Source: an uncultured Luminiphilus sp. | GTDB taxonomy: Bacteria; Pseudomonadota; Gammaproteobacteria; Pseudomonadales; Halieaceae | Assembly: GCA_943840615.1 (NCBI GenBank) | Contig: CALSVI010000010.1 | Coordinates: forward strand, 1-64,000 | DNA length: 64,000 nucleotides | Direction of reading: 5' to 3' | Shown: positions 1-64,000 of the stretch, piece after piece | Position numbering within the stretch: position 1 is the first letter of the stretch | How the letters are laid out: each line of letters starts with the position of its first letter | Translations under genes and position numbers: made by a program | Notes under the pieces: model-generated | What the model was told of the DNA's origin: nothing | Database searches by the model: none | What the model saw: only the letters and a program-made list of their open reading frames with translations

Positions 1-971
1 AGCACCGACTATGCGGGCATTATTAACATTAAGTGGCGCGACGTGCTTCAGATCGATAGCCGTTATGTCTATGAGGTGAGACTGGATGATGGCGAGCGGT
101 TATACGGGCGCTTTATGCCCAACAATGTGCCAAATCAACTCTCTTTTCGTTCGGGCAAAGTGATCAGCAGATTGATATTGACGACATCGTCGAAGTGCGG
201 CCAATCGAGGCAGAGCTGGCCGATAAGCTCGATTTGCAGCTGAGTAGCACGTTCTATGCCGACCCAGACAATCAGACCCTGACGCTAGCCGCGAGGGGGA
301 CGTATGACCAGCGAGGCGGGCGAACCAGCTTTTCGGCGAGGATCGACGACAGCAAGACCAGCAGCACGGACCAGGAAAATACGGTCAAACAGACCAGTAA
401 CGCCTCGACCTTCAAAATTTCCCGGGAATTTTGGCGCGAGCGCGGCACCGCTCAATCCTATCGTGTATTGAATGCTCGCTATGATTCGAATGATGAACTG
501 GGGTTTTCCCATCGCGGTTCCCTTGGCATCGGTCTCGGACGCTACCTCATCAATGAGCTGGGTCACGAGCTGGCTATTTCGGCGGGAATTCAGGGCGTTC
601 AGGAGCGACGAGAGACCTGCGATGACCGAGCTAACGATGGTGACAATATCGGCGGTGCCCAGCCGGCTAGATCCAAGGAATCGCAGCAAACCTGCAACGA
701 CGCTGAACTGTTTCTGAACTTTAATTGGCACCTGTACAGCTTTCAAAAACTCGATATGGACATTTCTCTCAACGGCAATACCTACCCCTCATTGTCGGAC
801 TGGGGACGGGTGCGCGGCGATCTGGATCTATTGATCAGCTGGGAACTGTTTGACAGTTTTTACTGGACTGTCAGCGCGAGAACGGAAATTGATAACGCGG
901 CAGGCAGGGATGACACGTCGCTGTCCAACAGTGACTTCAACCTTACGACCGGCGTGACATGGAAGTATTGA
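1..971 (+). CDS. DUF481-like outer-membrane beta-barrel protein, 5' partial, with an apparent frameshift
   Basis: The gene enters from outside the window in frame 1 and ends in frame 3 at 971. The first part has a small beta domain (WRDVLQIDS..., then LDDGERLYGRF). After a break near 157-163 the reading continues with DIDDIVEVRPIE and then a long alternation of short amphipathic strands ending in ...TGVTWKY, as in a membrane barrel. This is the layout of DUF481 (YdiY-like) proteins: a short N-terminal SH3-like region and a C-terminal barrel of unknown function. Frame 1 to frame 3 fits one missing base near GGCAAAG. A GTG at 195 could be taken for a start, but it lies inside the conserved region. 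It is convergent with the mscS gene. Confidence 0.6.
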
Positions 972-1051
972 AATGATTCTTGCAACGCTCGAGTAGTGCG
1001 CTCCCTCGAGGCCAGGCTGAAAAGCGGCTGTAACGCGCCGTAGATTTGCAG

Positions 1052-2734
1052 CTAGCCGGCTTCGCCGGATCCCTGCCCCGCAGGCAGGTGCACGTCTCGC
1101 TGCGGGAAAGGAATAGTAATGCCCTCGGCATCAAAGCGCTGCTTGACCGCCTTATTGAGCGCCCAAAGCGTTTCCCAGAATTCGTCTGTCTTGACGTAGG
1201 CTCGTACCAGAAAGTCAATCGAGGAGTCACTGAACTGCTTCACCCGGACAATGGGCTCAGGTGTGGTCAGGAAGCGTTCGTCTGACGCAATCAAATCTTC
1301 GAGCACCCGCTGCACGTGGTCTAGATCCTCACTGTAGCTCACGTTGTAGATAACATCGGTGCGGCGCGTTTGCTGCCCGGTGAAGTTAAGGATCACGCCT
1401 CCCCAGATTTTGCTGTTGGGGATAATCAGTAGCCGGTTATCAATAGTGACGATCGTGGTATTGACCAGATTCATATTGCGGACCGTACCCTCCACATCCG
1501 CTGCGGAGATGAAGTCACCCGTATCAAAGGGCCGATAGGCCAGAATCATGGCCCCGGAGGCAAAATTACTCAGCGTATCCTGAAGGGCGAAACCCACAAT
1601 AAAACCCACGACGCCCAAGCCTGCAATCATGGGGGCTACTGACACGCCCACCTGTGCCAGTGCCACCAGAATACCAATCAGAAAAACCACCGTCCCGGCC
1701 ATGGAGATCAGCACTTCTTTCAAGAGCTGCGAAATCGATTGGTCAGAATGTTTCAGAGCCCGTTCTGTGAGCCGCCGTGCCACCCGCGCCACCCACCGCG
1801 CGACGATCAGTATGATGACAAAGAGAAAGATAGAGAGCGTTGTCGACAAACCGCGGCTGGCAAGCCAATTCTTGAATTTGGTGGTCGCCTCGGCCCACAG
1901 CAAAGTCGCCACATCGGTATCAACGAGCCCGAGTGCCAAGCTGCCCCGTTCCTCGATCAGCGTTCGCCGCATTTCAACCGTATCGCCACCCAATAGATCC
2001 AGTTGTGAGACCACGCCTCTCAGCCGCAGTACTGCAAGCTGCAGTCGCTCCGACTCAAAGCGAGCCGCCTGTATGAGATCGGCATCCGTCCCGTCCGCGG
2101 CTTGGCGCTTCGCCAACATCTGCAACCCATGATTATGAAGGTGGATCAGGCCCATCATTTCTTCGCCATACAGGCTCAGGATGCCAATCACCGCGTCGCG
2201 CAAGCTTGCATCATCAATTGCCAGGGCTCTTAACAACAAAGCCTGCTCGGTGAAGAGCTCAAGATATCGAAGCCGTTGTCCATCGATCAGCTCCGTAAAA
2301 GACTCCTCCGCCAGCAGGGCAGGCCCGGAAAGTTCTGATTGGCGCGTTAAGGCTTCGTTGAGACGCAATGTGAGACTGGTAAAGCGCTCAGTCAGGGTTT
2401 GCTCGATCAGACTGCCGCGGCTGAGCATGAGTTGCATCAACGTATCGCGCTCTGGCGCACCCTCGGGCAAGGCAAGAACACGATCGGCCAGCGCCTGCAC
2501 GCTCCTGAGCACATGAATAGTTTTTTCGTCACGCCGAATCTCCAGCGTGCGACGGCGCTCGAACGAGTCGGGCATGGGAGACTGTTCGAAGATACGGAGG
2601 GAGGCCACTTCTTCAGAGACCCTTTCGGACAGCTCCGCGACGGTCATCTCGCTCCGATCAGGGATCGACTCGATTTGCACATCCTGTGCCTGCGCCGGCG
2701 CCAGCATTAGCAACCCCGCTAATAGCGGATGCAC
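1052..2734 (-). CDS. MscS-family mechanosensitive ion channel
   Basis: About 560 residues. A short signal-like N-terminus (HPLLAGLLMLAPAQAQ) is followed by about 250 helical, probably periplasmic residues. Next come transmembrane segments (LSIFLFVIILIVARWVARVARR; MAGTVVFLIGILVALAQVG), the pore-lining TM3 (MIAGLGVVGFIVGFALQDTLSNFASG, about residue 360) and the cytoplasmic beta and alpha/beta domains. The Gly/Ala-rich TM3 and the LQDTLSN step are diagnostic of the MscS fold. These channels open under membrane tension and release solutes during hypo-osmotic shock. The GTG start at 2734 is the only usual start codon between the in-frame aroG stop and the signal sequence, and it has no good Shine-Dalgarno. 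It follows aroG by 45 bp on the same strand. Confidence 0.88.
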   Translation of the reverse strand: MHPLLAGLLMLAPAQAQDVQIESIPDRSEMTVAELSERVSEEVASLRIFEQSPMPDSFERRRTLEIRRDEKTIHVLRSVQALADRVLALPEGAPERDTLMQLMLSRGSLIEQTLTERFTSLTLRLNEALTRQSELSGPALLAEESFTELIDGQRLRYLELFTEQALLLRALAIDDASLRDAVIGILSLYGEEMMGLIHLHNHGLQMLAKRQAADGTDADLIQAARFESERLQLAVLRLRGVVSQLDLLGGDTVEMRRTLIEERGSLALGLVDTDVATLLWAEATTKFKNWLASRGLSTTLSIFLFVIILIVARWVARVARRLTERALKHSDQSISQLLKEVLISMAGTVVFLIGILVALAQVGVSVAPMIAGLGVVGFIVGFALQDTLSNFASGAMILAYRPFDTGDFISAADVEGTVRNMNLVNTTIVTIDNRLLIIPNSKIWGGVILNFTGQQTRRTDVIYNVSYSEDLDHVQRVLEDLIASDERFLTTPEPIVRVKQFSDSSIDFLVRAYVKTDEFWETLWALNKAVKQRFDAEGITIPFPQRDVHLPAGQGSGEAG

Positions 2735-2779
2735 ACCGCACAGTAGGCCCGTAAGCTTACGAACACAGTGTTCACTGCC

Positions 2780-3839
2780 TTACACCGAGTCACGCCGTGA
2801 CTGAACGGCTTTGGCAAGGGTCTGTAGGGTGGTCACCGTTTGCGCCCAATCCATGCAAGGATCGGTAATGCTCTGCCCGTAAACCAGCTTATCTTTGCTC
2901 TACCACATCCTGACGACCCGCTTCGATAAAACTCTCGAGCATCAGACCCACGATACGACGATCCCCTCTCTCTACCTGAGTGGCGATATCCTCAACGACC
3001 GAAACCTGCCGCTCGGGCTGCTTGCGGGAGTTGGCGTGACTGGCATCGATCATCAGGTTCTCGGGCAGTTTGGCTTTGCCCAGCATTGCACAGGCATCGT
3101 CTACTGAAAACATATCGTAATTCGGTTGCGGCCCACCTCTAAGGATCAGGTGGCAATAAGGATTGCCGGCCGTTTCGAAAATGGCCGACTGCCCACCTTT
3201 AGTCACGGACAAGAAGTGGTGGGAATGTTGCGCGGCACCAATGGCATCGACCGCAATCTGGATATTCCCGCCGGTGCCGTTCTTAAAACCGACCGGGCAA
3301 GACAGGCCGCTCGCTAACTCACGGTGACTCTGACTTTCAGTTGTCCGCGCGCCAATAGCGCCCCAGCTGATGAGGTCGGCAATGTACTGGGGGGAGATCA
3401 AATCAAGGTATTCCGTCGCCGTGGGCAGACCCACTGCATTAATATCCAGCAATAGCTGCCTAGCGCGGCGCAGGCCCTCGTTAACGTCAAAAGAATTGTC
3501 CAGGTGGGGGTCGTTAATGAGACCCTTCCAACCCACGGTGGTGCGTGGCTTTTCGAAATAAACGCGCATCACCACGAGGATATCGTCCGCGACCTCGTCG
3601 GCCAGCGTCTTCAGTCGCGCCGCGTAATCCAACGCGGCCTCGGGATCATGGATCGAGCAGGGCCCTACGACGACCACAAGACGATCATCTGATCGTTCGA
3701 GGATCGACTGAATCGCCGTTCGGGATGAAGCCACGTGCTCAGCCAGCGACCCTTCGCCCGGCATCTCCGCGATCAGTGCTTCAGGGACCAATAGCTCGCG
3801 CAGGTTGCGAATGCGAAGGTCGTCAGTATTGGTGGACAT
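2780..3839 (-). CDS. aroG: 3-deoxy-7-phosphoheptulonate synthase (class I DAHP synthase), frameshift near the 3' end
   Basis: DAHP synthase condenses phosphoenolpyruvate with erythrose 4-phosphate, the first step of the shikimate pathway. Family motifs are clear: GPCSIHD (about 59), KPRTTVGWKG (about 97), GARTTESQSHRE (about 162) and IDASHANS (about 265). The uninterrupted frame stops early after ...RQDVVEQR at about 2889. Skipping one base near 2897 restores a typical C-terminus containing YGQSITDPCMDW and ending at the TAA at 2780-2782. The span is 1060 nt, one more than a multiple of three, which gives about 352 residues and matches the family length. The sensitivity class (Phe, Tyr or Trp) cannot be decided from what I can see. 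Confidence 0.9.
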
Positions 3840-3897
3840 GTTGCGTTTCCCGTCAAGCTACTTTTCGTCAGCGGCGAAGGATACCACTGACATCGAG

Positions 3898-4431
3898 TCA
3901 GTCAGCGGCCAAGTATTCACCATCTGCGAGCAGCTCATCAACGAGCCTTCCGACCGCGTTTGGGGTGACGAGGTGCGCCGCATACCAGGTATGCAGGCAA
4001 CGAATCCGGTCGGGCTCCGCAATACCTCCGATCCCTCGCTCGTCCAGCGCGGCCTGCATGCCTCGCGCCTGAAGCACCTGCCGCTCCTCTGAAGAAAGGA
4101 AGCCTGCCCGCTCCTTTCGATGCCGGGCGTGATCTTCGAGCATCGCACTTCGCAGCACCCCAGAGGTATCAACACGCCGCTGCAGCTCGGCAATTGCGCC
4201 TGCTGCCTCAAGCCGATCAATGCGCAGGCAAATATCTGAGCCCACCAGCCAGTAAAGCGTCGGGAACGGTTTGCCGTCGACGATAGAAGCGACCCGAATG
4301 ACCAACGGTTCGCCCTCTCCATCGAAGACAGGTATCGCGCGCAATCCCCTGGGATCTCGTCCCAATAGTGTTGCCACGCGGCGCCGTTGGGCCTCGGAGG
4401 GTAGCGATAGCTCGGGGGCAGAGTTCATCAT
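3898..4431 (-). CDS. DUF501 domain protein
   Basis: About 177 residues, soluble, with no signal peptide. The central block (RVASIVDGKPFPTLYWLVG) and the C-terminal ...GIGGIAEPDRIRCLHTWYAAHL are the recognisable parts of DUF501. The family's function is unknown; in actinobacteria it sits near eno and ppx genes. A Met-Met start lies at 4431. It is upstream of aroG on the same strand with a 58-bp gap, so they may be co-transcribed. It is divergent from the cobalamin riboswitch and btuB. Confidence 0.7.
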   Translation of the reverse strand: MMNSAPELSLPSEAQRRRVATLLGRDPRGLRAIPVFDGEGEPLVIRVASIVDGKPFPTLYWLVGSDICLRIDRLEAAGAIAELQRRVDTSGVLRSAMLEDHARHRKERAGFLSSEERQVLQARGMQAALDERGIGGIAEPDRIRCLHTWYAAHLVTPNAVGRLVDELLADGEYLAAD

Positions 4432-4484
4432 GCAATCTTAACATCGGCCACAATTGACCCGGGTATCGCGGAAGAGTACTGTGC

Positions 4485-4615
4485 CCGCCATCAGGTGCCT
4501 GCCGATCTATTGATCTGGGTAGGTTAAAAGGGAAGTCCGGTGAGAAATCTTCAAGTCCGGCGCTGCCCCCGCAACGGTCATCACACTGGTGAGAGCCCGA
4601 TACCTGCCTGATACA
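4485..4615 (+). promoter_or_regulatory. Cobalamin (B12) riboswitch upstream of btuB
   Basis: The leader has the hallmarks of the cobalamin riboswitch in order: CAGGTGCC near the 5' side, GGTTAAAAGGGAAG (4522-4535), a CCGGTGAGAAATC segment, GCTGCCCCCGCAACGG (4562-4577) and the B12-box-like GAGAGCCCGATACCTGCC (4591-4608). Binding of adenosylcobalamin in this RNA class normally lowers expression of the downstream uptake genes. The roughly 140 bp between the aptamer and the btuB start is the likely expression platform and contains the palindrome GGATGCATCC (4648-4657). There is no clear T-tract terminator, so control may act on translation initiation. Confidence 0.9.
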
Positions 4616-4760
4616 ACCTCATCATGTGGAGCGGAGGGCTTCTGCAGGATGCATCCGATACGCCCGGTCGTCATGCCGCGCCGTGTTTAGCATCCCCAGC
4701 CCTGCCACCGCTTGATGGCAACTCAGAGCATAACGCTGACAGGCAAAAGGGATGGCACCG

Positions 4761-6719
4761 ATGTACTCATACCGTAACCGTAGGCTCGGGACTGGCCCGT
4801 TTAGGCTTCAGACCGCCACCTTCTCAAGCAGAGACAACAGCGCTGACCCGGCGCCCCGTGCCTGGGCTACTGCGCTCTCGATCATGACAGGCTTTGCGCT
4901 GCCGGTCGTTGGGGCGACCGCCGCTTCCGCAGAGGAAGCGCCGGCTGAGAGTGCTGTAGAAGAAGTGATCGTATCGTCGCGCACACCTGATCTAATCGAC
5001 CAAATTGGCGTCTCCGTCAGCGTACTGGACAGCGAAGACATGCGCTCGCTCGGCTACGCGGATCTGGGTTCATTGTTAGACACGCAACCCGGTGTGACCG
5101 TGACCATGGATGGCGGTTACGGCAAGGCAGCTGCGGTAAGGATTCGCGGCGAGGAAGGTTACCGCACCCGTATCGTGCTTGACGGCATCAACATCGCTGA
5201 TCCTTCTTCCCCCCAGATCAGTCCCCGCATTGAGCATCTTATGAGTAGCGGACTGTCTCGGGTAGAGATTCTGCGCGGCCCTCAAGGGCTGCTGTGGGGC
5301 GCGGACGCCGGTGGCGTGATTCTGATGTCCACCACTGATGACAACGCCGAGACGGGGCTCGAGGGCTTTTTCGAGGCGGGCGGTGACGATTTTTATCAGG
5401 CCGCCGTGAATGGCGTGGTGAGCGGCGATCGCGTGACCGGGTCTATCTCTATTGCGCAACTGGAGACGGATGGCATCAATGCCAGAGACATCGATAGCGT
5501 GAATCCGGATCGCGATGGGTATGAAAATACGACTGCGCACGGAGCCCTCTCGATGGCGCTCAATGACGCTTTGTCGCTGCATGTCGCCGCAACTGACCTA
5601 TCCGGCGACAACGAATACGACGGGTGCTACGACGTCGCAACCTTCGCCCTCATCCACGATTGTGAAGACGAATATGAACAGCAGGCCTGGCGCGCGGCGG
5701 CTCGATATACGTCTGATCAGCACTCTGTCGAGCTCAGTTTTGCTTCGAGCGAGACGGAGCGCGCCTTTTTCTCGGCGAAGCAACTTTCCTACGAAACCAG
5801 CGGCGAGACCGACACCCTCTCTTTGGTGGGCTCCTGGCAAGCCACCGACAACACCCGATTGACCTATGGCGTGGATCAGGAGGAGCAATCGCTGTCTGAC
5901 GCCAGCACCAATTGGTCAAGAGATAACACGGGAATCTACCTCGAAGCCCAGCAACGCTTTGGTCAGGGCGTCATGACGGTGGGCTGGCGGCACGATGACA
6001 ACGATGATTTTGGAGAGTTTGAGAGCTGGCGAGTCAGTGGGCGATACGCGTTCACGGGCGCTGCTGAAGGGTGGGCATTGCGCGGCGCAATGGGCACCGG
6101 TTTTAGGGCCCCCAGCCTCTACGAAATCGCTTACAACAATGGTCCGTTTGCCTATGCCCCAGCCGCTGGAACGCCGCTGCTCGAGGAGCAGTCGGAAGGT
6201 TGGGAAGTCGGCATACTGGGCAACGTCGCGCAATTGGCGCTCGAGCTCGTTTGGTTTGACCAGCAGATCGACAATGAAATCATATACGATCTCGCCACCT
6301 ACAGCGGTTATCTGCAGACCAGCGGCACGAGTACTTCAGAAGGTGTGGAACTGGTCGCGAGTCTGCCGCTCTCTCAACACTGGCTGATAGAGGGAAACTT
6401 CACCTGGATGGACGCCGCCCAGCAAAATGGGAATGATCGACCTTACCGACCGGAACAAACCGGCCGGCTGAGCATTGTATGGGAACACAGCGCTTGGTCG
6501 GCAAGGCTCACCGCACGACATACCGGTGAGGCGACCGACCCCTTCATGACCTCCATTGACGACACCCTGACGGTAGACCTAACCGCCAGGTGGGCGGCGA
6601 CTCCTCGCTGGTCTCTGGAGGCAAGAGTGCTTAACCTGACTGACCAATCGGATCAACAACTGCCCGGCTACCGCATGCCCGGCATAACCGCCTACGCGGG
6701 CATTCGCGTGAACCTCTAG
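4761..6719 (+). CDS. btuB: TonB-dependent vitamin B12 receptor, BtuB-like
   Basis: Outer-membrane receptor of about 650 residues. A long N-terminal leader ends in a hydrophobic stretch and TAASAEE. A TonB box (VEEVIVSS) follows, then the plug domain (DLGSLLDTQPGVTV, IRGEEGYRTRIVLDGI, RVEILRGPQGLLWGADAGGVI) and a 22-strand-type barrel with TGFRAPSLYE and the C-terminal aromatic strand ending VNL. A B12 riboswitch in front and cobO behind make cobalamin the expected substrate. The ATG at 4761 is preferred because AGGGA lies about 8 bases upstream; an in-frame ATG at 4752 is the alternative. The gap to cobO is 9 bp. Confidence 0.9.
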   Translation: MYSYRNRRLGTGPFRLQTATFSSRDNSADPAPRAWATALSIMTGFALPVVGATAASAEEAPAESAVEEVIVSSRTPDLIDQIGVSVSVLDSEDMRSLGYADLGSLLDTQPGVTVTMDGGYGKAAAVRIRGEEGYRTRIVLDGINIADPSSPQISPRIEHLMSSGLSRVEILRGPQGLLWGADAGGVILMSTTDDNAETGLEGFFEAGGDDFYQAAVNGVVSGDRVTGSISIAQLETDGINARDIDSVNPDRDGYENTTAHGALSMALNDALSLHVAATDLSGDNEYDGCYDVATFALIHDCEDEYEQQAWRAAARYTSDQHSVELSFASSETERAFFSAKQLSYETSGETDTLSLVGSWQATDNTRLTYGVDQEEQSLSDASTNWSRDNTGIYLEAQQRFGQGVMTVGWRHDDNDDFGEFESWRVSGRYAFTGAAEGWALRGAMGTGFRAPSLYEIAYNNGPFAYAPAAGTPLLEEQSEGWEVGILGNVAQLALELVWFDQQIDNEIIYDLATYSGYLQTSGTSTSEGVELVASLPLSQHWLIEGNFTWMDAAQQNGNDRPYRPEQTGRLSIVWEHSAWSARLTARHTGEATDPFMTSIDDTLTVDLTARWAATPRWSLEARVLNLTDQSDQQLPGYRMPGITAYAGIRVNL

Positions 6720-6728
6720 GACGCAACC

Positions 6729-7328
6729 ATGGATCGCACCACCAAACACAATAAGGCCATGGCCAAGCAAAAAGCTGCCGTGGATGACGGTATTGCCAAA
6801 GCCGATGTCGAGCGGGGTGTCAGCGTCTTACTCACCGGCGATGGCAAGGGCAAGACCAGCTCGGCCTTCGGCATGGTCATGCGCGCGCTGGGATATGGCC
6901 AATCAGTGGGCATCGTCCAGTTCATCAAAGGCGTCCAGTCCTCAGGCGAGGAAGTCTTTGTGAGGGAGCAGTTGCCCGGGGTGACGCTTTACCAAATGGG
7001 GACGGGTTTCACCTGGGACACTCAAGATAGAGAGGGTGATATCGCCGCGGCACAGCGCACATGGGAACAAGCCTTAGCGATGCTGCAAGATGCTGGTTAT
7101 GACCTGGTGGTGCTTGACGAACTCACTTACATGCTGGCCTTCGATTACTTGCCGGAGAGCGAGGTGATCGCCGCGCTCACCGGTCGACCCGAATCGCAAA
7201 GCGTGGTCGTGACCGGGCGTGGTGGTGGTCAGGCATTGCGGGAAGCGATGGATACCGTCTCTGAAGTAAAGGAAGTGAAACACGCCTATCGCGCCGGCGT
7301 TCGCGCCAGACAGGGCGTAGACTACTAA
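6729..7328 (+). CDS. cobO: Cob(I)yrinic acid a,c-diamide adenosyltransferase
   Basis: A 199-residue soluble enzyme of the CobA/CobO/BtuR type that transfers the 5'-deoxyadenosyl group of ATP to reduced corrinoid, making adenosylcobalamin. The P-loop is at about 36-44 (TGDGKGKTS). Later family blocks are VGIVQFIKG, the WE motif in QRTWEQAL, LVVLDELTYML and VVTGRGG, ending with the usual ...KEVKHAYRAGVRARQGVDY. Its place 9 bp after btuB and under the riboswitch suggests salvage of imported corrinoid rather than de novo synthesis; no other cob genes are in the window. Confidence 0.94.
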   Translation: MDRTTKHNKAMAKQKAAVDDGIAKADVERGVSVLLTGDGKGKTSSAFGMVMRALGYGQSVGIVQFIKGVQSSGEEVFVREQLPGVTLYQMGTGFTWDTQDREGDIAAAQRTWEQALAMLQDAGYDLVVLDELTYMLAFDYLPESEVIAALTGRPESQSVVVTGRGGGQALREAMDTVSEVKEVKHAYRAGVRARQGVDY

Positions 7329-7330
7329 AT

Positions 7331-7960
7331 ATGGCTCCGCACCCTGCGATCCGCCCGGGCGCGTTTGTCCGCTACAAATTTCTCAACTCGCTGTTTCTGG
7401 GCCTGTCGGTGGGCGCCGTATTCACTCTGTACACACCGTTATCACCCGCTATCTTCTCTGCGGGAGGGATCGGGCTGGCGCTGGGCACTTTGATGGTCGC
7501 TACCCAGTATCGTCGGATTCTTGCACCGGGCTGGTTTTTTCGCCTGTCGCTGCTGGTCGAGCTGGTTACCCTCAGCGGGGTCGCAGCAGTGCTCATTCTG
7601 CCGCTTGAGCTGCCGCTAGCACTGTTCGTTTATATCGGCTACCAGCTGACTTTCTCTCTGGGTAATTATCTCGTGCGCTGTGAAACCCTGCTGATGGTCT
7701 CTATCGAGCAACTGCGCAAGCTGGATATGGCCAAGCAGGCGGGTTATCTACTGGGCATGGCAGGCGCTTGGGGGCTCTATACGGGCCTGGAACAGTTTGC
7801 CGGCGTCGATGGACGCGCCGAACAGGTGATTTCCCTGCATTGGGTGCTCGTGATGATCGAGACGATGGTACTAGTGTCTCTCTGGTACGCCTTCAACCGC
7901 GATCAGCTTGACACCGATCATCCGCTTCTCGACGAAGAGCGTCTGCTGACCCGAAACTAG
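7331..7960 (+). CDS. Polytopic membrane protein of unknown function in the B12 operon
   Basis: About 209 residues with roughly six hydrophobic segments (about 17-33, 36-54, 68-86, 88-108, 131-148, 163-184), a short basic N-terminus and an acidic cytoplasmic-looking tail (DTDHPLLDEERLLTRN). I recognise no transporter signature. The gene begins 2 bp after the cobO stop, so it should share the riboswitch-controlled transcript. A role in corrinoid uptake or modification is only a guess from context. Its TAG stop overlaps the stop of the convergent aldolase gene through the shared CTAG at 7957-7960. Confidence 0.65.
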   Translation: MAPHPAIRPGAFVRYKFLNSLFLGLSVGAVFTLYTPLSPAIFSAGGIGLALGTLMVATQYRRILAPGWFFRLSLLVELVTLSGVAAVLILPLELPLALFVYIGYQLTFSLGNYLVRCETLLMVSIEQLRKLDMAKQAGYLLGMAGAWGLYTGLEQFAGVDGRAEQVISLHWVLVMIETMVLVSLWYAFNRDQLDTDHPLLDEERLLTRN

Positions 7961-8745
7961 TCGAGAAGATCGGGCTGCTCCGCCAAGATCACGTCAAAGA
8001 GCGGTTGCGCACTGAACCAACCCGCCAGCGTACTGCCCACCTGCCCCGCGGTATGCAACGCCATATCGTGGGGTATAGGGCTCGTTGTCCCCGCCGCTTC
8101 TGCCATGAGCTGTGCCTGACAGCTTCGTTCAAAGGTCACATACCACCACAGCGCCTCGTCTACTGACTCCCCCACCGTGAGATGGCCATGATTCTTGAGC
8201 ACAATGGCTTTTTTGTCGCCCAACGCAGCGGCCAGACGCTCACCTTCACTCATCGAGACCACGACGCCCGTATAGTCATCGAGCAGCGCAAGATCGTCAT
8301 AAAAAGCACAGGCATCCTGTGTGATGGGGTCGAGCAGTCGCCCGAGAGCCGACCAGGTTTTGCCATAGATGGAGTGCGCGTGAGCGGCGGCCGTTACCTC
8401 CGGGCGGGTCTGGTGAATATGGCTGTGGATGGTAAATGCGGCGCCATTCAGGAGACCTTCACCTTCAACGATATCGCCCGCGTGACTCACTCGTATCAGA
8501 TCAGAGACTCGTATCAGTTTGAATGAACGCCCCATAGGGTTGACCCAAAACGTCTCGCTGTCGAGGGGGTCGCGGACGGTAATGTGCCCCGCCACCCCCT
8601 CGTCAAATCCAAACTTACCGAATATTCTCAGCGCGGCAGCGAGCCGTTGCTTGCGATGCAACTGCTCGGCCACCGGATCTAAACCTTCCCCCGGCATCGC
8701 TGCCAGGTCAGCGTTCATCACCAACTGGTTGACCTTCTCATTCAT
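7957..8745 (-). CDS. Class II aldolase/adducin family protein
   Basis: About 262 residues. The family fold is shown by AALRIFGKFGFDEGVAGHITVRDP (about 39-62), WVNPMGRSFKLIRVSDLIRV and the metal-binding histidines in HSHIHQTRPEV and AAAHAHSIYG, with a further His in LKNHGHLTVG. Members bind a divalent metal and act as sugar-phosphate aldolases, decarboxylases or dehydratases; the substrate cannot be assigned here. The start overlaps the stop of the upstream HxlR regulator by ATGA at 8742-8745, so the two are translationally coupled. Confidence 0.85.
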   Translation of the reverse strand: MNEKVNQLVMNADLAAMPGEGLDPVAEQLHRKQRLAAALRIFGKFGFDEGVAGHITVRDPLDSETFWVNPMGRSFKLIRVSDLIRVSHAGDIVEGEGLLNGAAFTIHSHIHQTRPEVTAAAHAHSIYGKTWSALGRLLDPITQDACAFYDDLALLDDYTGVVVSMSEGERLAAALGDKKAIVLKNHGHLTVGESVDEALWWYVTFERSCQAQLMAEAAGTTSPIPHDMALHTAGQVGSTLAGWFSAQPLFDVILAEQPDLLD

Positions 8746-9299
8746 GCTTCGTCACTCCTGTTCTCACGCCAATAGCGCGCTGCGTCACGCGCTAATTCGC
8801 CGTCTGAGGGCACCTCTTCGCCCCGCGATGCCAGATGCGTGATATAGGTGCTCAAGACTTCCCCCGCCTGCGCGGAGACCTCCTCGGGGCGCAGTGGGTC
8901 GCCGCACTCGTCGCAACACAATATCGCTCGGGTTTGCTTTCCACAGAGGCTGTGGCGGTAATATTGAGGTGGGCCATTTCCGTCGTCGAGCCAGTCATCA
9001 CCCCACTGGCTCAGCGTCATGAGCACCGGATAGAGCGCGAGGCCCTTGCGGGTCAGCCGGTACTCATAGCGGGTCGGTCGCTCCATATAGGCGACGCGTG
9101 TCAGGACGCCCTCGCCGACCAGCTTCCGCAGACGTTCGGACAGCCGATGTCGCGTGACCCCGAGACTGCGTTGGAAATCGTCAAAGCGCCGTGTACCGCG
9201 AAACGCATCGCGGATAATCAGCAAGGTCCAGCGCTCACCGAGCACCGCCAGTGCGCGGGCTACGGAACAGGCCTGTTGGTCGATTTCTTCCCACTTCAT
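8742..9299 (-). CDS. HxlR-type winged-helix transcriptional regulator
   Basis: About 185 residues. The N-terminal HxlR winged helix is clear: CSVARALAVLGERWTLLIIRDAF, then RRFDDFQRSLGVTRHRLSERLRKLVGEGVLTRVAYMERPTRYEYRLTRKG. A C-terminal extension carries two CxxC/CxxxC-like pairs (LCGKQ..LCCDECG), suggestive of a metal or redox site. The start at 9299 (MKWEEIDQQACS) is chosen because it fits the usual HxlR N-terminus; a longer form from 9335 is possible. It is coupled by overlap to the class II aldolase and probably regulates this pair. Confidence 0.87.
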   Translation of the reverse strand: MKWEEIDQQACSVARALAVLGERWTLLIIRDAFRGTRRFDDFQRSLGVTRHRLSERLRKLVGEGVLTRVAYMERPTRYEYRLTRKGLALYPVLMTLSQWGDDWLDDGNGPPQYYRHSLCGKQTRAILCCDECGDPLRPEEVSAQAGEVLSTYITHLASRGEEVPSDGELARDAARYWRENRSDEA

Positions 9300-9335
9300 G
9301 CTCAAGAGAGTGCAGGCGCCGCGCGCCAAACGCAA

Positions 9336-9359
9336 GCGCGGGCACCAAAGTGCCCGCGC
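9336..9359 (-). terminator. Hairpin terminator candidate after isocitrate lyase
   Basis: A perfect 10-bp inverted repeat GCGCGGGCAC / GTGCCCGCGC with a 4-nt loop. It lies 26 bp past the aceA stop on its strand and before the HxlR gene. The 3' flank on the minus strand is TTGCGTTTGG, only moderately T-rich, so termination may be imperfect. Confidence 0.6.
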
Positions 9360-9385
9360 GAATTCAATCCCTTGCGAGGACTCGA

Positions 9386-10982
9386 TCAGCCAAACTGATT
9401 CATCGTGTTGTCATCGCCAGCAGCCTTCAGCGCTGCATCACCCGAGAAGTACTCTTTATGGTCATCGCCCATGTCAGAGCCCGCCATATTTTGGTGCCTG
9501 ACGCAGGCGATACTTTGACGGATCTCCTTGCGCTGCACACCCGGCCACGTAACCGAGCATGCCCGCTTCACCAAAATACTCCTTGGCGAGATTATCTGTT
9601 GAGAGCGCAGCCGTGTGATAAGTGGGCAGCGTGATGAGGTGATGGAAGATGCCCGCCTCGCGCGCGCCGTCACGCTGGAAAGACTGGATTTGCCGATCCG
9701 CCTCGATCGCCAGCTCTGTCTCGTCATAACTGGCATCCATCAGCGCCTCGCGATCATAAGCTGACACGTCCTGCCCGGCTTCGGACCACGCATCAAACAC
9801 CTGCTGGCGAAAGCTGAGCGTCCAGTTAAAGGACGGACTGTTGTTATAGACGAGCTTGGCATCAGGTACCGCCTCACGAATCCGGTTCACCATCGCGGCG
9901 ATCTGTCCCACATGAGGCTTCTCGGTCTCGATCCAGAGCAGATCGGCACCGTTTTGCAGAGAGGTGATGCAGTCGAGCACCACGCGATCTTCTCCTGAAC
10001 CCTTCCGAAACTGGAACAGGCCAGAAGCCAGCCGAGCGGGCCTGAGCAATTTGCCATTGGCCTTCACCACAACGTCGCCATTGGCGATGTCATCCGCGCT
10101 CTCGATGTAGTCGCCGTCGAGGAACCCGTTATACAGGTCACCCAAATCGCCGGGCTCCTGCGTCACAGCAATCTGCTTGGTCAGGCCCGCGCCCAATGAA
10201 TCGGTGCGCGCGACGATGACGCCGTCTTCAACACCCAGCTCCAAAAAGGCATAGCGAATGGCGCGAATCTTGGCGATGAAGTCAGCATGGGGCACGGTGA
10301 CTTTGCCGTCCTGGTGGCCACACTGCTTTTCGTCAGAAACCTGATTCTCGATCTGGATAGCGCAGGCGCCCGCCTCGATCATGCGGCGTGCTAAAAGGTA
10401 GGTCGCCTCCTCATTGCCGAAGCCTGCATCAATATCGGCAATGATCGGCACGACGTGCGTTTGAAACTCATCAATCTGATTGATAAGGCTTTTAACTTCG
10501 ACCTCGTTACCACCCTCTCGAGCCGCATCGAGAGCGCGGAACAATCCGCCCAGCTCACGGGCATCGGCTTGACGCAGGAACGTATACAGCTCTTCGATCA
10601 GGGCAGGAACCGACGTCTTTTCATGCATGGACTGATCGGGCAGCGGACCAAACTCGGAGCGTAATGCAGCGATCATCCAGCCAGAGAGATAAAGGTATCG
10701 TTTATCGGTATTGCCGAAGTGCTTTTTAATGGAGATCAGCTTTTGCTGCCCAATGAACCCGTGCCAGCAACCCAGTGACTGGGTGTAGTGCGCCGGGTCG
10801 TTATCGTAATCCGCCATGTCCTTGCGCATGATGGCAGCGGTGTAGCGGGCAATATCGAGCCCGGTCTTGAACCGGTTCTGAAGCCGCATGCGGGCCGCGT
10901 ACTCAGGGCTGATATCGGACCAACTGTTGGCCTGTTCACAGCTTTCTTCCAACGCTTTAATCGTGTCTGCGTATGACGACAT
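9386..10982 (-). CDS. aceA: Isocitrate lyase (long, Pseudomonas-type), with an apparent frameshift
   Basis: Isocitrate lyase cleaves isocitrate to succinate and glyoxylate in the glyoxylate shunt. The 531-residue length is that of the long Pseudomonas-type enzyme. Visible blocks are GCWHGFIGQQK, VPIIADIDAGFGNEEATYLLARRMIEAGACAIQIENQ, the catalytic-loop KQCGHQDGK, IVARTDSLG, and LVYNNSPSFNW. The frame breaks after MLGYVAG at a CCC run (9540-9542). The conserved ending VQRKEIRQSIACVRHQNMAGSD...NTMNQFG continues one base over to the TGA at 9386. The span is 1597 nt, a multiple of three plus one, as expected for one extra base. The start at 10982 (MSSYADTIKALEESC) follows GGGAG. It is divergent from purE. 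Confidence 0.92.
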
Positions 10983-11212
10983 GGTGTCTCTCCCACTGGT
11001 AAATGTTGCTGTCAGCGCAACGTCAAGAAGCCGGCAGTCTAGGCTCCGACCCATCATTTTCAAACCAAATAGAGGTCATACCTGCCATTCACTAAAAAAA
11101 TGATTAATGCAGTAGGTGTAAGGCTTCCCTTTAAGTTACGGCCGTTTCACCCTAGACTCCCGCCTTTGCCCGAGGCCCCGCGCAAAGGGTGTGTCTGTCA
11201 GGAGAAGACAGC

Positions 11213-11695
11213 ATGAGTGAACCGCTGGTAAGCATCATTATGGGATCCCAATCAGACTGGGAAACCATGCAGGCTGCCACCACCGTTTTGACGGACCTGG
11301 GTATTCCTTTTGAGGCTCGGGTAGTGTCGGCGCACCGCACCCCTGCGAGGCTGGTCGAGTTTGCCGAGGGCGCGGCTGAGCGCGGGATTCAGGTCATTAT
11401 TGCCGGCGCCGGTGGCGCGGCACATCTGGCAGGCATGGCCGCTTCCATGACTCACTTGCCTGTTATTGCGGTCCCCGTTTCCAGCAAGCAACTCAAGGGC
11501 ATGGACAGTTTGCTCTCCATGGTGCAAATGCCGCGCGGCGTTGCCGTAGCCTGCCAAGCGATCGGTGAACCGGGTGCCTACAACGCTGGCCTGATGGCTG
11601 CCCAGATCCTGGCCACATCGGACCCCGCACTATCGGAGGCCGTGCAGCGCTGGAGAGCGCAACAAACTGCAAACGTACCCGACGCCGTCGACTGA
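11213..11695 (+). CDS. purE: N5-carboxyaminoimidazole ribonucleotide mutase
   Basis: A 160-residue PurE class I enzyme that converts N5-CAIR to CAIR in purine synthesis. The signature [12 protein letters not shown] (about 8-19), [11 protein letters not shown] (about 40) and the glycine-rich [14 protein letters not shown] are all present. The ATG at 11213 follows GGAGAAG. The TGA stop shares one base with the purK start, so the pair is coupled, as PurK makes the PurE substrate. Confidence 0.97.
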
Positions 11696-12810
11696 TGCGC
11701 ATCGCCATCGCAGGATGCGGCCAATTGGCCCGAATGCTGGCTATCGCCGGCTGGGAAATGGGCCATCACTTTTCCTTCATTGCGGACCCCGGCGAGGGTA
11801 CCGATTGCGTTAAGGGTCTGGGGCCGGTTGTCGTGCGGGATGACAACCAAACCCCCGCTGACCTTTACGAGGCGCTGGGTGATCCCGACGTACTAACCGT
11901 TGAAAAAGAGCACGTTAGCGTACCGATGCTAGAAGGGCTCTCGAACCACTGCCTAGTGGCACCCTCTGCCGAAGCGATCAGGATTTGCCAGCATCGCGGC
12001 AGAGAGAAGACGCTACTGCAATCGCTGGGCATTGAGACCGCGCCATTTCATTTGGTTGACGATGCCTCGTCACTGGTCGATGCAGTCACTGCCGTCGGCT
12101 ATCCGGCCTTTGTTAAGTCCTGCGAGCAAGGGTACGACGGACAGAATCAATGGCACTTGCGAGACGGCGCCGCGCTGGAGGCCCTCGCAGCGCAGATGCA
12201 CTCGCTCCCGCCACTCGTGGTCGAAGGCGCAGTGCTCTTTGACAGAGAGTTGTCCCTGATCGCCGCGCGCGCTGTCAGCGGCGAAGTGGCGCTTTATCCC
12301 TTGGCCGAAAACCGCCATAGAGAGGGCATTCTGCTCACCTCGGAAGTGCCGGCAGCCGGTGTTAGTCCGGAAACACAGGCACAAGCGACCCATATCGCCC
12401 ACAGGCTACTCGAGCACTGGTCCTACGTGGGTGTGCTCTCCATCGAGCTTTTTGATGAGGGTGGCTCACTGCGCGTTAACGAACTGGCGCCCCGCGTGCA
12501 CAACAGCGGCCATTGGTCTCAAGACGCTGGCGTTACCTCGCAATTCAGTAACCATATTCGCGCCATTACGGACACCCGGCCTGGCGCCACCCAGCCCCAC
12601 TGCTACGCTGGAATGCTGAATCTGCTGGGACGCACAGCCGATACGACGCTCCTGCAGTCAGACGACGTGAGCCTGCACTGGTACACAAAGTCGGTGCGTC
12701 GTCGTCGCAAAGTCGGGCACCTCAATGTGCAGGCAACAGATCGCGAGCGGTTAAAGAAGCGGTTATCTGAGCTGGAAGCGGCGCTGTACCCAGCTGGGGA
12801 ACCGCTCTGA
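11695..12810 (+). CDS. purK: N5-carboxyaminoimidazole ribonucleotide synthase
   Basis: A 371-residue ATP-grasp enzyme that uses ATP and bicarbonate to carboxylate AIR to N5-CAIR. It has the N-terminal IAGCGQLARMLAIAGWEMG, DVLTVEKEHV, the ATP-grasp lysines in YPAFVKSCEQGYDGQNQW, VGVLSIELF, and the active-site block VNELAPRVHNSGHWSQDA. It overlaps purE by one base. Downstream is the convergent der gene with an 85-bp gap that shows no strong terminator. Confidence 0.97.
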   Translation: MRIAIAGCGQLARMLAIAGWEMGHHFSFIADPGEGTDCVKGLGPVVVRDDNQTPADLYEALGDPDVLTVEKEHVSVPMLEGLSNHCLVAPSAEAIRICQHRGREKTLLQSLGIETAPFHLVDDASSLVDAVTAVGYPAFVKSCEQGYDGQNQWHLRDGAALEALAAQMHSLPPLVVEGAVLFDRELSLIAARAVSGEVALYPLAENRHREGILLTSEVPAAGVSPETQAQATHIAHRLLEHWSYVGVLSIELFDEGGSLRVNELAPRVHNSGHWSQDAGVTSQFSNHIRAITDTRPGATQPHCYAGMLNLLGRTADTTLLQSDDVSLHWYTKSVRRRRKVGHLNVQATDRERLKKRLSELEAALYPAGEPL

Positions 12811-12895
12811 GCAAGGTGATCTGCCCTTGAGACAGCCGCGGCAGTCGAATGAGGATTCAACGAACGTCAGCGTGATCGTGCGAGCCTGAGTAGGG

Positions 12896-14323
12896 CTAAC
12901 CGTCGCGTTTTTTGTGGCGCGCTTTTTTTTCTGATTTCTTGATATGGCTCATCATGCGCCTGCGACGTTCCACCTGACGCTGGGTCAGCTTGTTTCGCTT
13001 GCCTGCATAGGGGTTTTCTCCCGAACGCAGTTCAATTCGAATCGGCGTGCCATGCAGATCCAGCTCACGGCGAAAGGTCTTCTCAAGATAGCGTTGATAA
13101 CTCGCCGGCAATGCCGCTGTCTGCGTGCCATGCACTACCACCACGGGGGGGTTTTGCCCCCCGGCATGGGCATAACGTAATTTAACGCGCCGGCTATTCA
13201 CCATGGGCGGCGGGTGAGTCGACACCGCATCCTCAAGGATCCGGGTGAGCCGCGGCGTGCTCAATGAACGGGTCGCTGCGTCGTGTGCGGCATGAATAGA
13301 GCCATAGAGCTTACCGACACCCGAACCATGCAACGCCGAAATAAAGTGCGTGTCCGCATAATCAATAAATTGGAGCCGGCGATGCAGTTCCGAGCGAATC
13401 CAATCACGCTCATCAGATTCAATGCCGTCCCACTTATTTAATGCGATCACCAACGCGCGGCCCGCATCGATACACTGGCCCAACAAGTGCAGGTCCTGCT
13501 CAACGATACCCTCGTGGGCATCGAGGATCAGAATGACCACCTGTGCATCGGCAATCGCCTTGAGCGTTTTGACGATCGAAAACTTCTCCACCGCTTCCCG
13601 CACATTTTTGCGCTTGCGCACGCCCGCGGTATCGATCAGCGTGTAGTGGCGTCCCCGGCGCTCGTAGTCAATGTAGACGCTGTCGCGGGTTGTGCCGGGC
13701 TCATCGAAGACGACAACCCGCTCCTCACCCAACAGCCGGTTCACAAGCGTCGACTTGCCCACGTTGGGTCGCCCGACAATGGCGACCCGAATTGCACCGT
13801 TATTGCCTGCCTCGTCATCGGCTTCAGCCAGTGCCGCCCAGGGGCTCAGCACGTCCGCTATCAGCTTTTTGACGCCGCGGTTGTGCGTCGCCGCAATACT
13901 GTGAATGTGCTCGACACCCAGCTGATAAAAATCGCTGGCGGCAATGTCTTCGCCAACACCGTCAATTTTATTCACAACAAGATGAAAAGCCTTACCCTGG
14001 GTTCGCAGGTAGGTCACCAAAGCCTCGTCACCGGGATGCAGGCCTGACCGTCCATCTACCAGTAGCAGCACGACATCGGCCTCTGCGATCGCGGCCATAG
14101 ATTGGTCCGCCATGGCCGCATCGATGCCCTCTTCTTCGCCCGTGATACCGCCAGTGTCGATAACGATAAAGGCGGTTTCTTCCAGTCGCCCCTGGCCGTA
14201 CTGACGATCGCGGGTAAGACCCGACAGATTCGCGACGAGTGCATCTCGACTGCGAGTCAGTTGGTTAAAGAGTGTGGATTTGCCGACGTTTGGACGGCCC
14301 ACCAAGGCGAGCACGGGGAGCAT
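12896..14323 (-). CDS. der: Ribosome-assembly GTPase Der (EngA)
   Basis: A double-GTPase protein of about 475 residues needed for 50S subunit maturation. GTPase domain 1 has [17 protein letters not shown] and NKID; domain 2 has [20 protein letters not shown] and NKWD. A KH-like C-terminal domain ([20 protein letters not shown]) ends in a basic tail. The start at 14323 ([16 protein letters not shown]) matches the family N-terminus; a longer in-frame extension to 14404 would run into bamB. It begins 4 bp after the bamB stop, the usual gammaproteobacterial bamB-der linkage. Confidence 0.97.
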
Positions 14324-14327
14324 GGCG

Positions 14328-15500
14328 TCAGTTTCGCGCTTCGACGTCGTAGGCCTTGAGGCCGCCGTCGTTCGTGTAAACGAAGAGGCGGTTGCCCCGC
14401 GCAATCATATCCGCCCGGGCGCCATTGGAATCGACTTTGGTGCGACCAACAATTTCACCATCGACCTGCGAGAGCAGATGAAGATAACCTTCGAAGTCCA
14501 CCACCGCCACATAGCTGTTTACTGGGGTAGGCCTCGATAACTCGCGGAATCCGAGATCAATGTTCTGCCAACGCACTCCCTGCCCATTTCGCAGAAACGC
14601 GCTGACCGTGCCGTCGTCATCCGCAATATAAACATTGCCAAAGCCCACGCCCACACCTGATACCGACGATACATTTCGCTGCCATAGCCGCCGGCCTGAG
14701 CGAGTATCAATCGCAACCAATCTACCCTGATAACTCGCGACGTAGAGCTCACTGCCCTGTAACGCCATGGAGCCGTCAATATCGACAATGCGCTCAATCT
14801 CGGAGCGCCCCTGCGGGACTGCGACCCGGGCTTCCCACGCAACATTACCCGAGCGAAGATTAATCGCGACCACCTTGCCGTCAGCAAATCCGGCAATGGC
14901 ATTGTCGCCGAGGATCATGGGGGTACCCGTCCCCCGCAACGTCAATACCGGGACATCGCTGGTATAGGTCCAGCGCACCTCGCCGGTTTCATAGTCGAAA
15001 CCCATCAGTTTGCCGTCATAAGTTTGGGCCACGACATACCGACCGTCACCCTGAGGCGCCGAGAGCACTTCACCGGAGACCACCGTGCGCCAGACTTCTT
15101 CGCCACTGTCGGCGGACAGCCGCATCACCAGGCCTTCGGAAGCCCCTACGAAAATCGCATCGCGGTGATGTCCCACCCCTCCAGACAGGGCGAGGTCCAG
15201 ATCGTTCTTCCAGCGAACCCGGCCCGTATCGGCGTCGACGGCAGCCACTCTGCCCTCTGCCGAGGCCACATAGAGGCTATCGTCGACCAGAATGGGATTC
15301 ATCTTATAAAGACCATCACCCTGGCCATCGCCAACACCACGAGACCAGCGGCTCTTGAGCTTCACCTGTTCGCTAATTTTTTGCAGCTCAACGGGCTCAC
15401 GGGGATCAAAGTCATCGTCGCTGAACCAGCCTGTAACCGTGCTACAGCCTGCGCTGAACGCAAAACTTGCTAACAGAATTAAGCGACTTAGCCGACTCAT
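14328..15500 (-). CDS. bamB: Outer-membrane protein assembly lipoprotein BamB
   Basis: A 390-residue eight-bladed beta-propeller of PQQ-like repeats. It has a lipoprotein signal with a lipobox FSAGC (Cys19). Repeats of the type [47 protein letters not shown] and [12 protein letters not shown] are visible. BamB is the scaffold lipoprotein of the BAM complex in the periplasm. The start overlaps the yfgM stop by one base, and der follows closely. Confidence 0.96.
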
Positions 15501-16177
15501 CAGCTGGCATCCTCTGGGGTAACCGTTCCGGGTGAGGCGGGTAGACGCGTCTCAAGCGTGCGCACCTTGTTGTCAAGGACCGCACTGTACTGCCCTAACG
15601 CTGCAGCGAGATCGCGACCATCGCGGTAAGCGGTGAGCGCTTCGTCAGTGCGACCCGCAGCGAGATGAATATCGCCCACTGCCTGCGCATAAGCCACAGG
15701 ATAAGCCTCGCTACCCTGCGCCAAAATCGCCAACGCTTCGGGCTCTTTGCCCTGTGCCGCCAGCACGCGGGCCAACCGCAATTGAATTAACTGACCAATA
15801 TCCGAACGGGTATCACCGGCAGACAGTGCCCAGCGCAAGGCAGACTCAGCCGCGGCCAGGTCTCCCGTCTCAACTGCAATGCGTGCCTCAAGCATAGCGC
15901 CAAAGCGCGCATAGCTGGAACCGCCGTGTTCGTCCTTTAACTGCGCCGCCAGCGCCTGCAGTGGCTCGGTATCGCCGCCCTCAAGCTGAATCGCCAGCAT
16001 GCTCGCATAAACGTCTGAGGCTGCTTCAGCCTTTGATGCGCTAAAGCCCTGATACTGCTGCCAACCGACCGTGCCCAGTACCGCCACGACTACGGCAGCG
16101 ACGATGCCCTTGCCGTTTTCATCCCACCAGCGTTTGAGGGCCTCAAGATCTGCCTCATCCTGCATATGATCTGCCAC
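15500..16177 (-). CDS. yfgM: YfgM-like ancillary SecYEG translocon protein with TPR region
   Basis: About 225 residues. It has a short cytosolic N-terminus (DEADLEALKRWWDENGKG), one transmembrane anchor (IVAAVVVAVLGTVGWQQY, about 19-36) and a periplasmic TPR-like part. YfgM works with PpiD at the SecYEG translocon in E. coli. The WWxxxG N-terminal motif is typical of the family. It lies between hisS (15-bp gap) and bamB (1-bp overlap), the conserved family location. Confidence 0.9.
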   Translation of the reverse strand: MADHMQDEADLEALKRWWDENGKGIVAAVVVAVLGTVGWQQYQGFSASKAEAASDVYASMLAIQLEGGDTEPLQALAAQLKDEHGGSSYARFGAMLEARIAVETGDLAAAESALRWALSAGDTRSDIGQLIQLRLARVLAAQGKEPEALAILAQGSEAYPVAYAQAVGDIHLAAGRTDEALTAYRDGRDLAAALGQYSAVLDNKVRTLETRLPASPGTVTPEDAS

Positions 16178-16192
16178 GCGCGACTCCTTTTC

Positions 16193-17473
16193 TCAGACGC
16201 TATGTGCTTCTGCGAGATAACCCGCCAAAAACGTTTCCAGCTCGCCGTCGGCAATTGTCTGTTGCTCGGCATCGGTCCGCAGGGGTTTCAGGGTTACCTG
16301 ACTGGCCGATACCTCGGCTTCACCGTAAATCAGCGCCCACGTTGCACCACTTTTGTCGGCCCGCTTGAACTGACTCTTAAAGCTTCCCCCGCCCAAGTGC
16401 TGGACGATATCAAGATCCGGAAACTGCCGACGCAGTGCATCCAACCTCGGTAGGCTGTGTCGGTAGGCGTTTGCGTCCGCCGTGACGACGTAGAGATCTG
16501 CCGGGGCCGTGACTGTAATATCCAGCGACTGCATGAGCAAGATCAGTCGCTCTAGACCCACCGCGAAACCAGCCGCGGGCGTGTCCTTACCACCGAAGGT
16601 GGCCACCAGCGTGTCGTAGCGTCCGCCCCCACACACGGTACTTTGGGCCCCCAGGCGGTCGGTTGTCCATTCGAATACCGTTTTATTGTAATAGTCGAGC
16701 CCGCGCACCAGCCGCGGATTGACCGCATACGTTATACCCAGCAAATCCAGCTGACTGAGCAACGCCGCGAATTCTGCCTGCGTTTCGGTATCGAGATACT
16801 CCGACAATACCGGTGCCGATTCGAGCAACGCCTGCGTCTCAGGACTTTTACTGTCAAGAATGCGGAGCGGGTTGGTATCCAGCCGGCGTTGGCTGTCAGC
16901 GTCGAGCTGATCACGATGGCCCGACAGGTAGTCGACCAGCGCCTCTCTGTAGCGAGCGCGATCGGCTGCAGAACCGATGCTATTGACTTCGAGTTGCAGC
17001 GCATCATCCACACCGAGGCGTCGCCACAGCTGGCGACTGAGCGCAATCAGCTCGACATCCTGATCAGGCGTTGCGACCCCGAAAGCCTCCACTCCCAGCT
17101 GGTGAAACTGCCGCTGGCGACCCTTTTGGGGCCTCTCGTAGCGAAACATCGGCCCCATGTACCAAAGCCGCTGGGTAGTAAGGGCCAGATTATGTTGCAC
17201 CATCGCTCTGACACACCCTGCCGTACCCTCGGGACGCAGCGTCATGCTGTCATCATTACGGTCGGCAAAGCTGTACATTTCTTTTTCAACAATGTCGGTG
17301 ACCTCACCGATAGAGCGGGCAAAAAGATCGGTAGATTCAATGATCGGCAATCGAATTTCAGCATAGCCGTAGCTCGACAGTACCTCGAGGGCTGCCGTTT
17401 CCATTGACTGCCACAAAGGCGTGTCATCGGGCAGGATGTCGACCATCCCACGTATCGCTCGGTAAGTTGTCAT
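16193..17473 (-). CDS. hisS: Histidine-tRNA ligase
   Basis: A class II aminoacyl-tRNA synthetase of about 426 residues. Motif 1 region is GYAEIRLPIIES, motif 2 MYSFADRNDDSMTLRPEGTAGCVRA, the HisA motifs VRGLDYYNKTVFEW and TVCGGGRYD, motif 3 AAGFAVGLERL. A C-terminal anticodon-binding domain includes HLGGGSFKSQFKRADKSGATWALIYGE. The start at 17473 (MTTYRAIRGMVDILPD) matches the family; the open frame extends upstream into ispG without conserved content. The ispG stop is 10 bp upstream. Confidence 0.97.
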   Translation of the reverse strand: MTTYRAIRGMVDILPDDTPLWQSMETAALEVLSSYGYAEIRLPIIESTDLFARSIGEVTDIVEKEMYSFADRNDDSMTLRPEGTAGCVRAMVQHNLALTTQRLWYMGPMFRYERPQKGRQRQFHQLGVEAFGVATPDQDVELIALSRQLWRRLGVDDALQLEVNSIGSAADRARYREALVDYLSGHRDQLDADSQRRLDTNPLRILDSKSPETQALLESAPVLSEYLDTETQAEFAALLSQLDLLGITYAVNPRLVRGLDYYNKTVFEWTTDRLGAQSTVCGGGRYDTLVATFGGKDTPAAGFAVGLERLILLMQSLDITVTAPADLYVVTADANAYRHSLPRLDALRRQFPDLDIVQHLGGGSFKSQFKRADKSGATWALIYGEAEVSASQVTLKPLRTDAEQQTIADGELETFLAGYLAEAHSV

Positions 17474-17483
17474 GCCGTGAGCG

Positions 17484-18617
17484 TCAGAGTGTGCTGGAGA
17501 TAATGTTCGCTTCCCGCTCAGAACGAGCGACTTCGATCGCCTCAGCGCGGTCACGAATCACGGACTCGAGGTGATCAACAAAGTCCTGATTGCTGACTTT
17601 ATGATCCGGCTCCCCGTCGATATAGATCAGGTTACTGGGGGTCGCGCCCGTCAGCCCGACATCGGCCTCCCGCGCCTCTCCCGGCCCGTTAACAATGCAT
17701 CCAATCACGGCCACATCCATGGGCGTGCGGACATCCTCCAGGCGATTTTCCAGCTCATTCATGGTGCTGATCACATCGAAGTTCTGCCGCGAGCAGCTTG
17801 GGCAGGCAATAAAGTTGATGCCGTTGGCGCGCAGCTTCAGGCTCTTCAATATTTCAAAGCCAACCTTGACCTCCTCGACCGGGTCAGCTGCCAGTGAAAT
17901 GCGAATGGTATCGCCGATACCCTCCATTAACAGCATCCCCAGGCCCACCGCCGATTTCACCGTACCGCCCCGCAGGCCGCCCGCCTCAGTAATTCCCAGG
18001 TGGAGGGGCTGTTCAATCTGGTCGGCCAACTTACGGTAAGCCTCAACCGCCATAAAGATCTCGGACGCTTTCACGCTGACTTTAAAATCCTGAAAGTCAT
18101 GACGGTCCAGAATCTCGACGTTTCTGAGCGCCGACTCAACCAGTGCATCCGCGTTCGGCTCTGGATATTTGCGCATTAACTCTTTGCCCAAAGATCCCGC
18201 ATTAACCCCAATACGAATAGGAATACCGCGATCCTGACAGGCAGCAATCACCTCTCTGACCTTCGCCTCCCGGCCGATGTTGCCTGGGTTGATCCGCAGA
18301 CAGTCGACCCCGTACTCGGCGACTTTTAAGGCAATCTTGTGGTCGAAGTGGATATCGGCTACGACCGGCAACCCGGCACGCGGCCTAATTTCGCGAAAAG
18401 CCTCGGCGGCTTCCATGCTGGGTACCGATACCCGGACCAGATCAGCGCCTGCCTCGGCGATCGCGCGGATTTGCGCTACGGTCGCCTCGACATCGCAGGT
18501 CTCAGTATTCGTCATGCTTTGCACGGCAATAGGGGCGTCGCCACCGATGGGGACGTTACCCACCTGTATTTGTCTGCTGACACGGCGCTTTATGGGCGAA
18601 GGCTGGTTCATGGCCAC
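17484..18617 (-). CDS. ispG: 4-hydroxy-3-methylbut-2-enyl diphosphate synthase
   Basis: A 377-residue [4Fe-4S] enzyme of the MEP isoprenoid pathway that converts MEcPP to HMBPP. It has an N-terminal TIM barrel ([51 protein letters not shown]) and a C-terminal cluster domain with [11 protein letters not shown] and [16 protein letters not shown] supplying the cluster ligands. In many gammaproteobacteria rodZ lies between this gene and the pilus gene; here only 36 bp separate ispG from pilW and rodZ is absent. Confidence 0.97.
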
Positions 18618-18653
18618 TATTCTCCCGCATCCGGTCTCCAGACCGGATACTTG

Positions 18654-19496
18654 TTATCGACTCTGACGCTCCATCCAGGCGCTGTACTCGGGCGAGTCCG
18701 GGTACAGATTACGCAATGCCAACTCATAGCTGCTCTGTGCATCCTGGTCGCCGGTTAAATCGGCAATTTCCAGTCCGAGCAGCAGTCCCCGCGGCGATTG
18801 CTGTGGCGAAACCGTCTTGTAGGCCCCATGATACCGCGCGGCTTCGTCAGTATCACCCGCTTCGAGACGCAGAAATCCCATTTCTAGCAGTGCCACTGGG
18901 TTGCGCCGATCCATCGACAGCGCCCGCGTAAAGGCCGCTTCAGCACCCGACGGATTGCTCAGCCTTAGCCTGCACAGGGCCAGGTTCACAAACGCCATAG
19001 GCCGACCGCTGTACAAGGTATCTTCAGTGACGCGATAAAATTCGCTCTCTGCCTCAACATAGCGCCCGCGTGAATACAAAAAGGCGGCATAATTGTTGCG
19101 TGCCCGAGAGAGCCCGGGATCGGTTTTCAGCGCCGCCTGAAACTGCGCTTCAGCCATTTCCACTTCGCCAGTGCTTTGGTAGACCAGCGCAAACGCTTCA
19201 AACACTTCCGCATTTTGAGGATCAATCTCCTGCGCCAGCTCGAGATTACGCTTGGCGTTCTCCCAGTCCCCCACACCGATATATTGACGGGCAAGCGCCA
19301 CCCGCTTGTCCAGCGTGGCGTCAGGGTCAGACGTCATTTGCGTGCCGCCGCTATACTCGGTCACGCAACCGGTTAGCGCGAGGAGCACTGCCATGATGAT
19401 CCCACCACGCAGCGCAGCGGTCAGGGCGCTCTCACGGGGCCATCGAACGGCGCGGCTCAGATTCGGCCGCAGCTTACTGCAGGGGTCAGTGGTCAT
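18654..19496 (-). CDS. pilW: Type IV pilus biogenesis/stability lipoprotein PilW (PilF)
   Basis: About 280 residues including a lipoprotein signal with lipobox LALTGC, followed by at least five TPR units (for example [27 protein letters not shown] and [32 protein letters not shown]). PilF/PilW is the pilotin that assembles the PilQ secretin. Translation may start at 19496, overlapping the rlmN stop by ATGA, or at the internal Met (about 19394) just before the hydrophobic core. Confidence 0.9.
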
Positions 19497-20653
19497 CGCC
19501 CCGATTCCAACAGGCTATGATCGCTACGTCCAGCCCGATGACGCTCTGCGCGTCGCGTGCGGTCGACCACCTCGCCGACCAGTTGCCCGCAGGCGGCATC
19601 GATATCATCCCCTCGGGTCGTGCGCACCGTGACTACAAAACCCGCATCGGTTAGCACCTGCCAGAAGCGACTGACGGCGTTGCCGCTAGGGCGCTCATAG
19701 CCCGAATTGGGGAAGTCATTAAACGGAATGAGGTTAATTTTACAGGGATAGTCTTTCAGCAACTGCGCCAGTTCTTGCGCCAGCTCTACGCTGTCGTTGA
19801 TGCCCGCCAGCAACGTGTACTCAATAGTCACGACCCGCTTTTTATCCGACTGCGCATCGAGGTAGGCTTTAGCCGAGGCCAATAATCGTTGAATCGGGTA
19901 CTTGCGATTGATGGGTACGATTTGATTGCGCAAGGCATCATTGGGTGCATGCAGTGACACCGCGAGACTCACATCAGCCCACTCTGCGAGCCGGTCAAGA
20001 TTCGGGACGACCCCGGAAGTCGACAAGGTCACCTTACGCTTTGACAACCCGTAGGCCAGGTCATCGCACATCAGGCTCATTGCCGCTACGACGTTGTCAA
20101 AATTAAGCAGCGGCTCCCCCATTCCCATCATCACGACATTGGTGACGACGCGGCCTTTGCCTGACTGCCAGGCATCGTAGGAGTTAATGGCAAGCCACAC
20201 CTGACCAATAATCTCGGCGGCAGTCAGATCTCGCTGAAAGCCCTGTTTACCCGTTGAACAAAAAGTGCAGTCCAGGCTGCAGCCCACCTGAGACGACACA
20301 CACAGTGTTGCGCGATCCCCCTCTGGAATCAGCACCGCTTCGACGAGGCTACCGCCCTCTACCGCGATAGCCCATTTCCGGGTCCCGTCCTGCGAGTCGT
20401 GCTGCTCAGCGATGCTGGGTGGAGTGATCTCGGCGATTTCGGTAAGCCGCACCCTCAAGGGCTGGCTCAGGTCGGTCATCTCCGCGAAATCTGTCACGCC
20501 GCGATGATGGATCCATTTCATCACCTGCTGGGCGCGAAAGCGTTTCTCACCAAGGTCAATGAAGAAGGTTTCGAGCTGCTGCCGGGTCAGACCTAACAGG
20601 TTGACCCGATCGGTCGCCGGGGCCGTGACGATAAGCTGGTCTGCTGCAGTCAT
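19493..20653 (-). CDS. rlmN: Dual-specificity 23S rRNA/tRNA adenine-C2 methyltransferase RlmN
   Basis: A radical-SAM enzyme of about 386 residues that methylates A2503 of 23S rRNA and A37 of some tRNAs. The CxxxCxxC cluster motif is CSLDCTFC (Cys125, 129, 132), followed by [17 protein letters not shown], and the C-terminal reactive cysteine lies in DIDAACGQL. It is the first gene of the coupled rlmN-pilW pair, 21 bp after ndk. Confidence 0.97.
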
Positions 20654-20674
20654 GGCATCAGCGCCGGCTATGCC

Positions 20675-21100
20675 TCAACGTGGGCAAATCTCGCTAGAGG
20701 CGAAAAAGTAAGCAATCTCTCGCGCTGCGGAGGCCGCAGAATCAGAGCCGTGCACCGCGTTAGCGTCGATTGATTGCGCAAAATCTGCACGAATGGTGCC
20801 CGCATCAGCTTCCTGAGGGTTAGTTGCCCCCATCAACTCGCGGTTACGCGTGATGGCGCCTTCACCCTCGAGCACTTGTACGACCACAGGGCCGGAGGTC
20901 ATAAAAGTCACCAGATCGGCATAAAAGGGGCGTTCCCGGTGCTCAGCATAAAAACCACCCGCTACGGTGTCGGACAAGTGCAGCATCTTGGCAGCCACCA
21001 CCGTTAGTCCCGCCTCTTCAAAGCGGCTGATGATCTGGCCAATCACGTTCTTCCCTACCGCATCGGGCTTGATAATCGATAAGGTGCGCTCCACCGCCAT
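20675..21100 (-). CDS. ndk: Nucleoside diphosphate kinase
   Basis: A 141-residue enzyme of the usual bacterial length that balances nucleoside triphosphate pools. [13 protein letters not shown] lies at the N-terminus and the phospho-accepting His117 in NAVHGSDS. The start at 21100 (MAVERTLS) is family-typical; an in-frame upstream Met at 21139 is unlikely. The 125 bp between fdx and ndk contain an 8-bp inverted repeat CATGGCAA / TTGCCATG (21180-21197) but no gene; iscX, often found there, is missing. Confidence 0.97.
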
Positions 21101-21225
21101 GTCTCTCTCCGAAATTTGCTGTTTAATGGCAAGGCTCATGCCTCGCGGGCGCGGAGTATAAGGCGTTTACCCCGCAGTGTCATGGCAACATTGCCATGTT
21201 GGACTTATCGCCCAAAACCTTGGCA

Positions 21226-21564
21226 CTAATGGCGCTCAGACGCATGATTGATGGTGTAGCGGGGAATTTCGACCACCAGATTCGCACTCCCCACGCGGGC
21301 CTGACAGGACAGTCTGGATTCCGGTTCCAGGCCCCAGGCCTTGTCGAGGTAATCCTCCTCCAACTCGTCCGCCTCCTCCAGAGACGCAAAGCCCTCGCGA
21401 ACAATGACATGGCAGGTTGTGCAGGCGCAGGACATTTCGCAGGCATGCTCAATATCAATGTCATTGCGCAGCAGCGCTTCGCAGACAGTCTCGCCCTCCT
21501 GCGCCTCAATGACGGCACCGTCAGGGCAAATTTCGTGGTGAGGTAATAGAACAACTTCTGTCAC
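21226..21564 (-). CDS. fdx: ISC-type [2Fe-2S] ferredoxin
   Basis: A 112-residue adrenodoxin-type ferredoxin that supplies electrons for cluster assembly on IscU. The ligands follow C-x5-C-x2-C...C: HACEMSCACTTCHV and LSCQAR. The start overlaps the hscA stop by 4 bp. As in E. coli, it follows hscBA. Confidence 0.96.
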   Translation of the reverse strand: MTEVVLLPHHEICPDGAVIEAQEGETVCEALLRNDIDIEHACEMSCACTTCHVIVREGFASLEEADELEEDYLDKAWGLEPESRLSCQARVGSANLVVEIPRYTINHASERH

Positions 21565-23441
21565 GGTGTGTTTTCCTCCGCCTCAGCAGACTCGAGATCC
21601 GCAAGTGCAACGCCCTGCAGGGCGGCTTGAATACTGCGATCCATGCGACGCGCGGCGAACGCTTCACTCGCCCGACCCAGCACCTCTGTGGCGGCACGAA
21701 TCTCATCTGGTTGGTTCTGTTTCATCACCGTCTCAAGCGCTGTCATATCGCGCTGCAGCTCGGTCGTTTCTTCGCCAGACAGCAAGTCGCCATCGGCTGC
21801 CAGTGCCGCTTGCAAACCCGCGAGCAGAGCCTCGGCTTCTACCCGTGCCTCACCGATCTTGCGCGCCAGCATGTCTTCACTAGCATATTCGTATCCGGCT
21901 TTGAGCATCTGAGTAATCTGAGCTTCATCCAGCCCAAACGCCGGCTTTACTACAATCTCGCTGCGGGCACCCGTTTGTTGCTCTACCGCCGCGACCTCAA
22001 GAATGCCATCGGCATCGACCCTAAAGGTCACCTCGATTCGCGCGGCACCCGCAACCATAGGCGGAATCCCGGTCAGCTCAAAGCGAGCCAGAGATCGACA
22101 GTCTTCAACCCGCTCGCGTTCACCTTGCACCACGTTGACCACCAGCCCGGTCTGACCATCACGGGCGGTCGTAAACTCCTGTGCACGAGCGACGGGTATC
22201 GTGCTATTGCGATCGATGATGCGCTCCACCAATCCACCGTAAGTTTCAAGACCCAGCGACAGGGGAATGACATCGAGGAGTAACGCTTCATCCCCCTGAC
22301 GATTACCAACCAGAATATCGGCTTGCCGCGCGGCACCCATCGCCACCACTTGATCCGGGTCAAGGCTGCATAATGGCTCCAGACCAAAACACGTCGCAAC
22401 AGCCTGCCTTACCGCGGGAGTGCGGGTCGATCCGCCAACCAATACCACGCGATCTACCGTCTCTAGACCCGCGTCTTCAAGCGTCATACGACAGGCCGCC
22501 AGCGTCCGCTCGATAAAAGGCGCCAACAGTCCGTCAAGCGTGGATCTCGATACCCTGACCTCTGCGCTGCGAGCGCCCAAGGCGCTCACATCAACGCCGA
22601 CCGATTCGACCTCAGTCAGCGCCTCCTTGGCCTGGCGCGCAAGGGCAAGCACGATTCGCCGCTGCACCGGGTTGGGCGCTTCAAGCGCCACCTGTTCCAG
22701 CAAATACGTCGCCAGTGCTCGATCAAAATCATCACCACCCAATGCACTGTCACCGCCAGTGGCGAGCACTTCAAACAGGCCGGCACGCATCCGCAGCAAA
22801 GAGATATCAAAGGTCCCTCCGCCGAGGTCGTAGACCGCCAGCAACGAGGATTCCTCGGCGTGCTCATCCAAACCATAGGCCACGGCGGCTGCGGTGGGCT
22901 CATTCAGCAAGCGCAACACCTTCACACCCGCCAACTCAGCAGCCTGTCGGGTCGCCTGACGCTGCGCATCATCGAAATAGGCCGGCACGGTAATCACTGC
23001 GCCAGCAATCAGCCCCGTTAACTGGGGTTCCGCTCTTAATTTCAGTTCGTTAAGTATCGCCGAGGAGACCTCTACCGGCGTTTTACTACCGGCATCAGTG
23101 TTGAATGCGAGCCCCTCTCCTTCCGCCAGCACCACGTAAGGATCGTCCTCAAACTCAGCTCGGGCGCGTCCGAGCATTCGCTTGGCTGAGGCAATGGTGT
23201 TAGCTGGCTCTGAACTGGAATACGTCTCTGCGGCAGTGCCTACCACCGTGCCCTTTGCACCGTAATACACGACCGATGGGAGTGAAGCTTGACCGGACTC
23301 ATCTTCCAGAACCCGCAAGTCTGTGCCGTCAAAATGGGCGATGAGGCTGTTGGTCGTACCCAGATCGATTCCCACTCCGATCTGACGATCACCGTGAACC
23401 TCAGCCGTGGCGCCTGGCTCGGCAATTTGCAGCAACACCAT
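21561..23441 (-). CDS. hscA: Fe-S cluster assembly Hsp70 chaperone HscA
   Basis: An Hsp70-family ATPase of about 626 residues that drives cluster release from IscU. IGVGIDLGTTNSLIA, VITVPAYFDDAQRQATRQAAELAG, LLNEPTAAAVAYGL, VYDLGGGTFDISLL and VLVGGSTRTPAVRQAV mark the nucleotide-binding domain, and the substrate domain follows. The start at 23441 (MVLLQIAEPG) matches the HscA N-terminus. hscB ends 2 bp upstream. Confidence 0.97.
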   Translation of the reverse strand: MVLLQIAEPGATAEVHGDRQIGVGIDLGTTNSLIAHFDGTDLRVLEDESGQASLPSVVYYGAKGTVVGTAAETYSSSEPANTIASAKRMLGRARAEFEDDPYVVLAEGEGLAFNTDAGSKTPVEVSSAILNELKLRAEPQLTGLIAGAVITVPAYFDDAQRQATRQAAELAGVKVLRLLNEPTAAAVAYGLDEHAEESSLLAVYDLGGGTFDISLLRMRAGLFEVLATGGDSALGGDDFDRALATYLLEQVALEAPNPVQRRIVLALARQAKEALTEVESVGVDVSALGARSAEVRVSRSTLDGLLAPFIERTLAACRMTLEDAGLETVDRVVLVGGSTRTPAVRQAVATCFGLEPLCSLDPDQVVAMGAARQADILVGNRQGDEALLLDVIPLSLGLETYGGLVERIIDRNSTIPVARAQEFTTARDGQTGLVVNVVQGERERVEDCRSLARFELTGIPPMVAGAARIEVTFRVDADGILEVAAVEQQTGARSEIVVKPAFGLDEAQITQMLKAGYEYASEDMLARKIGEARVEAEALLAGLQAALAADGDLLSGEETTELQRDMTALETVMKQNQPDEIRAATEVLGRASEAFAARRMDRSIQAALQGVALADLESAEAEENTP

Positions 23442-23443
23442 CG

Positions 23444-23968
23444 TCAATAACCCCGCGGTCGCGCATCTTCCAGAAGCTTCGAGAGGAAACACATCTCTTG
23501 CCAGTGTCGCGCCGCTTCAGACCACGCTGCGTTACCGACAGCGACAGCAAATTCGCCACAACTTGCCTGGTAATACCCGCGGATTTCTTCTGTCAGCGCC
23601 TCTCGAGCTTGCCCATCAGATGGGGGCATTTCCTCAAGCCTTTCGCGCAGCATGATCTGTGTCATCAAAAACGCGGCGCCTACACCTTCGCGCTCTGCCT
23701 TGACCAGGTCCACACCCGCGCGTGTCAGTAAATATTCAGCCCGCAAGACCTCGTCAGAGAGCACGCGATAGCCACTGTTGATATCGGCACAGAATTGCGC
23801 CGCGACGCGTTGCTCAAACTGCGCCTTGCCCGCATAGCGATCGGGGTGGAACTGGGAGAGTAACGAATGGTAAGCCCGCTCAAGCGCGGCCTCGTCGACC
23901 GAGAAATCCGGCTCAAGCTGAAACAGTGAGAAGTAGTCGCGCGCTGTCGCGCCCGCTGTAGCGTTCAC
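23444..23968 (-). CDS. hscB: Fe-S cluster assembly J-protein HscB
   Basis: A co-chaperone of about 174 residues that delivers IscU to HscA. The J-domain has ARDYFSLFQLEPDFSVDEAALERAYHSLLSQFHPDRY with the HPD triad, followed by the C-terminal IscU-binding helical domain (MLREERL-like MLRERLEEMP). The GTG at 23968, 2 bp past the iscA stop, gives the normal family length; an ATG at 24001 inside iscA is the alternative. Confidence 0.94.
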   Translation of the reverse strand: MNATAGATARDYFSLFQLEPDFSVDEAALERAYHSLLSQFHPDRYAGKAQFEQRVAAQFCADINSGYRVLSDEVLRAEYLLTRAGVDLVKAEREGVGAAFLMTQIMLRERLEEMPPSDGQAREALTEEIRGYYQASCGEFAVAVGNAAWSEAARHWQEMCFLSKLLEDARPRGY

Positions 23969-23970
23969 GT

Positions 23971-24294
23971 TTAGACCGTGAAGCTCTCGCCACAGCCGCA
24001 TTCTCCGGCGACGTTAGGATTGCGAAACTCAAGCCCCTCATTGAGGCCCTCGCGCGCAAAATCCACGATCGTGCCGTCCAGATAAACGAGACTTTTGGGA
24101 TCAACGAACACCTTGACGCCGTCGGACTCAAAAAACGCGTCCTCAGGCTCAGCGTGGTCAACAAATTCGAGCACATAGGCGAGGCCTGAGCACCCCGAGG
24201 TTTTCACCCCAATGCGTATCCCCTCGCCCATACCGCGGCTGGCCAGCTGGCGACCAACGTGCTCCGCAGCCTCACTTGTCAGGCTAATCGCCAT
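23971..24294 (-). CDS. iscA: Fe-S cluster assembly/carrier protein IscA
   Basis: A 107-residue A-type carrier. The three conserved cysteines are in [16 protein letters not shown] (Cys35) and the C-terminal GECGCGESF (Cys99, Cys101). It sits 1 bp after iscU and before hscB, the canonical isc order. Confidence 0.97.
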
Positions 24295-24295
24295 A

Positions 24296-24679
24296 TCAGC
24301 TGTCCTGCTTGTCCCGATAGTTCTGCACCGCTGCTTTAATCGCGTCCTCAGCCAGCACCGAGCAATGGATCTTGACCGGCGGTAGCGAGAGCTCCTGAGC
24401 GATTTCAGTATTTTTGATTGACGCGGCTTCGTCGAGGTTCTTGCCTTTCACCCACTCGGTGAGCAAGGAACTCGACGCAATGGCAGAACCACAGCCATAG
24501 GTCTTGAACTTCGCATCTTCAATCACGCCGTCGTCATTGACCTGAATCTGCAGGCGCATGACGTCACCACAGGCTGGTGCACCCACCATTCCCGTACCAA
24601 TATTGTCCTCGCCCTCATCAAATTTGCCGACGTTGCGAGGATTCTCGTAGTGGTCAATCACTTTTTCGCTATAAGCCAT
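24296..24679 (-). CDS. iscU: Fe-S cluster assembly scaffold IscU
   Basis: A 127-residue scaffold on which IscS-derived sulfur and iron are assembled. The ligand cysteines are in GAPACGDVM (Cys37), [11 protein letters not shown] (Cys63) and [11 protein letters not shown] (Cys106). The HscA recognition motif LPPVK precedes the last one. It is 30 bp downstream of iscS. Confidence 0.98.
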
Positions 24680-24709
24680 GGTTCTCTCCCAAAGGCAGTC
24701 CGAACGGCG

Positions 24710-25942
24710 TCAGTGCGCCGCCCATTCAATTGTGTTGAGGTCCACACCGTCCTGATACATATCCCAGAGCGGCGACAACTCGCGCAGTTTTTCTACCGCG
24801 TGACGCACAGATTGCGCCGCATGGTCGACCTCTGCTTCAGTGGTGAAGCGTCCGAAGCTGAATCGCAAGGAACTGTGCGCGAGCTCGTCATTCAGCCCCA
24901 GCGCACGCAGCACGTATGAAGGCTCAAGACTCGCCGAAGTACAGGCGGATCCACTGGAGATCGCCAGATCTCTGAGCGACATGATCAATGATTCGCCTTC
25001 AACGAACGCAAAGCTGACGTTGAGCGCACCCGGCAGACGTTGATCACGGTCGCCATTGATGTGCACCTCGGGAATATCGCTGATGGCATCCCAGAAACGT
25101 TGCCGCAAGGCAGACAGTCGATCGGACTCCGCGGCCATCTCTTCGCGGGCAATCCGCGCGGCCTCACCGAAGCCCACCAACTGGTGAGTCGCCAGCGTAC
25201 CCGAGCGCATACCTCGCTCATGCCCACCGCCGTGCATCTGCGCTTCAAGTCGCACGCGCGGCTTACGCCGAACGTAAAGGGCACCCACTCCTTTGGGGCC
25301 GTACATCTTATGCGCCGACATTGACAACAAATCGACCTTCATCGTTTCCATATCAAGCAGGACTTTGCCCGTGCTCTGGGCTGCATCCACGTGCAACAGC
25401 ACTCCTGACGCGCGACAGATCTCACCAATGCCGGCTACGTCATTGACCACACCAATCTCGTTATTGGCATGCATCACAGTGACGAGAATGGTGTCTTCCC
25501 GTAGCGCTGCCGCGATCATTTCCGGCGTGGTAAGGCCCCGCTCATCCGGGTCGAGATAGGTCACCTCATACCCTTCGCGCTCTAACTGGCGACAGGTATC
25601 AAGCACCGCTTTGTGCTCAATCTTGGAGGTAATAATGTGCTTGCCCTTCTTGTGGTAGAAGTGCGCGACGCCCTTGATGGCCAAATTGTCAGATTCAGTG
25701 GCGCCGGAAGTCCATACGATTTCTCGCGGGTCCGCGTTGATCAACTCCGCGACATAATTGCGCGCATTCTCCACCGCTTCCTCGGCTTTCCAGCCAAAAA
25801 CATGGGAGCGGGAGGCAGGATTACCAAACACACCTTCTGTGGAAAGGCAGGCGGACATCACTTCCACAACGCGAGGATCAACCGGTGTCGTCGACAGGTA
25901 ATCCAAATAGATCGGTGTTTGTACGGTCACCGGTGCATTCAT
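24710..25942 (-). CDS. iscS: Cysteine desulfurase IscS
   Basis: A PLP enzyme of about 410 residues that supplies sulfur for clusters and tRNA thiolation. [15 protein letters not shown] lies at the start, the PLP lysine in [23 protein letters not shown], and the active cysteine in [15 protein letters not shown]. The C-terminus ([16 protein letters not shown]) is the IscU-interaction tail. A 60-bp gap containing a strong hairpin separates it from iscR. Confidence 0.98.
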
Positions 25943-25974
25943 GTTCGGTTCATCTCTCTGGTGGTTAATTAACT

Positions 25975-25999
25975 GGCGCGTCCACTGTCTGGACGCGCC
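25975..25999 (-). promoter_or_regulatory. Strong hairpin between iscR and iscS
   Basis: A perfect 10-bp inverted repeat, GGCGCGTCCA / TGGACGCGCC, with a 5-nt loop, directly after the iscR stop and upstream of iscS. Its 3' flank on the transcribed strand (AGTTAATTAACC) lacks a T-tract, so it looks more like an mRNA-stabilising or processing element than a full terminator. An RNA structure at this place protects iscR mRNA in E. coli when RyhB triggers decay of iscSUA; whether that applies here is inference. Confidence 0.6.
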
Positions 26000-26002
26000 G
26001 CC

Positions 26003-26461
26003 TTATCGTACTGACAGGGTCTGTAGAACCCCCTCCGTGTATTTTTTTAGAGGCCTCCGCCCCCGCCCTTCCATCAGATCACCCAAACTGATCTGGCTGA
26101 GAAAGTCATGGATCTGCCCCGACAGATCCTCCCACAAATGGTGGGTCAGGCAGGTTTCTCCCTGATGGCAATTTCCCTTGCCCTGACAGTTGGTCACGTC
26201 AACGGATTCGTCCACCGCGTCGATGATCTGGGCGACAAAAATATCTGCCCCACTGCGCGCTAAGCGATACCCGCCCCCGGGACCCCGCGCAGACGTCACC
26301 AACTGTTCGCGGCGCAACTTGGCGAACAGCTGCTCTAGGTAGGACAAGGAAATCTCCTGCCTGCCTGAAATATCTGCCAGAGACACCGGTCGGCTGCCGC
26401 CGTTAATGGCTAAATCCAGCATGGCGGTCACCGCGTATCGGCCGCGAGTCGTCAGTTTCAT
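26003..26461 (-). CDS. iscR: Rrf2-family [2Fe-2S] regulator IscR
   Basis: A regulator of about 152 residues. The winged helix ([18 protein letters not shown]...[33 protein letters not shown]) is followed by the cluster cysteines in [14 protein letters not shown], the IscR C-x5-C-x5-C pattern. With its cluster, IscR represses the isc operon. The start at 26461 (MKLTTRGRY) is family-typical. A matching operator lies just upstream. Confidence 0.96.
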
Positions 26462-26476
26462 AACGTGAATTGTGCT

Positions 26477-26501
26477 ATTCCTGACTATTTTAGTCAAGAA
26501 T
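26477..26501 (-). promoter_or_regulatory. Type 1 IscR operator overlapping the iscR promoter
   Basis: A 25-bp imperfect palindrome reading ATTCTTGACT-aaaat-AGTCAGGAAT on the iscR strand, 16 bp upstream of the iscR start. It matches the E. coli type 1 pattern (two YYGACTR / YAGTCRR half-sites around an A/T centre). TTGACT also serves as a plausible -35 element, so bound IscR would block RNA polymerase. This is the autorepression logic known for iscRSUA. Confidence 0.8.
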
Positions 26502-26515
26502 AAGGAAAAGTGGTT

Positions 26516-27256
26516 TTAATCGCTGTGGCGGCCCGCCGTTTTCTGGGTTTCCGTGAGGATCCCGCGCAGGATATTGAGTTCCATTTCGTCCAGTCTGACC
26601 CGGTTGTAGAGCCGCTTGAGACGGCGCATCAGCTGCCGCGGCGCCTGTGGATTAAGGAACTCGATATCCACCAGCGTCTCCTCCAAATGGACGAAGAAAC
26701 GCGTCATATCGTCTGCAGTCGCGAAGGGTGTGTCCCATTCGGCATCTTCAGGCAGGTCTGTCCGATCCTCCAACTGCATCATGCGACACTCATAGGCCAC
26801 AATTTGGACCGCCATCGCCAGATTGAGACTTTGGTAACCCTCGTGAGTCGGAATGTGACAGTGCAAGTTGCAGCGCTGTAACTCCTCATTAAGCAGTCCC
26901 CGATCTTCGCGGCCAAAGAGAATGGCCACACGCTCTGAATTGGAATGCTCAGCAATCCGCTCGGCGCAACGCCGGGCATCCTGCACAGGCCAGGGAATGC
27001 GCCGCTCGCGCGCACTGGTGCCCACCACAAACTGACAGTCGGCGATGGCCTCTTCGAGCGTGTCAACAACGCGCGCATTTTCCATCACGTCTGCTGCGGA
27101 TGCGGCGCGCCAGGTCGCCTCGGGCGCCGGGTATCCCTGTGGCGCGACCAGCGTCAATCTCGTCAAACCCATGTTCTTCATGGCGCGGGCGACACCCCCG
27201 ATGTTGCCACTATGCGTCGTGTGAACGAGAACGATATCGATGTTGTCAGGATTCAT
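26516..27256 (-). CDS. trmJ: tRNA (cytidine/uridine-2'-O-)-methyltransferase TrmJ
   Basis: A SPOUT-class enzyme of about 246 residues that methylates the 2'-O of tRNA position 32. DIVLVHTTHSGNIGGVARAMKNMGLTRL is the N-terminal block; the knot region has VAILFGREDRGLLNEELQRCN and IPTHEGYQSLNLAMAVQIVAYE. A helical C-terminal extension is typical. The start at 27256 (MNPDNIDIVLVHT) is chosen by homology. The gene is upstream of iscR and divergent from suhB. Confidence 0.95.
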   Translation of the reverse strand: MNPDNIDIVLVHTTHSGNIGGVARAMKNMGLTRLTLVAPQGYPAPEATWRAASAADVMENARVVDTLEEAIADCQFVVGTSARERRIPWPVQDARRCAERIAEHSNSERVAILFGREDRGLLNEELQRCNLHCHIPTHEGYQSLNLAMAVQIVAYECRMMQLEDRTDLPEDAEWDTPFATADDMTRFFVHLEETLVDIEFLNPQAPRQLMRRLKRLYNRVRLDEMELNILRGILTETQKTAGRHSD

Positions 27257-27437
27257 GGCGTGATGACTCGCGTGTGGGGCAAGAGGGCGGAACCGGCGGA
27301 CTGGCTGTCCCGTTACGCACCGGTCTGGGTAGGAAAGGCCGGGGCGGACAACCGCACCGGTGGAGAGTCTACCAAAGTCGTATCCGCTACTCGTTGCCCC
27401 TGTTATCATGCGCCGCCTTTCAACACCGGAACTGGTA

Positions 27438-28232
27438 ATGGAACCGACGGCATCCATGGCACTGCGCGCCGCTCGCAAAGCGGGAGATTTGATCGTTCGG
27501 GCTTCCGACGAGATGGATCGGGTCGGCTATCAGGCCAAGGCCGCAGCCGACTTTGTGACCGAAGTCGATATCGCAGCCGAGCAGGACATTCTTTATCACC
27601 TGAATAAAGCCTATCCAGAGCATTGCTATGAGTGCGAGGAAAGTGGCCTGTCAGGTAATGAAGAATCGGAGTACACGTGGGTGATCGACCCTCTTGATGG
27701 CACCAGCAATTTCCTGCGTGGGATCCCGCACTACGCCATTAGCATTGCCTGCTTGTATCGGGGGAAAATTGAGCACGCCGTTGTCTATGACCCTGTGAGG
27801 CGAGAGGAATTTATTGCCTCTCGAGGCCGCGGCGCTCAGCTCAATGGGCACCGCATCCGCGTAAGCGATCGTGTGGAGCTCAGGGAATGTCTGATCGGCA
27901 CGGGCGTGCCATTTTTGGAGCACTGCGATGAGCATCTAGACTGGTATACCCAGTCGCTCGCGGCCGTCACGGGCCGATCCATGGGCATCCGCCGGGGCGG
28001 CGCGGCGGCGCTTGACCTGGCTTACGTGGCGGCTGGACGCCTCGACGGTTTCTGGGAAATGGGCCTGAATCAGTGGGATATGGCCGCCGGCGCGTTACTG
28101 GTGCGCGAGGCAGGAGGACTGGTAGCCGATCTGACGGGCGGAGAAGGCTGGTACGAGTCCGGCAACGTGGTGTGTGGCAACCCCAAGCTGTTGCGGCAGC
28201 TATTGCCCCTTGTTAAATGGACTGCCGACTAA
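27438..28232 (+). CDS. suhB: Inositol-1-monophosphatase/Nus factor SuhB
   Basis: A Mg-dependent phosphatase of about 264 residues that also assists rRNA antitermination in E. coli. Metal-site motifs are VTEVDIAAEQDI, CYECEESG, the hallmark WVIDPLDGTSNFLRGIPHY and the C-terminal GLNQWDMAAGALLVREAGG. The ATG at 27438 is family-typical. It is divergent from trmJ, a conserved arrangement, and convergent with secF. Confidence 0.96.
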   Translation: MEPTASMALRAARKAGDLIVRASDEMDRVGYQAKAAADFVTEVDIAAEQDILYHLNKAYPEHCYECEESGLSGNEESEYTWVIDPLDGTSNFLRGIPHYAISIACLYRGKIEHAVVYDPVRREEFIASRGRGAQLNGHRIRVSDRVELRECLIGTGVPFLEHCDEHLDWYTQSLAAVTGRSMGIRRGGAAALDLAYVAAGRLDGFWEMGLNQWDMAAGALLVREAGGLVADLTGGEGWYESGNVVCGNPKLLRQLLPLVKWTAD

Positions 28233-28256
28233 CCGCCCGTATTGTTGGCCCGCGCA

Positions 28257-29171
28257 TTAAGGTATCAAGCCGTCCTGATCTGCACCCTCGCGTTCGGGCA
28301 CCATGACGTCCTCTTTGTTGACACCTAGCTGCAACAGCGTCGTCGCGGCGACATACATGGACGAGTAGGTTCCGACTGCGACCCCGACCAACAGCGCCAC
28401 CGCAAAACCAAAAATCATCTCGCCGCCAAACAGCGCCAGTGCCGCAAGCACCAGCAGGGTCGTCAACGACGTGACCAGCGTTCTGCCCAACGTCTCAGTC
28501 AGCGATACATCAATGACTTCTCCCGGACTGGCGCGCCGGATCTTACGTAAATTCTCGCGAATACGGTCCGAAACCACAATCGTATCGTTCAGCGAATACC
28601 CCACCACCGCCAGCAAAGCTGCCAGAACCGTCAGGTCGAACTCGAGGCCGGTCAAGGAAAAAAAGCCGAGCGTGAAGATCACATCGTGGGCCAGCGCGAT
28701 CACGGCGCCCAACGCGAATTTAATCTGGAAGCGAAAGGCGACATATAACATCACCAGCCCCAGCGCAGTCAGCATGGCGATGCCACCGTCGTCTCGGAGC
28801 TCCTCTCCAACCTGTGGCCCAACAAACTCAATGCGGCGAAGCTCAATATCCATCGCTGTTGCGGCACGAAGCTTATCCACCATCAGCGCGCCCTGTTCAT
28901 CGGAATAACCATCGGGCAGACGCACCAATACATCTTTGTCAGTGCCAAAGCTTACGACCACCGCGCCCTCGTAGCCTTCCTGATCCAGCACGGCACGAAT
29001 CGCACTGAGATCGGCACTATCGCTGTAAGCGACTTCGACCAGCGTTCCGCCGGTGAAATCAAGGCCCCAATTGAGTTGTCGCACGCTGAGTGAACCGATC
29101 GCCGCCAACAGAGCCACCGCTGAGATCGCAATGGCGATCCAGCGCCACTTCATAAAGGGTATGACTTTCAT
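28257..29171 (-). CDS. secF: Protein translocase subunit SecF
   Basis: A 304-residue inner-membrane protein with six transmembrane segments: one N-terminal, a periplasmic domain with LNWGLDFTGGTLVEV, and five clustered in the C-terminal half. VVGYSLNDTIVVSDRIRENLR is the SecF signature. With SecD it uses the proton gradient to complete periplasmic translocation. It overlaps secD by 4 bp. Confidence 0.97.
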   Translation of the reverse strand: MKVIPFMKWRWIAIAISAVALLAAIGSLSVRQLNWGLDFTGGTLVEVAYSDSADLSAIRAVLDQEGYEGAVVVSFGTDKDVLVRLPDGYSDEQGALMVDKLRAATAMDIELRRIEFVGPQVGEELRDDGGIAMLTALGLVMLYVAFRFQIKFALGAVIALAHDVIFTLGFFSLTGLEFDLTVLAALLAVVGYSLNDTIVVSDRIRENLRKIRRASPGEVIDVSLTETLGRTLVTSLTTLLVLAALALFGGEMIFGFAVALLVGVAVGTYSSMYVAATTLLQLGVNKEDVMVPEREGADQDGLIP

Positions 29172-31075
29172 CCGGCTGCTCCCTCAGTTGCCGTCGCTTT
29201 ACCCGCGACGCCGCCAATTGCCAGGGTCTGCACACGTCGACCGCCGTAGATCAGATTGATCAAGGCACGGGTTCCCATGATCGAAGAGAACATCGAGGTA
29301 ATGATGCCCACCGACAGCGTCACGGCAAAGCCCTTGATAGGCCCGGTGCCAATGGCGTACAGAATAATGGCAACAATCAGCGTGGTGATATTGGCATCAA
29401 GAATGGTCACGATCGCGCGATCGAAGCCTTGGGCTATCGCCGTCTGCGGGGGTGAGCCACTGCGGATTTCCTCCCGGATTCTGGCAAAAATCAGCACATT
29501 GGCGTCGACCGCCATACCGACCGTCAACACGATGCCCGCAATACCCGGCAAAGTCAGCGTGGCACCGAGCAGAGACATAATACCCACGAGGAGCACCAGA
29601 TTTCCCGACAGCGCAATCACGGCTGCGATACCAAACACGCGGTAGTAGAGCATCATGAACACGACGACCAACGCCAGCCCCACCTGAACCGACTTCATAC
29701 CCAGTTGAATATTCTCGGCGCCTAACGAGGGCCCGACGGTTCGCTCCTCTACAAAAGTAATCGGTGCCGCCAGGGCGCCTGCTCGCAGCATCAGCGCCAG
29801 CTCCGACGATTCGCCGGGGTTATCAAGGCCAGTGATTTGAAATTGCGCTCCCAGCGCCGACTGAATCACCGGCGCGGTCAGGAGCTTCTTTTCGTCATAG
29901 GGAATACGAACCGCAATTTCTTCGCCGGACTCGTCCTGCTCGTAGCGAGTGCGATATTTTCGCTCGATGAAGAGCACGCCCATGCGCCTTTTAATATTGG
30001 CACGCGTCGCACGGGACATCAGCATACCGCCCTCTCCGTCGAGGCTGATCGACACATTGGGCTGGCCATTTTGATCAAAACCGGCCTGAGCATTGGAGAC
30101 ACTCTCTCCGGTAATGATGACATCCCGCTCCAACCACTCGGTCATGCCACCCCGTTCCGCGCTGCGGTACTCAAACCGCTGCCGCTCAGAAATCGGCGCG
30201 TTCGCCTCAGCCACCAGTCGAAACTCGAGGTTGGCCACCTTGCCGAGAATCCGCTTGGCTTCAGCCGTATCCTGAATGCCCGGTAATTCGACAACTATAC
30301 GATTGCTACCCTGACGTTGAACCAGTGGCTCAGAGACACCCAACTCGTTCACCCGATTGCGAATAGTCGTCAGGTTTTGTGTCACCGCATAATCGACGAC
30401 TTCCTTGATCGTCTGCTCCGTTACCTCGGCGTAGAGCGACCAGGTTTCGCCCTCATCGACGCGATCGAGAAACAGCTCGGGGTAAAGATCCGCCACTTCG
30501 CGCCGCGCAGATTCGCGATCTGCCTCAGTGCGAAACTGCATCGCGATTTTCGAGCCATCGAGGCTAATTCGCCCGCGAATCCGCTCCTCACGCAGCTGCT
30601 TCTGGATACCGGTCTCGTATTGATTGAGTTTGCGCTCTGCAGCGGCGGCCACATCGACTTCTAACTTAAAGTGCACGCCACCGCTGAGGTCCAACCCCAG
30701 CTTCATAGGCGTGGCACCCCCCTCCATCAGCCAATCGGGCGTGGTGGGGGCGAGGTTCAGGGCGACGATAAAGCCATCGCCCAGTTCACGCGAGAGAATG
30801 GATTGGGCCCGCAATTGTTGCTCGCGGTCATTGAGTCGTATCAGTGCCGACTTGCCCTGGTTTTGCAGCACCTCACCAAAGAAGCCGATCCCGGCCTCAT
30901 CGAGGGCGTTCTGGGCTCGTGACAACAGGCGATCGTCAATCTGCTGAGAACTGCTGGCTCCGGCAATCTGAAGCGCGGGATCAGGCGCGTAAAGATTAGG
31001 CGCGGCGTAGTAAAAGCCACTCAGTGCCACAATCAGGATGAGCAGATTTTTCCAGAGAGGGTAGCGATTTATCAT
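29168..31075 (-). CDS. secD: Protein translocase subunit SecD
   Basis: A 635-residue inner-membrane protein. An N-terminal TM (WKNLLILIVALSGFYYAAP) is followed by a large periplasmic P1 domain (MKLGLDLSGGVHFKLEVD) and five C-terminal TMs with GIVLTVGMAVDANVLIFARIREE. It is coupled to secF. yajC, tgt and queA, its usual upstream partners, are not present; purL lies upstream instead. Confidence 0.97.
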   Translation of the reverse strand: MINRYPLWKNLLILIVALSGFYYAAPNLYAPDPALQIAGASSSQQIDDRLLSRAQNALDEAGIGFFGEVLQNQGKSALIRLNDREQQLRAQSILSRELGDGFIVALNLAPTTPDWLMEGGATPMKLGLDLSGGVHFKLEVDVAAAAERKLNQYETGIQKQLREERIRGRISLDGSKIAMQFRTEADRESARREVADLYPELFLDRVDEGETWSLYAEVTEQTIKEVVDYAVTQNLTTIRNRVNELGVSEPLVQRQGSNRIVVELPGIQDTAEAKRILGKVANLEFRLVAEANAPISERQRFEYRSAERGGMTEWLERDVIITGESVSNAQAGFDQNGQPNVSISLDGEGGMLMSRATRANIKRRMGVLFIERKYRTRYEQDESGEEIAVRIPYDEKKLLTAPVIQSALGAQFQITGLDNPGESSELALMLRAGALAAPITFVEERTVGPSLGAENIQLGMKSVQVGLALVVVFMMLYYRVFGIAAVIALSGNLVLLVGIMSLLGATLTLPGIAGIVLTVGMAVDANVLIFARIREEIRSGSPPQTAIAQGFDRAIVTILDANITTLIVAIILYAIGTGPIKGFAVTLSVGIITSMFSSIMGTRALINLIYGGRRVQTLAIGGVAGKATATEGAAG

Positions 31076-31165
31076 CAGTCGTACACTTTGGCTGCCACGG
31101 CAGCGCCCCGAGTTGCAAACAGCGCCGGAGTGTAACGACTCAGCGGCGGCAACACCACGTAACTG

Positions 31166-34100
31166 TTACCCAAGCCAGACGCGGGCGTTACGGAACAGGC
31201 GCATCCAGCCCGAATCAGTTTCCCAGCCTGGTGGACACCAGGACAACTGCGCGGCGCGAAACACACGCTCCGGGTGCGGCATCATGACGGTGACACGGCC
31301 GTCTGCATTGCATAGCCCCGTAATACCGTCAGGAGAACCATTGGGGTTAAAGGGGTACGTATCTGCCACCCCCAGATCATGGTCAATGAACCGCATGGCC
31401 ACCACGCCCGCTGACTCGAGTGCCGCTTGCTGATCCGCCGCGGTGAAACGCGCTCGACCCTCTCCGTGAGCCACGACGATCGGCAGATGCGAACCTTCCA
31501 TGCCGGCCAGCAATACGGACGGAGAAGGCTCGATTCTCACCAGCGACAGACGCGCTTCGTATTGCTCCGACCGGTTGCGTGCAAAACGTGGCCAATGATC
31601 CGTGCCGGGAATGATTTTTTGCAGTGCAGAGAGCATCTGGCAACCGTTGCAGACGCCCAAGGCAAAAGTATCGGTGCGGGCAAAAAATTGTTCGAATTGC
31701 GCCCGAACCGCATCGTTGAACAAAATACTCTTTGCCCAACCCTCACCGGCACCCAATACATCACCGTAGGAGAAGCCACCGCACGCGGCCAGACCATGAC
31801 AGTCAGAGAGGTCCTGACGACCTGCCATCACATCACTCATATGCACATCGACCGCCGTAAAGCCCGCTCGGTCAAAAGCCGCCGCCATTTCCATCTGACC
31901 GTTCACGCCCTGCTCGCGGAGAATCGCAACCCTGGGCCTCTGACCGATCGCGATAAAAGGTGCGGCGATGTCCTCATTGCAGTCAAAACTCAGCTTCGCC
32001 GATAAACCCGGATCAACGTTCTGCACCGCAGCAAATTCCTGATCTGCGCAGTCGGCATTGTCCCTGGCACGCGCGATGGCGTGACTGGTTTCGGCCCACA
32101 GCGATTGCAGCGCCGCCCTGCGGCTGTCTATCAGCTCAAATTGCGGTGTATTGATCACAATCCTCTCGTCTGGCCTCGGCGTCGCGACCGGTGTCACCGT
32201 GCCGCCAAGACCCAAGCTCTCGGCGAGCGCCATCATGAGGGGAACGTGTTCACATGCCACCTGCATGACCACACCCACTTCTTCGGAGAACAGTCTGGCG
32301 TTGGCCTGCTCTGGCGCGATATCCAGATCCACCTGTAAGCCACAACGACCCGCAAATGCCATCTCGAGCAGGGTCACCAGCAAACCGCCATCAGATCGAT
32401 CATGGTAGGCCAGCACCCATCCCTTATTTTTTGCCGTGGTAACGAATTCGAAAAGCGCGCTGAGGTCAGCAGGCGCAACATCCGGGGTGACCTGCCCCAT
32501 TTGATTCCAGACCTGCGCCAGCACTGAACCACCCAAGCGATCCTGTCCTCGCCCGAGGTCCACCAGCAACAGCGTCGTATCCTCGCGCGGTAACAAAGCG
32601 GGCGTCAGCACCGTGCGCACGTCACCACAGGGCGCGAATGCGGACACAATCAGCGAAACAGGCGCAGTCACAGCACGATCCTCACCGGCTGCCTCCCACG
32701 CCGTGCGCATCGACATGGAATCTTTGCCTACCGGAATGGTGATTCCCAAAGCAGGGCAAAACTCGCGCCCCACGGCGGCCACCGTGTCATACAAGACCGC
32801 ATCATCTCCCTCGTAACCTGCCGCACACATCCAATTGGCCGACAGCTTGATATCTTTCAGTACCTCGACCGGTGCCGCCAGCAAATTAGTGACGGCTTCA
32901 GCTACCGCCAAACGGCCCGACGCAGGTCCATCCAGCAGCGCCACCGGGGTGCGCTCACCCATCGACATGGCTTCTCCCTGGTGCGTGTCCAGCGACACCG
33001 TGGTCACGGCGCAGTCCGCCACTGGCACCTGCCATGGCCCCACCATTTGATCTCGCGCCACCATGCCGGTCACGCTGCGATCACCAATGGTGATCAAAAA
33101 ACTTTTCGAGGCGACCGCAGGGAAAGTGAGCACCCGCTCGAGGGATTCGGCGACCGAAAGCACGCTGGCATCAAAGGCATCCTGAACGGGCGGCCTGCGC
33201 GTAGTTTGGCGGTGCATTTTAGGTGGCTTGCCAAACAGCACTGACATCGGGAGGTCGACAGGATCGTTGTCGAATTGCCGGTCGGCTACGGTCAAATGAT
33301 GCGCCTCGGTGGCTTCTCCGACTACCGCATAGGGGCAACGTTCCCGCTCACAGATTGACTCAAACTGGGGCAGCTGCTCGGGCTCCACCGCCATCACGTA
33401 TCGCTCCTGAGATTCGTTACACCAAATCTCCAGCGGCGTCATACCGGGCTCGTCATTCGGAACATCGCGCAGCTCAAAACGTCCACCTCGGCCACCGTCT
33501 TTGACCAGTTCGGGTAGCGCATTGCTCAAACCGCCCGCGCCCACATCATGAATAAAGGCGATGGGATTCTCCGGACCCAGGCTCCAGCAACGGTCGATCA
33601 CTTCCTGACAGCGACGCTGTATCTCCGGGTTCTGCCGCTGCACAGAGGCAAAATCAAGATCCTCTGCACTCTCGCCACTTGCCATAGAGGAAGCGGCGCC
33701 CCCGCCGAGGCCGATCAGCATGGCGGGGCCGCCCAAAACAACCAACTTGGCGCCGGCAGAATAATCGCCCTTTTCAACATGCTCTTCGCGAATGTTGCCA
33801 AACCCGCCGGCAATCATGATGGGCTTGTGATACCCCCGGACCCCGGTGGCGGTCTGCGTCTCAAAGGTACGAAAGTAGCCGGCAAGGTTCGGTCTGCCAA
33901 ACTCGTTGTTAAAGGCGGCAGCACCGATCGGACCCTCTGTCATGATCTGCAAGGGAGACACGATCCTGTTCGGTCGACCATATTGCAGTTCCCAGGGTCT
34001 GGGCTGGCCGGGGAGCTCAAGATGCGAGACAGAAAACCCGACCAATCCGACTTTTGGACGCGATCCACGACCGACCGCCCCCTCGTCACGAATCTCACCG

Positions 34101-35039
34101 CCCGATCCCGTGCCAGCCCCCGCAAAAGGTGAAATAGCGGTGGGATGATTATGGGTCTCGACCTTCATCAACAGGTGAATCGGCTCATCGTGGAAACGCC
34201 AGATCCTGATCCGACACATCTGGGTAAAAACGCCCGGCCCTGTGTCCCGCAACCACTGCGGCATTATCAGAGTACGCGGAGAGCACATCGTCACCACCCA
34301 CCTCATTGGTATGGCGGATCATGGCGAACAGCGAATCATCCTGCTGGGTACCGTCTATTTCCCAGCTCGCGTTAAAAATCTTGTGGCGACAATGCTCGGA
34401 GTTGGCCTGGGCAAACATCATCAGCTCGATATCCCGAGGGTTGCGGCCCAGACCCGCGAATGCCTCCGCGAGGTAGTCGATCTCGTCATCGGTCAGGGCC
34501 AGTCCCAGCGCTGTGTTGGCCAGAAACAGGGCCTCGACTCCCGCGCCCAGCAGATCGATCTCCCGGTACGATTGAGGCGCTGATCGCTCAAATAGGGGTG
34601 CCAGATCGTCCAGCGAATCGACCACTGTCTCGACCATGCGGTCATGAATGAGCGCGTCAAGCGCCCGATGGTCCGCGCGCGCGCGCAGGCCGTCGATACC
34701 CACAATCGTGACTCGCTCAATCCGCTCAATGGCTGCAAAGCCGCAGTTGTGGGCGATATCAGTGGCTTTGCTGGACCATGGCGATATCGTTCCGAAACGA
34801 GGCGCTACGACGCGCTGCCCCGAACGGGTGAGCACGTCGGCATCGGCCGCAGTCGCCGTGCCGGGGTGCAGTAACGCCGCCAGACGCTCCGCATTGACAG
34901 TGTGTTCCGGCGTAACGTCGACCACATAGGCATGCACCACCTCGCGAAGTACACACCCCCCGCCCAATGCAGCCATCTCGGTTGCTAACAATTCAAAACG
35001 GGCGTCGGACAGCGCGGAAGATCCGGGCAGGACAAGCAT
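31166..35039 (-). CDS. purL: Phosphoribosylformylglycinamidine synthase, with an apparent frameshift
   Basis: A single-chain PurL of about 1290 residues that converts FGAR to FGAM using ATP and glutamine. The N-terminal part runs to [20 protein letters not shown]. The frame then shifts near 34200-34212 and continues as [25 protein letters not shown], with the ATPase domains ([25 protein letters not shown]). The C-terminal glutaminase has [12 protein letters not shown] and a His in [10 protein letters not shown]. The whole span is a multiple of three plus one, consistent with one inserted base in an otherwise intact gene. The start at 35039 is divergent from mltF, a common gammaproteobacterial neighbour. 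Confidence 0.93.
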
Positions 35040-35182
35040 CTGGGGTTCCTGAGCGAGACAGCCCGCGGAGTATACCGCGGTGCTTCGCCGGCATGAATGC
35101 CTCAGGGGCTATCGCACGTAAATTTGCACGTCCACTCCGAAGTTTTCTGTCCTCGGCGCGAAGGAACACCTACAATCCTGCG

Positions 35183-36611
35183 ATGGCCCGACCCCTTTTC
35201 GCCGCATGTTTTATCGTCTCGCTGAGCCTGCTGCCGGGCTGCTTCGATACGTCCCCCCTCGACCCGATGAGCCAAGGCGAAGAATTGGTGGTCGTCACGC
35301 GCAATACCCCCACCGCCTACTACTTTGAAGGCGATCGGCCCTCGGGTTTTGATTACGCGTTGATCAAAGCGTTCGCCCGGGAACAAGGCATGCCGCTGCG
35401 GATCAAAGTCGCGTTCAGTCTGCAAGAGGTGTTCGAGACGCTTGAGAAAGGGGAAGCACATGTCGCGGCCGCGGGTCTCAGCCAAAGCACGGTGCGCGAT
35501 GCCCGCTTTCTGGCGTCCGCGCCCTACCTACAGCAACAGCCACTGGTGGTTTACAAATCGGGTTTGCTAAGACCGCGCTACGCTCGACGGTCTTGTGGGT
35601 CGCGACCTGGTGATCGTGGCGGGTAGTGTTCATCTGGACACTCTTATCGCGCTTAAACAGGGCATTCCCGAGCTTTCCTGGCGGGAGATTCACGCTGCGG
35701 ATTCAATGGAGTTGATGCAGTTGGTCACAGACGAAAAAGCGGAACTGGCAATTGTCGATTCGATTGAGTTCAGCATCCAACAGCAGCTCTTTCCCCGAAT
35801 CGTCGCTGCGCTTGAAATCGGCGAGGCCGCGCCGGTCGTCTGGTATTTACCGCAATCTGCCAGCGCTCAGGCATCGCTAGAGAGGGTAAACGCCTTTCTC
35901 GTGAGCGCCCAAGCGTCCGGACAGATTGCCCAGTTAGAACGGGAACATTTCGGCCGCTGGAAGCACGCATCGAGGGTCGGCTCCATCACCTTCCAACGCA
36001 AAATTCAGGAAGACCTTCCCGAATGGCAGCCGTTAATGGAGACGATCGCCGGGGAGTACCAAATGGACTGGCGGCTGCTGGCGGCAATGGCCTATCAGGA
36101 ATCTCACTGGGACCCCAATGCCCGATCCCATACGGGGGTTCGGGGCATGATGATGCTGACAAGAGTGACCGCCAGTGAACTGGGGCTTGAGGACCGAACT
36201 GACGCGAGACAGAGCCTGCGCGGTGGCGCGCGATTCTTCAAAGATCTGCTCAGACGACTGCCCTCGGATATTGGAGAGCCCGATCGCACGTCTATGGCGC
36301 TGGCGGCTTACAACATGGGCATGGGTCATTTGGAGGACGCCCGCATCATGACCCAGCAGGCGGGGGGCGACCCTCACCTTTGGCCCGACGTGCGCGCGCA
36401 GCTGCCCACACTGCAGAACCCGGATTATTTCCCCATGACAAAATTCGGGTTTGCCGAGGGTGAACAGGCAGTGACCTATGTCGATAATATCCGTCACTAC
36501 GAGGGCTTGCTGTCACTTCAGGGGCTTACGGAGAGCCGACTCTCGCCACCCATTGAGGTAGACGTGTTGCTCCCTGACGACCTGCGGCGTGCGCATCTAC
36601 CGGTGCTGTAG
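35183..36611 (+). CDS. mltF: Membrane-bound lytic murein transglycosylase F, with an apparent frameshift
   Basis: A lipoprotein of about 475 residues that cleaves peptidoglycan, forming 1,6-anhydro ends. Signal with lipobox LLPGC, an SBP3-like regulatory domain (VVVTRNTPTAYYFEGDRPSGFDY), then the SLT domain: MDWRLLAAMAYQESHWDPNA with catalytic Glu, GVRGMMMLTRVTASELG, ALAAYNMGMGHLEDA. The first frame ends after YKSGLLRPR; the next frame resumes at TLDGLVGRDLVIVAGS near 35575-35590. The span is a multiple of three plus one, fitting one extra base. Its last 15 bp overlap the convergent tadA. Confidence 0.92.
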
Positions 36612-37094
36612 CGATTCAGTCTGCTTCACCCGACGCACCTCTTCTGACTGAAAAAACTGACGCAGCAAATCAGCGCTTTGTGCCTCGCAGAGTCCCTCGG
36701 TCCAACTCACATGATGGTTAAAGGCCGGGTTATCCAGCAGCGCTCCGGTGCTAACCACTGCTCCTGCCCGGGGCTCTCTAGCGGCGAAGATCAGGGTCTC
36801 AACTCTCGCGTGCACCAAGGCGCCACAGCACATGGTGCAGGGCTCAAGCGTGACATAGAGCGTGGTGCCGGGAAGCCGATAGTTACCCTCTCGCACCCCA
36901 GCCTCGCGGAGCATGCGGATTTCCGCATGGGCGGTAGCATCTTGAAGTTCGATCTGCGCATTACCACCGTAGGCCAGAATGGCATTGCCCCTTGTCAGCA
37001 CTGCACCGACCGGCACTTCGCCGCGATCTGCGGCCCGCTGCGCTTCCTCCAGCGCCAGCGCCATGCAACGCTGATCCCATTCGGTAAAGCTCAC
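36597..37094 (-). CDS. tadA: tRNA adenosine(34) deaminase
   Basis: A zinc deaminase of about 165 residues that converts A34 of tRNA-Arg(ACG) to inosine. DATAHAEIRMLREA carries the zinc His and catalytic Glu; LEPCTMCCGALVHARV carries the two zinc cysteines. The GTG at 37094 shares GTGA with the stop of the upstream glycosylase gene, so coupled translation is likely; a longer form from 37124 is possible. Confidence 0.95.
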   Translation of the reverse strand: MSFTEWDQRCMALALEEAQRAADRGEVPVGAVLTRGNAILAYGGNAQIELQDATAHAEIRMLREAGVREGNYRLPGTTLYVTLEPCTMCCGALVHARVETLIFAAREPRAGAVVSTGALLDNPAFNHHVSWTEGLCEAQSADLLRQFFQSEEVRRVKQTESLQHR

Positions 37095-37747
37095 AGTGGA
37101 GCCTCGCTGTAAAAACGCCAGCACAGCAACGCCAGTGCACTGCGATAGGGAGAGAACCTGTCCCCCTCAGCAATGACCATTTTTTCATCGGGTCGATCCG
37201 TCCAGCCCATGATGCGGCCAAACCCCACTCGCACGGCAAGATCGCCGCTAGGCCAGATATCGGGGCGGCCCAGCGCAAACATCATGTACATATGAGCCGA
37301 CCAACGCCCAAATCCACGCACCGAGGTAATCGCCGCTTCGACCGCGTCGTCGCTCAAGGTCGGCAATGCGCTCAGGGGCAGCTCACCTGACAACACCGCT
37401 TCTGCAAGCGATTGCAGATAACCGATCTTCTGTTTTGACAGACCTGCGCTCCTGAGCGCTTCGGGGGTAGTGTCTAGCAGCGCACTAGGATTCAGATCGC
37501 CGCCGACCGCGTCGTTCACACGACCGGCGATCGTCGCGGCGGCTTTGGTGGAAAGCTGTTGCCCTATGACAATCCGCGCCAGCGAATCGAAGGAGTGGTC
37601 TCGCTGTCTTGGGGGTGGGTAACCTACTTGAGCCAGCGCCTGCTCCACCGCGAGATGCTCTTGCGCCAGCGCGTCAAGTGCCCGCCGGATATGCACGTCA
37701 GTCAGTTCGAAGCCCATGCTCACGAGAAGCAGATCGGTGTCAGCCAT
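37091..37747 (-). CDS. DNA-3-methyladenine glycosylase II (AlkA-type)
   Basis: An HhH-GPD base-excision glycosylase of about 218 residues, without the E. coli AlkA N-terminal domain. IVIGQQLSTKAAATIAGRV, the helix-hairpin-helix SVRGFGRWSAHMYMMFALGR and the catalytic Asp in PSGDLAVRVGFGRIMG are visible. It removes alkylated purines. The start at 37747 overlaps the nnrU stop, and the stop overlaps tadA, giving a compact three-gene unit. Confidence 0.9.
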   Translation of the reverse strand: MADTDLLLVSMGFELTDVHIRRALDALAQEHLAVEQALAQVGYPPPRQRDHSFDSLARIVIGQQLSTKAAATIAGRVNDAVGGDLNPSALLDTTPEALRSAGLSKQKIGYLQSLAEAVLSGELPLSALPTLSDDAVEAAITSVRGFGRWSAHMYMMFALGRPDIWPSGDLAVRVGFGRIMGWTDRPDEKMVIAEGDRFSPYRSALALLCWRFYSEAPL

Positions 37748-38288
37748 GGACGGGATAACCCAACGCGCCATGAACGTAAGCCACCACACCATAAAGAGTG
37801 AGCGTTATCGCAATAGCGGCCATCTCCCTGAGCAGGGCCGGCTGGGGTTTGGACAGCGGCAGCTTGCCGTCGTTTTTATTGATCAGAATAACCTCTGCGA
37901 CTGCCCAGGCGAGTAGGCCGCCAAACAGCACGAGAGACGGGGAATCGCCGTTGACGAGCAGGTGCGCCACCGCCCAGAGTTTGATAGCGGTCAGCTGCGG
38001 ATGGCGGATGACACCCGCGACCCGAGCTCGCACCCAGGAACCGGCAATGCAGTAAAAGCCGAGGTAGATGAGCAGGTTATTTACCCCCACCCAGACTGTT
38101 TGGCGGCCCCACCAGACGCTGGGGTTAGCCTGCTGATAACCCCCTGTCATGAGCACTAACGAACCCAGCAACAGCAATGCGATCAGCGGCCTCCCGGCAT
38201 GACCGAGACGGTCGCGCGCGTCGGGGGCAATCCGCTTCAATAAATGGGCACCACTCCACAGCAGTACGCCGCTGGTCAACATCATCAT
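37740..38288 (-). CDS. NnrU family membrane protein
   Basis: About 182 residues with five or six transmembrane segments. Motifs LLWSGAHLLKR, YCIAGSWVRARVAGVIRHPQLTAIKLWAVAHLLVNGDSPSLVLFGGLLAWAV match the NnrU family, with conserved His and RHP. NnrU was first linked to nitric-oxide and nitrite respiration, and relatives act in carotenoid isomerisation (Z-ISO-like). Three consecutive Met codons (38282-38288) offer starts. Confidence 0.85.
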   Translation of the reverse strand: MMMLTSGVLLWSGAHLLKRIAPDARDRLGHAGRPLIALLLLGSLVLMTGGYQQANPSVWWGRQTVWVGVNNLLIYLGFYCIAGSWVRARVAGVIRHPQLTAIKLWAVAHLLVNGDSPSLVLFGGLLAWAVAEVILINKNDGKLPLSKPQPALLREMAAIAITLTLYGVVAYVHGALGYPVHG

Positions 38289-38349
38289 GGCTTCACTCCC
38301 TCTGTATACATGACAATCGGAGGTATCGGGTGATGGTGGCGAGGGGCGC

Positions 38350-39123
38350 TTACTGCTTTGCTGCCCGCTGGCGCAATGCAGCCAACCGATCACTCATCTG
38401 GCTGTAGTCCACCGTCTTGGCAAAAGCGTTGCCTCGCTCACCTTCCATGACCAAGGCATCTCCGAGCGTTTCTTTGACGCCATCGTTCATAAGTGACTTC
38501 AGCGCGACCACCGCCTTGGGGTCACCGTCGGCAATCTGCGCGGCGCTGGCCAATGCCTCATCCAGAAGACGCTCCGAAGCGCATACCCGATTGACAAGGC
38601 CCCAGGCTTCGGCGCGCTGCGCGTCAATGAAATTTCCCGTCAAGCTCATCTCCCGGGCGCGGTTAACGCCAATGATGCGCGACAGTTTTTGCGACAGACC
38701 CCAGCCAGGCAGAATACCGACGCGCGCGTGGGTATCGGCAAACCGAGCCTGTTCGCTGGCAAATAAATAATCGCAGGCCAGCGCGAGCTCAAAGCCGCCC
38801 GTCACGGCGGCTCCGTTGACCGCGCCGATAATGGGCTGCGGACATTGCTCCAACGCGACGACGATCGGGGACTCAGGGCCCAATCCGAGGCCACTTGAGA
38901 GCAATTCCGGTTCATCGGTGAGGGCCTTCAGATCGACACCGGCGCAAAACGCCCTGCCCGCGCCGGTCAGCACAATGGCGCGAACGGAATCGGCTACGGC
39001 CAGCTCCGCAAAAGTGGTGATGATCGCCTCCGATAAGGCGCGATTAAGAGCGTTATGCGCCTCGGGACGATTTAGCGTCACGAGCGCGACGCCGTCTTGC
39101 TGATGAACTTCAATGACAGACAC
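38350..39123 (-). CDS. Enoyl-CoA hydratase/isomerase family protein
   Basis: A 257-residue crotonase-fold protein. RPEAHNALNRAL, the oxyanion-hole blocks GRAFCAGVDLKAL and GAVNGAAVTGGFELALACD, and ADTHARVGILPGWGLSQKLSRIIG are present. Both hydratase glutamates cannot be confirmed (THARVGILPG replaces the usual PEVxLGxxPG), so an isomerase or other CoA activity is possible. It is 61 bp upstream of nnrU on the same strand. Confidence 0.88.
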   Translation of the reverse strand: MSVIEVHQQDGVALVTLNRPEAHNALNRALSEAIITTFAELAVADSVRAIVLTGAGRAFCAGVDLKALTDEPELLSSGLGLGPESPIVVALEQCPQPIIGAVNGAAVTGGFELALACDYLFASEQARFADTHARVGILPGWGLSQKLSRIIGVNRAREMSLTGNFIDAQRAEAWGLVNRVCASERLLDEALASAAQIADGDPKAVVALKSLMNDGVKETLGDALVMEGERGNAFAKTVDYSQMSDRLAALRQRAAKQ

Positions 39124-39226
39124 GGTGCTTCCTCAATAGGTCATATGAAGAACAACGTATCAGACCGTTACCACAGAGAACAGTGCCGGCGTGCTGCCCG
39201 GCACCTTACTTTGCGACGTGCTGCGC

Positions 39227-40294
39227 CTACCAGGCAGGCTGCATGCACACCTGATCAGGTATGGTATTCGGCTGGGTAGGCAGCAGGAACAGTCGGGCAA
39301 ACGTCAGGCCGGAGCGCACCAGATAGCCCAGCTTTTTCAGCGCCGCTATGGGGCCACGCTGGCCCGCAAGGGCATCGCGCGCCACCTGAAACTGTCTCAG
39401 TCGCTCCAGGCCTGCGCGAAAACGCGGATCATCGGTATTCAGTGTCAGCGGAAATACCTGCCGCGAAATCTCGGTGGTGATGTCAAATACGGCGTAATCG
39501 AACTCGGTGACATCCATGCCAAACGCTTCGTAGAGCTTGGGCCGAGAGTGGTCTCTCACATACATGGTGGAATACACCGCCAGCAAAAAGAAGCGAATCC
39601 AGAGCTTGTTCAAGCCACTGAGCAGCTTGGGATCAGAGCGCATGATGAGCGCGAAGCCTTCACCGTGGGCAAATTCGTCGTTACACCACTCGAGAAACCA
39701 CTTAAAGATGGGATGGAATCGCTTTTCCGGATGACGCTCAAGATGTCGATAAATGGTGATGTAGCGGGCGTATCCAATTTTTTCCGACAGGTACGTCGCG
39801 TAATAAATGTACTTAGGCTTGAAGAAGGTGTATTCCTTCTCACGCTTCAGGACACCCAGGTCAACGGCCACACCGAGTTTATTCAGGGCCTTGTTGATGA
39901 AGCCCGCGTGCCGGGACTCATCGCGCGCCATGTAGCGCATCAATTTCGCTACGTCGGGGTTACTAACGTTTTTTTCGATTTCTTGATACAGCACACACCC
40001 TGAGTACTCGGCGGTGATTGACGACACCAGCAGATCCAGAAATTCCTCCTTCAGATCGGGGTCTGATTCCAGAATGCTGGGGTCATACTCATAATTTTGC
40101 TTGAAGTGACCGCGGTTCTTGTCGAGCTCGAAGTCCCGCATCAGCAGATCCCACTCGGCACGAACCGGCTCAATATCGATCTTCTCCATGGCCGCGTAAT
40201 CGGTCCGATAGAATCGCGGAGCCAATGGCTGCGGCTCCAGCGCCTGCTGCGTAGTCAGATTTACCGATGCCTCTGCGGCAACTGCGTCACTCAT
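39227..40294 (-). CDS. acsF: Aerobic Mg-protoporphyrin IX monomethyl ester (oxidative) cyclase AcsF
   Basis: A 355-residue diiron enzyme that uses oxygen to form the isocyclic E ring of (bacterio)chlorophyll. [15 protein letters not shown] and [19 protein letters not shown] at the N-terminus, then the carboxylate/His diiron ligands in [30 protein letters not shown] and [19 protein letters not shown], identify the family. Its normal partners (bch, puf, puh genes) are not in this window, so this is an isolated copy. The ATG at 40294 follows AGGGGGAGAG. It is divergent from the BLUF gene with a 184-bp shared control region. Confidence 0.95.
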
Positions 40295-40357
40295 GCTCTC
40301 CCCCTCATGGTCAGCTTTGGACAGCGACCGGACTGGGCCGAATCACCACCGCTTTAG

Positions 40358-40399
40358 TGTCCATGTTTTTTAACATTTAGTTGTCAATTTTATTTGACT
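40358..40399. promoter_or_regulatory. Tandem TGT-N12-ACA-like palindromes between acsF and the BLUF gene
   Basis: Site 1 (40358-40375) is TGTCCATGTTTTTTAACA, an exact TGT-N12-ACA. Site 2 (40382-40399) is TGTCAATTTTATTTGACT, which fits TGTc-N10-gAC with the last base different. Their starts are 24 bp apart. This is the pattern bound by PpsR/CrtJ repressors of photosynthesis genes, where paired sites are usual. No binding protein is encoded nearby, so the assignment rests on the motif and the acsF context. Confidence 0.45.
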
Positions 40400-40478
40400 A
40401 TTAAGCATCTAGCAAGCAATGTGTCGGTTGGGGGCTACGCTAGAACAGATCGTCGATCTCATCAGAGGCAACTAGCCC

Positions 40479-40946
40479 ATGTCACAAGTCAATAACCAGC
40501 AGTTGGCGCCAGACCAGCAGGAAGGCGCCGTCTATCACCTTTGCTATGTCAGCGCTGAAACGGCCAGTTTCTCTCAAGACGAGTTGGTTTCGCTGCTCAC
40601 TGACGCCCGGCGGGTGAACGCCGAGAGAGGCGTTACCGGCCTGCTACTGTATCGAGAAGGTTGCTTTTATCAGGTTCTGGAAGGCAGCGAATCTACGGTG
40701 AGACAGACTTTTGAGCATATTCAGAGCGACCCTCGCCACAAGGAGGTCCGTGTCCTGTTCAACGGCGATACGGAGGCAAGAGAATTTGCCGACTGGCAAA
40801 TGGGCTTTCTGAATCTGGATGGCGTCGATATCGAGACCCTAACTGGATTTTCAGACTTTCTGACGCGCGACGCCCAGCCTCAGGAATTTCTAGAAAATTT
40901 GAGCCGCGGCAAACGACTGGCGATGATGTTTAGGTCGCTGGAGTAG
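40479..40946 (+). CDS. BLUF domain blue-light sensor protein
   Basis: A 155-residue short BLUF protein (FAD-binding photoreceptor). The photochemical residues are all present: Tyr23 in YHLCYVSAE, Asn47 and GVTGLLLYREG, Gln65 in CFYQVLEG, and the Trp/Met segment ADWQMGF. A C-terminal helical extension (ETLTGFSDFLTRD...SRGKRLAMMFRSLE) probably carries the signal to a partner, since no output domain is fused. It is divergent from acsF. Its end overlaps a convergent membrane-protein gene by 17 bp. Confidence 0.92.
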   Translation: MSQVNNQQLAPDQQEGAVYHLCYVSAETASFSQDELVSLLTDARRVNAERGVTGLLLYREGCFYQVLEGSESTVRQTFEHIQSDPRHKEVRVLFNGDTEAREFADWQMGFLNLDGVDIETLTGFSDFLTRDAQPQEFLENLSRGKRLAMMFRSLE

Positions 40947-41421
40947 CGCGGGACCGAAATTGAGGTCGCCACACACCGAGCGCCACGTTGACCGTGGCCA
41001 CAAAGCCAATCAACACCAGAGACCATTGCTCGGCGTCAAGCTTCATCGCCAGACCATCGACAAGCGTCGCGTCGGACAGCGCTGCTGCAGCGCGATCGGC
41101 TTCCCGTTGAATAGGGCTCTGAATGCCCAGAAGGCTTCCCTCTAGCATCAGCACGGTCGTCACCAGCTTCGCCCAGGCCCAGGGCGCACTATGAAAACCC
41201 GGCACCACTGCCATTGACGCCATGCCAAAGAGCAGGCTGATCAAGAGTGAGGGCATCAATACCAGGGACGCGATACGGGCCATCACATGTCGCTGGGCGA
41301 CATAAACGTCTAACGCCTCGGAGGGCGACGGCAGCTGCTGATGAAACACCCACAACACGACCACCGACCCTAGGAATGTGATCGCGGTCATGGAATGACC
41401 AAACTTCATGAGTTTTCTCAT
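40930..41421 (-). CDS. Small integral membrane protein, possibly DUF2269-like
   Basis: About 163 residues with four hydrophobic helices: ITFLGSVVVLWVFHQ (about 12-27), IASLVLMPSLLISLLFGMASMAV, WAKLVTTVLMLEGSLLGIQ and LVLIGFVATVNVALGVWRP. The layout resembles DUF2269-type predicted membrane proteins, but I am not sure of the family. The start at 41421 follows AGGTGAAG; an upstream in-frame extension looks non-coding. Confidence 0.65.
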   Translation of the reverse strand: MRKLMKFGHSMTAITFLGSVVVLWVFHQQLPSPSEALDVYVAQRHVMARIASLVLMPSLLISLLFGMASMAVVPGFHSAPWAWAKLVTTVLMLEGSLLGIQSPIQREADRAAAALSDATLVDGLAMKLDAEQWSLVLIGFVATVNVALGVWRPQFRSRATPAT

Positions 41422-41634
41422 CTTGTCTTCACCTGCTATCGCCCACCTCACCGAGACCGTTGACGCATCGGCGATGACCGTGACCTTTATGCCTTGAAGC
41501 GCGTTGCACGCGTCTTTTATCGCCAGCGCGTTTGACCATCGCATATATCCAGCACGCTATTACCGTATGATACGCCCCCGAAAGCGTATCCCGGCGAAAA
41601 TGTCTCTCTTCGCCCTTTCACGGAGCACGACGCC

Positions 41635-42804
41635 ATGAGCACCCCCTACGCCACCCTACAGTACGGCCACAGTGAAGAAATCAGTTTACTGAGGGATACC
41701 GTTTATCAGTTCGCCAGTAGCGAGATTGCGCCTCGGTCCACCGACATCGACCGGGACAATGACTTTCCCCGAGACCTGTGGGGCAAAATGGGGGATTTGG
41801 GCTTACTGGGCATCACCATTCCGGAGCAATACGGGGGCAGCGGGATGGGCTACCTCGCACACGCCATTGCCATGGAAGAAATTTCGCGCGCGAGCGCCTC
41901 AGTTGGGCTCTCCTACGGCGCTCACTCTAATCTTTGTCTGAATCAGATCCGCCTGAATGGCTCGGAAGACCAGAAAAACCGCTATCTGCCTGCGCTGTGT
42001 CGCGGCGAACATATCGGCGCATTGGCGATGTCCGAACCGGGAGCAGGCTCTGACGTCGTCAGTATGCGGTTAAAGGCGGATCGGCGCGGCGATGACTTCG
42101 TGCTCAACGGCAACAAAATGTGGATCACCAACGGCCCGGACGCTGACGTGTACGTCATTTACGCCAGAACCGATGCTGATGCGGGCTCGAAAGGTATTAC
42201 GGCTTTTATCGTCGAACGCGAGTCGGCAGGCTTCTCGAGATCACCCAAGCTCGACAAACTGGGCATGCGCGGCTCCAATACCTGTGAGTTGGTATTTGAG
42301 GACTGTATCGTCCCTGCCAGTCAGATATTGGGAGAGATCGGGGGTGGCGTGCGGGTGCTCATGTCGGGTCTGGACTATGAACGCGCCGTCTTGTCTGGCG
42401 GGCCCGTTGGTATTTTGCAGGCCTGCCTTGATGCCGCATTGCCCTATGTGCACGAACGCGAGCAGTTCGGCCAGCCGATTGGCGAGTTTCAGCTGGTTCA
42501 AGGCAAGCTCGCCGACATGTATGCGCGATGTTCCGCCAGCAGAGCGTACCTTTACGCGGTCTGTGATGCGCTGGATCGGGGCGAGCAAAGCCGCAAGGAT
42601 GCCGCGGCCGTAATTCTCTACACCGCGGAGGCAGCCACCCAGTCTGCGCTGGACGCGATTCAGCTGCTGGGAGGTAATGGATACATTAACGACTACCCCA
42701 CCGGCAGGTTACTGCGAGACGCCAAGCTTTACGAAATCGGTGCAGGCACTTCGGAGATCCGTCGCATGCTGGTCGGCAGAGAGCTTTTTTCAGATACCGC
42801 GTGA
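41635..42804 (+). CDS. ivd: Isovaleryl-CoA dehydrogenase
   Basis: A 389-residue FAD acyl-CoA dehydrogenase of leucine breakdown, converting isovaleryl-CoA to 3-methylcrotonyl-CoA. [54 protein letters not shown] and the C-terminal [36 protein letters not shown] are family blocks. The catalytic base is Glu249 in [16 protein letters not shown], the position that marks isovaleryl- rather than short-chain dehydrogenases. The other leucine genes (liuBCD) are not adjacent. Confidence 0.92.
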
Positions 42805-42848
42805 GTGCTGCGGGTAAAACGGTTAAGAGGCGCTCGCCTGTCAACGCC

Positions 42849-43427
42849 TCAGCGAGGAAGTGAGGACAACGCCAACGTGTCACGCAGTATCGGTACGCTG
42901 AGCGGCACACCTGACTGACCACTGAGCGCCAGAGACTGGCGCAAGGACGAAGCCAACGCGGTGGTTAATACTCGTTGCTGATAGGGCAGCTGCCGCTCCC
43001 CTTGCCTGAGCAGCGCCTCCCAGCTCCCCGATTCGCGCAACTGTTCATGAATGCCGTCGAGATACTGCAGCAGCGCATCGTGCACGGGGGAGCCTTCCCG
43101 CACAGCCTCGTCGAAAGTGAGCGCCCAGGTCATATCGTGCCGCAATTGGCACTGCGCAACGAAGGCGCCGGGCACACGGTGGCCCCATTCCTCGGGCGCA
43201 ATTAAGGACAGCGTCCAGCGTCCGTCCGTGAAGTAAAGCGAGTAGGTATTTCCTGGCGCCACGCGAAATCCAAATGCCGCTGACAGAACGAGTGCCGACC
43301 AGCAGTAATCCCGGGTTGCCTCGTCGCTAGACTTGGAGCGCAGCTGTCCGGGGGCGGCCGCGTGAAGGTCCTGCAACACGAGCACAAGGCCCTTATCCTG
43401 CAACGTATTTTTAGCGTGAGCGCTCAA
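42849..43427 (-). CDS. Hypothetical protein, possibly DUF2452-like
   Basis: About 192 residues, soluble, with no signal or membrane segment. The most structured part is RDYCWSALVLSAAFGFRVAPGNTYSLYFTDGRWTLSLIAPEEWG, followed by a helical, Gln/Leu-rich C-terminus. The YSLYFxDGxWxLSLIAPEEW pattern recalls DUF2452 proteins, which I cannot confirm here. The function is unknown. It is convergent with ivd (44-bp gap). Confidence 0.6.
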   Translation of the reverse strand: MSAHAKNTLQDKGLVLVLQDLHAAAPGQLRSKSSDEATRDYCWSALVLSAAFGFRVAPGNTYSLYFTDGRWTLSLIAPEEWGHRVPGAFVAQCQLRHDMTWALTFDEAVREGSPVHDALLQYLDGIHEQLRESGSWEALLRQGERQLPYQQRVLTTALASSLRQSLALSGQSGVPLSVPILRDTLALSSLPR

Positions 43428-43511
43428 GCACGGCTCCGAATCAACTTTCCGGTCATTACAGTGTGATGGATCGGCACGGCAGAACCAATTCGCCGGCGTT
43501 GGCGCCCCGTT

Positions 43512-43934
43512 TCAGGCCAACTCGGGGTGTCGCGCTAGTACAGAAGCTTTGAAGTCAGCCGGCATAGGACAGCTCTTGCGCGTCGCTTTGTCGACGAAGA
43601 CATAGGTAAAACTCCCCCGACCCACTGTCTCTTCGGTGCGGAGATTTCGCATCGAGAAACCAATGACCACGCTTGAAGTACCCACCCGTTCGGACGCCAC
43701 CTCTACCTCGAGGGTGTCACCGGCAAGACTCTCGCCCAAGAAGTCCATGTTGGCATTCACAGTGAAGGTCAGAAAATCCGGGCCGACCACATCTGCAACA
43801 TCAAGACCCAGCTCACTCCAGTACTCTCCTAGCACTTCATCGGCAAAAACGAAGTAATTGCCGAAAAAAGCATGCCCATTGGCATCGGTATCAGCGAATC
43901 GCACCTTGATGGTGCCGCGGTAAGCATTTGACAT
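43512..43934 (-). CDS. Hotdog-fold acyl-CoA thioesterase (4HBT type)
   Basis: A 140-residue single-hotdog protein. VRFADTDANGHAFFGNYFVFADEVLGEYW is the 4-hydroxybenzoyl-CoA thioesterase/YbgC-like active-site region with the catalytic Asp, followed by the beta strands DTLEVEVASERVGTSSVVIGFSMRN. It probably hydrolyses an acyl-CoA; the substrate is unknown. The start at 43934 (MSNAYRG) is supported by spacing; a longer form from 43964 is possible. Confidence 0.87.
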   Translation of the reverse strand: MSNAYRGTIKVRFADTDANGHAFFGNYFVFADEVLGEYWSELGLDVADVVGPDFLTFTVNANMDFLGESLAGDTLEVEVASERVGTSSVVIGFSMRNLRTEETVGRGSFTYVFVDKATRKSCPMPADFKASVLARHPELA

Positions 43935-44151
43935 GGAAATGGCTCCTGTTGAGGCTACCAGCACGCCCTGGCGCGCCGATTATGCCGACTTGTCGAGTCT
44001 GGGTCACCCGTCTGGGGCTGCGCTGAATAACGCGTGGTAAAAATGCCGTCCACCGGAGCGCAGAACCTGTCATCTTTCATACAGAAGCCTTATCATTCCG
44101 CGCTTTCCGCTGGGCACCCCAGCGCCACAAAGCCAACACAGGAACCAGTGC

Positions 44152-44589
44152 ATGAACACCACCTCGCTTGTCGCCGCCTTCGTTGTCGTCGTCTCGGGTT
44201 TGATATGGGTCGGCACCCACGGTAACAACGCTGACTGGACGGGAAATCGCAATCAGTGCGTGGGCGAGTGCTATGAAAACTGGAAGACCGAAAACGGGGG
44301 TAGTATCGCCGAAGTGGAAGGGATCAAACAGGCGGCCCTCGCGGCGGCATCACCCGCTGCCCTGGGTGAAAAATATTATGGCCAGTGTATCGCCTGCCAC
44401 GGCGGCCGTGCGGAAGGTGGCATCGGCCCCATGCTGGCGGGACAGGCAACCACCGATATCGTGGCCAAGCTGACCGCCTATCGCGCTGGAGAAGAGCGCG
44501 GCCCCCAATCTTCCATGATGTACCCGGTGGCCAAGCCCATGTCTGATGCAGACATCGACAATATCGCCGCTTACGTAGCGGGCCTGTGA
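44152..44589 (+). CDS. Membrane-anchored monohaem cytochrome c
   Basis: A 145-residue protein with an N-terminal signal anchor (SLVAAFVVVVSGLIWVG, about 5-21). A Cys pair (CVGEC, 36-40) is followed by one class I cytochrome c domain with CIACH (79-83) and candidate Met ligands in SSMMYPVAKPM. A periplasmic electron carrier role is expected. Its TGA overlaps the start of the acylase gene by GTGA, so the two are coupled. Confidence 0.9.
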   Translation: MNTTSLVAAFVVVVSGLIWVGTHGNNADWTGNRNQCVGECYENWKTENGGSIAEVEGIKQAALAAASPAALGEKYYGQCIACHGGRAEGGIGPMLAGQATTDIVAKLTAYRAGEERGPQSSMMYPVAKPMSDADIDNIAAYVAGL

Positions 44590-46730
44590 TCCCCGCTTTG
44601 CGCGCGATGACAACACGCCTCTGCGCCCTCGTGTGCGCTAGGCGTGTTCGATCTGTTTCACCTTATTCGCGCGTGCTCCGTAGTGTCTTGGGCGGCTGTT
44701 TGCTGCTCATGGCGTCAGCCAGTCAGGCGTGGCAGGCATCGATCGAACGCGATGCGCTAGGCGTACCCCATATTTTTGGCGAAACGGATGCCGATATGGC
44801 GTTTGGCCTGGCGTGGGCACAAGCTGAAGATGGTTGGGAGATCCTCGAGGAAACACTTCCCTATTACCGCGGCGAAGCCGCGCGCTACTTTGGCCGCGAA
44901 GCCGCTGTCACAGACTATTTGATCAAGTGGCTTGGCTTCTGGGATGTCATCGCGCGAGACTACGAGCGGGCATTAAAACCGGCAACCCGAACCTACCTCG
45001 ATGCTTTTGCAGCCGGCTTTAATGCGTTTGCCGCGCAACACCCCGAGCGAGTAAATCTTGATGTGCTCCCCGTCACATCGCAGGACGTGATCGCTGCTCA
45101 TATGTTCCGGCATCTGCTGTTTTATGGATTTGAGCAACCCATCACAGCACTTCGCGCCGAGACGCGGCAATTCGAGATTAGCGACGCACCCGAACTCCCC
45201 AATACCGCGATTACGCTCGGCTCGAACGCGACTGCTATTGCGCCTTCGCGGAGTCGAGACGGGTCTACCCTGCTCATGATCAATTCGCACCAGCCGCTGA
45301 CCGGGCCCGTGTCTTGGTACGAAGCCCACCTGCAGAGCGGTGAGGGACTCAACGTCATGGGGGGATTGTTTATCGGCGCACCCGCACTAGGGGTCGGTTT
45401 TAGCAAACACCACGGTTGGGGGGCGACCGTTAATCAGCCGGATCTGGTGGACATTTTTGTGCTGGATATCGACCCTGAGGACGACAATCGCTATCGAGTG
45501 GACGGTGACTGGCTGGCACTGGAAGCATTCGATATACCGATCAAAGTGCTGCTGTGGGGCTGGCTCCCCTGGACAGTCAAAGAAAAAGGCTATCGCTCCA
45601 TTCATGGCCCGGTCATGAAAACGGATCACGGTACCTATGCGGTGCGTTACGCGGGCATGGACGAGATTCGTCAGGTCGAGCAGTGGCTCGCCATGAGCGC
45701 GGCCCGCTCCTTCGAAGAGTGGCGCGCCGCACTGGCACTGCAGCACATTGCCAGCTTCAATTTTGTTTATGCCAATGCTGACGGCGTAATTCACTTCGTG
45801 CATAACGCCATGATGCCCGAGCGCACCAAGGGCTGGCGCTGGGATCAATACCTGCCCGGAGATCGCGAAGATCTGATCTGGGACGCTTACCTTCCGCTGG
45901 AAGCACTGCCCAGCGTGACGAATCCTCCATCGGGCTTTGTGCACAGTGCTAATCAGTCACCCTTTCAGGTGAGTTCGGAAGGGAGTAACCCCGTGATCTC
46001 TGAATACCCCACAGAGAGTGGCTGGCCGACCCGCATGACCAACAGGGCCGTGCGCGGGCTGGAGTTACTGGAAGCCAACACCGCCATCAGCATGACGGAC
46101 TTTAGCGAGATCAAACACGACAACGCCTACTCTCCTCGATATCGTGGCCATGCCTTCCTTGAAGCGATTGCCGCGTTGGCACCCGAAAACCCAGATGAGA
46201 CCGAGGCACTTGCATTGATTCGTGGCTGGGATCTGCACACCGACAGAGACAATCGCCACGCAGCACTCGGCGTCTGCATCCTGCTTGAGGAGTGGCAGGC
46301 AGAGCGCGCAGGCAGTGCCCTACCCGATCCACGTGACACCTTGCATGAATGCATGGACTCAGTCCGCGCTGTCGCCGGCCGGCTTGACCCTGAATGGGGT
46401 GTTATCCAGCAGCATGGGAGAGGTGATCGCACTTGGCCTGCCGCCGGCGGACCCGACACGCTGCGCGCGATGTACGCGGAACAGCTTGACGAGGACGACC
46501 CGTTTGTCACTGTCGTGGCAGGGGACGGCCTCTACTACCTTATTGAGTGGACGGCAGAGGGGAAACAGACCATTTTGGGAACGCATCAGTACGGGAGTCA
46601 GATGACCGACCCTGCGTCACCCCACTATCTTGATCAGGCAGAGGACTTTGCACAGGAGAAGATGAGGTCTCCCGGATTCCACAAGGAAAATCGATCTCCG
46701 GTGTCGCGACGCTACGAAGTGTCTAACTAA
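44586..46730 (+). CDS. Penicillin acylase-family Ntn-hydrolase (possible AHL/amide acylase)
   Basis: About 714 residues, periplasmic by its N-terminal hydrophobic stretch (SVLGGCLLLMASASQAWQ). The alpha chain has IERDALGVPHIFGETDADMAFGLAWAQAEDGWE. The autocatalytic nucleophile is Ser213 in LGSNATAIAPSRS. The beta chain has LLMINSHQPLTGPVSWYEAHL, GFSKHHGWGATVNQPD and GFVHSANQSPF. Family members cleave beta-lactam side chains, cyclic lipopeptides or acyl-homoserine lactones; the substrate is not decided by sequence. The GTG at 44586 overlaps the cytochrome stop; an ATG at 44607 is the alternative. Confidence 0.88.
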   Translation: MIPALRAMTTRLCALVCARRVRSVSPYSRVLRSVLGGCLLLMASASQAWQASIERDALGVPHIFGETDADMAFGLAWAQAEDGWEILEETLPYYRGEAARYFGREAAVTDYLIKWLGFWDVIARDYERALKPATRTYLDAFAAGFNAFAAQHPERVNLDVLPVTSQDVIAAHMFRHLLFYGFEQPITALRAETRQFEISDAPELPNTAITLGSNATAIAPSRSRDGSTLLMINSHQPLTGPVSWYEAHLQSGEGLNVMGGLFIGAPALGVGFSKHHGWGATVNQPDLVDIFVLDIDPEDDNRYRVDGDWLALEAFDIPIKVLLWGWLPWTVKEKGYRSIHGPVMKTDHGTYAVRYAGMDEIRQVEQWLAMSAARSFEEWRAALALQHIASFNFVYANADGVIHFVHNAMMPERTKGWRWDQYLPGDREDLIWDAYLPLEALPSVTNPPSGFVHSANQSPFQVSSEGSNPVISEYPTESGWPTRMTNRAVRGLELLEANTAISMTDFSEIKHDNAYSPRYRGHAFLEAIAALAPENPDETEALALIRGWDLHTDRDNRHAALGVCILLEEWQAERAGSALPDPRDTLHECMDSVRAVAGRLDPEWGVIQQHGRGDRTWPAAGGPDTLRAMYAEQLDEDDPFVTVVAGDGLYYLIEWTAEGKQTILGTHQYGSQMTDPASPHYLDQAEDFAQEKMRSPGFHKENRSPVSRRYEVSN

Positions 46731-46809
46731 TCAACGTGTCCTGTTCGAGTTGTTCGCAACCTCGGTAAAGACCTGAGCACGCAACAAAGCCGACGTTTAA
46801 CCGGAACCT

Positions 46810-48795
46810 CTACAGGTGATTTGCGACCTCATAGGCTTCGCGCGTCGTGGCCAACAGCGATCTTGGTGCCCGGCAATCGCCGACCATCAACACTTCGACT
46901 CCAGCCGCTCGCAACGGCTCGCTCAATTCGTTGTTTGGCACTCGGCTGCTCGCATGGGTGAGCGCAACGACCTCATCGATCTCCTGAACAGCCCCGCTGT
47001 AGACATTTTGGACACGCAATTGGGCGTCCTCCAGTGCTTCTAAATCCACCGGCTCAACGTTGCACACAATCTCGACCCCCAAATCATGGAGCCGCTGGTA
47101 AATCCCCTGTCGATTGATCAGTGAGACATCATGGCCGAGGCGCTCTCTGGCCGTCACAACCGTCACTGCGCTGAAGCGCGTGGTCATCAGTTCGGCGATC
47201 GCATAGGTCATCTCCGAGTGATCCTGATCAACTACTACGGCGCGGCCCACGGTCATATCGCCACGCTCTAGCAAATCGGCCGCCATCTCTCGAACGCTGG
47301 GAATCAAGCCCGACTCGGCCCATTCATCGCTCAACCATTGCGGCTGTCCGCTTCGAGACCCCGTTGCCAGAATGACCTGATCAGGACCGAGTGAGAGCAC
47401 ATCCTCTGCGGACGCCTGCCGACCCAACGCAAATTCGACGCCATATCGCTGGGCCATCAAATATTGATAGTCATAAACACTCGATAGATTCTCACCGCCG
47501 GGTAAGGCGGCATGGAGCGCGGTTTTACCGCCGATTCGGGAGTGGTCACCGGCCACTGTCACGCGATGACCCCGACGGGCGGCCGTATGAGCAGCCTCCA
47601 ACGCAGCCACACCGGTTCCGACCACGACAACGTGCTTTGGCGCCTCTACCGCAACGGGTTGCCAGTCATGTTCATCAGCGCTGCCGACTCTCGGGTTGTT
47701 GTCACATTCCAGACCGCTACCATCAATAATGCTACGCCAGCAGGTATTGCAGGAAACGCAGTAGCGAATGTCCGCTTCCCTACCCTGCTCACATTTATTA
47801 GGAAAAGCGGCGTCGGTGATCAAAGGACGTCCCAGAAAGACCACATCGGCAGTGCCGTCTGTCAACGCGGTTTCACATTCATTGGGGTCCGTGATGTAAC
47901 CAATTGCGCCCGTCGGCATGTCCGGAGCCACTTTTCGAAGCTCGGCAATGTGCTTTAAGTAAGGGTGTCGCTCACCGTGGGCATCAGGCAGATGCTGATA
48001 CAACGACCGCGCATGCGCCCCCCACACCCAGGTCCAGCTGTCAAATTCTGAGGCTTGATTGGCGAGTAGCGCGGCGATATCCGTCGCGAGGCCAAGATCA
48101 ATTCCACCGGCAACACCGTCATCAGCAGGTAGCTTGAGCCCAATGATAAAGGGGTAGCCGCACTCCGCCCGGATAGCCGTAATCAGCGAACTGAGAAACC
48201 GCCCCCTGCCCTCCAAGTCGCCACCATAGTGATCCTGTCTGCGATTAGACCAGGGAGATAAAAACTGATGGAACAAGTGTCCATGACCTGCGGATATTTC
48301 GACTCCGGCAAAACCGGCGGACTGCAGCCGCGCGCAGCCCTTTGCCCAGTCAACGATCATGTCTTCAATCTCGGCCACGCTCAGTGCGGCCGGGACAGTC
48401 CAACTGAGGTCATCGGGCAGCGCGGAGGCACCCACGGCGCCATCATTGCGCCCCACTGAATGGCGGCCTCGACCCGAGTCCTGGACCTGACCCATCAGCA
48501 GTGCACCCTCCGCGTTGACAATATCGGCCGCCAATTTGAGCTGGTCCAGACCCGCATCGTCCCACGCTCGCAAGCGACTCGGCAGACGATTGTGGGCCGT
48601 CATGGCAATGGGCTCAGTGATAATAGCGGCGGCGCCGCCCGCCGCTCTCGATCGATAGTAATTGAGCAGCTTTTCAGTCGGGGAATGATTAGCCACGTAT
48701 CGGGTAACGATCGATGCGTGGATAATACGATTTCGGAGCGTATACCCACCCAGTTGAATGGGGCTAAACAGCGAGGGATAAAAGGGGTTGGTCAT
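46810..48795 (-). CDS. FMN/Fe-S/FAD NADH:flavin oxidoreductase (2,4-dienoyl-CoA reductase type)
   Basis: A multidomain enzyme of about 661 residues. The N-terminal Old Yellow Enzyme barrel has FSPIQLGGYTLRNRI, SAGHGHLFHQFLSPWSNRRQDHYGG and ADVVFLGRPLI. A [4Fe-4S] site is CVSCNTCWRS...C. A C-terminal FAD/NAD(P) region has HVVVVGTGVAALEAAHTAARRGHRVTVAG and VILATGSRSGQPQW. This is the layout of FadH and trimethylamine dehydrogenase. The usual active-site Tyr/His details differ, so the substrate is open. It ends a three-gene operon with a coiled-coil protein and a methyltransferase. Confidence 0.88.
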   Translation of the reverse strand: MTNPFYPSLFSPIQLGGYTLRNRIIHASIVTRYVANHSPTEKLLNYYRSRAAGGAAAIITEPIAMTAHNRLPSRLRAWDDAGLDQLKLAADIVNAEGALLMGQVQDSGRGRHSVGRNDGAVGASALPDDLSWTVPAALSVAEIEDMIVDWAKGCARLQSAGFAGVEISAGHGHLFHQFLSPWSNRRQDHYGGDLEGRGRFLSSLITAIRAECGYPFIIGLKLPADDGVAGGIDLGLATDIAALLANQASEFDSWTWVWGAHARSLYQHLPDAHGERHPYLKHIAELRKVAPDMPTGAIGYITDPNECETALTDGTADVVFLGRPLITDAAFPNKCEQGREADIRYCVSCNTCWRSIIDGSGLECDNNPRVGSADEHDWQPVAVEAPKHVVVVGTGVAALEAAHTAARRGHRVTVAGDHSRIGGKTALHAALPGGENLSSVYDYQYLMAQRYGVEFALGRQASAEDVLSLGPDQVILATGSRSGQPQWLSDEWAESGLIPSVREMAADLLERGDMTVGRAVVVDQDHSEMTYAIAELMTTRFSAVTVVTARERLGHDVSLINRQGIYQRLHDLGVEIVCNVEPVDLEALEDAQLRVQNVYSGAVQEIDEVVALTHASSRVPNNELSEPLRAAGVEVLMVGDCRAPRSLLATTREAYEVANHL

Positions 48796-48818
48796 CGTCT
48801 GCTTACGGACCCCGAGGT

Positions 48819-49145
48819 CTAGGACCCGACGCTCAGATCATCTTCAATCGACTCTGCACCTTCACTGCTGGCGCCAAGTTGAGCCAGAACGGTCTCAATC
48901 AGACGCTGGCGCTCGGCACTCAATACCGACTCGTCAGCCTCGGATAACTGGTAGCTTTCTATGGCGCTGGCAACATTCATACCCTGGTCCTCCAGCGCCC
49001 GCTCAGTCAGGTAAAGCCGTTCGCTCAGAGCGGATACTTCAGAGGTCAGTCTAAGCACGCAACTCAACACTTCATCCACGCCATCGGCGTCAAAAAACTG
49101 GTGGCGTTGACCACGTCGCTTACGAGGAATGCGTCGCGTCGTCAC
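48819..49145 (-). CDS. Small charged coiled-coil protein of unknown function
   Basis: A 108-residue protein. A very basic N-terminus (TTRRIPRKRRGQRHQFF) is followed by heptad-like helices (LSCVLRLTSEVSALSERLYLTERALEDQ, ESYQLSEADESVLSAERQRLIETVLAQL) and an acidic tail. It has no recognised domain. It lies 3 bp after the methyltransferase stop and 23 bp before the flavin oxidoreductase start, so it is co-expressed and may be a structural partner of one of them. Confidence 0.65.
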   Translation of the reverse strand: MTTRRIPRKRRGQRHQFFDADGVDEVLSCVLRLTSEVSALSERLYLTERALEDQGMNVASAIESYQLSEADESVLSAERQRLIETVLAQLGASSEGAESIEDDLSVGS

Positions 49146-49148
49146 CTT

Positions 49149-50330
49149 TTAACGCTTCCAGGCACCAAAGCCGTACCAGCGAGTACCCTTTGGATCCATG
49201 CGTCCTGTGAGCGTGTCAAACGTATTGCCATCCTCGATCGCTTCACCAAAGGCCTCTTCACCAATGAAGGTATAGCGCGGCATGGTTGCCTCAACAAACT
49301 GATCAGCACTGAATCCGGCGTCTATCAGCAGCTGCTGGTAATCCTGTCGTCTGAACGTGCCGTAGTAGGGCTCGTTGTTGTAATAGGTGTCCCAGTTCAT
49401 GCAGAAATTTTCGTAATTCGGCATGGCGTTCATCGGGGGCAACTCCATCTGCCAGAGAATGCCACCAGGCTTGAGCACCCGGAAGGCCTCTTTCAGGTAC
49501 TGGTGAAGGTGCTTGAGCGGCAGCTCGTGCATAAACATCGATGAGAAAACCACATCAAACTGTTCGTCACCGAATGCCATTGACGTCGCGTCCATCTGCT
49601 TGAAGTGTGCGGCGACACCCATCGACTCGGCTCGGGCATGGGCATATCGCAACACCGGCGCTGCGACATCGATTGCGGTAATCTCAGCATCGGGATAGGT
49701 CTCGGCCCAAGGCAATGTGTTATGACCAATAGTGCATCCGCAATCCAGAATCGACGCGGGCGTAAAGTCCGGGAACTTCAAGCGAAGATAATTCGACAGG
49801 GTCGACCCTATATCGTTGTGCTGCTTGCCGAATTGACCAAAAGCAAATACGTCGATCGAATTATCGTAGACCGCACCGGCAGAGACATCGGCCTCGGCAT
49901 GCTCGACATGGTAGCTACCGGGCGAAAGATGGACGTCTATCCCGGTCACACTCTTTGGCAGCTGCAGGGACGGATCTAGCCTCAAGGTGCCGGTTTTAGC
50001 TGGCTGTGCAGCCTTTTCATTGAGCATTTCCAACTCACGATCCACCGCATCGCTCACCACATCAAAGACCATTTCCTGAGCGGCGGTTCGCACACTGCTA
50101 TACGCCTTGAAAGGAAACTCGACCTTCATCGCCTCGTGGATTGCCTCGGGGGTTTCCAGCGGCGCTCCTGACTTCGCGTGCTCCGGCCCAACCGTGCCCT
50201 CGAAATGTTGACGTAACTCGCCGGCCATGCGCTGCAACACGTGGGAGCGGAGCGTGGCAACAAAGGCACGTCGCGAACGATCCCCTTGGGTGAGTGTTAC
50301 CGCCATTTCATGATCGTGTGATCGATTCAT
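49149..50330 (-). CDS. SAM-dependent class I methyltransferase
   Basis: About 393 residues. The first 180 have no recognised domain. The C-terminal half is a methyltransferase: motif I SILDCGCTIGHNTLPWAE, then ITAIDVAAPVLRYAHARAESMGVAAHFKQMDATSMAFGDEQFDVVFSSMFMHELPLKHLHQYLKEAFRVLKPGGILW. The motif I sequence is DCGCxIG instead of the usual DxGxGxG. A C-terminal extension includes a WYGFGAWKR end. The start at 50330 (MNRSHDHEMAV) or 50342. It is the first gene of the operon and divergent from the REDY-like gene. Confidence 0.85.
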   Translation of the reverse strand: MNRSHDHEMAVTLTQGDRSRRAFVATLRSHVLQRMAGELRQHFEGTVGPEHAKSGAPLETPEAIHEAMKVEFPFKAYSSVRTAAQEMVFDVVSDAVDRELEMLNEKAAQPAKTGTLRLDPSLQLPKSVTGIDVHLSPGSYHVEHAEADVSAGAVYDNSIDVFAFGQFGKQHNDIGSTLSNYLRLKFPDFTPASILDCGCTIGHNTLPWAETYPDAEITAIDVAAPVLRYAHARAESMGVAAHFKQMDATSMAFGDEQFDVVFSSMFMHELPLKHLHQYLKEAFRVLKPGGILWQMELPPMNAMPNYENFCMNWDTYYNNEPYYGTFRRQDYQQLLIDAGFSADQFVEATMPRYTFIGEEAFGEAIEDGNTFDTLTGRMDPKGTRWYGFGAWKR

Positions 50331-50400
50331 ATCAGATCCCAACGCGTTCAGATTATAGGTTTGATGATATGTTTAAGTATCAGGGGTAAGCAAGGCTGAT

Positions 50401-50456
50401 CCATTGGAAATGGTTCATGCCCGCCGCCGTGCTCACAGCGATTGCGCGATGCATCG
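50401..50456. promoter_or_regulatory. Palindromes in the shared control region of the methyltransferase and REDY-like operons
   Basis: The 148 bp between the two divergent starts hold two perfect short palindromes: CCATT-GGA-AATGG (50401-50413) and CGATGCATCG (50447-50456). Either could be an operator for a dimeric regulator serving both directions. The rightward gene has a good ribosome site (TAAGGAG at 50478-50484). No regulator gene lies beside them. Confidence 0.3.
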
Positions 50457-50490
50457 GCAGCAACCCATGAATTCATAATAAGGAGTCACC

Positions 50491-50802
50491 ATGACCACAA
50501 TTGTTGTTTTGTTTAATCTTAAGGACGGTGTTGACCACAATGAATATGAGCAATGGGCACGCAACGTTGATATTCCAAGCGTCCGGCGCCTCGAGGGCTG
50601 TAGCGGTTTCGAAGTCCTCCGTAGCGAGGGGCTGCTGGGCGGCTCAACAGAAACGCCCTACGCGTATGTAGAGCTCATTCGTGTCGATGAGATGACTGAC
50701 TTCACCACCGCTGTCAGCGCTCCGGCAGCGCAGGAAGTCGCGGCACAGTTCAGAGAATTTGCTGAAGGCGCAATATTCATGGTGACAGAGTCCATCGAAT
50801 GA
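50491..50802 (+). CDS. REDY-like/EthD-like small dimeric barrel protein
   Basis: A 103-residue ferredoxin-like alpha/beta barrel protein. TTIVVLFNLKDGVDHNEYEQWARNVDIPSVRRLEGCSGFEVLRSEG and the YVELIRVDEMTDFTTAVSAPAAQEVAAQFREFAEG strand-helix pattern resemble HapK/RedY proteins that serve prodigiosin-type and polyketide pathways. A role as a small enzyme or ligand-binding protein of the following pathway is likely but unspecified. Its TGA overlaps the SDR start (ATGA at 50799-50802). Confidence 0.7.
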   Translation: MTTIVVLFNLKDGVDHNEYEQWARNVDIPSVRRLEGCSGFEVLRSEGLLGGSTETPYAYVELIRVDEMTDFTTAVSAPAAQEVAAQFREFAEGAIFMVTESIE

Positions 50803-51609
50803 AAGGCCTTGAGGGCAAAGTGGCGCTGTGTAGCGGCGCCGGCCGCGAAGGCGGGCTCGGACATGGCATTCTTGCAGCGCCTTGGTGAAGCGGGCTGTTT
50901 ACTGGTGGTATCCGACCTCGAGACCATCATGACCGCGGGCAATACGTGCAGCGCCGACGCCAATTCCGTCGTCCGTGACTTGATAGGCCAGGGGTATAAC
51001 GCCATCGGAATATCGTGCAACGTTTCAGAAGAAGACTCGGTTACGAAGACCGTTGACGAGGTGGTGGCGCGACTGGGTCGTCTCGACATTGTCATTAACA
51101 ATGCGGCGATCGGTGACATTATCAAGCCCTTACCAGAACTCAGTCTTGAGGAGTGGCAGCGGGTGATCACGGTGAACTTGACCGGCGCGTTTCTGCTCAG
51201 CCGCGAGGCGGCGAGAGTAATGGGTGAGGGTGGCAGCATTATTAATATTGCCAGTCAGGCGGCCAAAACCGGATTCCGACAGATGGCTCCCTATGTCTCA
51301 TCGAAGCACGGCATGATCGGGCTTACACGCACGTCAGCGATTGATCTGGCGCCTCAGGGCATTCGCGTCAACGCAGTCTGTCCGAACCATGTGACAACCA
51401 CCATGGGTAAAGCACAGAGCGAATATTTTTCCTCATTAAGGGGGTTGGACCCTGAGACCTATCGCGCTCAAATCGCGGAGCGGGTCCCATTGGGCCGGGT
51501 CGGCACGCCTCAAGATACCGCCTCGGCTGTCGCATTTTTGGCCTCTGATGAGGCCTCATTTATCACCGGCGAGGCGCTCAATGTCAGTGGCGGGGAAGAG
51601 ACGCACTGA
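50799..51609 (+). CDS. SDR-family NAD(P)-dependent dehydrogenase, with an apparent frameshift
   Basis: A short-chain dehydrogenase of about 269 residues. It begins MKGLEGKVALCSGAGREGGLGHGI, shifts frame near 50868-50875, and continues LQRLGEAGCLLVVSDLE. It then has the NNAAIGDI region, the catalytic IINIASQAAKTGFRQMAPYVSSKHG (Ser and Tyr-x3-Lys), and the ending GRVGTPQDTASAVAFLASDEASFITGEALNVSGG. The total span is a multiple of three plus one, as expected for one extra base. An internal ATG at 50809 gives a nonsense N-terminus and is not the true start. Substrate unknown. Confidence 0.85.
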
Positions 51610-51674
51610 ATGCTGGCATTTGAATCGATATTGGACAGCACAACACCGGCAATACGGCTACTAGGGAATACCCA

Positions 51675-53223
51675 ATGAATGGCGCAGAGTCACTGATTAA
51701 TGCACTCGCGGAGCATGGTGTAGAGGCCTGCTTTGCTAACCCAGGCACCTCAGAGATGCAGTTGGTTGCAGCACTGGACAAACAGCCCGGCATACGAGCA
51801 GTGCTCTGTCTGTTCGAAGGCGTGGTCACGGGGGCTGCCGATGGCTATGGGCGGATGGCCGACAAGCCTGCTCTCACCCTGCTCCACCTTGGGCCCGGCT
51901 TTGCCAATGGCATTGCCAACCTGCACAACGCCCAGCGAGCCCGGTCGCCCATCCTCAACATGGTGGGCGATCACGCCACCGAGCACCTAAAGCACGATGC
52001 ACCACTCACCAGTGATATTGAGGGGCTCGCAACGCCGGTATCTCGCACCTTTGCGGTGTCGAAGAGCGCCGACCAGCTGGCCCAAACAGGATTGGATGCG
52101 CTGGCCGCGAGCCTTCACTACCCGGGCAGCATCAGTACGTTTGTTGTCCCCGCCGATCACGCCTGGACCGACATTGCGTCGCCCTCAGTTCAGTTGCCCG
52201 AGACACAGACCGTATCGGTAGCGGATGCCACGATTATGGAGATCGGCGACCAGCTGAAGGCAGCCGATAACAGCTGCCTTTTTCTCGGCGGGCACGCACT
52301 GCGCGCCGAGGCGCTTCATCAAGCCGGCCGGATCGCCGCCGCTACCGGCTGTCGCTTGGTCTCTGAGACATTTTTTGCCCGCCAGGCGCGGGGTGTCGGT
52401 CGCGTTCCCACCGAACGCCTCGCCTATTTTGGTGAAGCGGCTATCGAACAGCTAGCGGGTATCGACCTGATGGTGCTCATCGGTGCCAAAGCCCCCGTTT
52501 CCTTCTTTGCCTATCCCGATAAGCCCAGCGTGCTGTCTCCACCGTCTGCCACCGAACTGACGTTAGCTGATGCAGAAAGCGATGCACTGGATGCGCTCAC
52601 CCGGCTGGCAGATCATTTGGGCGCTCAGGATCATCCCGATGTCATCAGCGAGTCGGCACAATACCCGTTGGGAGAGGGCCGCATCGACGCCAGCGAGCTG
52701 GGGAAAGTGATTGCCAATCGCTTGCCCGAAAACGCGATTGTTTGTGACGAGGGTGCCACCAATGGTCTGGGGCGCCTTTCTCCTGACCGCCAACGCAGCG
52801 CCCCATGACTGGCTGACACTCACGGGTGGCGCGATCGGTCAGGGCTTACCGCTGGCCCTCGGCGCCGCTATCGCCTGCCCCGAGCAGAAAGTGATTGCCT
52901 TGGAGGCGGATGGATCCGGCATGTACACGGTGCAGGCCTTGTGGACCATGGTGCGCGAACAGCTCGACATCACCGTCGTGCTCCTCAACAATCGGTCCTA
53001 TGCCATTCTGAATATCGAATTGAGCCGGGTGGGTGTCGAAGCACCGGGACCTACTGCACTATCGTTATTGGACCTCAGTAATCCTGATCTCGAGTGGACG
53101 GACATTGCCACCGGGATGGGGATGCGAGCGCTCAAAGTGGACACCGTGAGCGGCCTTGATCAGGCCATGACAGAGGCGATGGCAACGACCGGGCCGTTAC
53201 TGATTGAGGTGCTGCTCCTATAG
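51675..53223 (+). CDS. Thiamine-diphosphate enzyme of the acetolactate synthase/benzoylformate decarboxylase family, with an apparent frameshift
   Basis: About 515 residues. The N-terminal domain has AEHGVEACFANPGTSEMQLV and the catalytic Glu in LFEGVVTGAADGYGRM. The frame changes at a GGGG run near 52769-52772, and homology continues with AFLLTANAAPHDWLTLTGGAIGQGLPLALGAA and the ThDP/Mg motif EADGSGMYTVQALWTMVREQLDITVVLLNN. The span is a multiple of three plus one. These enzymes decarboxylate 2-oxo acids or join them; the reaction here is not fixed. It follows the SDR by 65 bp and is likely in the same operon. Confidence 0.86.
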
Positions 53224-53247
53224 GCCACTGCCGTCGGGATGCGATAG

Positions 53248-53270
53248 AAAAGGGGCGCCGCGATCGCCCC
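53248..53270 (-). terminator. Rho-independent terminator after the fadB-like gene
   Basis: On the minus strand GGGGCG-ATCGCGG-CGCCCC is followed by TTTT, 45 bp beyond the stop of the fadB-like gene. The stem is short but GC-rich, and the T-run lies on the correct side for leftward transcription. It also sits between the two convergent operons. Confidence 0.65.
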
Positions 53271-53314
53271 ACTCTGAGCAACACCGATTTTGCGACGGCG
53301 CTTGTCCGCTAGAA

Positions 53315-55463
53315 CTAGGCGAATACCTCGCCGGCAGCGATTTTCTCGCCAACGATGCCCGGCGCCTCGAATCGATCACCGTATTGGCTCGCCAGCTCGG
53401 CGCACCGTGTACTGAAACGCTCCAGCCCGTAGGTATTGACGAACTGAATCAGGCCGCCGGTCCAAGCTGGCGCACCAATACCCATGATCGAACCAATATT
53501 GCCATCAGCCACCGTGCGCAGCACGTTGGTTTCCAAACACTTCAGCGCCTCGATCACCTGCCGGAACAATAACCGGTCCTTAATGTCACGCTCTGCGACC
53601 GAAGCGTCGGCGTTGTAGTAGAGATCCACCAGGCCGGGCCAGATTGTTTTGCTGCCGTCCTCACCGTACTCGTAAAACCCGCCACCGTGATGGCGACCCC
53701 CCCGACTGTGCTCGCCTACCATGGTGTCGATCACGTCACGGGTGATGGTGCCATCACCCCAGTTATCCAGCACACCCATTTCAGACCAGGTCACCCAGGC
53801 CTTGCGCGACAGCTCGAGGCTCACCTCGTCGTAGACCATCAGCGGCCCAACGGGCATGCCAATCGCCTTACCCAGATTATCGATTTGTATCGGGTGAATG
53901 CCCTCGGTCAGCAATCGCACGCCTTCATCAAGGTAGGTTCCAAAGGTGCGCGAAGTGAAGAAGCCCAACGAATCGTTCACCACGATCGGCGTCTTGCGAA
54001 TTTGCTTGGTGTAATCAAACGCTTTAGCCAGAGCGAGATCACTGGTGTGCTCACCCATAATAATTTCAACCAAAGGCATCTTGTCGACGGGCGAAAAGAA
54101 ATGGATGCCGATGAAGTTCTCGGCATTGGCACTGGCTTCAGCTAATTGGGTAATGGGGAGCGTGGAGGTATTAGACCCCCATACGCCGCCCTCCGCCAGG
54201 CAGGGCTCAAGCTCCTTCGTAATCTCGTGCTTAAGCGCCATATTCTCGAACACCGCCTCGATAATCAGGTCGCAGCCTTGCAGATCGCTGCTCTGTGCCG
54301 TCGGCTTAATCAGCGCCAATACCTGCTGTGCCTTCTCTTCGGTCATACGCCCGCGCTCCACGCGCTTCCTGAGCAGCGCTTCGCTGTAGCCCTTACCCTT
54401 CTCCGCGCTCTCTAGGGAGATGTCCTTTAGAACGACCTCGATTCCCGCCATAGCGGAGACGTAGGCAATCCCCTGACCCATCATGCCCGCGCCGAGCACC
54501 CCCACTTTCTTGGTGGTTTGCGGTGCAATATCTTTAGGCCGTGACGCACCACCGTTGATCTGATTGAGGTTGAAGAAGAACGTGTTGATCATGTTCTTCG
54601 CCACCGGCGTCAGGGCCAACTCGGTCAGACCACGACTCTCGATTCGCATAGCAGTATCAAAATCCACGCGCATCGCCGAAACCGCCACATCCAGAATCTT
54701 GATCGGTGCGGGCAACAAGCCGCGGGTCTTTTGGGCAATCATGGCCGACGCCACCGGAAGCATTTGCGCCACCGCGGGATGGTTCGCATTGCCGCCCGGA
54801 ATTTTGTAACCCTTGGTGTCCCAAGGCTGGGTGCACGCTGTTTCGTTTTCCTGATTGTCGGCAATCCACGCTTTAGCACGAGGGATCAGCTCGTCGAGGC
54901 TATCGACTGTCTCATCAATCAACCCCGCCTCTTTCGCCTTCGCCGGCACAACGCGCTTGCCTTCGATCAGATACTCATTCGAGGCCATCAGACCCATGAG
55001 ATAAATCGCTTTGACCACACCGCCGCCCCCGGGCAGCAGACCCAGCGTCACCTCGGGGAAGCCGAGCTGAACGACTTTGTTGTCCCACGCGATGCGGTAA
55101 TGACACGCCAACGCAAGCTCAAGTCCACCGCCTAGGGCCGCACCATTGATGGCCGCGACCACTCGGCTTGCCCAGCTTCTCCATCCGCCGGAATTCGGCC
55201 TTGCTCGCTTGCACTTCGTCGAAAAACATCTCTGCGTTGTCTGGAGTCACCTGGCACAGTGAATTCAGATCGCCCCCCGCGAAAAAAGTTTTCTTTCCCG
55301 AGGCGAGCACAACGCCTGTCAGGCCATCCTCAGCCTCCAGCCGATCAACTGTCTCGCGAAGTGCTGGTAAAAAAGCCGCAGACATTGAGTTAACCGCACC
55401 CTCCATATCCATGGTGACCGTGACGACGCCATTGGCATCTTTATCGTAATCAAATCCACTCAT
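53315..55463 (-). CDS. 3-hydroxyacyl-CoA dehydrogenase/enoyl-CoA hydratase bifunctional protein (FadB/FadJ-like), with an apparent frameshift
   Basis: A trifunctional-type beta-oxidation enzyme of about 715 residues. The crotonase part has ASGKKTFFAGGDLN and, after a break near 55163, VVAAINGAALGGGLELALACHYRIAW and PEVTLGLLPGGGG. The dehydrogenase part has KKVGVLGAGMMGQGIAYVSAMAG, VFENMALKHEI, FIGIHFFSPVDKMPLVEII and GKTPIVVNDSLGFFTSR-like RKTPIVVNDSLGFFTSR. The span is a multiple of three plus one, fitting one extra base between KLGKP and VVAAING. It is downstream of the thiolase (29 bp), together a FadBA-like pair. Confidence 0.92.
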
Positions 55464-55492
55464 ACTGCTTACATTCCCTTTCTCAGCGTCGG

Positions 55493-56701
55493 TCAGACGC
55501 GCTCAATAATCGTTGAGATACCCATGCCGCCGCCGACGCACAGCGAGAGCATGGCGCGCTTCGCGTCACGGCGCTCGAGTTCGTCGAGCACGGTGCTGAC
55601 CAGACAACCTCCGGTCGCGCCCAGTGGGTGGCCCATAGCGATTGCGCCGCCGTTGACGTTGGTCACCTCTGGATCCAGATCCAGATCTTGCATGTAACGC
55701 AGCACCACTGAGGCAAACGCCTCATTGATCTCCCACAGATCGATGTCTGCCGGGCTGAGCCCAGCCTTATCGAGGCACTTTTTGGCAGCCGGTCCGGGCC
55801 CCGTCAGCATAATCACGGGATCGGTCGCCAGTACGGCCGTCGCCAGAATACGTCCCCGGGGCTTGAGGCCCAAATCGTTGCCCGCTTTTTCACTGCCGAC
55901 CATCACCGCACTAGCACCATCGACAATGCCCGACGAGTTGCCGGGCGTGTGGACGTGATCGATCTTGTCCAGCATGTTGTATTTGGCAAGGATCACATCG
56001 TCAAAACCCATGCCACCCGGCATCTCAAATGAGGGTTTCAAGCCAGCGAGCCCCTCGACGGTGGTATTCGGTTTAATAAAATCGTCTCGCTCGAGTATCG
56101 TGACGCCACTGCTGTCTTTGACCGGCACCACCGAGCGATCAAACCAGCCGCTGTCTCGGGCATGAGCGGCGCGCTGCTGTGACGTCACTGCGTATCGGTC
56201 CACGTCTTCTCGGGACCAGCCCGCGAGCGTGGCGATCGTATCGGCGCCAATACCCTGAGGCACAAAACTGGTTTTGACAGCAAATTCAGGATCGCCCGCC
56301 ATGGCGCCACCATTGGAGCCCATGGGTACCCGCGACATCGACTCGACGCCACCGGCCACCACCAGATCTTCCCAACCGGAGGCCACTTTCTGGGCGGCGA
56401 TATTGACCGCCTCCAGGCCAGAGGCACAGAAACGATCGAGCTGAACGCCCGGGACAGACTCGTCCCACTCGGCGTTCTGCACTACCATTTTGGCAACGTC
56501 AGAGCCCTGCTCACCCACCGGCGAAACACAACCCATCACCACATCATCGACGTAACTCGTATCGAGGTCATGGCGTTTCTGGAGTTCGCGTAGGAGGCCA
56601 GCGGCCAGGTCGATGGGCTTGACCTCGTACAGAGTGCCGGTGGACTTACCTTTACTGCGCGGTGTGCGCACCGCGTCATAGATATAGACAGGGTTGGGCA
56701 T
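55493..56701 (-). CDS. Acetyl-CoA C-acyltransferase (thiolase)
   Basis: A 402-residue degradative-type thiolase that completes beta-oxidation with the downstream FadB-like protein. The acyl-accepting Cys is in [14 protein letters not shown], the His in [18 protein letters not shown] and the second Cys in [11 protein letters not shown]. The N-terminal [18 protein letters not shown] is also family-typical. Not enough is visible to choose between FadA and FadI naming. Confidence 0.94.
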
Positions 56702-56987
56702 GGTTCGCTACCTGTAGTGGAGTGGTTAAAGAAAACGGGGCGCATATGATGCGATATCGGCAATGTTTATGCCATAACTTTCCACACATTGGCGGCCTGC
56801 GGTTCGTCCTCATTGGCGTTCAGCGATCGATATGATCTTGGAATGAAAAGGACGTGCCCTACTCCCAGCAAGGCGCCGTCAGTCGCCTACACTTGACGGT
56901 ATCGCCTAGAGGCGGTGCCATCAGCAGCCGTGATTATGATCGATCAACCCGCCACTAACCCCGGTGCACATACTCCAATGCTGGCCT

Positions 56988-57982
56988 ATGACCTCCACTG
57001 ACCACACTATTTTGAGTTGCCTGCTGCAATCGCTCCAAGACGGTGAACAGACCGTGGCTGGTGACGGTGGTCGGCCGCTATCGGCTCATCGCCCCGCCCG
57101 GTGGGCTCGCTGGTTGCCTTTCGTGCCGACGGCTCTCAGGTCGGCAGTGTGTCAGGAGGGTGCGTTGAGGAAGACCTGATCAACCGATTGCTGGCGGGAG
57201 AATTTAATGGACCTCAGCTGCATCTCACCGAGTATGGGGTCAGCGCTGCAGACAACGAAAAGTGGGGGCTGCCCTGTGGCGGCAGACTGGTGCTGGCCAT
57301 TCAACAGCTCGATGTCAAAGACGTGAATTGGGTTTCTGAAGCCAAGCAAAGCATGGCCGACCGACACACACTGAAACGCAGGGTCGATCTGACTAGCGGT
57401 GAGACCCTTCTTGAGCGCACCGAGCGCTTCACGGCACTGGAAAGAGATGACACCACTCTGCGCCACTGCTTTGGTCCGCGACACCGGCTGTTAATGGTCG
57501 GCGCCGGGCAGTTGGCGGCCAGCCTCAGTACGCTTGCCTTGGCCATGGACTACGAAGTGCTGCTTGCCGACTCCCGGGAATGGGCACTCGAGCAATGGCA
57601 AGGACCAGAAGTGCAGAAAATACTGGGCTTGCCTGACGACGTCGTGCGTGAATACGGAAATGACGAGCACTGTGCGGTGATTACCCTCAGCCATGATCCT
57701 CGCGTTGATGACATGGCGTTAATGGAAGCGTTAGAGTCAGACGCCTGGTACGTGGGCGCTTTAGGCTCAATCCGCACGACGGAAAAACGCATTGAGCGCT
57801 TATCGAAATTAGGGATCGGAGAGAACGCCATTGCCCGACTGCACGCGCCCGTCGGGCTCTCGATTGGCTCTAAAACTGCAATGGAAATCGCCGTATCAAT
57901 CATGGCGCAGCTGACACAGCAGCGTCGTGAGCGCGATCAAAACGGCAGTTCGAGGAGATCACGATGGATAGCAGCGGTCTGA
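56988..57982 (+). CDS. XdhC/CoxI-family molybdenum-cofactor maturation protein, with two apparent frameshifts
   Basis: About 330 residues. The start MTSTDHTILSCLLQSLQDGEQTV is in one frame, LVTVVGR (57058-57078) in the next and GSSPRPVGSLVAFRADGSQVGSVSGGCVEEDL in the third, so two extra bases near 57054-57060 and 57079-57084 explain the pattern. The span is a multiple of three plus two. The C-terminal Rossmann domain has LLMVGAGQLAASLSTLALAMDYEVLLADSR. XdhC-type proteins insert sulfurated Mo cofactor into xanthine-dehydrogenase-type enzymes, and such an enzyme lies two genes away. It overlaps the hydroxylase gene by 19 bp. Confidence 0.85.
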
Positions 57983-58878
57983 TGGATCAAACACTGGCGC
58001 TCCTTAAAGATGACTGGGTCATTTTTGCGCTGCCCTTATTCCTGACCGCTTTGCTGATCGAATGGGTCGTTGCCTGGCGTAAATCGCTGGCGCTGTATGA
58101 GCGGCGGGACTTTATGGCTTCGATGGGCGTCATGTTGCTGACTGTGGTGATCGACGTGTTACCCAAGCTTGGCGGAGTACTGCTGATGTTTGTGTGTTGG
58201 GAGGCCTCGCCACTCAAAGAGGTGGTGAGCCGCGCTCCGGCCTGGTGGATTATCCTCTTCTTCCTCGACGACTTGACCTACTACAGCTTTCACCGCGCCA
58301 ACCATGAAATCCGTTTTCTCTGGGCAGGGCATGTGTCGCACCACAACTCTCAGTATTACAACTACGGCACGGCCCTTCGTCAGGGCGTGGGCGAACGGGT
58401 CTTGAAGTATCTGTTCTGGTGCCCGCTGGCGTTGCTGGGCTTTGACCCGGTGATGATCGTGACCATGATGAGCGTCAGCCTGATCTATCAGTTCTGGCTG
58501 CACACCGAGACCATTGATCGCATGCCCAGCTGGTTTGAATGGCTCTTCAACAGCCCCTCGCATCACCGTGTGCACCACGCCTCCAACGTGCGGTATCTCG
58601 ATCGCAATCACGCCGGCGTACTCATTATCTGGGACCGACTTTTTGGCACATTCAGCCAGGAAGTGGCGTCGGAGCCGGTCCGATACGGTCTGACCCAAAA
58701 TATTGATAGCTTCCATCCGGTGAAGGTGTCGTTTGGCGAGTATGCGCAGTTGTGGCGTGATATCCGCCTGACAGCAAACTGGACAGACTTCCTTCGCTAT
58801 CTGTTTTTGGCTCCGGGTTGGCGCCACGACGGGGAAGACAAGCGCTCAAACACTTTGCGGCGCCTCGCCGGCCAGTGA
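57964..58878 (+). CDS. Fatty acid hydroxylase/sterol desaturase superfamily membrane protein
   Basis: A 304-residue membrane diiron enzyme. It has several hydrophobic segments (VIFALPLFLTALLIEWVVAW; MASMGVMLLTVVIDVLPKLGGVLLMFV) and the histidine boxes HRANH, HVSHH and HHRVHH. These proteins hydroxylate or desaturate sterols, fatty acids or carotenoids with oxygen. The start overlaps the end of the XdhC gene, so the two are co-transcribed. It is convergent with the Mo-hydroxylase gene (15-bp gap). Confidence 0.9.
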   Translation: MDSSGLMDQTLALLKDDWVIFALPLFLTALLIEWVVAWRKSLALYERRDFMASMGVMLLTVVIDVLPKLGGVLLMFVCWEASPLKEVVSRAPAWWIILFFLDDLTYYSFHRANHEIRFLWAGHVSHHNSQYYNYGTALRQGVGERVLKYLFWCPLALLGFDPVMIVTMMSVSLIYQFWLHTETIDRMPSWFEWLFNSPSHHRVHHASNVRYLDRNHAGVLIIWDRLFGTFSQEVASEPVRYGLTQNIDSFHPVKVSFGEYAQLWRDIRLTANWTDFLRYLFLAPGWRHDGEDKRSNTLRRLAGQ

Positions 58879-58893
58879 CGCGTGCAGTCTCTG

Positions 58894-61017
58894 TCAGACG
58901 GTCTTCTCCAGCCTAATCGGGAGCTGGGCACGCTGACCACCAGCCGCCAACATCGCATTTGACACTGCTGCCAGGACACAGGGCACTCCCAGTTCACCCA
59001 CCCCGCCCGGCGCCTGCTCCGACGTCACCAAAGAAATCGACACCTCGGGCATTTGAGGCAACCTCAAAACAGGATAGGAATGAAAGTTAGTGAGCGAGGC
59101 GGCCCCCCGGTTGAAGGACATACCACCCCCGAAAACCATGCCCAATACATCGGCCACCGCACCCTGCAATTGCGCCTCGACGGTACCTGGACACAATACA
59201 ACGCCACAGTCGGCTGCGATCCAAATACGATGGAGCTGGACTCCGGACGCCGAGACAGTCACCTCGGCCACCTGCGCACAAAAGCTGCCCCAGCCCTCGA
59301 CGCAGGCAATACCCAACCCCCGTCCCGATGGAAGGGTTCTTCCCCAGCGCGCCGCGGTGGCCACCTGCTCCAGTGTTGCCAGCAAACGCGGGTTTTTGGC
59401 CAGCAGCGCCCGTCTGTAATGATAAGGATCATGCGAGGCTCGATGCGCCAGATCATCGATAAATGATTCGATCGCAAAAGGGTGTGCGGAGCTATGCACC
59501 GCACGCCAAAATCCCACCCTGATGGGAAGCTCTGCCTCACACCAATTAATCTCAAGCGCGGGTATGTCATAGGGAAAAGGTGTCGGTGACACTTCGACGA
59601 TCCCGGGTTCATAAAACTGAGGGAATAGCTGCCTTCTCAGGGACTGCGTGGCAATGCGCAGCTCGAGATCGGAAGGCATCCCCGCCTCGTCCAGCCGGGC
59701 CCGACAATGGTAAGCAGCCGCCGGGCGAAATTGATCCTGCTCTATATCGGTCTCACGATCCCAGATAACCTGCACCGGCCGGTTCACCAGACCAGAGAGC
59801 GTTGCCGCTTGCAGCGTGCACCCAAAGTCGAGCCCTTTGCGACCAAAACCGCCACCGAGGTAGGTATTAAACATCTCGACTTCTGTCACTGATCTTCCGA
59901 GATGTGCGGCGATTCGCTCGGCGCTGCGCTTCGGGGATTGAGTCGGCGCGTAAACAGTGACTCGATCCGACTCGACTGAAACCGTCGCTGTCATCGGTTC
60001 CATGCATACATGAGCCAGGCACGGTTGCGCGTAGTGTGCCTCAATCCAACCATCAGCCTCTTCACTCAAGGCCCTATCGGTAGACACCGCAATCGTGCCA
60101 CGACCGTCGCCCAGCGCCGTCTGCAGTTCCCGGGCGATCGCGGCATCATCGATATGAGCGAACGCGCCCTCCCGATGCTCGATCGACAAGGATTTGAGTA
60201 CTGCATTTGCTCGCCACCAGCTGGTTGCCACGACCGCCACAGCGCCCTCGAGAACCGTGACGGCCAGAACGTCGGAGTATTCCGGGGGAACGACGTTGAT
60301 TGTGAGCGTCCCCTCGGGGTCCGGCGCCATCTTTACGGCGGCATAAACCATGCCGGGCAAGCGAACATCAGCACCAAACTGTGCGGCTCCTGTGACCTTG
60401 GCCGGGCCGTCTTTGCGTTGTTGGGTTTTGCCGAGCAACCGCCAGTCACTGGGCGGGCGAAGAGGCGGCGAGGATGGCAAAGGCAAAGCGGCAGCATCTA
60501 GACACAATGAACCGTAGGTCGCGGTTTGCCCGGTCAAAGGATCTGTTACCTCACCCTCTGCCGTTAGCAGCCGCTCACTCTCTGCACCCCACCGCAAAGC
60601 GGCTGCCTGAATCAGTGCAGTCCGCGCGGAGGCCCCCAGTTGCCGCAGGGGTTCGAACCAGATCCGAACCGCGCGGCTGTTCCCTGCAGCCTGCCCGCGG
60701 ACATTATAAAAATCGGCATGGTGCGGAGCGATTTCAACCTCGACACGCGGCCAGTCAACATCGAGCTCCTCGGCTACCAATGCCGCCAAAGTGGTGATCA
60801 CGTTCTGGCCCATCTCCGCCACGGGTGGCACCAGCACGATCCGATTATCCGGCGTGATTCTCAACATTTCGGTGAAGCGCGCAGCTAATGGCATGCCCTG
60901 CGCGAGCGATTCTACATTCGCTTGTGCACGTGAGTCGTGAGGCCGCAGACCAAGACTGAGGCCCGCGGCACCCACCACTGCTTTATGCAGTACCCATCTT
61001 CTGCCCACAGGCTGCAC
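58894..61017 (-). CDS. Xanthine dehydrogenase-family molybdopterin-binding subunit (IorB-like)
   Basis: About 707 residues. The N-terminus carries a Tat-like signal (GRRWVLHKAVVGAAGLSLG...SRAQA), so export in folded form is expected. Mo-hydroxylase blocks: KVTGAAQFGADVRLPGMVYA, EAHYAQPCLAHVCMEPM, VYAPTQSPKR, FNTYLGGGFGRKG and the C-terminal active-site Glu in APGGVGELGVPCV. The usual [2Fe-2S] partner subunit (IorA type) is not adjacent. The GTG at 61017 is chosen because GAGGAGG lies just upstream. It is the third gene of an operon with the carotenoid oxygenase and FGE-like genes. Confidence 0.88.
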   Translation of the reverse strand: MQPVGRRWVLHKAVVGAAGLSLGLRPHDSRAQANVESLAQGMPLAARFTEMLRITPDNRIVLVPPVAEMGQNVITTLAALVAEELDVDWPRVEVEIAPHHADFYNVRGQAAGNSRAVRIWFEPLRQLGASARTALIQAAALRWGAESERLLTAEGEVTDPLTGQTATYGSLCLDAAALPLPSSPPLRPPSDWRLLGKTQQRKDGPAKVTGAAQFGADVRLPGMVYAAVKMAPDPEGTLTINVVPPEYSDVLAVTVLEGAVAVVATSWWRANAVLKSLSIEHREGAFAHIDDAAIARELQTALGDGRGTIAVSTDRALSEEADGWIEAHYAQPCLAHVCMEPMTATVSVESDRVTVYAPTQSPKRSAERIAAHLGRSVTEVEMFNTYLGGGFGRKGLDFGCTLQAATLSGLVNRPVQVIWDRETDIEQDQFRPAAAYHCRARLDEAGMPSDLELRIATQSLRRQLFPQFYEPGIVEVSPTPFPYDIPALEINWCEAELPIRVGFWRAVHSSAHPFAIESFIDDLAHRASHDPYHYRRALLAKNPRLLATLEQVATAARWGRTLPSGRGLGIACVEGWGSFCAQVAEVTVSASGVQLHRIWIAADCGVVLCPGTVEAQLQGAVADVLGMVFGGGMSFNRGAASLTNFHSYPVLRLPQMPEVSISLVTSEQAPGGVGELGVPCVLAAVSNAMLAAGGQRAQLPIRLEKTV

Positions 61018-61057
61018 TACCTTGCCCTCCTCTGATCGACTAAAGCACCCAAAACTG

Positions 61058-62023
61058 TCACTCGCGCAAATTTCTCGCCACACGGAACCCAAAGATATCA
61101 CTGCTCGTATGCTCAGGATCACGGCCTCGAAAGGTGATTCGCTGACGCTCCAGCCTAGTCCGCCAACTACCGCCTCGAATAGAACGATGCGTGCACACTG
61201 CGCTACCCGTCATGACGGGAGATCCGTCTGTAGGCCGATCGGGATAGGGTAGTACCGAGCAATCGGCAACCCACTCCCACACGTTTCCGGTGAGATCGTA
61301 AAGACCAAACGCATTAGCACCGTAACTACCCACCGATGCGCGCGCGGGTGCGCCGTCATCACACGGGGCCATCGCATCAGGCGCAGTGGCAACGGGATGA
61401 TCACTCAGAAACGCTTTTGCCGACTCATCAAAGACATTCGCGTAACGACAGATTTCATCCACGTCATGGCCCCAGGGCCATGCAGAATGGGACCCTGCGG
61501 TGGCAACGTATTCCCATTCGGCCTCGGTCAATAATCGATAGGACTGCCCGGTCAGCTTCGACAGCCATTCGGTATAGGCTTGAGTGTCATGCCACGTGAC
61601 GCAAACAACAGGCAAGCGACTTCGTGAGCGATCCCGCTCGGCATCCTCGCTACCAGAGTGATACGCCAGCTCCCGATCTCCCGGCGTGCAAGCGGGATCT
61701 ACAACGTGACCACTGGCCGATATAAAACGAGCAAACTCTGCTTCTGTCACCTCGAAGCGCCCTGCGGCGAAGGCCTTATCAATATGAATAGGGCGCAATG
61801 GCCCATGAGGGCGAAGACTCCCATCTCGCATCAACGAGACGCTCTCATCCCCCATCACAAAGGCACCCGGTGGCACTGCCACCATAAGCGGGCACTGTGG
61901 ACAGTCACGAAAGACGTTCCCTGGCGCGGGCTCAACCGCGCCAGAAAATGTGGCCGGCATGCACAATGTGACCAACAGGAGGAGCGGATTAAAAAACGAC
62001 CGAGGTGGACAAATTCGTATCAT
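61058..62023 (-). CDS. Secreted SUMF1/FGE-sulfatase domain protein
   Basis: About 321 residues with a signal peptide (SFFNPLLLLVTLCMPATFSGA). FRDCPQCPLMVAVPPGAFVMGDE, GRFEVTEAEFARFI, RLLTEAEWEYVATAG, GLYDLTGNVWEWVADC and IRGGSWRTR...FRGRDP..IFGFRVARN mark the FGE-sulfatase fold. The region where true formylglycine-generating enzymes carry paired active-site cysteines reads RTRLERQRITFRGR and has none, so oxidation of a sulfatase cysteine is unlikely. No sulfatase gene is visible. It lies 45 bp after the carotenoid oxygenase and 40 bp before the Mo-hydroxylase. Confidence 0.88.
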   Translation of the reverse strand: MIRICPPRSFFNPLLLLVTLCMPATFSGAVEPAPGNVFRDCPQCPLMVAVPPGAFVMGDESVSLMRDGSLRPHGPLRPIHIDKAFAAGRFEVTEAEFARFISASGHVVDPACTPGDRELAYHSGSEDAERDRSRSRLPVVCVTWHDTQAYTEWLSKLTGQSYRLLTEAEWEYVATAGSHSAWPWGHDVDEICRYANVFDESAKAFLSDHPVATAPDAMAPCDDGAPARASVGSYGANAFGLYDLTGNVWEWVADCSVLPYPDRPTDGSPVMTGSAVCTHRSIRGGSWRTRLERQRITFRGRDPEHTSSDIFGFRVARNLRE

Positions 62024-62068
62024 TTGAGTGACATGGGCGTCAGATAAGGACTGCGCTGCGCTGCCATG

Positions 62069-63475
62069 CTAAGTAGCAGCTCGCCAGTTACCGTGAAAAC
62101 CAAAAGGGACCCTGTGATCGAGCCGCGCGGTAGCAACGGGCCCCTCGCCGAGTGCCATTGCGTCCAGCACCACGACCGAAGAGGTCGAGCGCTCAGTCTC
62201 AAAGACTGTTGCCAGTAACCAGCCTTCGCCCTCCTGCCCTTGTCCTGGCTTGGGCACAAAAACGGGCTCCGAGACGCCGTTTCCGAAGCCGACATCCCAG
62301 GACTGTTGCTGCCCGGAATCGAGATCGCGGTGAGTGATTTCATGGAAAAGACCGCCGTCACCCTTTTGACGCCCAGATGCCGTGGCCATGAAGGCATGCC
62401 GGTGACGATCCATGGCAAAACGGTCATCAATGCGCGGGAATTCCGCGGCCCTATCCAGAATCAGCTCTCGATCGATCTGACCAGTCGCGACATTCAGGTG
62501 CCAGCGAGTAAGCTTGCCTTGCGCCTCGGAAAAACCGGGCAGGTTACCCGACACGTCAGGGAAATTAGGTGCCACCGGAAAGTCGATCGCGTCAAACGTA
62601 ATGAGCGGCCCGTCGTTCCAAGCGTTGAGGTAATGAAACACAAAACACACTGGCGCTTCGATCCAACGTATGCCGCTCACTGGGGCATCGCGCTCGAGCA
62701 CGCCAATGTATGCCCCTGCCTCAGCATCGAAGGCGAAGGGTGACCCCAAAGTGGCCATTCGATCCAGATCGAAGGTCAAAGGAAACAGTGGGAACAGAAC
62801 ATAATCTCGAGTGACCGCGAAATCGTGCACCATGGCAGAGTAAGGGGTTTCGAAGCGGTCTGATCGCTTGACCACACCCTGTTGATCGACCACGTGGTAA
62901 GTCATCGTTTTACTACCGATAGCACCTGACATATAGCCGAAGCCGTGAAGCTCGCCGGTGAACGGGTCAATCTTGGGGTGCGCTGTCATAGCCCCCTGCA
63001 GATCTTGCGCGTAATGGCCGTAGCCCAAAGACTCCAGCGTGTCGGGCGCCATAGAAAAAGGATGACTCCCCTCTTCGAGGGCCAATAGTTGATCGCCGTG
63101 CCAGACAATATGGGTGTTAGCGAGCCCATTACGCCGGTCCGACACAACAGCACCCGTATCAGGATCTGTTATGAAGCTCATCGGCAGAGGACCTCTCGCT
63201 GCCTGCTCAGCCTCGAATTTGGGTGTGCGCGCCCAGCGGTTGACGTAGCTCACTCGGCTGCCCGCGAAGTGAAATGCGTGCACCATGCCGGCGCCAAAAA
63301 ACCAATGGTAGCCCTGATCGGGCACAAACTTTGGGTTGGGCCCAATGCGATAGAGCGAACCCTCAAGACCCTTCGGTATGGCGCCCTCGACGATGAGGTC
63401 TTGGCATGTCGCTTCAAAATTGATTGGCGCGTAGTTGCCACGAAGCTGTGGGTGATTAGGAAGCGGGTTCGCCAT
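62069..63475 (-). CDS. Carotenoid cleavage oxygenase family protein
   Basis: A 468-residue seven-bladed propeller dioxygenase (RPE65/lignostilbene dioxygenase family). GSLYRIGPNPKF near the N-terminus, and the four iron-binding histidines in MTAHPKIDP, SAMVHDFAVT, CFVFHYLNAW and VPFGFHGNW, are all present. It cleaves a conjugated double bond in a carotenoid, apocarotenoid or stilbene to give aldehydes; the substrate is not known. The start at 63475 (MANPLPNHPQ) follows GGAGGAG. It is the first gene of the leftward operon and divergent from the P450. Confidence 0.92.
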   Translation of the reverse strand: MANPLPNHPQLRGNYAPINFEATCQDLIVEGAIPKGLEGSLYRIGPNPKFVPDQGYHWFFGAGMVHAFHFAGSRVSYVNRWARTPKFEAEQAARGPLPMSFITDPDTGAVVSDRRNGLANTHIVWHGDQLLALEEGSHPFSMAPDTLESLGYGHYAQDLQGAMTAHPKIDPFTGELHGFGYMSGAIGSKTMTYHVVDQQGVVKRSDRFETPYSAMVHDFAVTRDYVLFPLFPLTFDLDRMATLGSPFAFDAEAGAYIGVLERDAPVSGIRWIEAPVCFVFHYLNAWNDGPLITFDAIDFPVAPNFPDVSGNLPGFSEAQGKLTRWHLNVATGQIDRELILDRAAEFPRIDDRFAMDRHRHAFMATASGRQKGDGGLFHEITHRDLDSGQQQSWDVGFGNGVSEPVFVPKPGQGQEGEGWLLATVFETERSTSSVVVLDAMALGEGPVATARLDHRVPFGFHGNWRAAT

Positions 63476-63520
63476 GAAGTCTCCTCCAGATAAATAGGGC
63501 AGCGTTCGCACAGGCACCGG

Positions 63521-63592
63521 CCAAGTTTGGACGACACTTGGTCCATCCACACCGCGAGGTCGGACGCCCAAAGTGTAACCCGAACCTCGCGG
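63521..63592. promoter_or_regulatory. Two inverted repeats between the carotenoid oxygenase and P450 genes
   Basis: The 209-bp divergent region holds CCAAGT-N9-ACTTGG (63521-63541) and CCGCGAGGT-N23-ACCTCGCGG (63552-63560 and 63584-63592), both with perfect arms. They lie 46-117 bp upstream of the carotenoid oxygenase start, where an operator could act in both directions. No regulator gene is visible in the window. Confidence 0.35.
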
Positions 63593-63684
63593 GGGCTTCG
63601 ATAATAGCCGTAGCCCGACACCTTCTCAGCCGCAAGCCGACCCTCTATAGTTCGGTATATCAACCCTAGCCGCGAAGCTCCCCC

Positions 63685-64000
63685 ATGAGTGACTCACCTG
63701 AAGCCAAGGTCAATTTATTCGACGCTGAAACCCAGCGGTGCCCCTATGACGCCTATAAAACCCTGCGCGACGAGGCGCCGGTCTATCAGTGTCCCGCCAC
63801 CGGCATGTACGTGATTACGCGGTTTGACGATGTGCGACACATCCTGACTGATACGGAGCACTTTACTAACGAGACGGCCTATCTGACTGATGCCACAGAG
63901 CCCAGTCCCCGTGCTTTGGCCGTGAGAAGTACTTTCGAGCAAGAGGGCTGGGTGCCCGGCGAAAACCCTCAACGGCCGGGATGACCCCGATCACAAAGCC
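63685..64000 (+). CDS. Cytochrome P450, N-terminal part, cut by the window end and with an apparent frameshift
   Basis: Only about 105 residues are visible. VNLFDAETQRCPYDAYKTLRDEAPVYQCPATGMYVITRFDDVRHILTDTEHFTN is a typical bacterial (class I) P450 N-terminus. Near 63961-63965 an AAAA run shifts the frame, after which TLNGRDDPDHKA, equivalent to the DPPEHxxxR region before the C helix, continues to the end of the window. The haem-binding cysteine lies outside. Read without the shift, the frame would stop at 63984. A hydroxylating role next to the carotenoid oxygenase operon is inferred from position. Confidence 0.85.

Follow-up and report, generated by a model that had tools for sequence, protein, structure and literature searches.

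The stretch of DNA analysed here (the window: C10:1-64000, 64,000 nucleotides of an uncultured Luminiphilus sp., from an assembly of 2.09 Mb in 19 contigs that is 82% complete) raises the question of why acsF, a gene of bacteriochlorophyll synthesis, lies head-to-head with a gene for a short blue-light photoreceptor, and what the one has to do with the other. AcsF cyclases convert a Mg-porphyrin ester, with O2, to protochlorophyllide, and the ligands of their diiron centre lie in ExxH motifs. The acsF of the window (39227..40294, minus strand; 355 aa) is predicted to encode such an oxygen-dependent ring cyclase, since its product passes the cut-off of the TIGR02029 equivalog model (501.1 bits, cut-off 192.5) and keeps two ExxH motifs, ESRH at residue 126 and EFAH at residue 207. 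BLUF photoreceptors bind FAD and undergo a red-shifted photocycle. The divergent gene (40479..40946, plus strand; 155 aa) encodes a predicted member of this group, judged by its PF04940 score (105.8 bits, cut-off 25) and its Tyr/Asn/Gln triad; Tyr23, Asn47, Gln65, Trp106 and Met108 are all kept. Both genes are complete and are separated by a gap of 184 bp, so that the divergent pair of acsF and a complete short BLUF gene with Tyr23, Asn47 and Gln65, as the earlier note had described it, is borne out. The neighbours of the pair are genes for an enoyl-CoA hydratase, an NnrU-family protein, an acyl-CoA dehydrogenase and a thioesterase.

The other pathway genes were sought with 42 proteins from a Roseobacter photosynthesis gene cluster (PGC) plasmid and were found on another contig of the same genome, C4. 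Between 91.8 and 132.9 kb this contig carries matches to bchP, a BCD-family transporter gene, bchG, ppsR, and bchF, N, B, H, L and M; to lhaA, puhA, B, C and E, idi, and pufA, B, C, M and L; and to bchZ, Y, X and C, crtF, E, C, B and I, bchO, D and I, and crtD. The ppsR gene lies at G000:C4:95368-96675 (TIGR02040, 383.9 bits), and pufL and pufM lie at C4:113.8-115.5 kb. The queries with no match on the C4 stretch were acsF, ppaA, hemA, a c-type cytochrome, crtA, tspO, pufQ and dxs, with copies beyond that stretch sought for acsF and ppaA only. Because every bch query matched on C4 and, of the bch and cyclase genes sought, acsF alone was missing, the acsF of the window completes the bch set. 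The earlier note had proposed a search for puf, bch and ppsR, and had held that a genome with no other bacteriochlorophyll genes would count against its reading; all three are present on C4. With the PGC in the same genome, the idea that acsF is a relic of lost phototrophy is not supported. On C4, bchH, bchL, bchO and bchI were each matched as two pieces, as if frame-shifted (G000:C4 ~100.3-105 and 126.7-130.4 kb; L073, L074). Assembly errors are a likelier cause than gene decay, since purL in the window (named by eye) also looks split, into overlapping open reading frames at 31166-34306 and 34185-35039.

To assess how widely the pair is conserved, we searched 140 genomes of the family with AcsF at E 0.001. 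This gave 61 matches, of which three weak ones (about 19-20 bits; G028, G074, G089) were set aside, leaving 58 acsF-bearing genomes. A divergent BLUF gene adjoins acsF in 56 of these 58, and in both exceptions the contig runs out, 238 bp beyond the acsF match in G072 and, in G083, with the final base of an acsF that is itself truncated. The conservation across Halieaceae on which the earlier note had made its reading depend is thus found, and chance pairing is ruled out by the same count. The pair is present in six genera, and the BLUF proteins of the other genera compared are down to 41-50% identity. Among 369 sampled genomes from the class there are four further acsF carriers; none of the four has a BLUF gene within roughly 1.5 kb on either side of acsF, and in three of them acsF lies among puh genes. 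The conservation of the pair mostly reflects vertical inheritance. The acsF loci with no BLUF match are L064 (Roseivivax) and three in which acsF lies at a contig end or close to one, L050, L052 and L062. Two loci of the same class outside the family, L125 (G397) and L126 (G164), have a BciE-like gene directly before acsF; the AcsF of L125 groups with the alphaproteobacterial Roseivivax row (100/100), which suggests gene transfer.

The position of the pair relative to the PGC differs within the family. The ppsR gene is on the contig of the pair, 3.9-14.8 kb off, in 29 of the 56 paired genomes, and on another contig in 26, some of which are merely fragmented assemblies; in the one remaining genome no ppsR was found over the cut-off. 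Where linked loci have enough flank, the gene order is BLUF-acsF-bchP-bch2-bchG-ppsR-bchF, and in detached loci it is BLUF-acsF-ech followed by the genes of the window, which places the breakpoint just downstream of acsF. The 18 detached rows of the family fall together in the AcsF tree, as one clade (97/98) nested in linked genomes; the Roseivivax row L064, labelled detached by way of an enoyl-CoA-hydratase paralogue, was not counted. This pattern indicates that linkage to the PGC was lost once, as a derived state of a subclade that includes the window genome, and that the pair and its putative operator persisted through the loss. As to the origin of the detached block, the outer neighbours of linked and detached loci do not match one another, the HemJ-like gene described below aside, and the flanks of the PGC on C4 likewise show no match.

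The photoreceptor of the pair is of a type of its own. In a tree of 84 BLUF proteins (distinct sequences from sampled loci and not all 56 pairs, with the short broken pieces G096:C24 and G059:C19 omitted), the paired type forms a single branch (98/90) that excludes the 39 others, which are of several types. This branch holds 45 sequences: 44 distinct paired BLUFs and one from G089, where the contig ends at the place in which acsF is due. A C-terminal signature, L[ST]xxx[RK]LxxxF, occurs in 44 of the 45 paired-type sequences and in none of the 39 others, the pattern having been written after the sequences were inspected and being therefore a description and no blind test; the sole paired-type row that lacks it, L007, looks frame-shifted at its end. 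Tyr23, Asn47 and Gln65 are invariant across 43 aligned paired-type BLUFs. No other BLUF gene was found in the window genome. In the tree, the outgroup closest to the paired clade is a BLUF in a 528-aa open frame of L085 (G027:C1:2623700-2626600), a genome with no acsF that carries two BLUF genes close together.

A Pfam scan of the BLUF protein of the window returned no second domain and no DNA-binding domain, only a sub-threshold TEX47 match that overlaps the BLUF domain. Its predicted model (mean pLDDT 72.4) has a good BLUF core and two C-terminal helices, residues 134-139 and 143-153, of low confidence. The best match among solved structures by sequence is AppA (1.3e-22), closely followed by an adenylate cyclase (3.7e-22). 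Proteins of the AppA family combine a BLUF domain with a second, C-terminal sensory domain. The absence of this second domain places the window BLUF outside the AppA family: at 155 aa it has no second Pfam sensory domain and ends in short modelled helices.

The 184-bp gap between the two genes holds two boxes that resemble the PpsR box, for which the consensus is given as TGT-N12-ACA or TGTcaN8tgACA, often in tandem over a promoter (PMC4452267, PMC2654016). Box 2, TGTCCATGTTTTTTAACA (40358..40375), is an exact TGT-N12-ACA and a stringent site, of which part is conserved across the detached subclade. Box 1, AGTCAAATAAAATTGACA on the minus strand (40382..40399), has five of the six outer bases. 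A consensus scan predicts a sigma-70-type acsF promoter, TTGCTA-17-TAAAAT (40387..40415, minus strand; one hit against a shuffle mean of 0.2), the -10 element of which (TAAAAT) falls within box 1. The two boxes are 6 bp apart, which is outside the 7-9 bp published for closely spaced tandem PpsR sites (PMC4452267, PMC2654016). We regard them as putative PpsR/CrtJ-type operators, one with six of six and the other with five of six outer bases.

The same kind of site recurs across the family. Among 45 unique acsF-BLUF intergenic sequences, an exact TGT-N12-ACA occurs in 19 (the G+C-rich L015 among them), compared with 2.1 in 200 shuffles (maximum 6); the stringent rule, which was fitted after the sites of the window had been seen, is satisfied in 35, compared with 1.3 in resampled sequences (maximum 5), and a looser rule in all 45, compared with 14.4 (maximum 23), and since the loci are related these enrichments overstate the independent evidence. 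The only two stringent sites in the 64-kb window are both inside the 184-bp gap. On a 60-kb stretch with the PGC, nine of 11 stringent sites lie at the 5' ends of bchG, ppsR, bchF, bchC, crtE/crtC and crtI or immediately upstream of them, and the other two are outside the PGC. Within the detached subclade, box 1 is unchanged in 18 of 18 loci tested although the gap around it differs from locus to locus in both length and sequence, and stringent sites have a density of 6.3 per kb in the gap versus 0.04 per kb elsewhere, again among related loci [18 of 21 detached loci were used, the omissions being L050 and L062, in which the gap is cut off, and L033, in which the gap is that of L024 with the box present]. 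An alignment of 20 unique detached intergenics shows four conserved blocks: TGCTTGC, which covers the acsF -35, box 1, which is the longest, the end of box 2, and a G-rich stretch just before acsF. Linked loci have a stringent site in the gap in two of nine cases, the others having 5-of-6 matches only, which points to a weaker gap operator in the PGC-linked relatives. Loci with an unpaired BLUF gene have a stringent site in seven of 38 cases, counted anywhere in 56 kb in total. An operator of its own would be needed by acsF, because the gene lies outside the puh operon in the family and outside the PGC in the subclade.

The earlier note had also tied the pair to vitamin B12, through the alternative cyclase BchE and light regulators of the AerR/PpaA type, and this tie is not supported. 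BchE has no match in the window genome, which speaks against it as an alternative cyclase there; none scores over the cut-off in its genus, and the eight of 140 family genomes in which one does are all of other genera. A single Roseobacter query, run at E 1e-5, found no AerR/PpaA in any of the 140 genomes; it does recover a Sulfitobacter PpaA at 32% identity and could miss a distant form. B12 uptake itself is likely encoded in the window, where a cobalamin riboswitch (4476-4625, plus strand; RF00174, 61.5 bits) lies ahead of a gene for a TonB-dependent receptor (4752-6719, plus strand), and no tie between this uptake and acsF regulation was found. BciE, likewise sought with one query, has no match in the 140 family genomes; in L125, L126, L064 and L083 that query picks up a BciE-like gene next to acsF.

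The reading towards which we lean, and which we consider somewhat probable, is that acsF and its dedicated BLUF gene share a PpsR-controlled divergent promoter, and that the BLUF protein modulates PpsR in the manner of AppA, though as a stand-alone protein, so that light tunes the whole PGC. PpsR would bind the operators in the gap and control acsF and the BLUF gene from one divergent promoter region. In the dark the BLUF protein would hinder PpsR; in blue light it would cease to hinder PpsR, or would help it, and PpsR could then repress the PGC as well as acsF and, closing a feedback loop, the BLUF gene. The contact between BLUF and PpsR may be made through the C-terminal helix of the BLUF protein. 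In the paired clade BLUF may provide the light input that AppA and AerR give elsewhere, as no PpaA/AerR was found with the one query and no second domain on the BLUF protein. We infer the binding of PpsR, the contact between BLUF and PpsR, and the sign of the light effect, the last from published pigment data: pigment is lowered by blue light in Congregibacter litoralis (PMC2654016) and by blue and green light in Luminiphilus syltensis (PMC3666943), and the latter report names oxidative stress, rather than a sensor, as an alternative cause of the blue-light effect.

It is also conceivable, if unlikely, that the two genes are only co-regulated, sharing a PpsR promoter because both serve phototrophy, and that BLUF signals to another partner, for example in motility, stress responses or among second-messenger enzymes. 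The operators would account for the linkage with no BLUF-PpsR contact at all, and other short BLUF proteins do have other partners, as BlsA has in Fur (PMC5955987). Against this, in the loci examined the paired BLUF clade is always beside acsF, or (in G089) at the contig end where acsF is due; no PpaA was found in the 140 genomes with the one query; and pigment goes down under blue light in this clade (PMC2654016, PMC3666943).

The earlier note had suggested that blue light tunes a single oxygen-sensitive step. BLUF would in that case control this step alone, by transcription or by contact with the cyclase in the manner of Ycf54 or BciE, and acsF is indeed the one pathway gene that stayed beside BLUF after the detachment, while BciE has no match in the 140 genomes with one query. 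We nevertheless consider this improbable: the pair has the operator type of the PGC promoters, and no DNA-binding domain was matched in the BLUF protein, which together make control of the whole PGC via PpsR likelier than control of acsF alone. Also against this reading, anoxygenic AcsF outside the Alphaproteobacteria is classed as needing no auxiliary subunit (PMC7319587).

The BLUF gene is overlapped at its 3' end by a third gene, encoding a HemJ/UPF0093-like membrane protein (40930..41544, minus strand, with a likely start near 41421). The protein scores 27.3 bits against PF03653, below the cut-off of 34.2, and an NCBIfam scan returned no match; PF03653 matches all ten aligned members at E 0.01, and TIGR00701 weakly matches three of the ten (best E 0.0012). 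By these cut-offs it does not belong to the HemJ protoporphyrinogen oxidases (TIGR00701/PF03653). HemJ has conserved His and Lys residues. His50, His118 and Lys126 are invariant in the ten aligned sequences and could be their counterparts. A profile built from its orthologues matches 42 of 140 genomes, and 40 of the 42 also have acsF (Fisher p 1.5e-18, a value that ignores shared ancestry); the other two are G089, with its paired-type BLUF at a contig end, and G090, which has neither gene. No match was found in 18 of the 58 acsF genomes, and in genera g6, g7, g13 and g27 the gene is on other contigs or far from acsF and is unlinked to BLUF. The earlier note's description of acsF as isolated is right by the other neighbours, but it does not extend to this one, which is mostly confined to acsF-bearing genomes.

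At E 0.01 the HemJ model matches 122 of the 140 genomes (three over the cut-off), the match in G108 being the HemJ-like gene only and the remaining matches being at E 1e-30 or better, so many phototrophs of the family carry both HemJ and the HemJ-like protein; the model has no match in the window genome. On this evidence we consider the gene a putative phototrophy-associated relative of HemJ, and it is possible that it encodes a second protoporphyrinogen oxidase specific to phototrophy. None of the seven loci examined has a stringent PpsR box near it. The three genes could conceivably form a light-gated module, in which BLUF binds the cyclase or the HemJ-like protein and gates precursor flow in blue light, beside the control by PpsR, so as to avoid phototoxic porphyrins; we regard this as quite improbable. 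The notion that the pair is an inherited leftover of the PGC edge with no functional tie fits the single detachment event on the AcsF tree and the break just downstream of acsF, but is very improbable in view of the retention of the pair in six genera despite BLUF identities of 41-50% in other genera, and of an 18-bp box that stays unchanged while the gap around it varies.

Parts of the preferred reading, control of the PGC through BLUF and PpsR, have precedents in the literature. Zheng et al. 2011 (PMC3176799) note in a single phrase that acsF of the NOR5/OM60 clade lies near a BLUF gene and not with puh, and Spring et al. 2009 (PMC2654016) describe a BLUF gene near ppsR in C. litoralis (KT71_19323) and 15 putative PpsR sites in the KT71 cluster; Figure S5 of the latter paper may already mark the site in the KT71 acsF-BLUF gap. 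That a single-domain BLUF protein acts on PpsR is a proposal of 2009, taken up again in 2013 (PMC2654016, PMC3666943). The same two genes lie at the edge of the NOR5/OM60 PGC, and the order BLUF, acsF, bchP, bch2, bchG, ppsR in our linked relatives fits the published description, whereas the pair of the window lies off the PGC and has the HemJ-like third gene. AppA of Rhodobacter (Cereibacter) sphaeroides likewise ties a BLUF domain to PpsR control of photosynthesis genes, a tie that for the window BLUF is a proposal. AppA and the LOV protein LdaP are both PpsR antirepressors (PMC10890935), and the tie of the short BLUF protein BlsA to Fur (PMC5955987) is a further precedent. LdaP of Dinoroseobacter shibae is also a stand-alone blue-light protein, and hinders PpsR in the dark only (PMC10890935), but it has a LOV and not a BLUF domain, and its effect is experimental whereas that of the window BLUF is proposed. 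The puhABC-acsF-puhE arrangement has the same cyclase gene, with acsF among puh genes in the Roseobacter and Sulfitobacter plasmids examined and not in the loci examined from this family. In the mostly open-access literature consulted, we saw no description of a dedicated BLUF clade or its C-terminal signature, a detached pair or an acsF-BLUF operator, and no test of the 2009 BLUF-PpsR proposal. Our evidence, drawn from sequence comparison, fits that proposal and adds to it a putative PpsR-type operator region common to the BLUF gene and acsF.

Among the bacteria of marine surface waters, the aerobic phototrophs of this family hold an important place. The paired BLUF protein is a good candidate for the sensor by which blue light controls their pigment synthesis, and the analysis adds a dedicated BLUF clade, a putative common operator and a C-terminal signature open to mutation. 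The HemJ-like neighbour hints at a possible second step of tetrapyrrole synthesis that is adapted to phototrophy.
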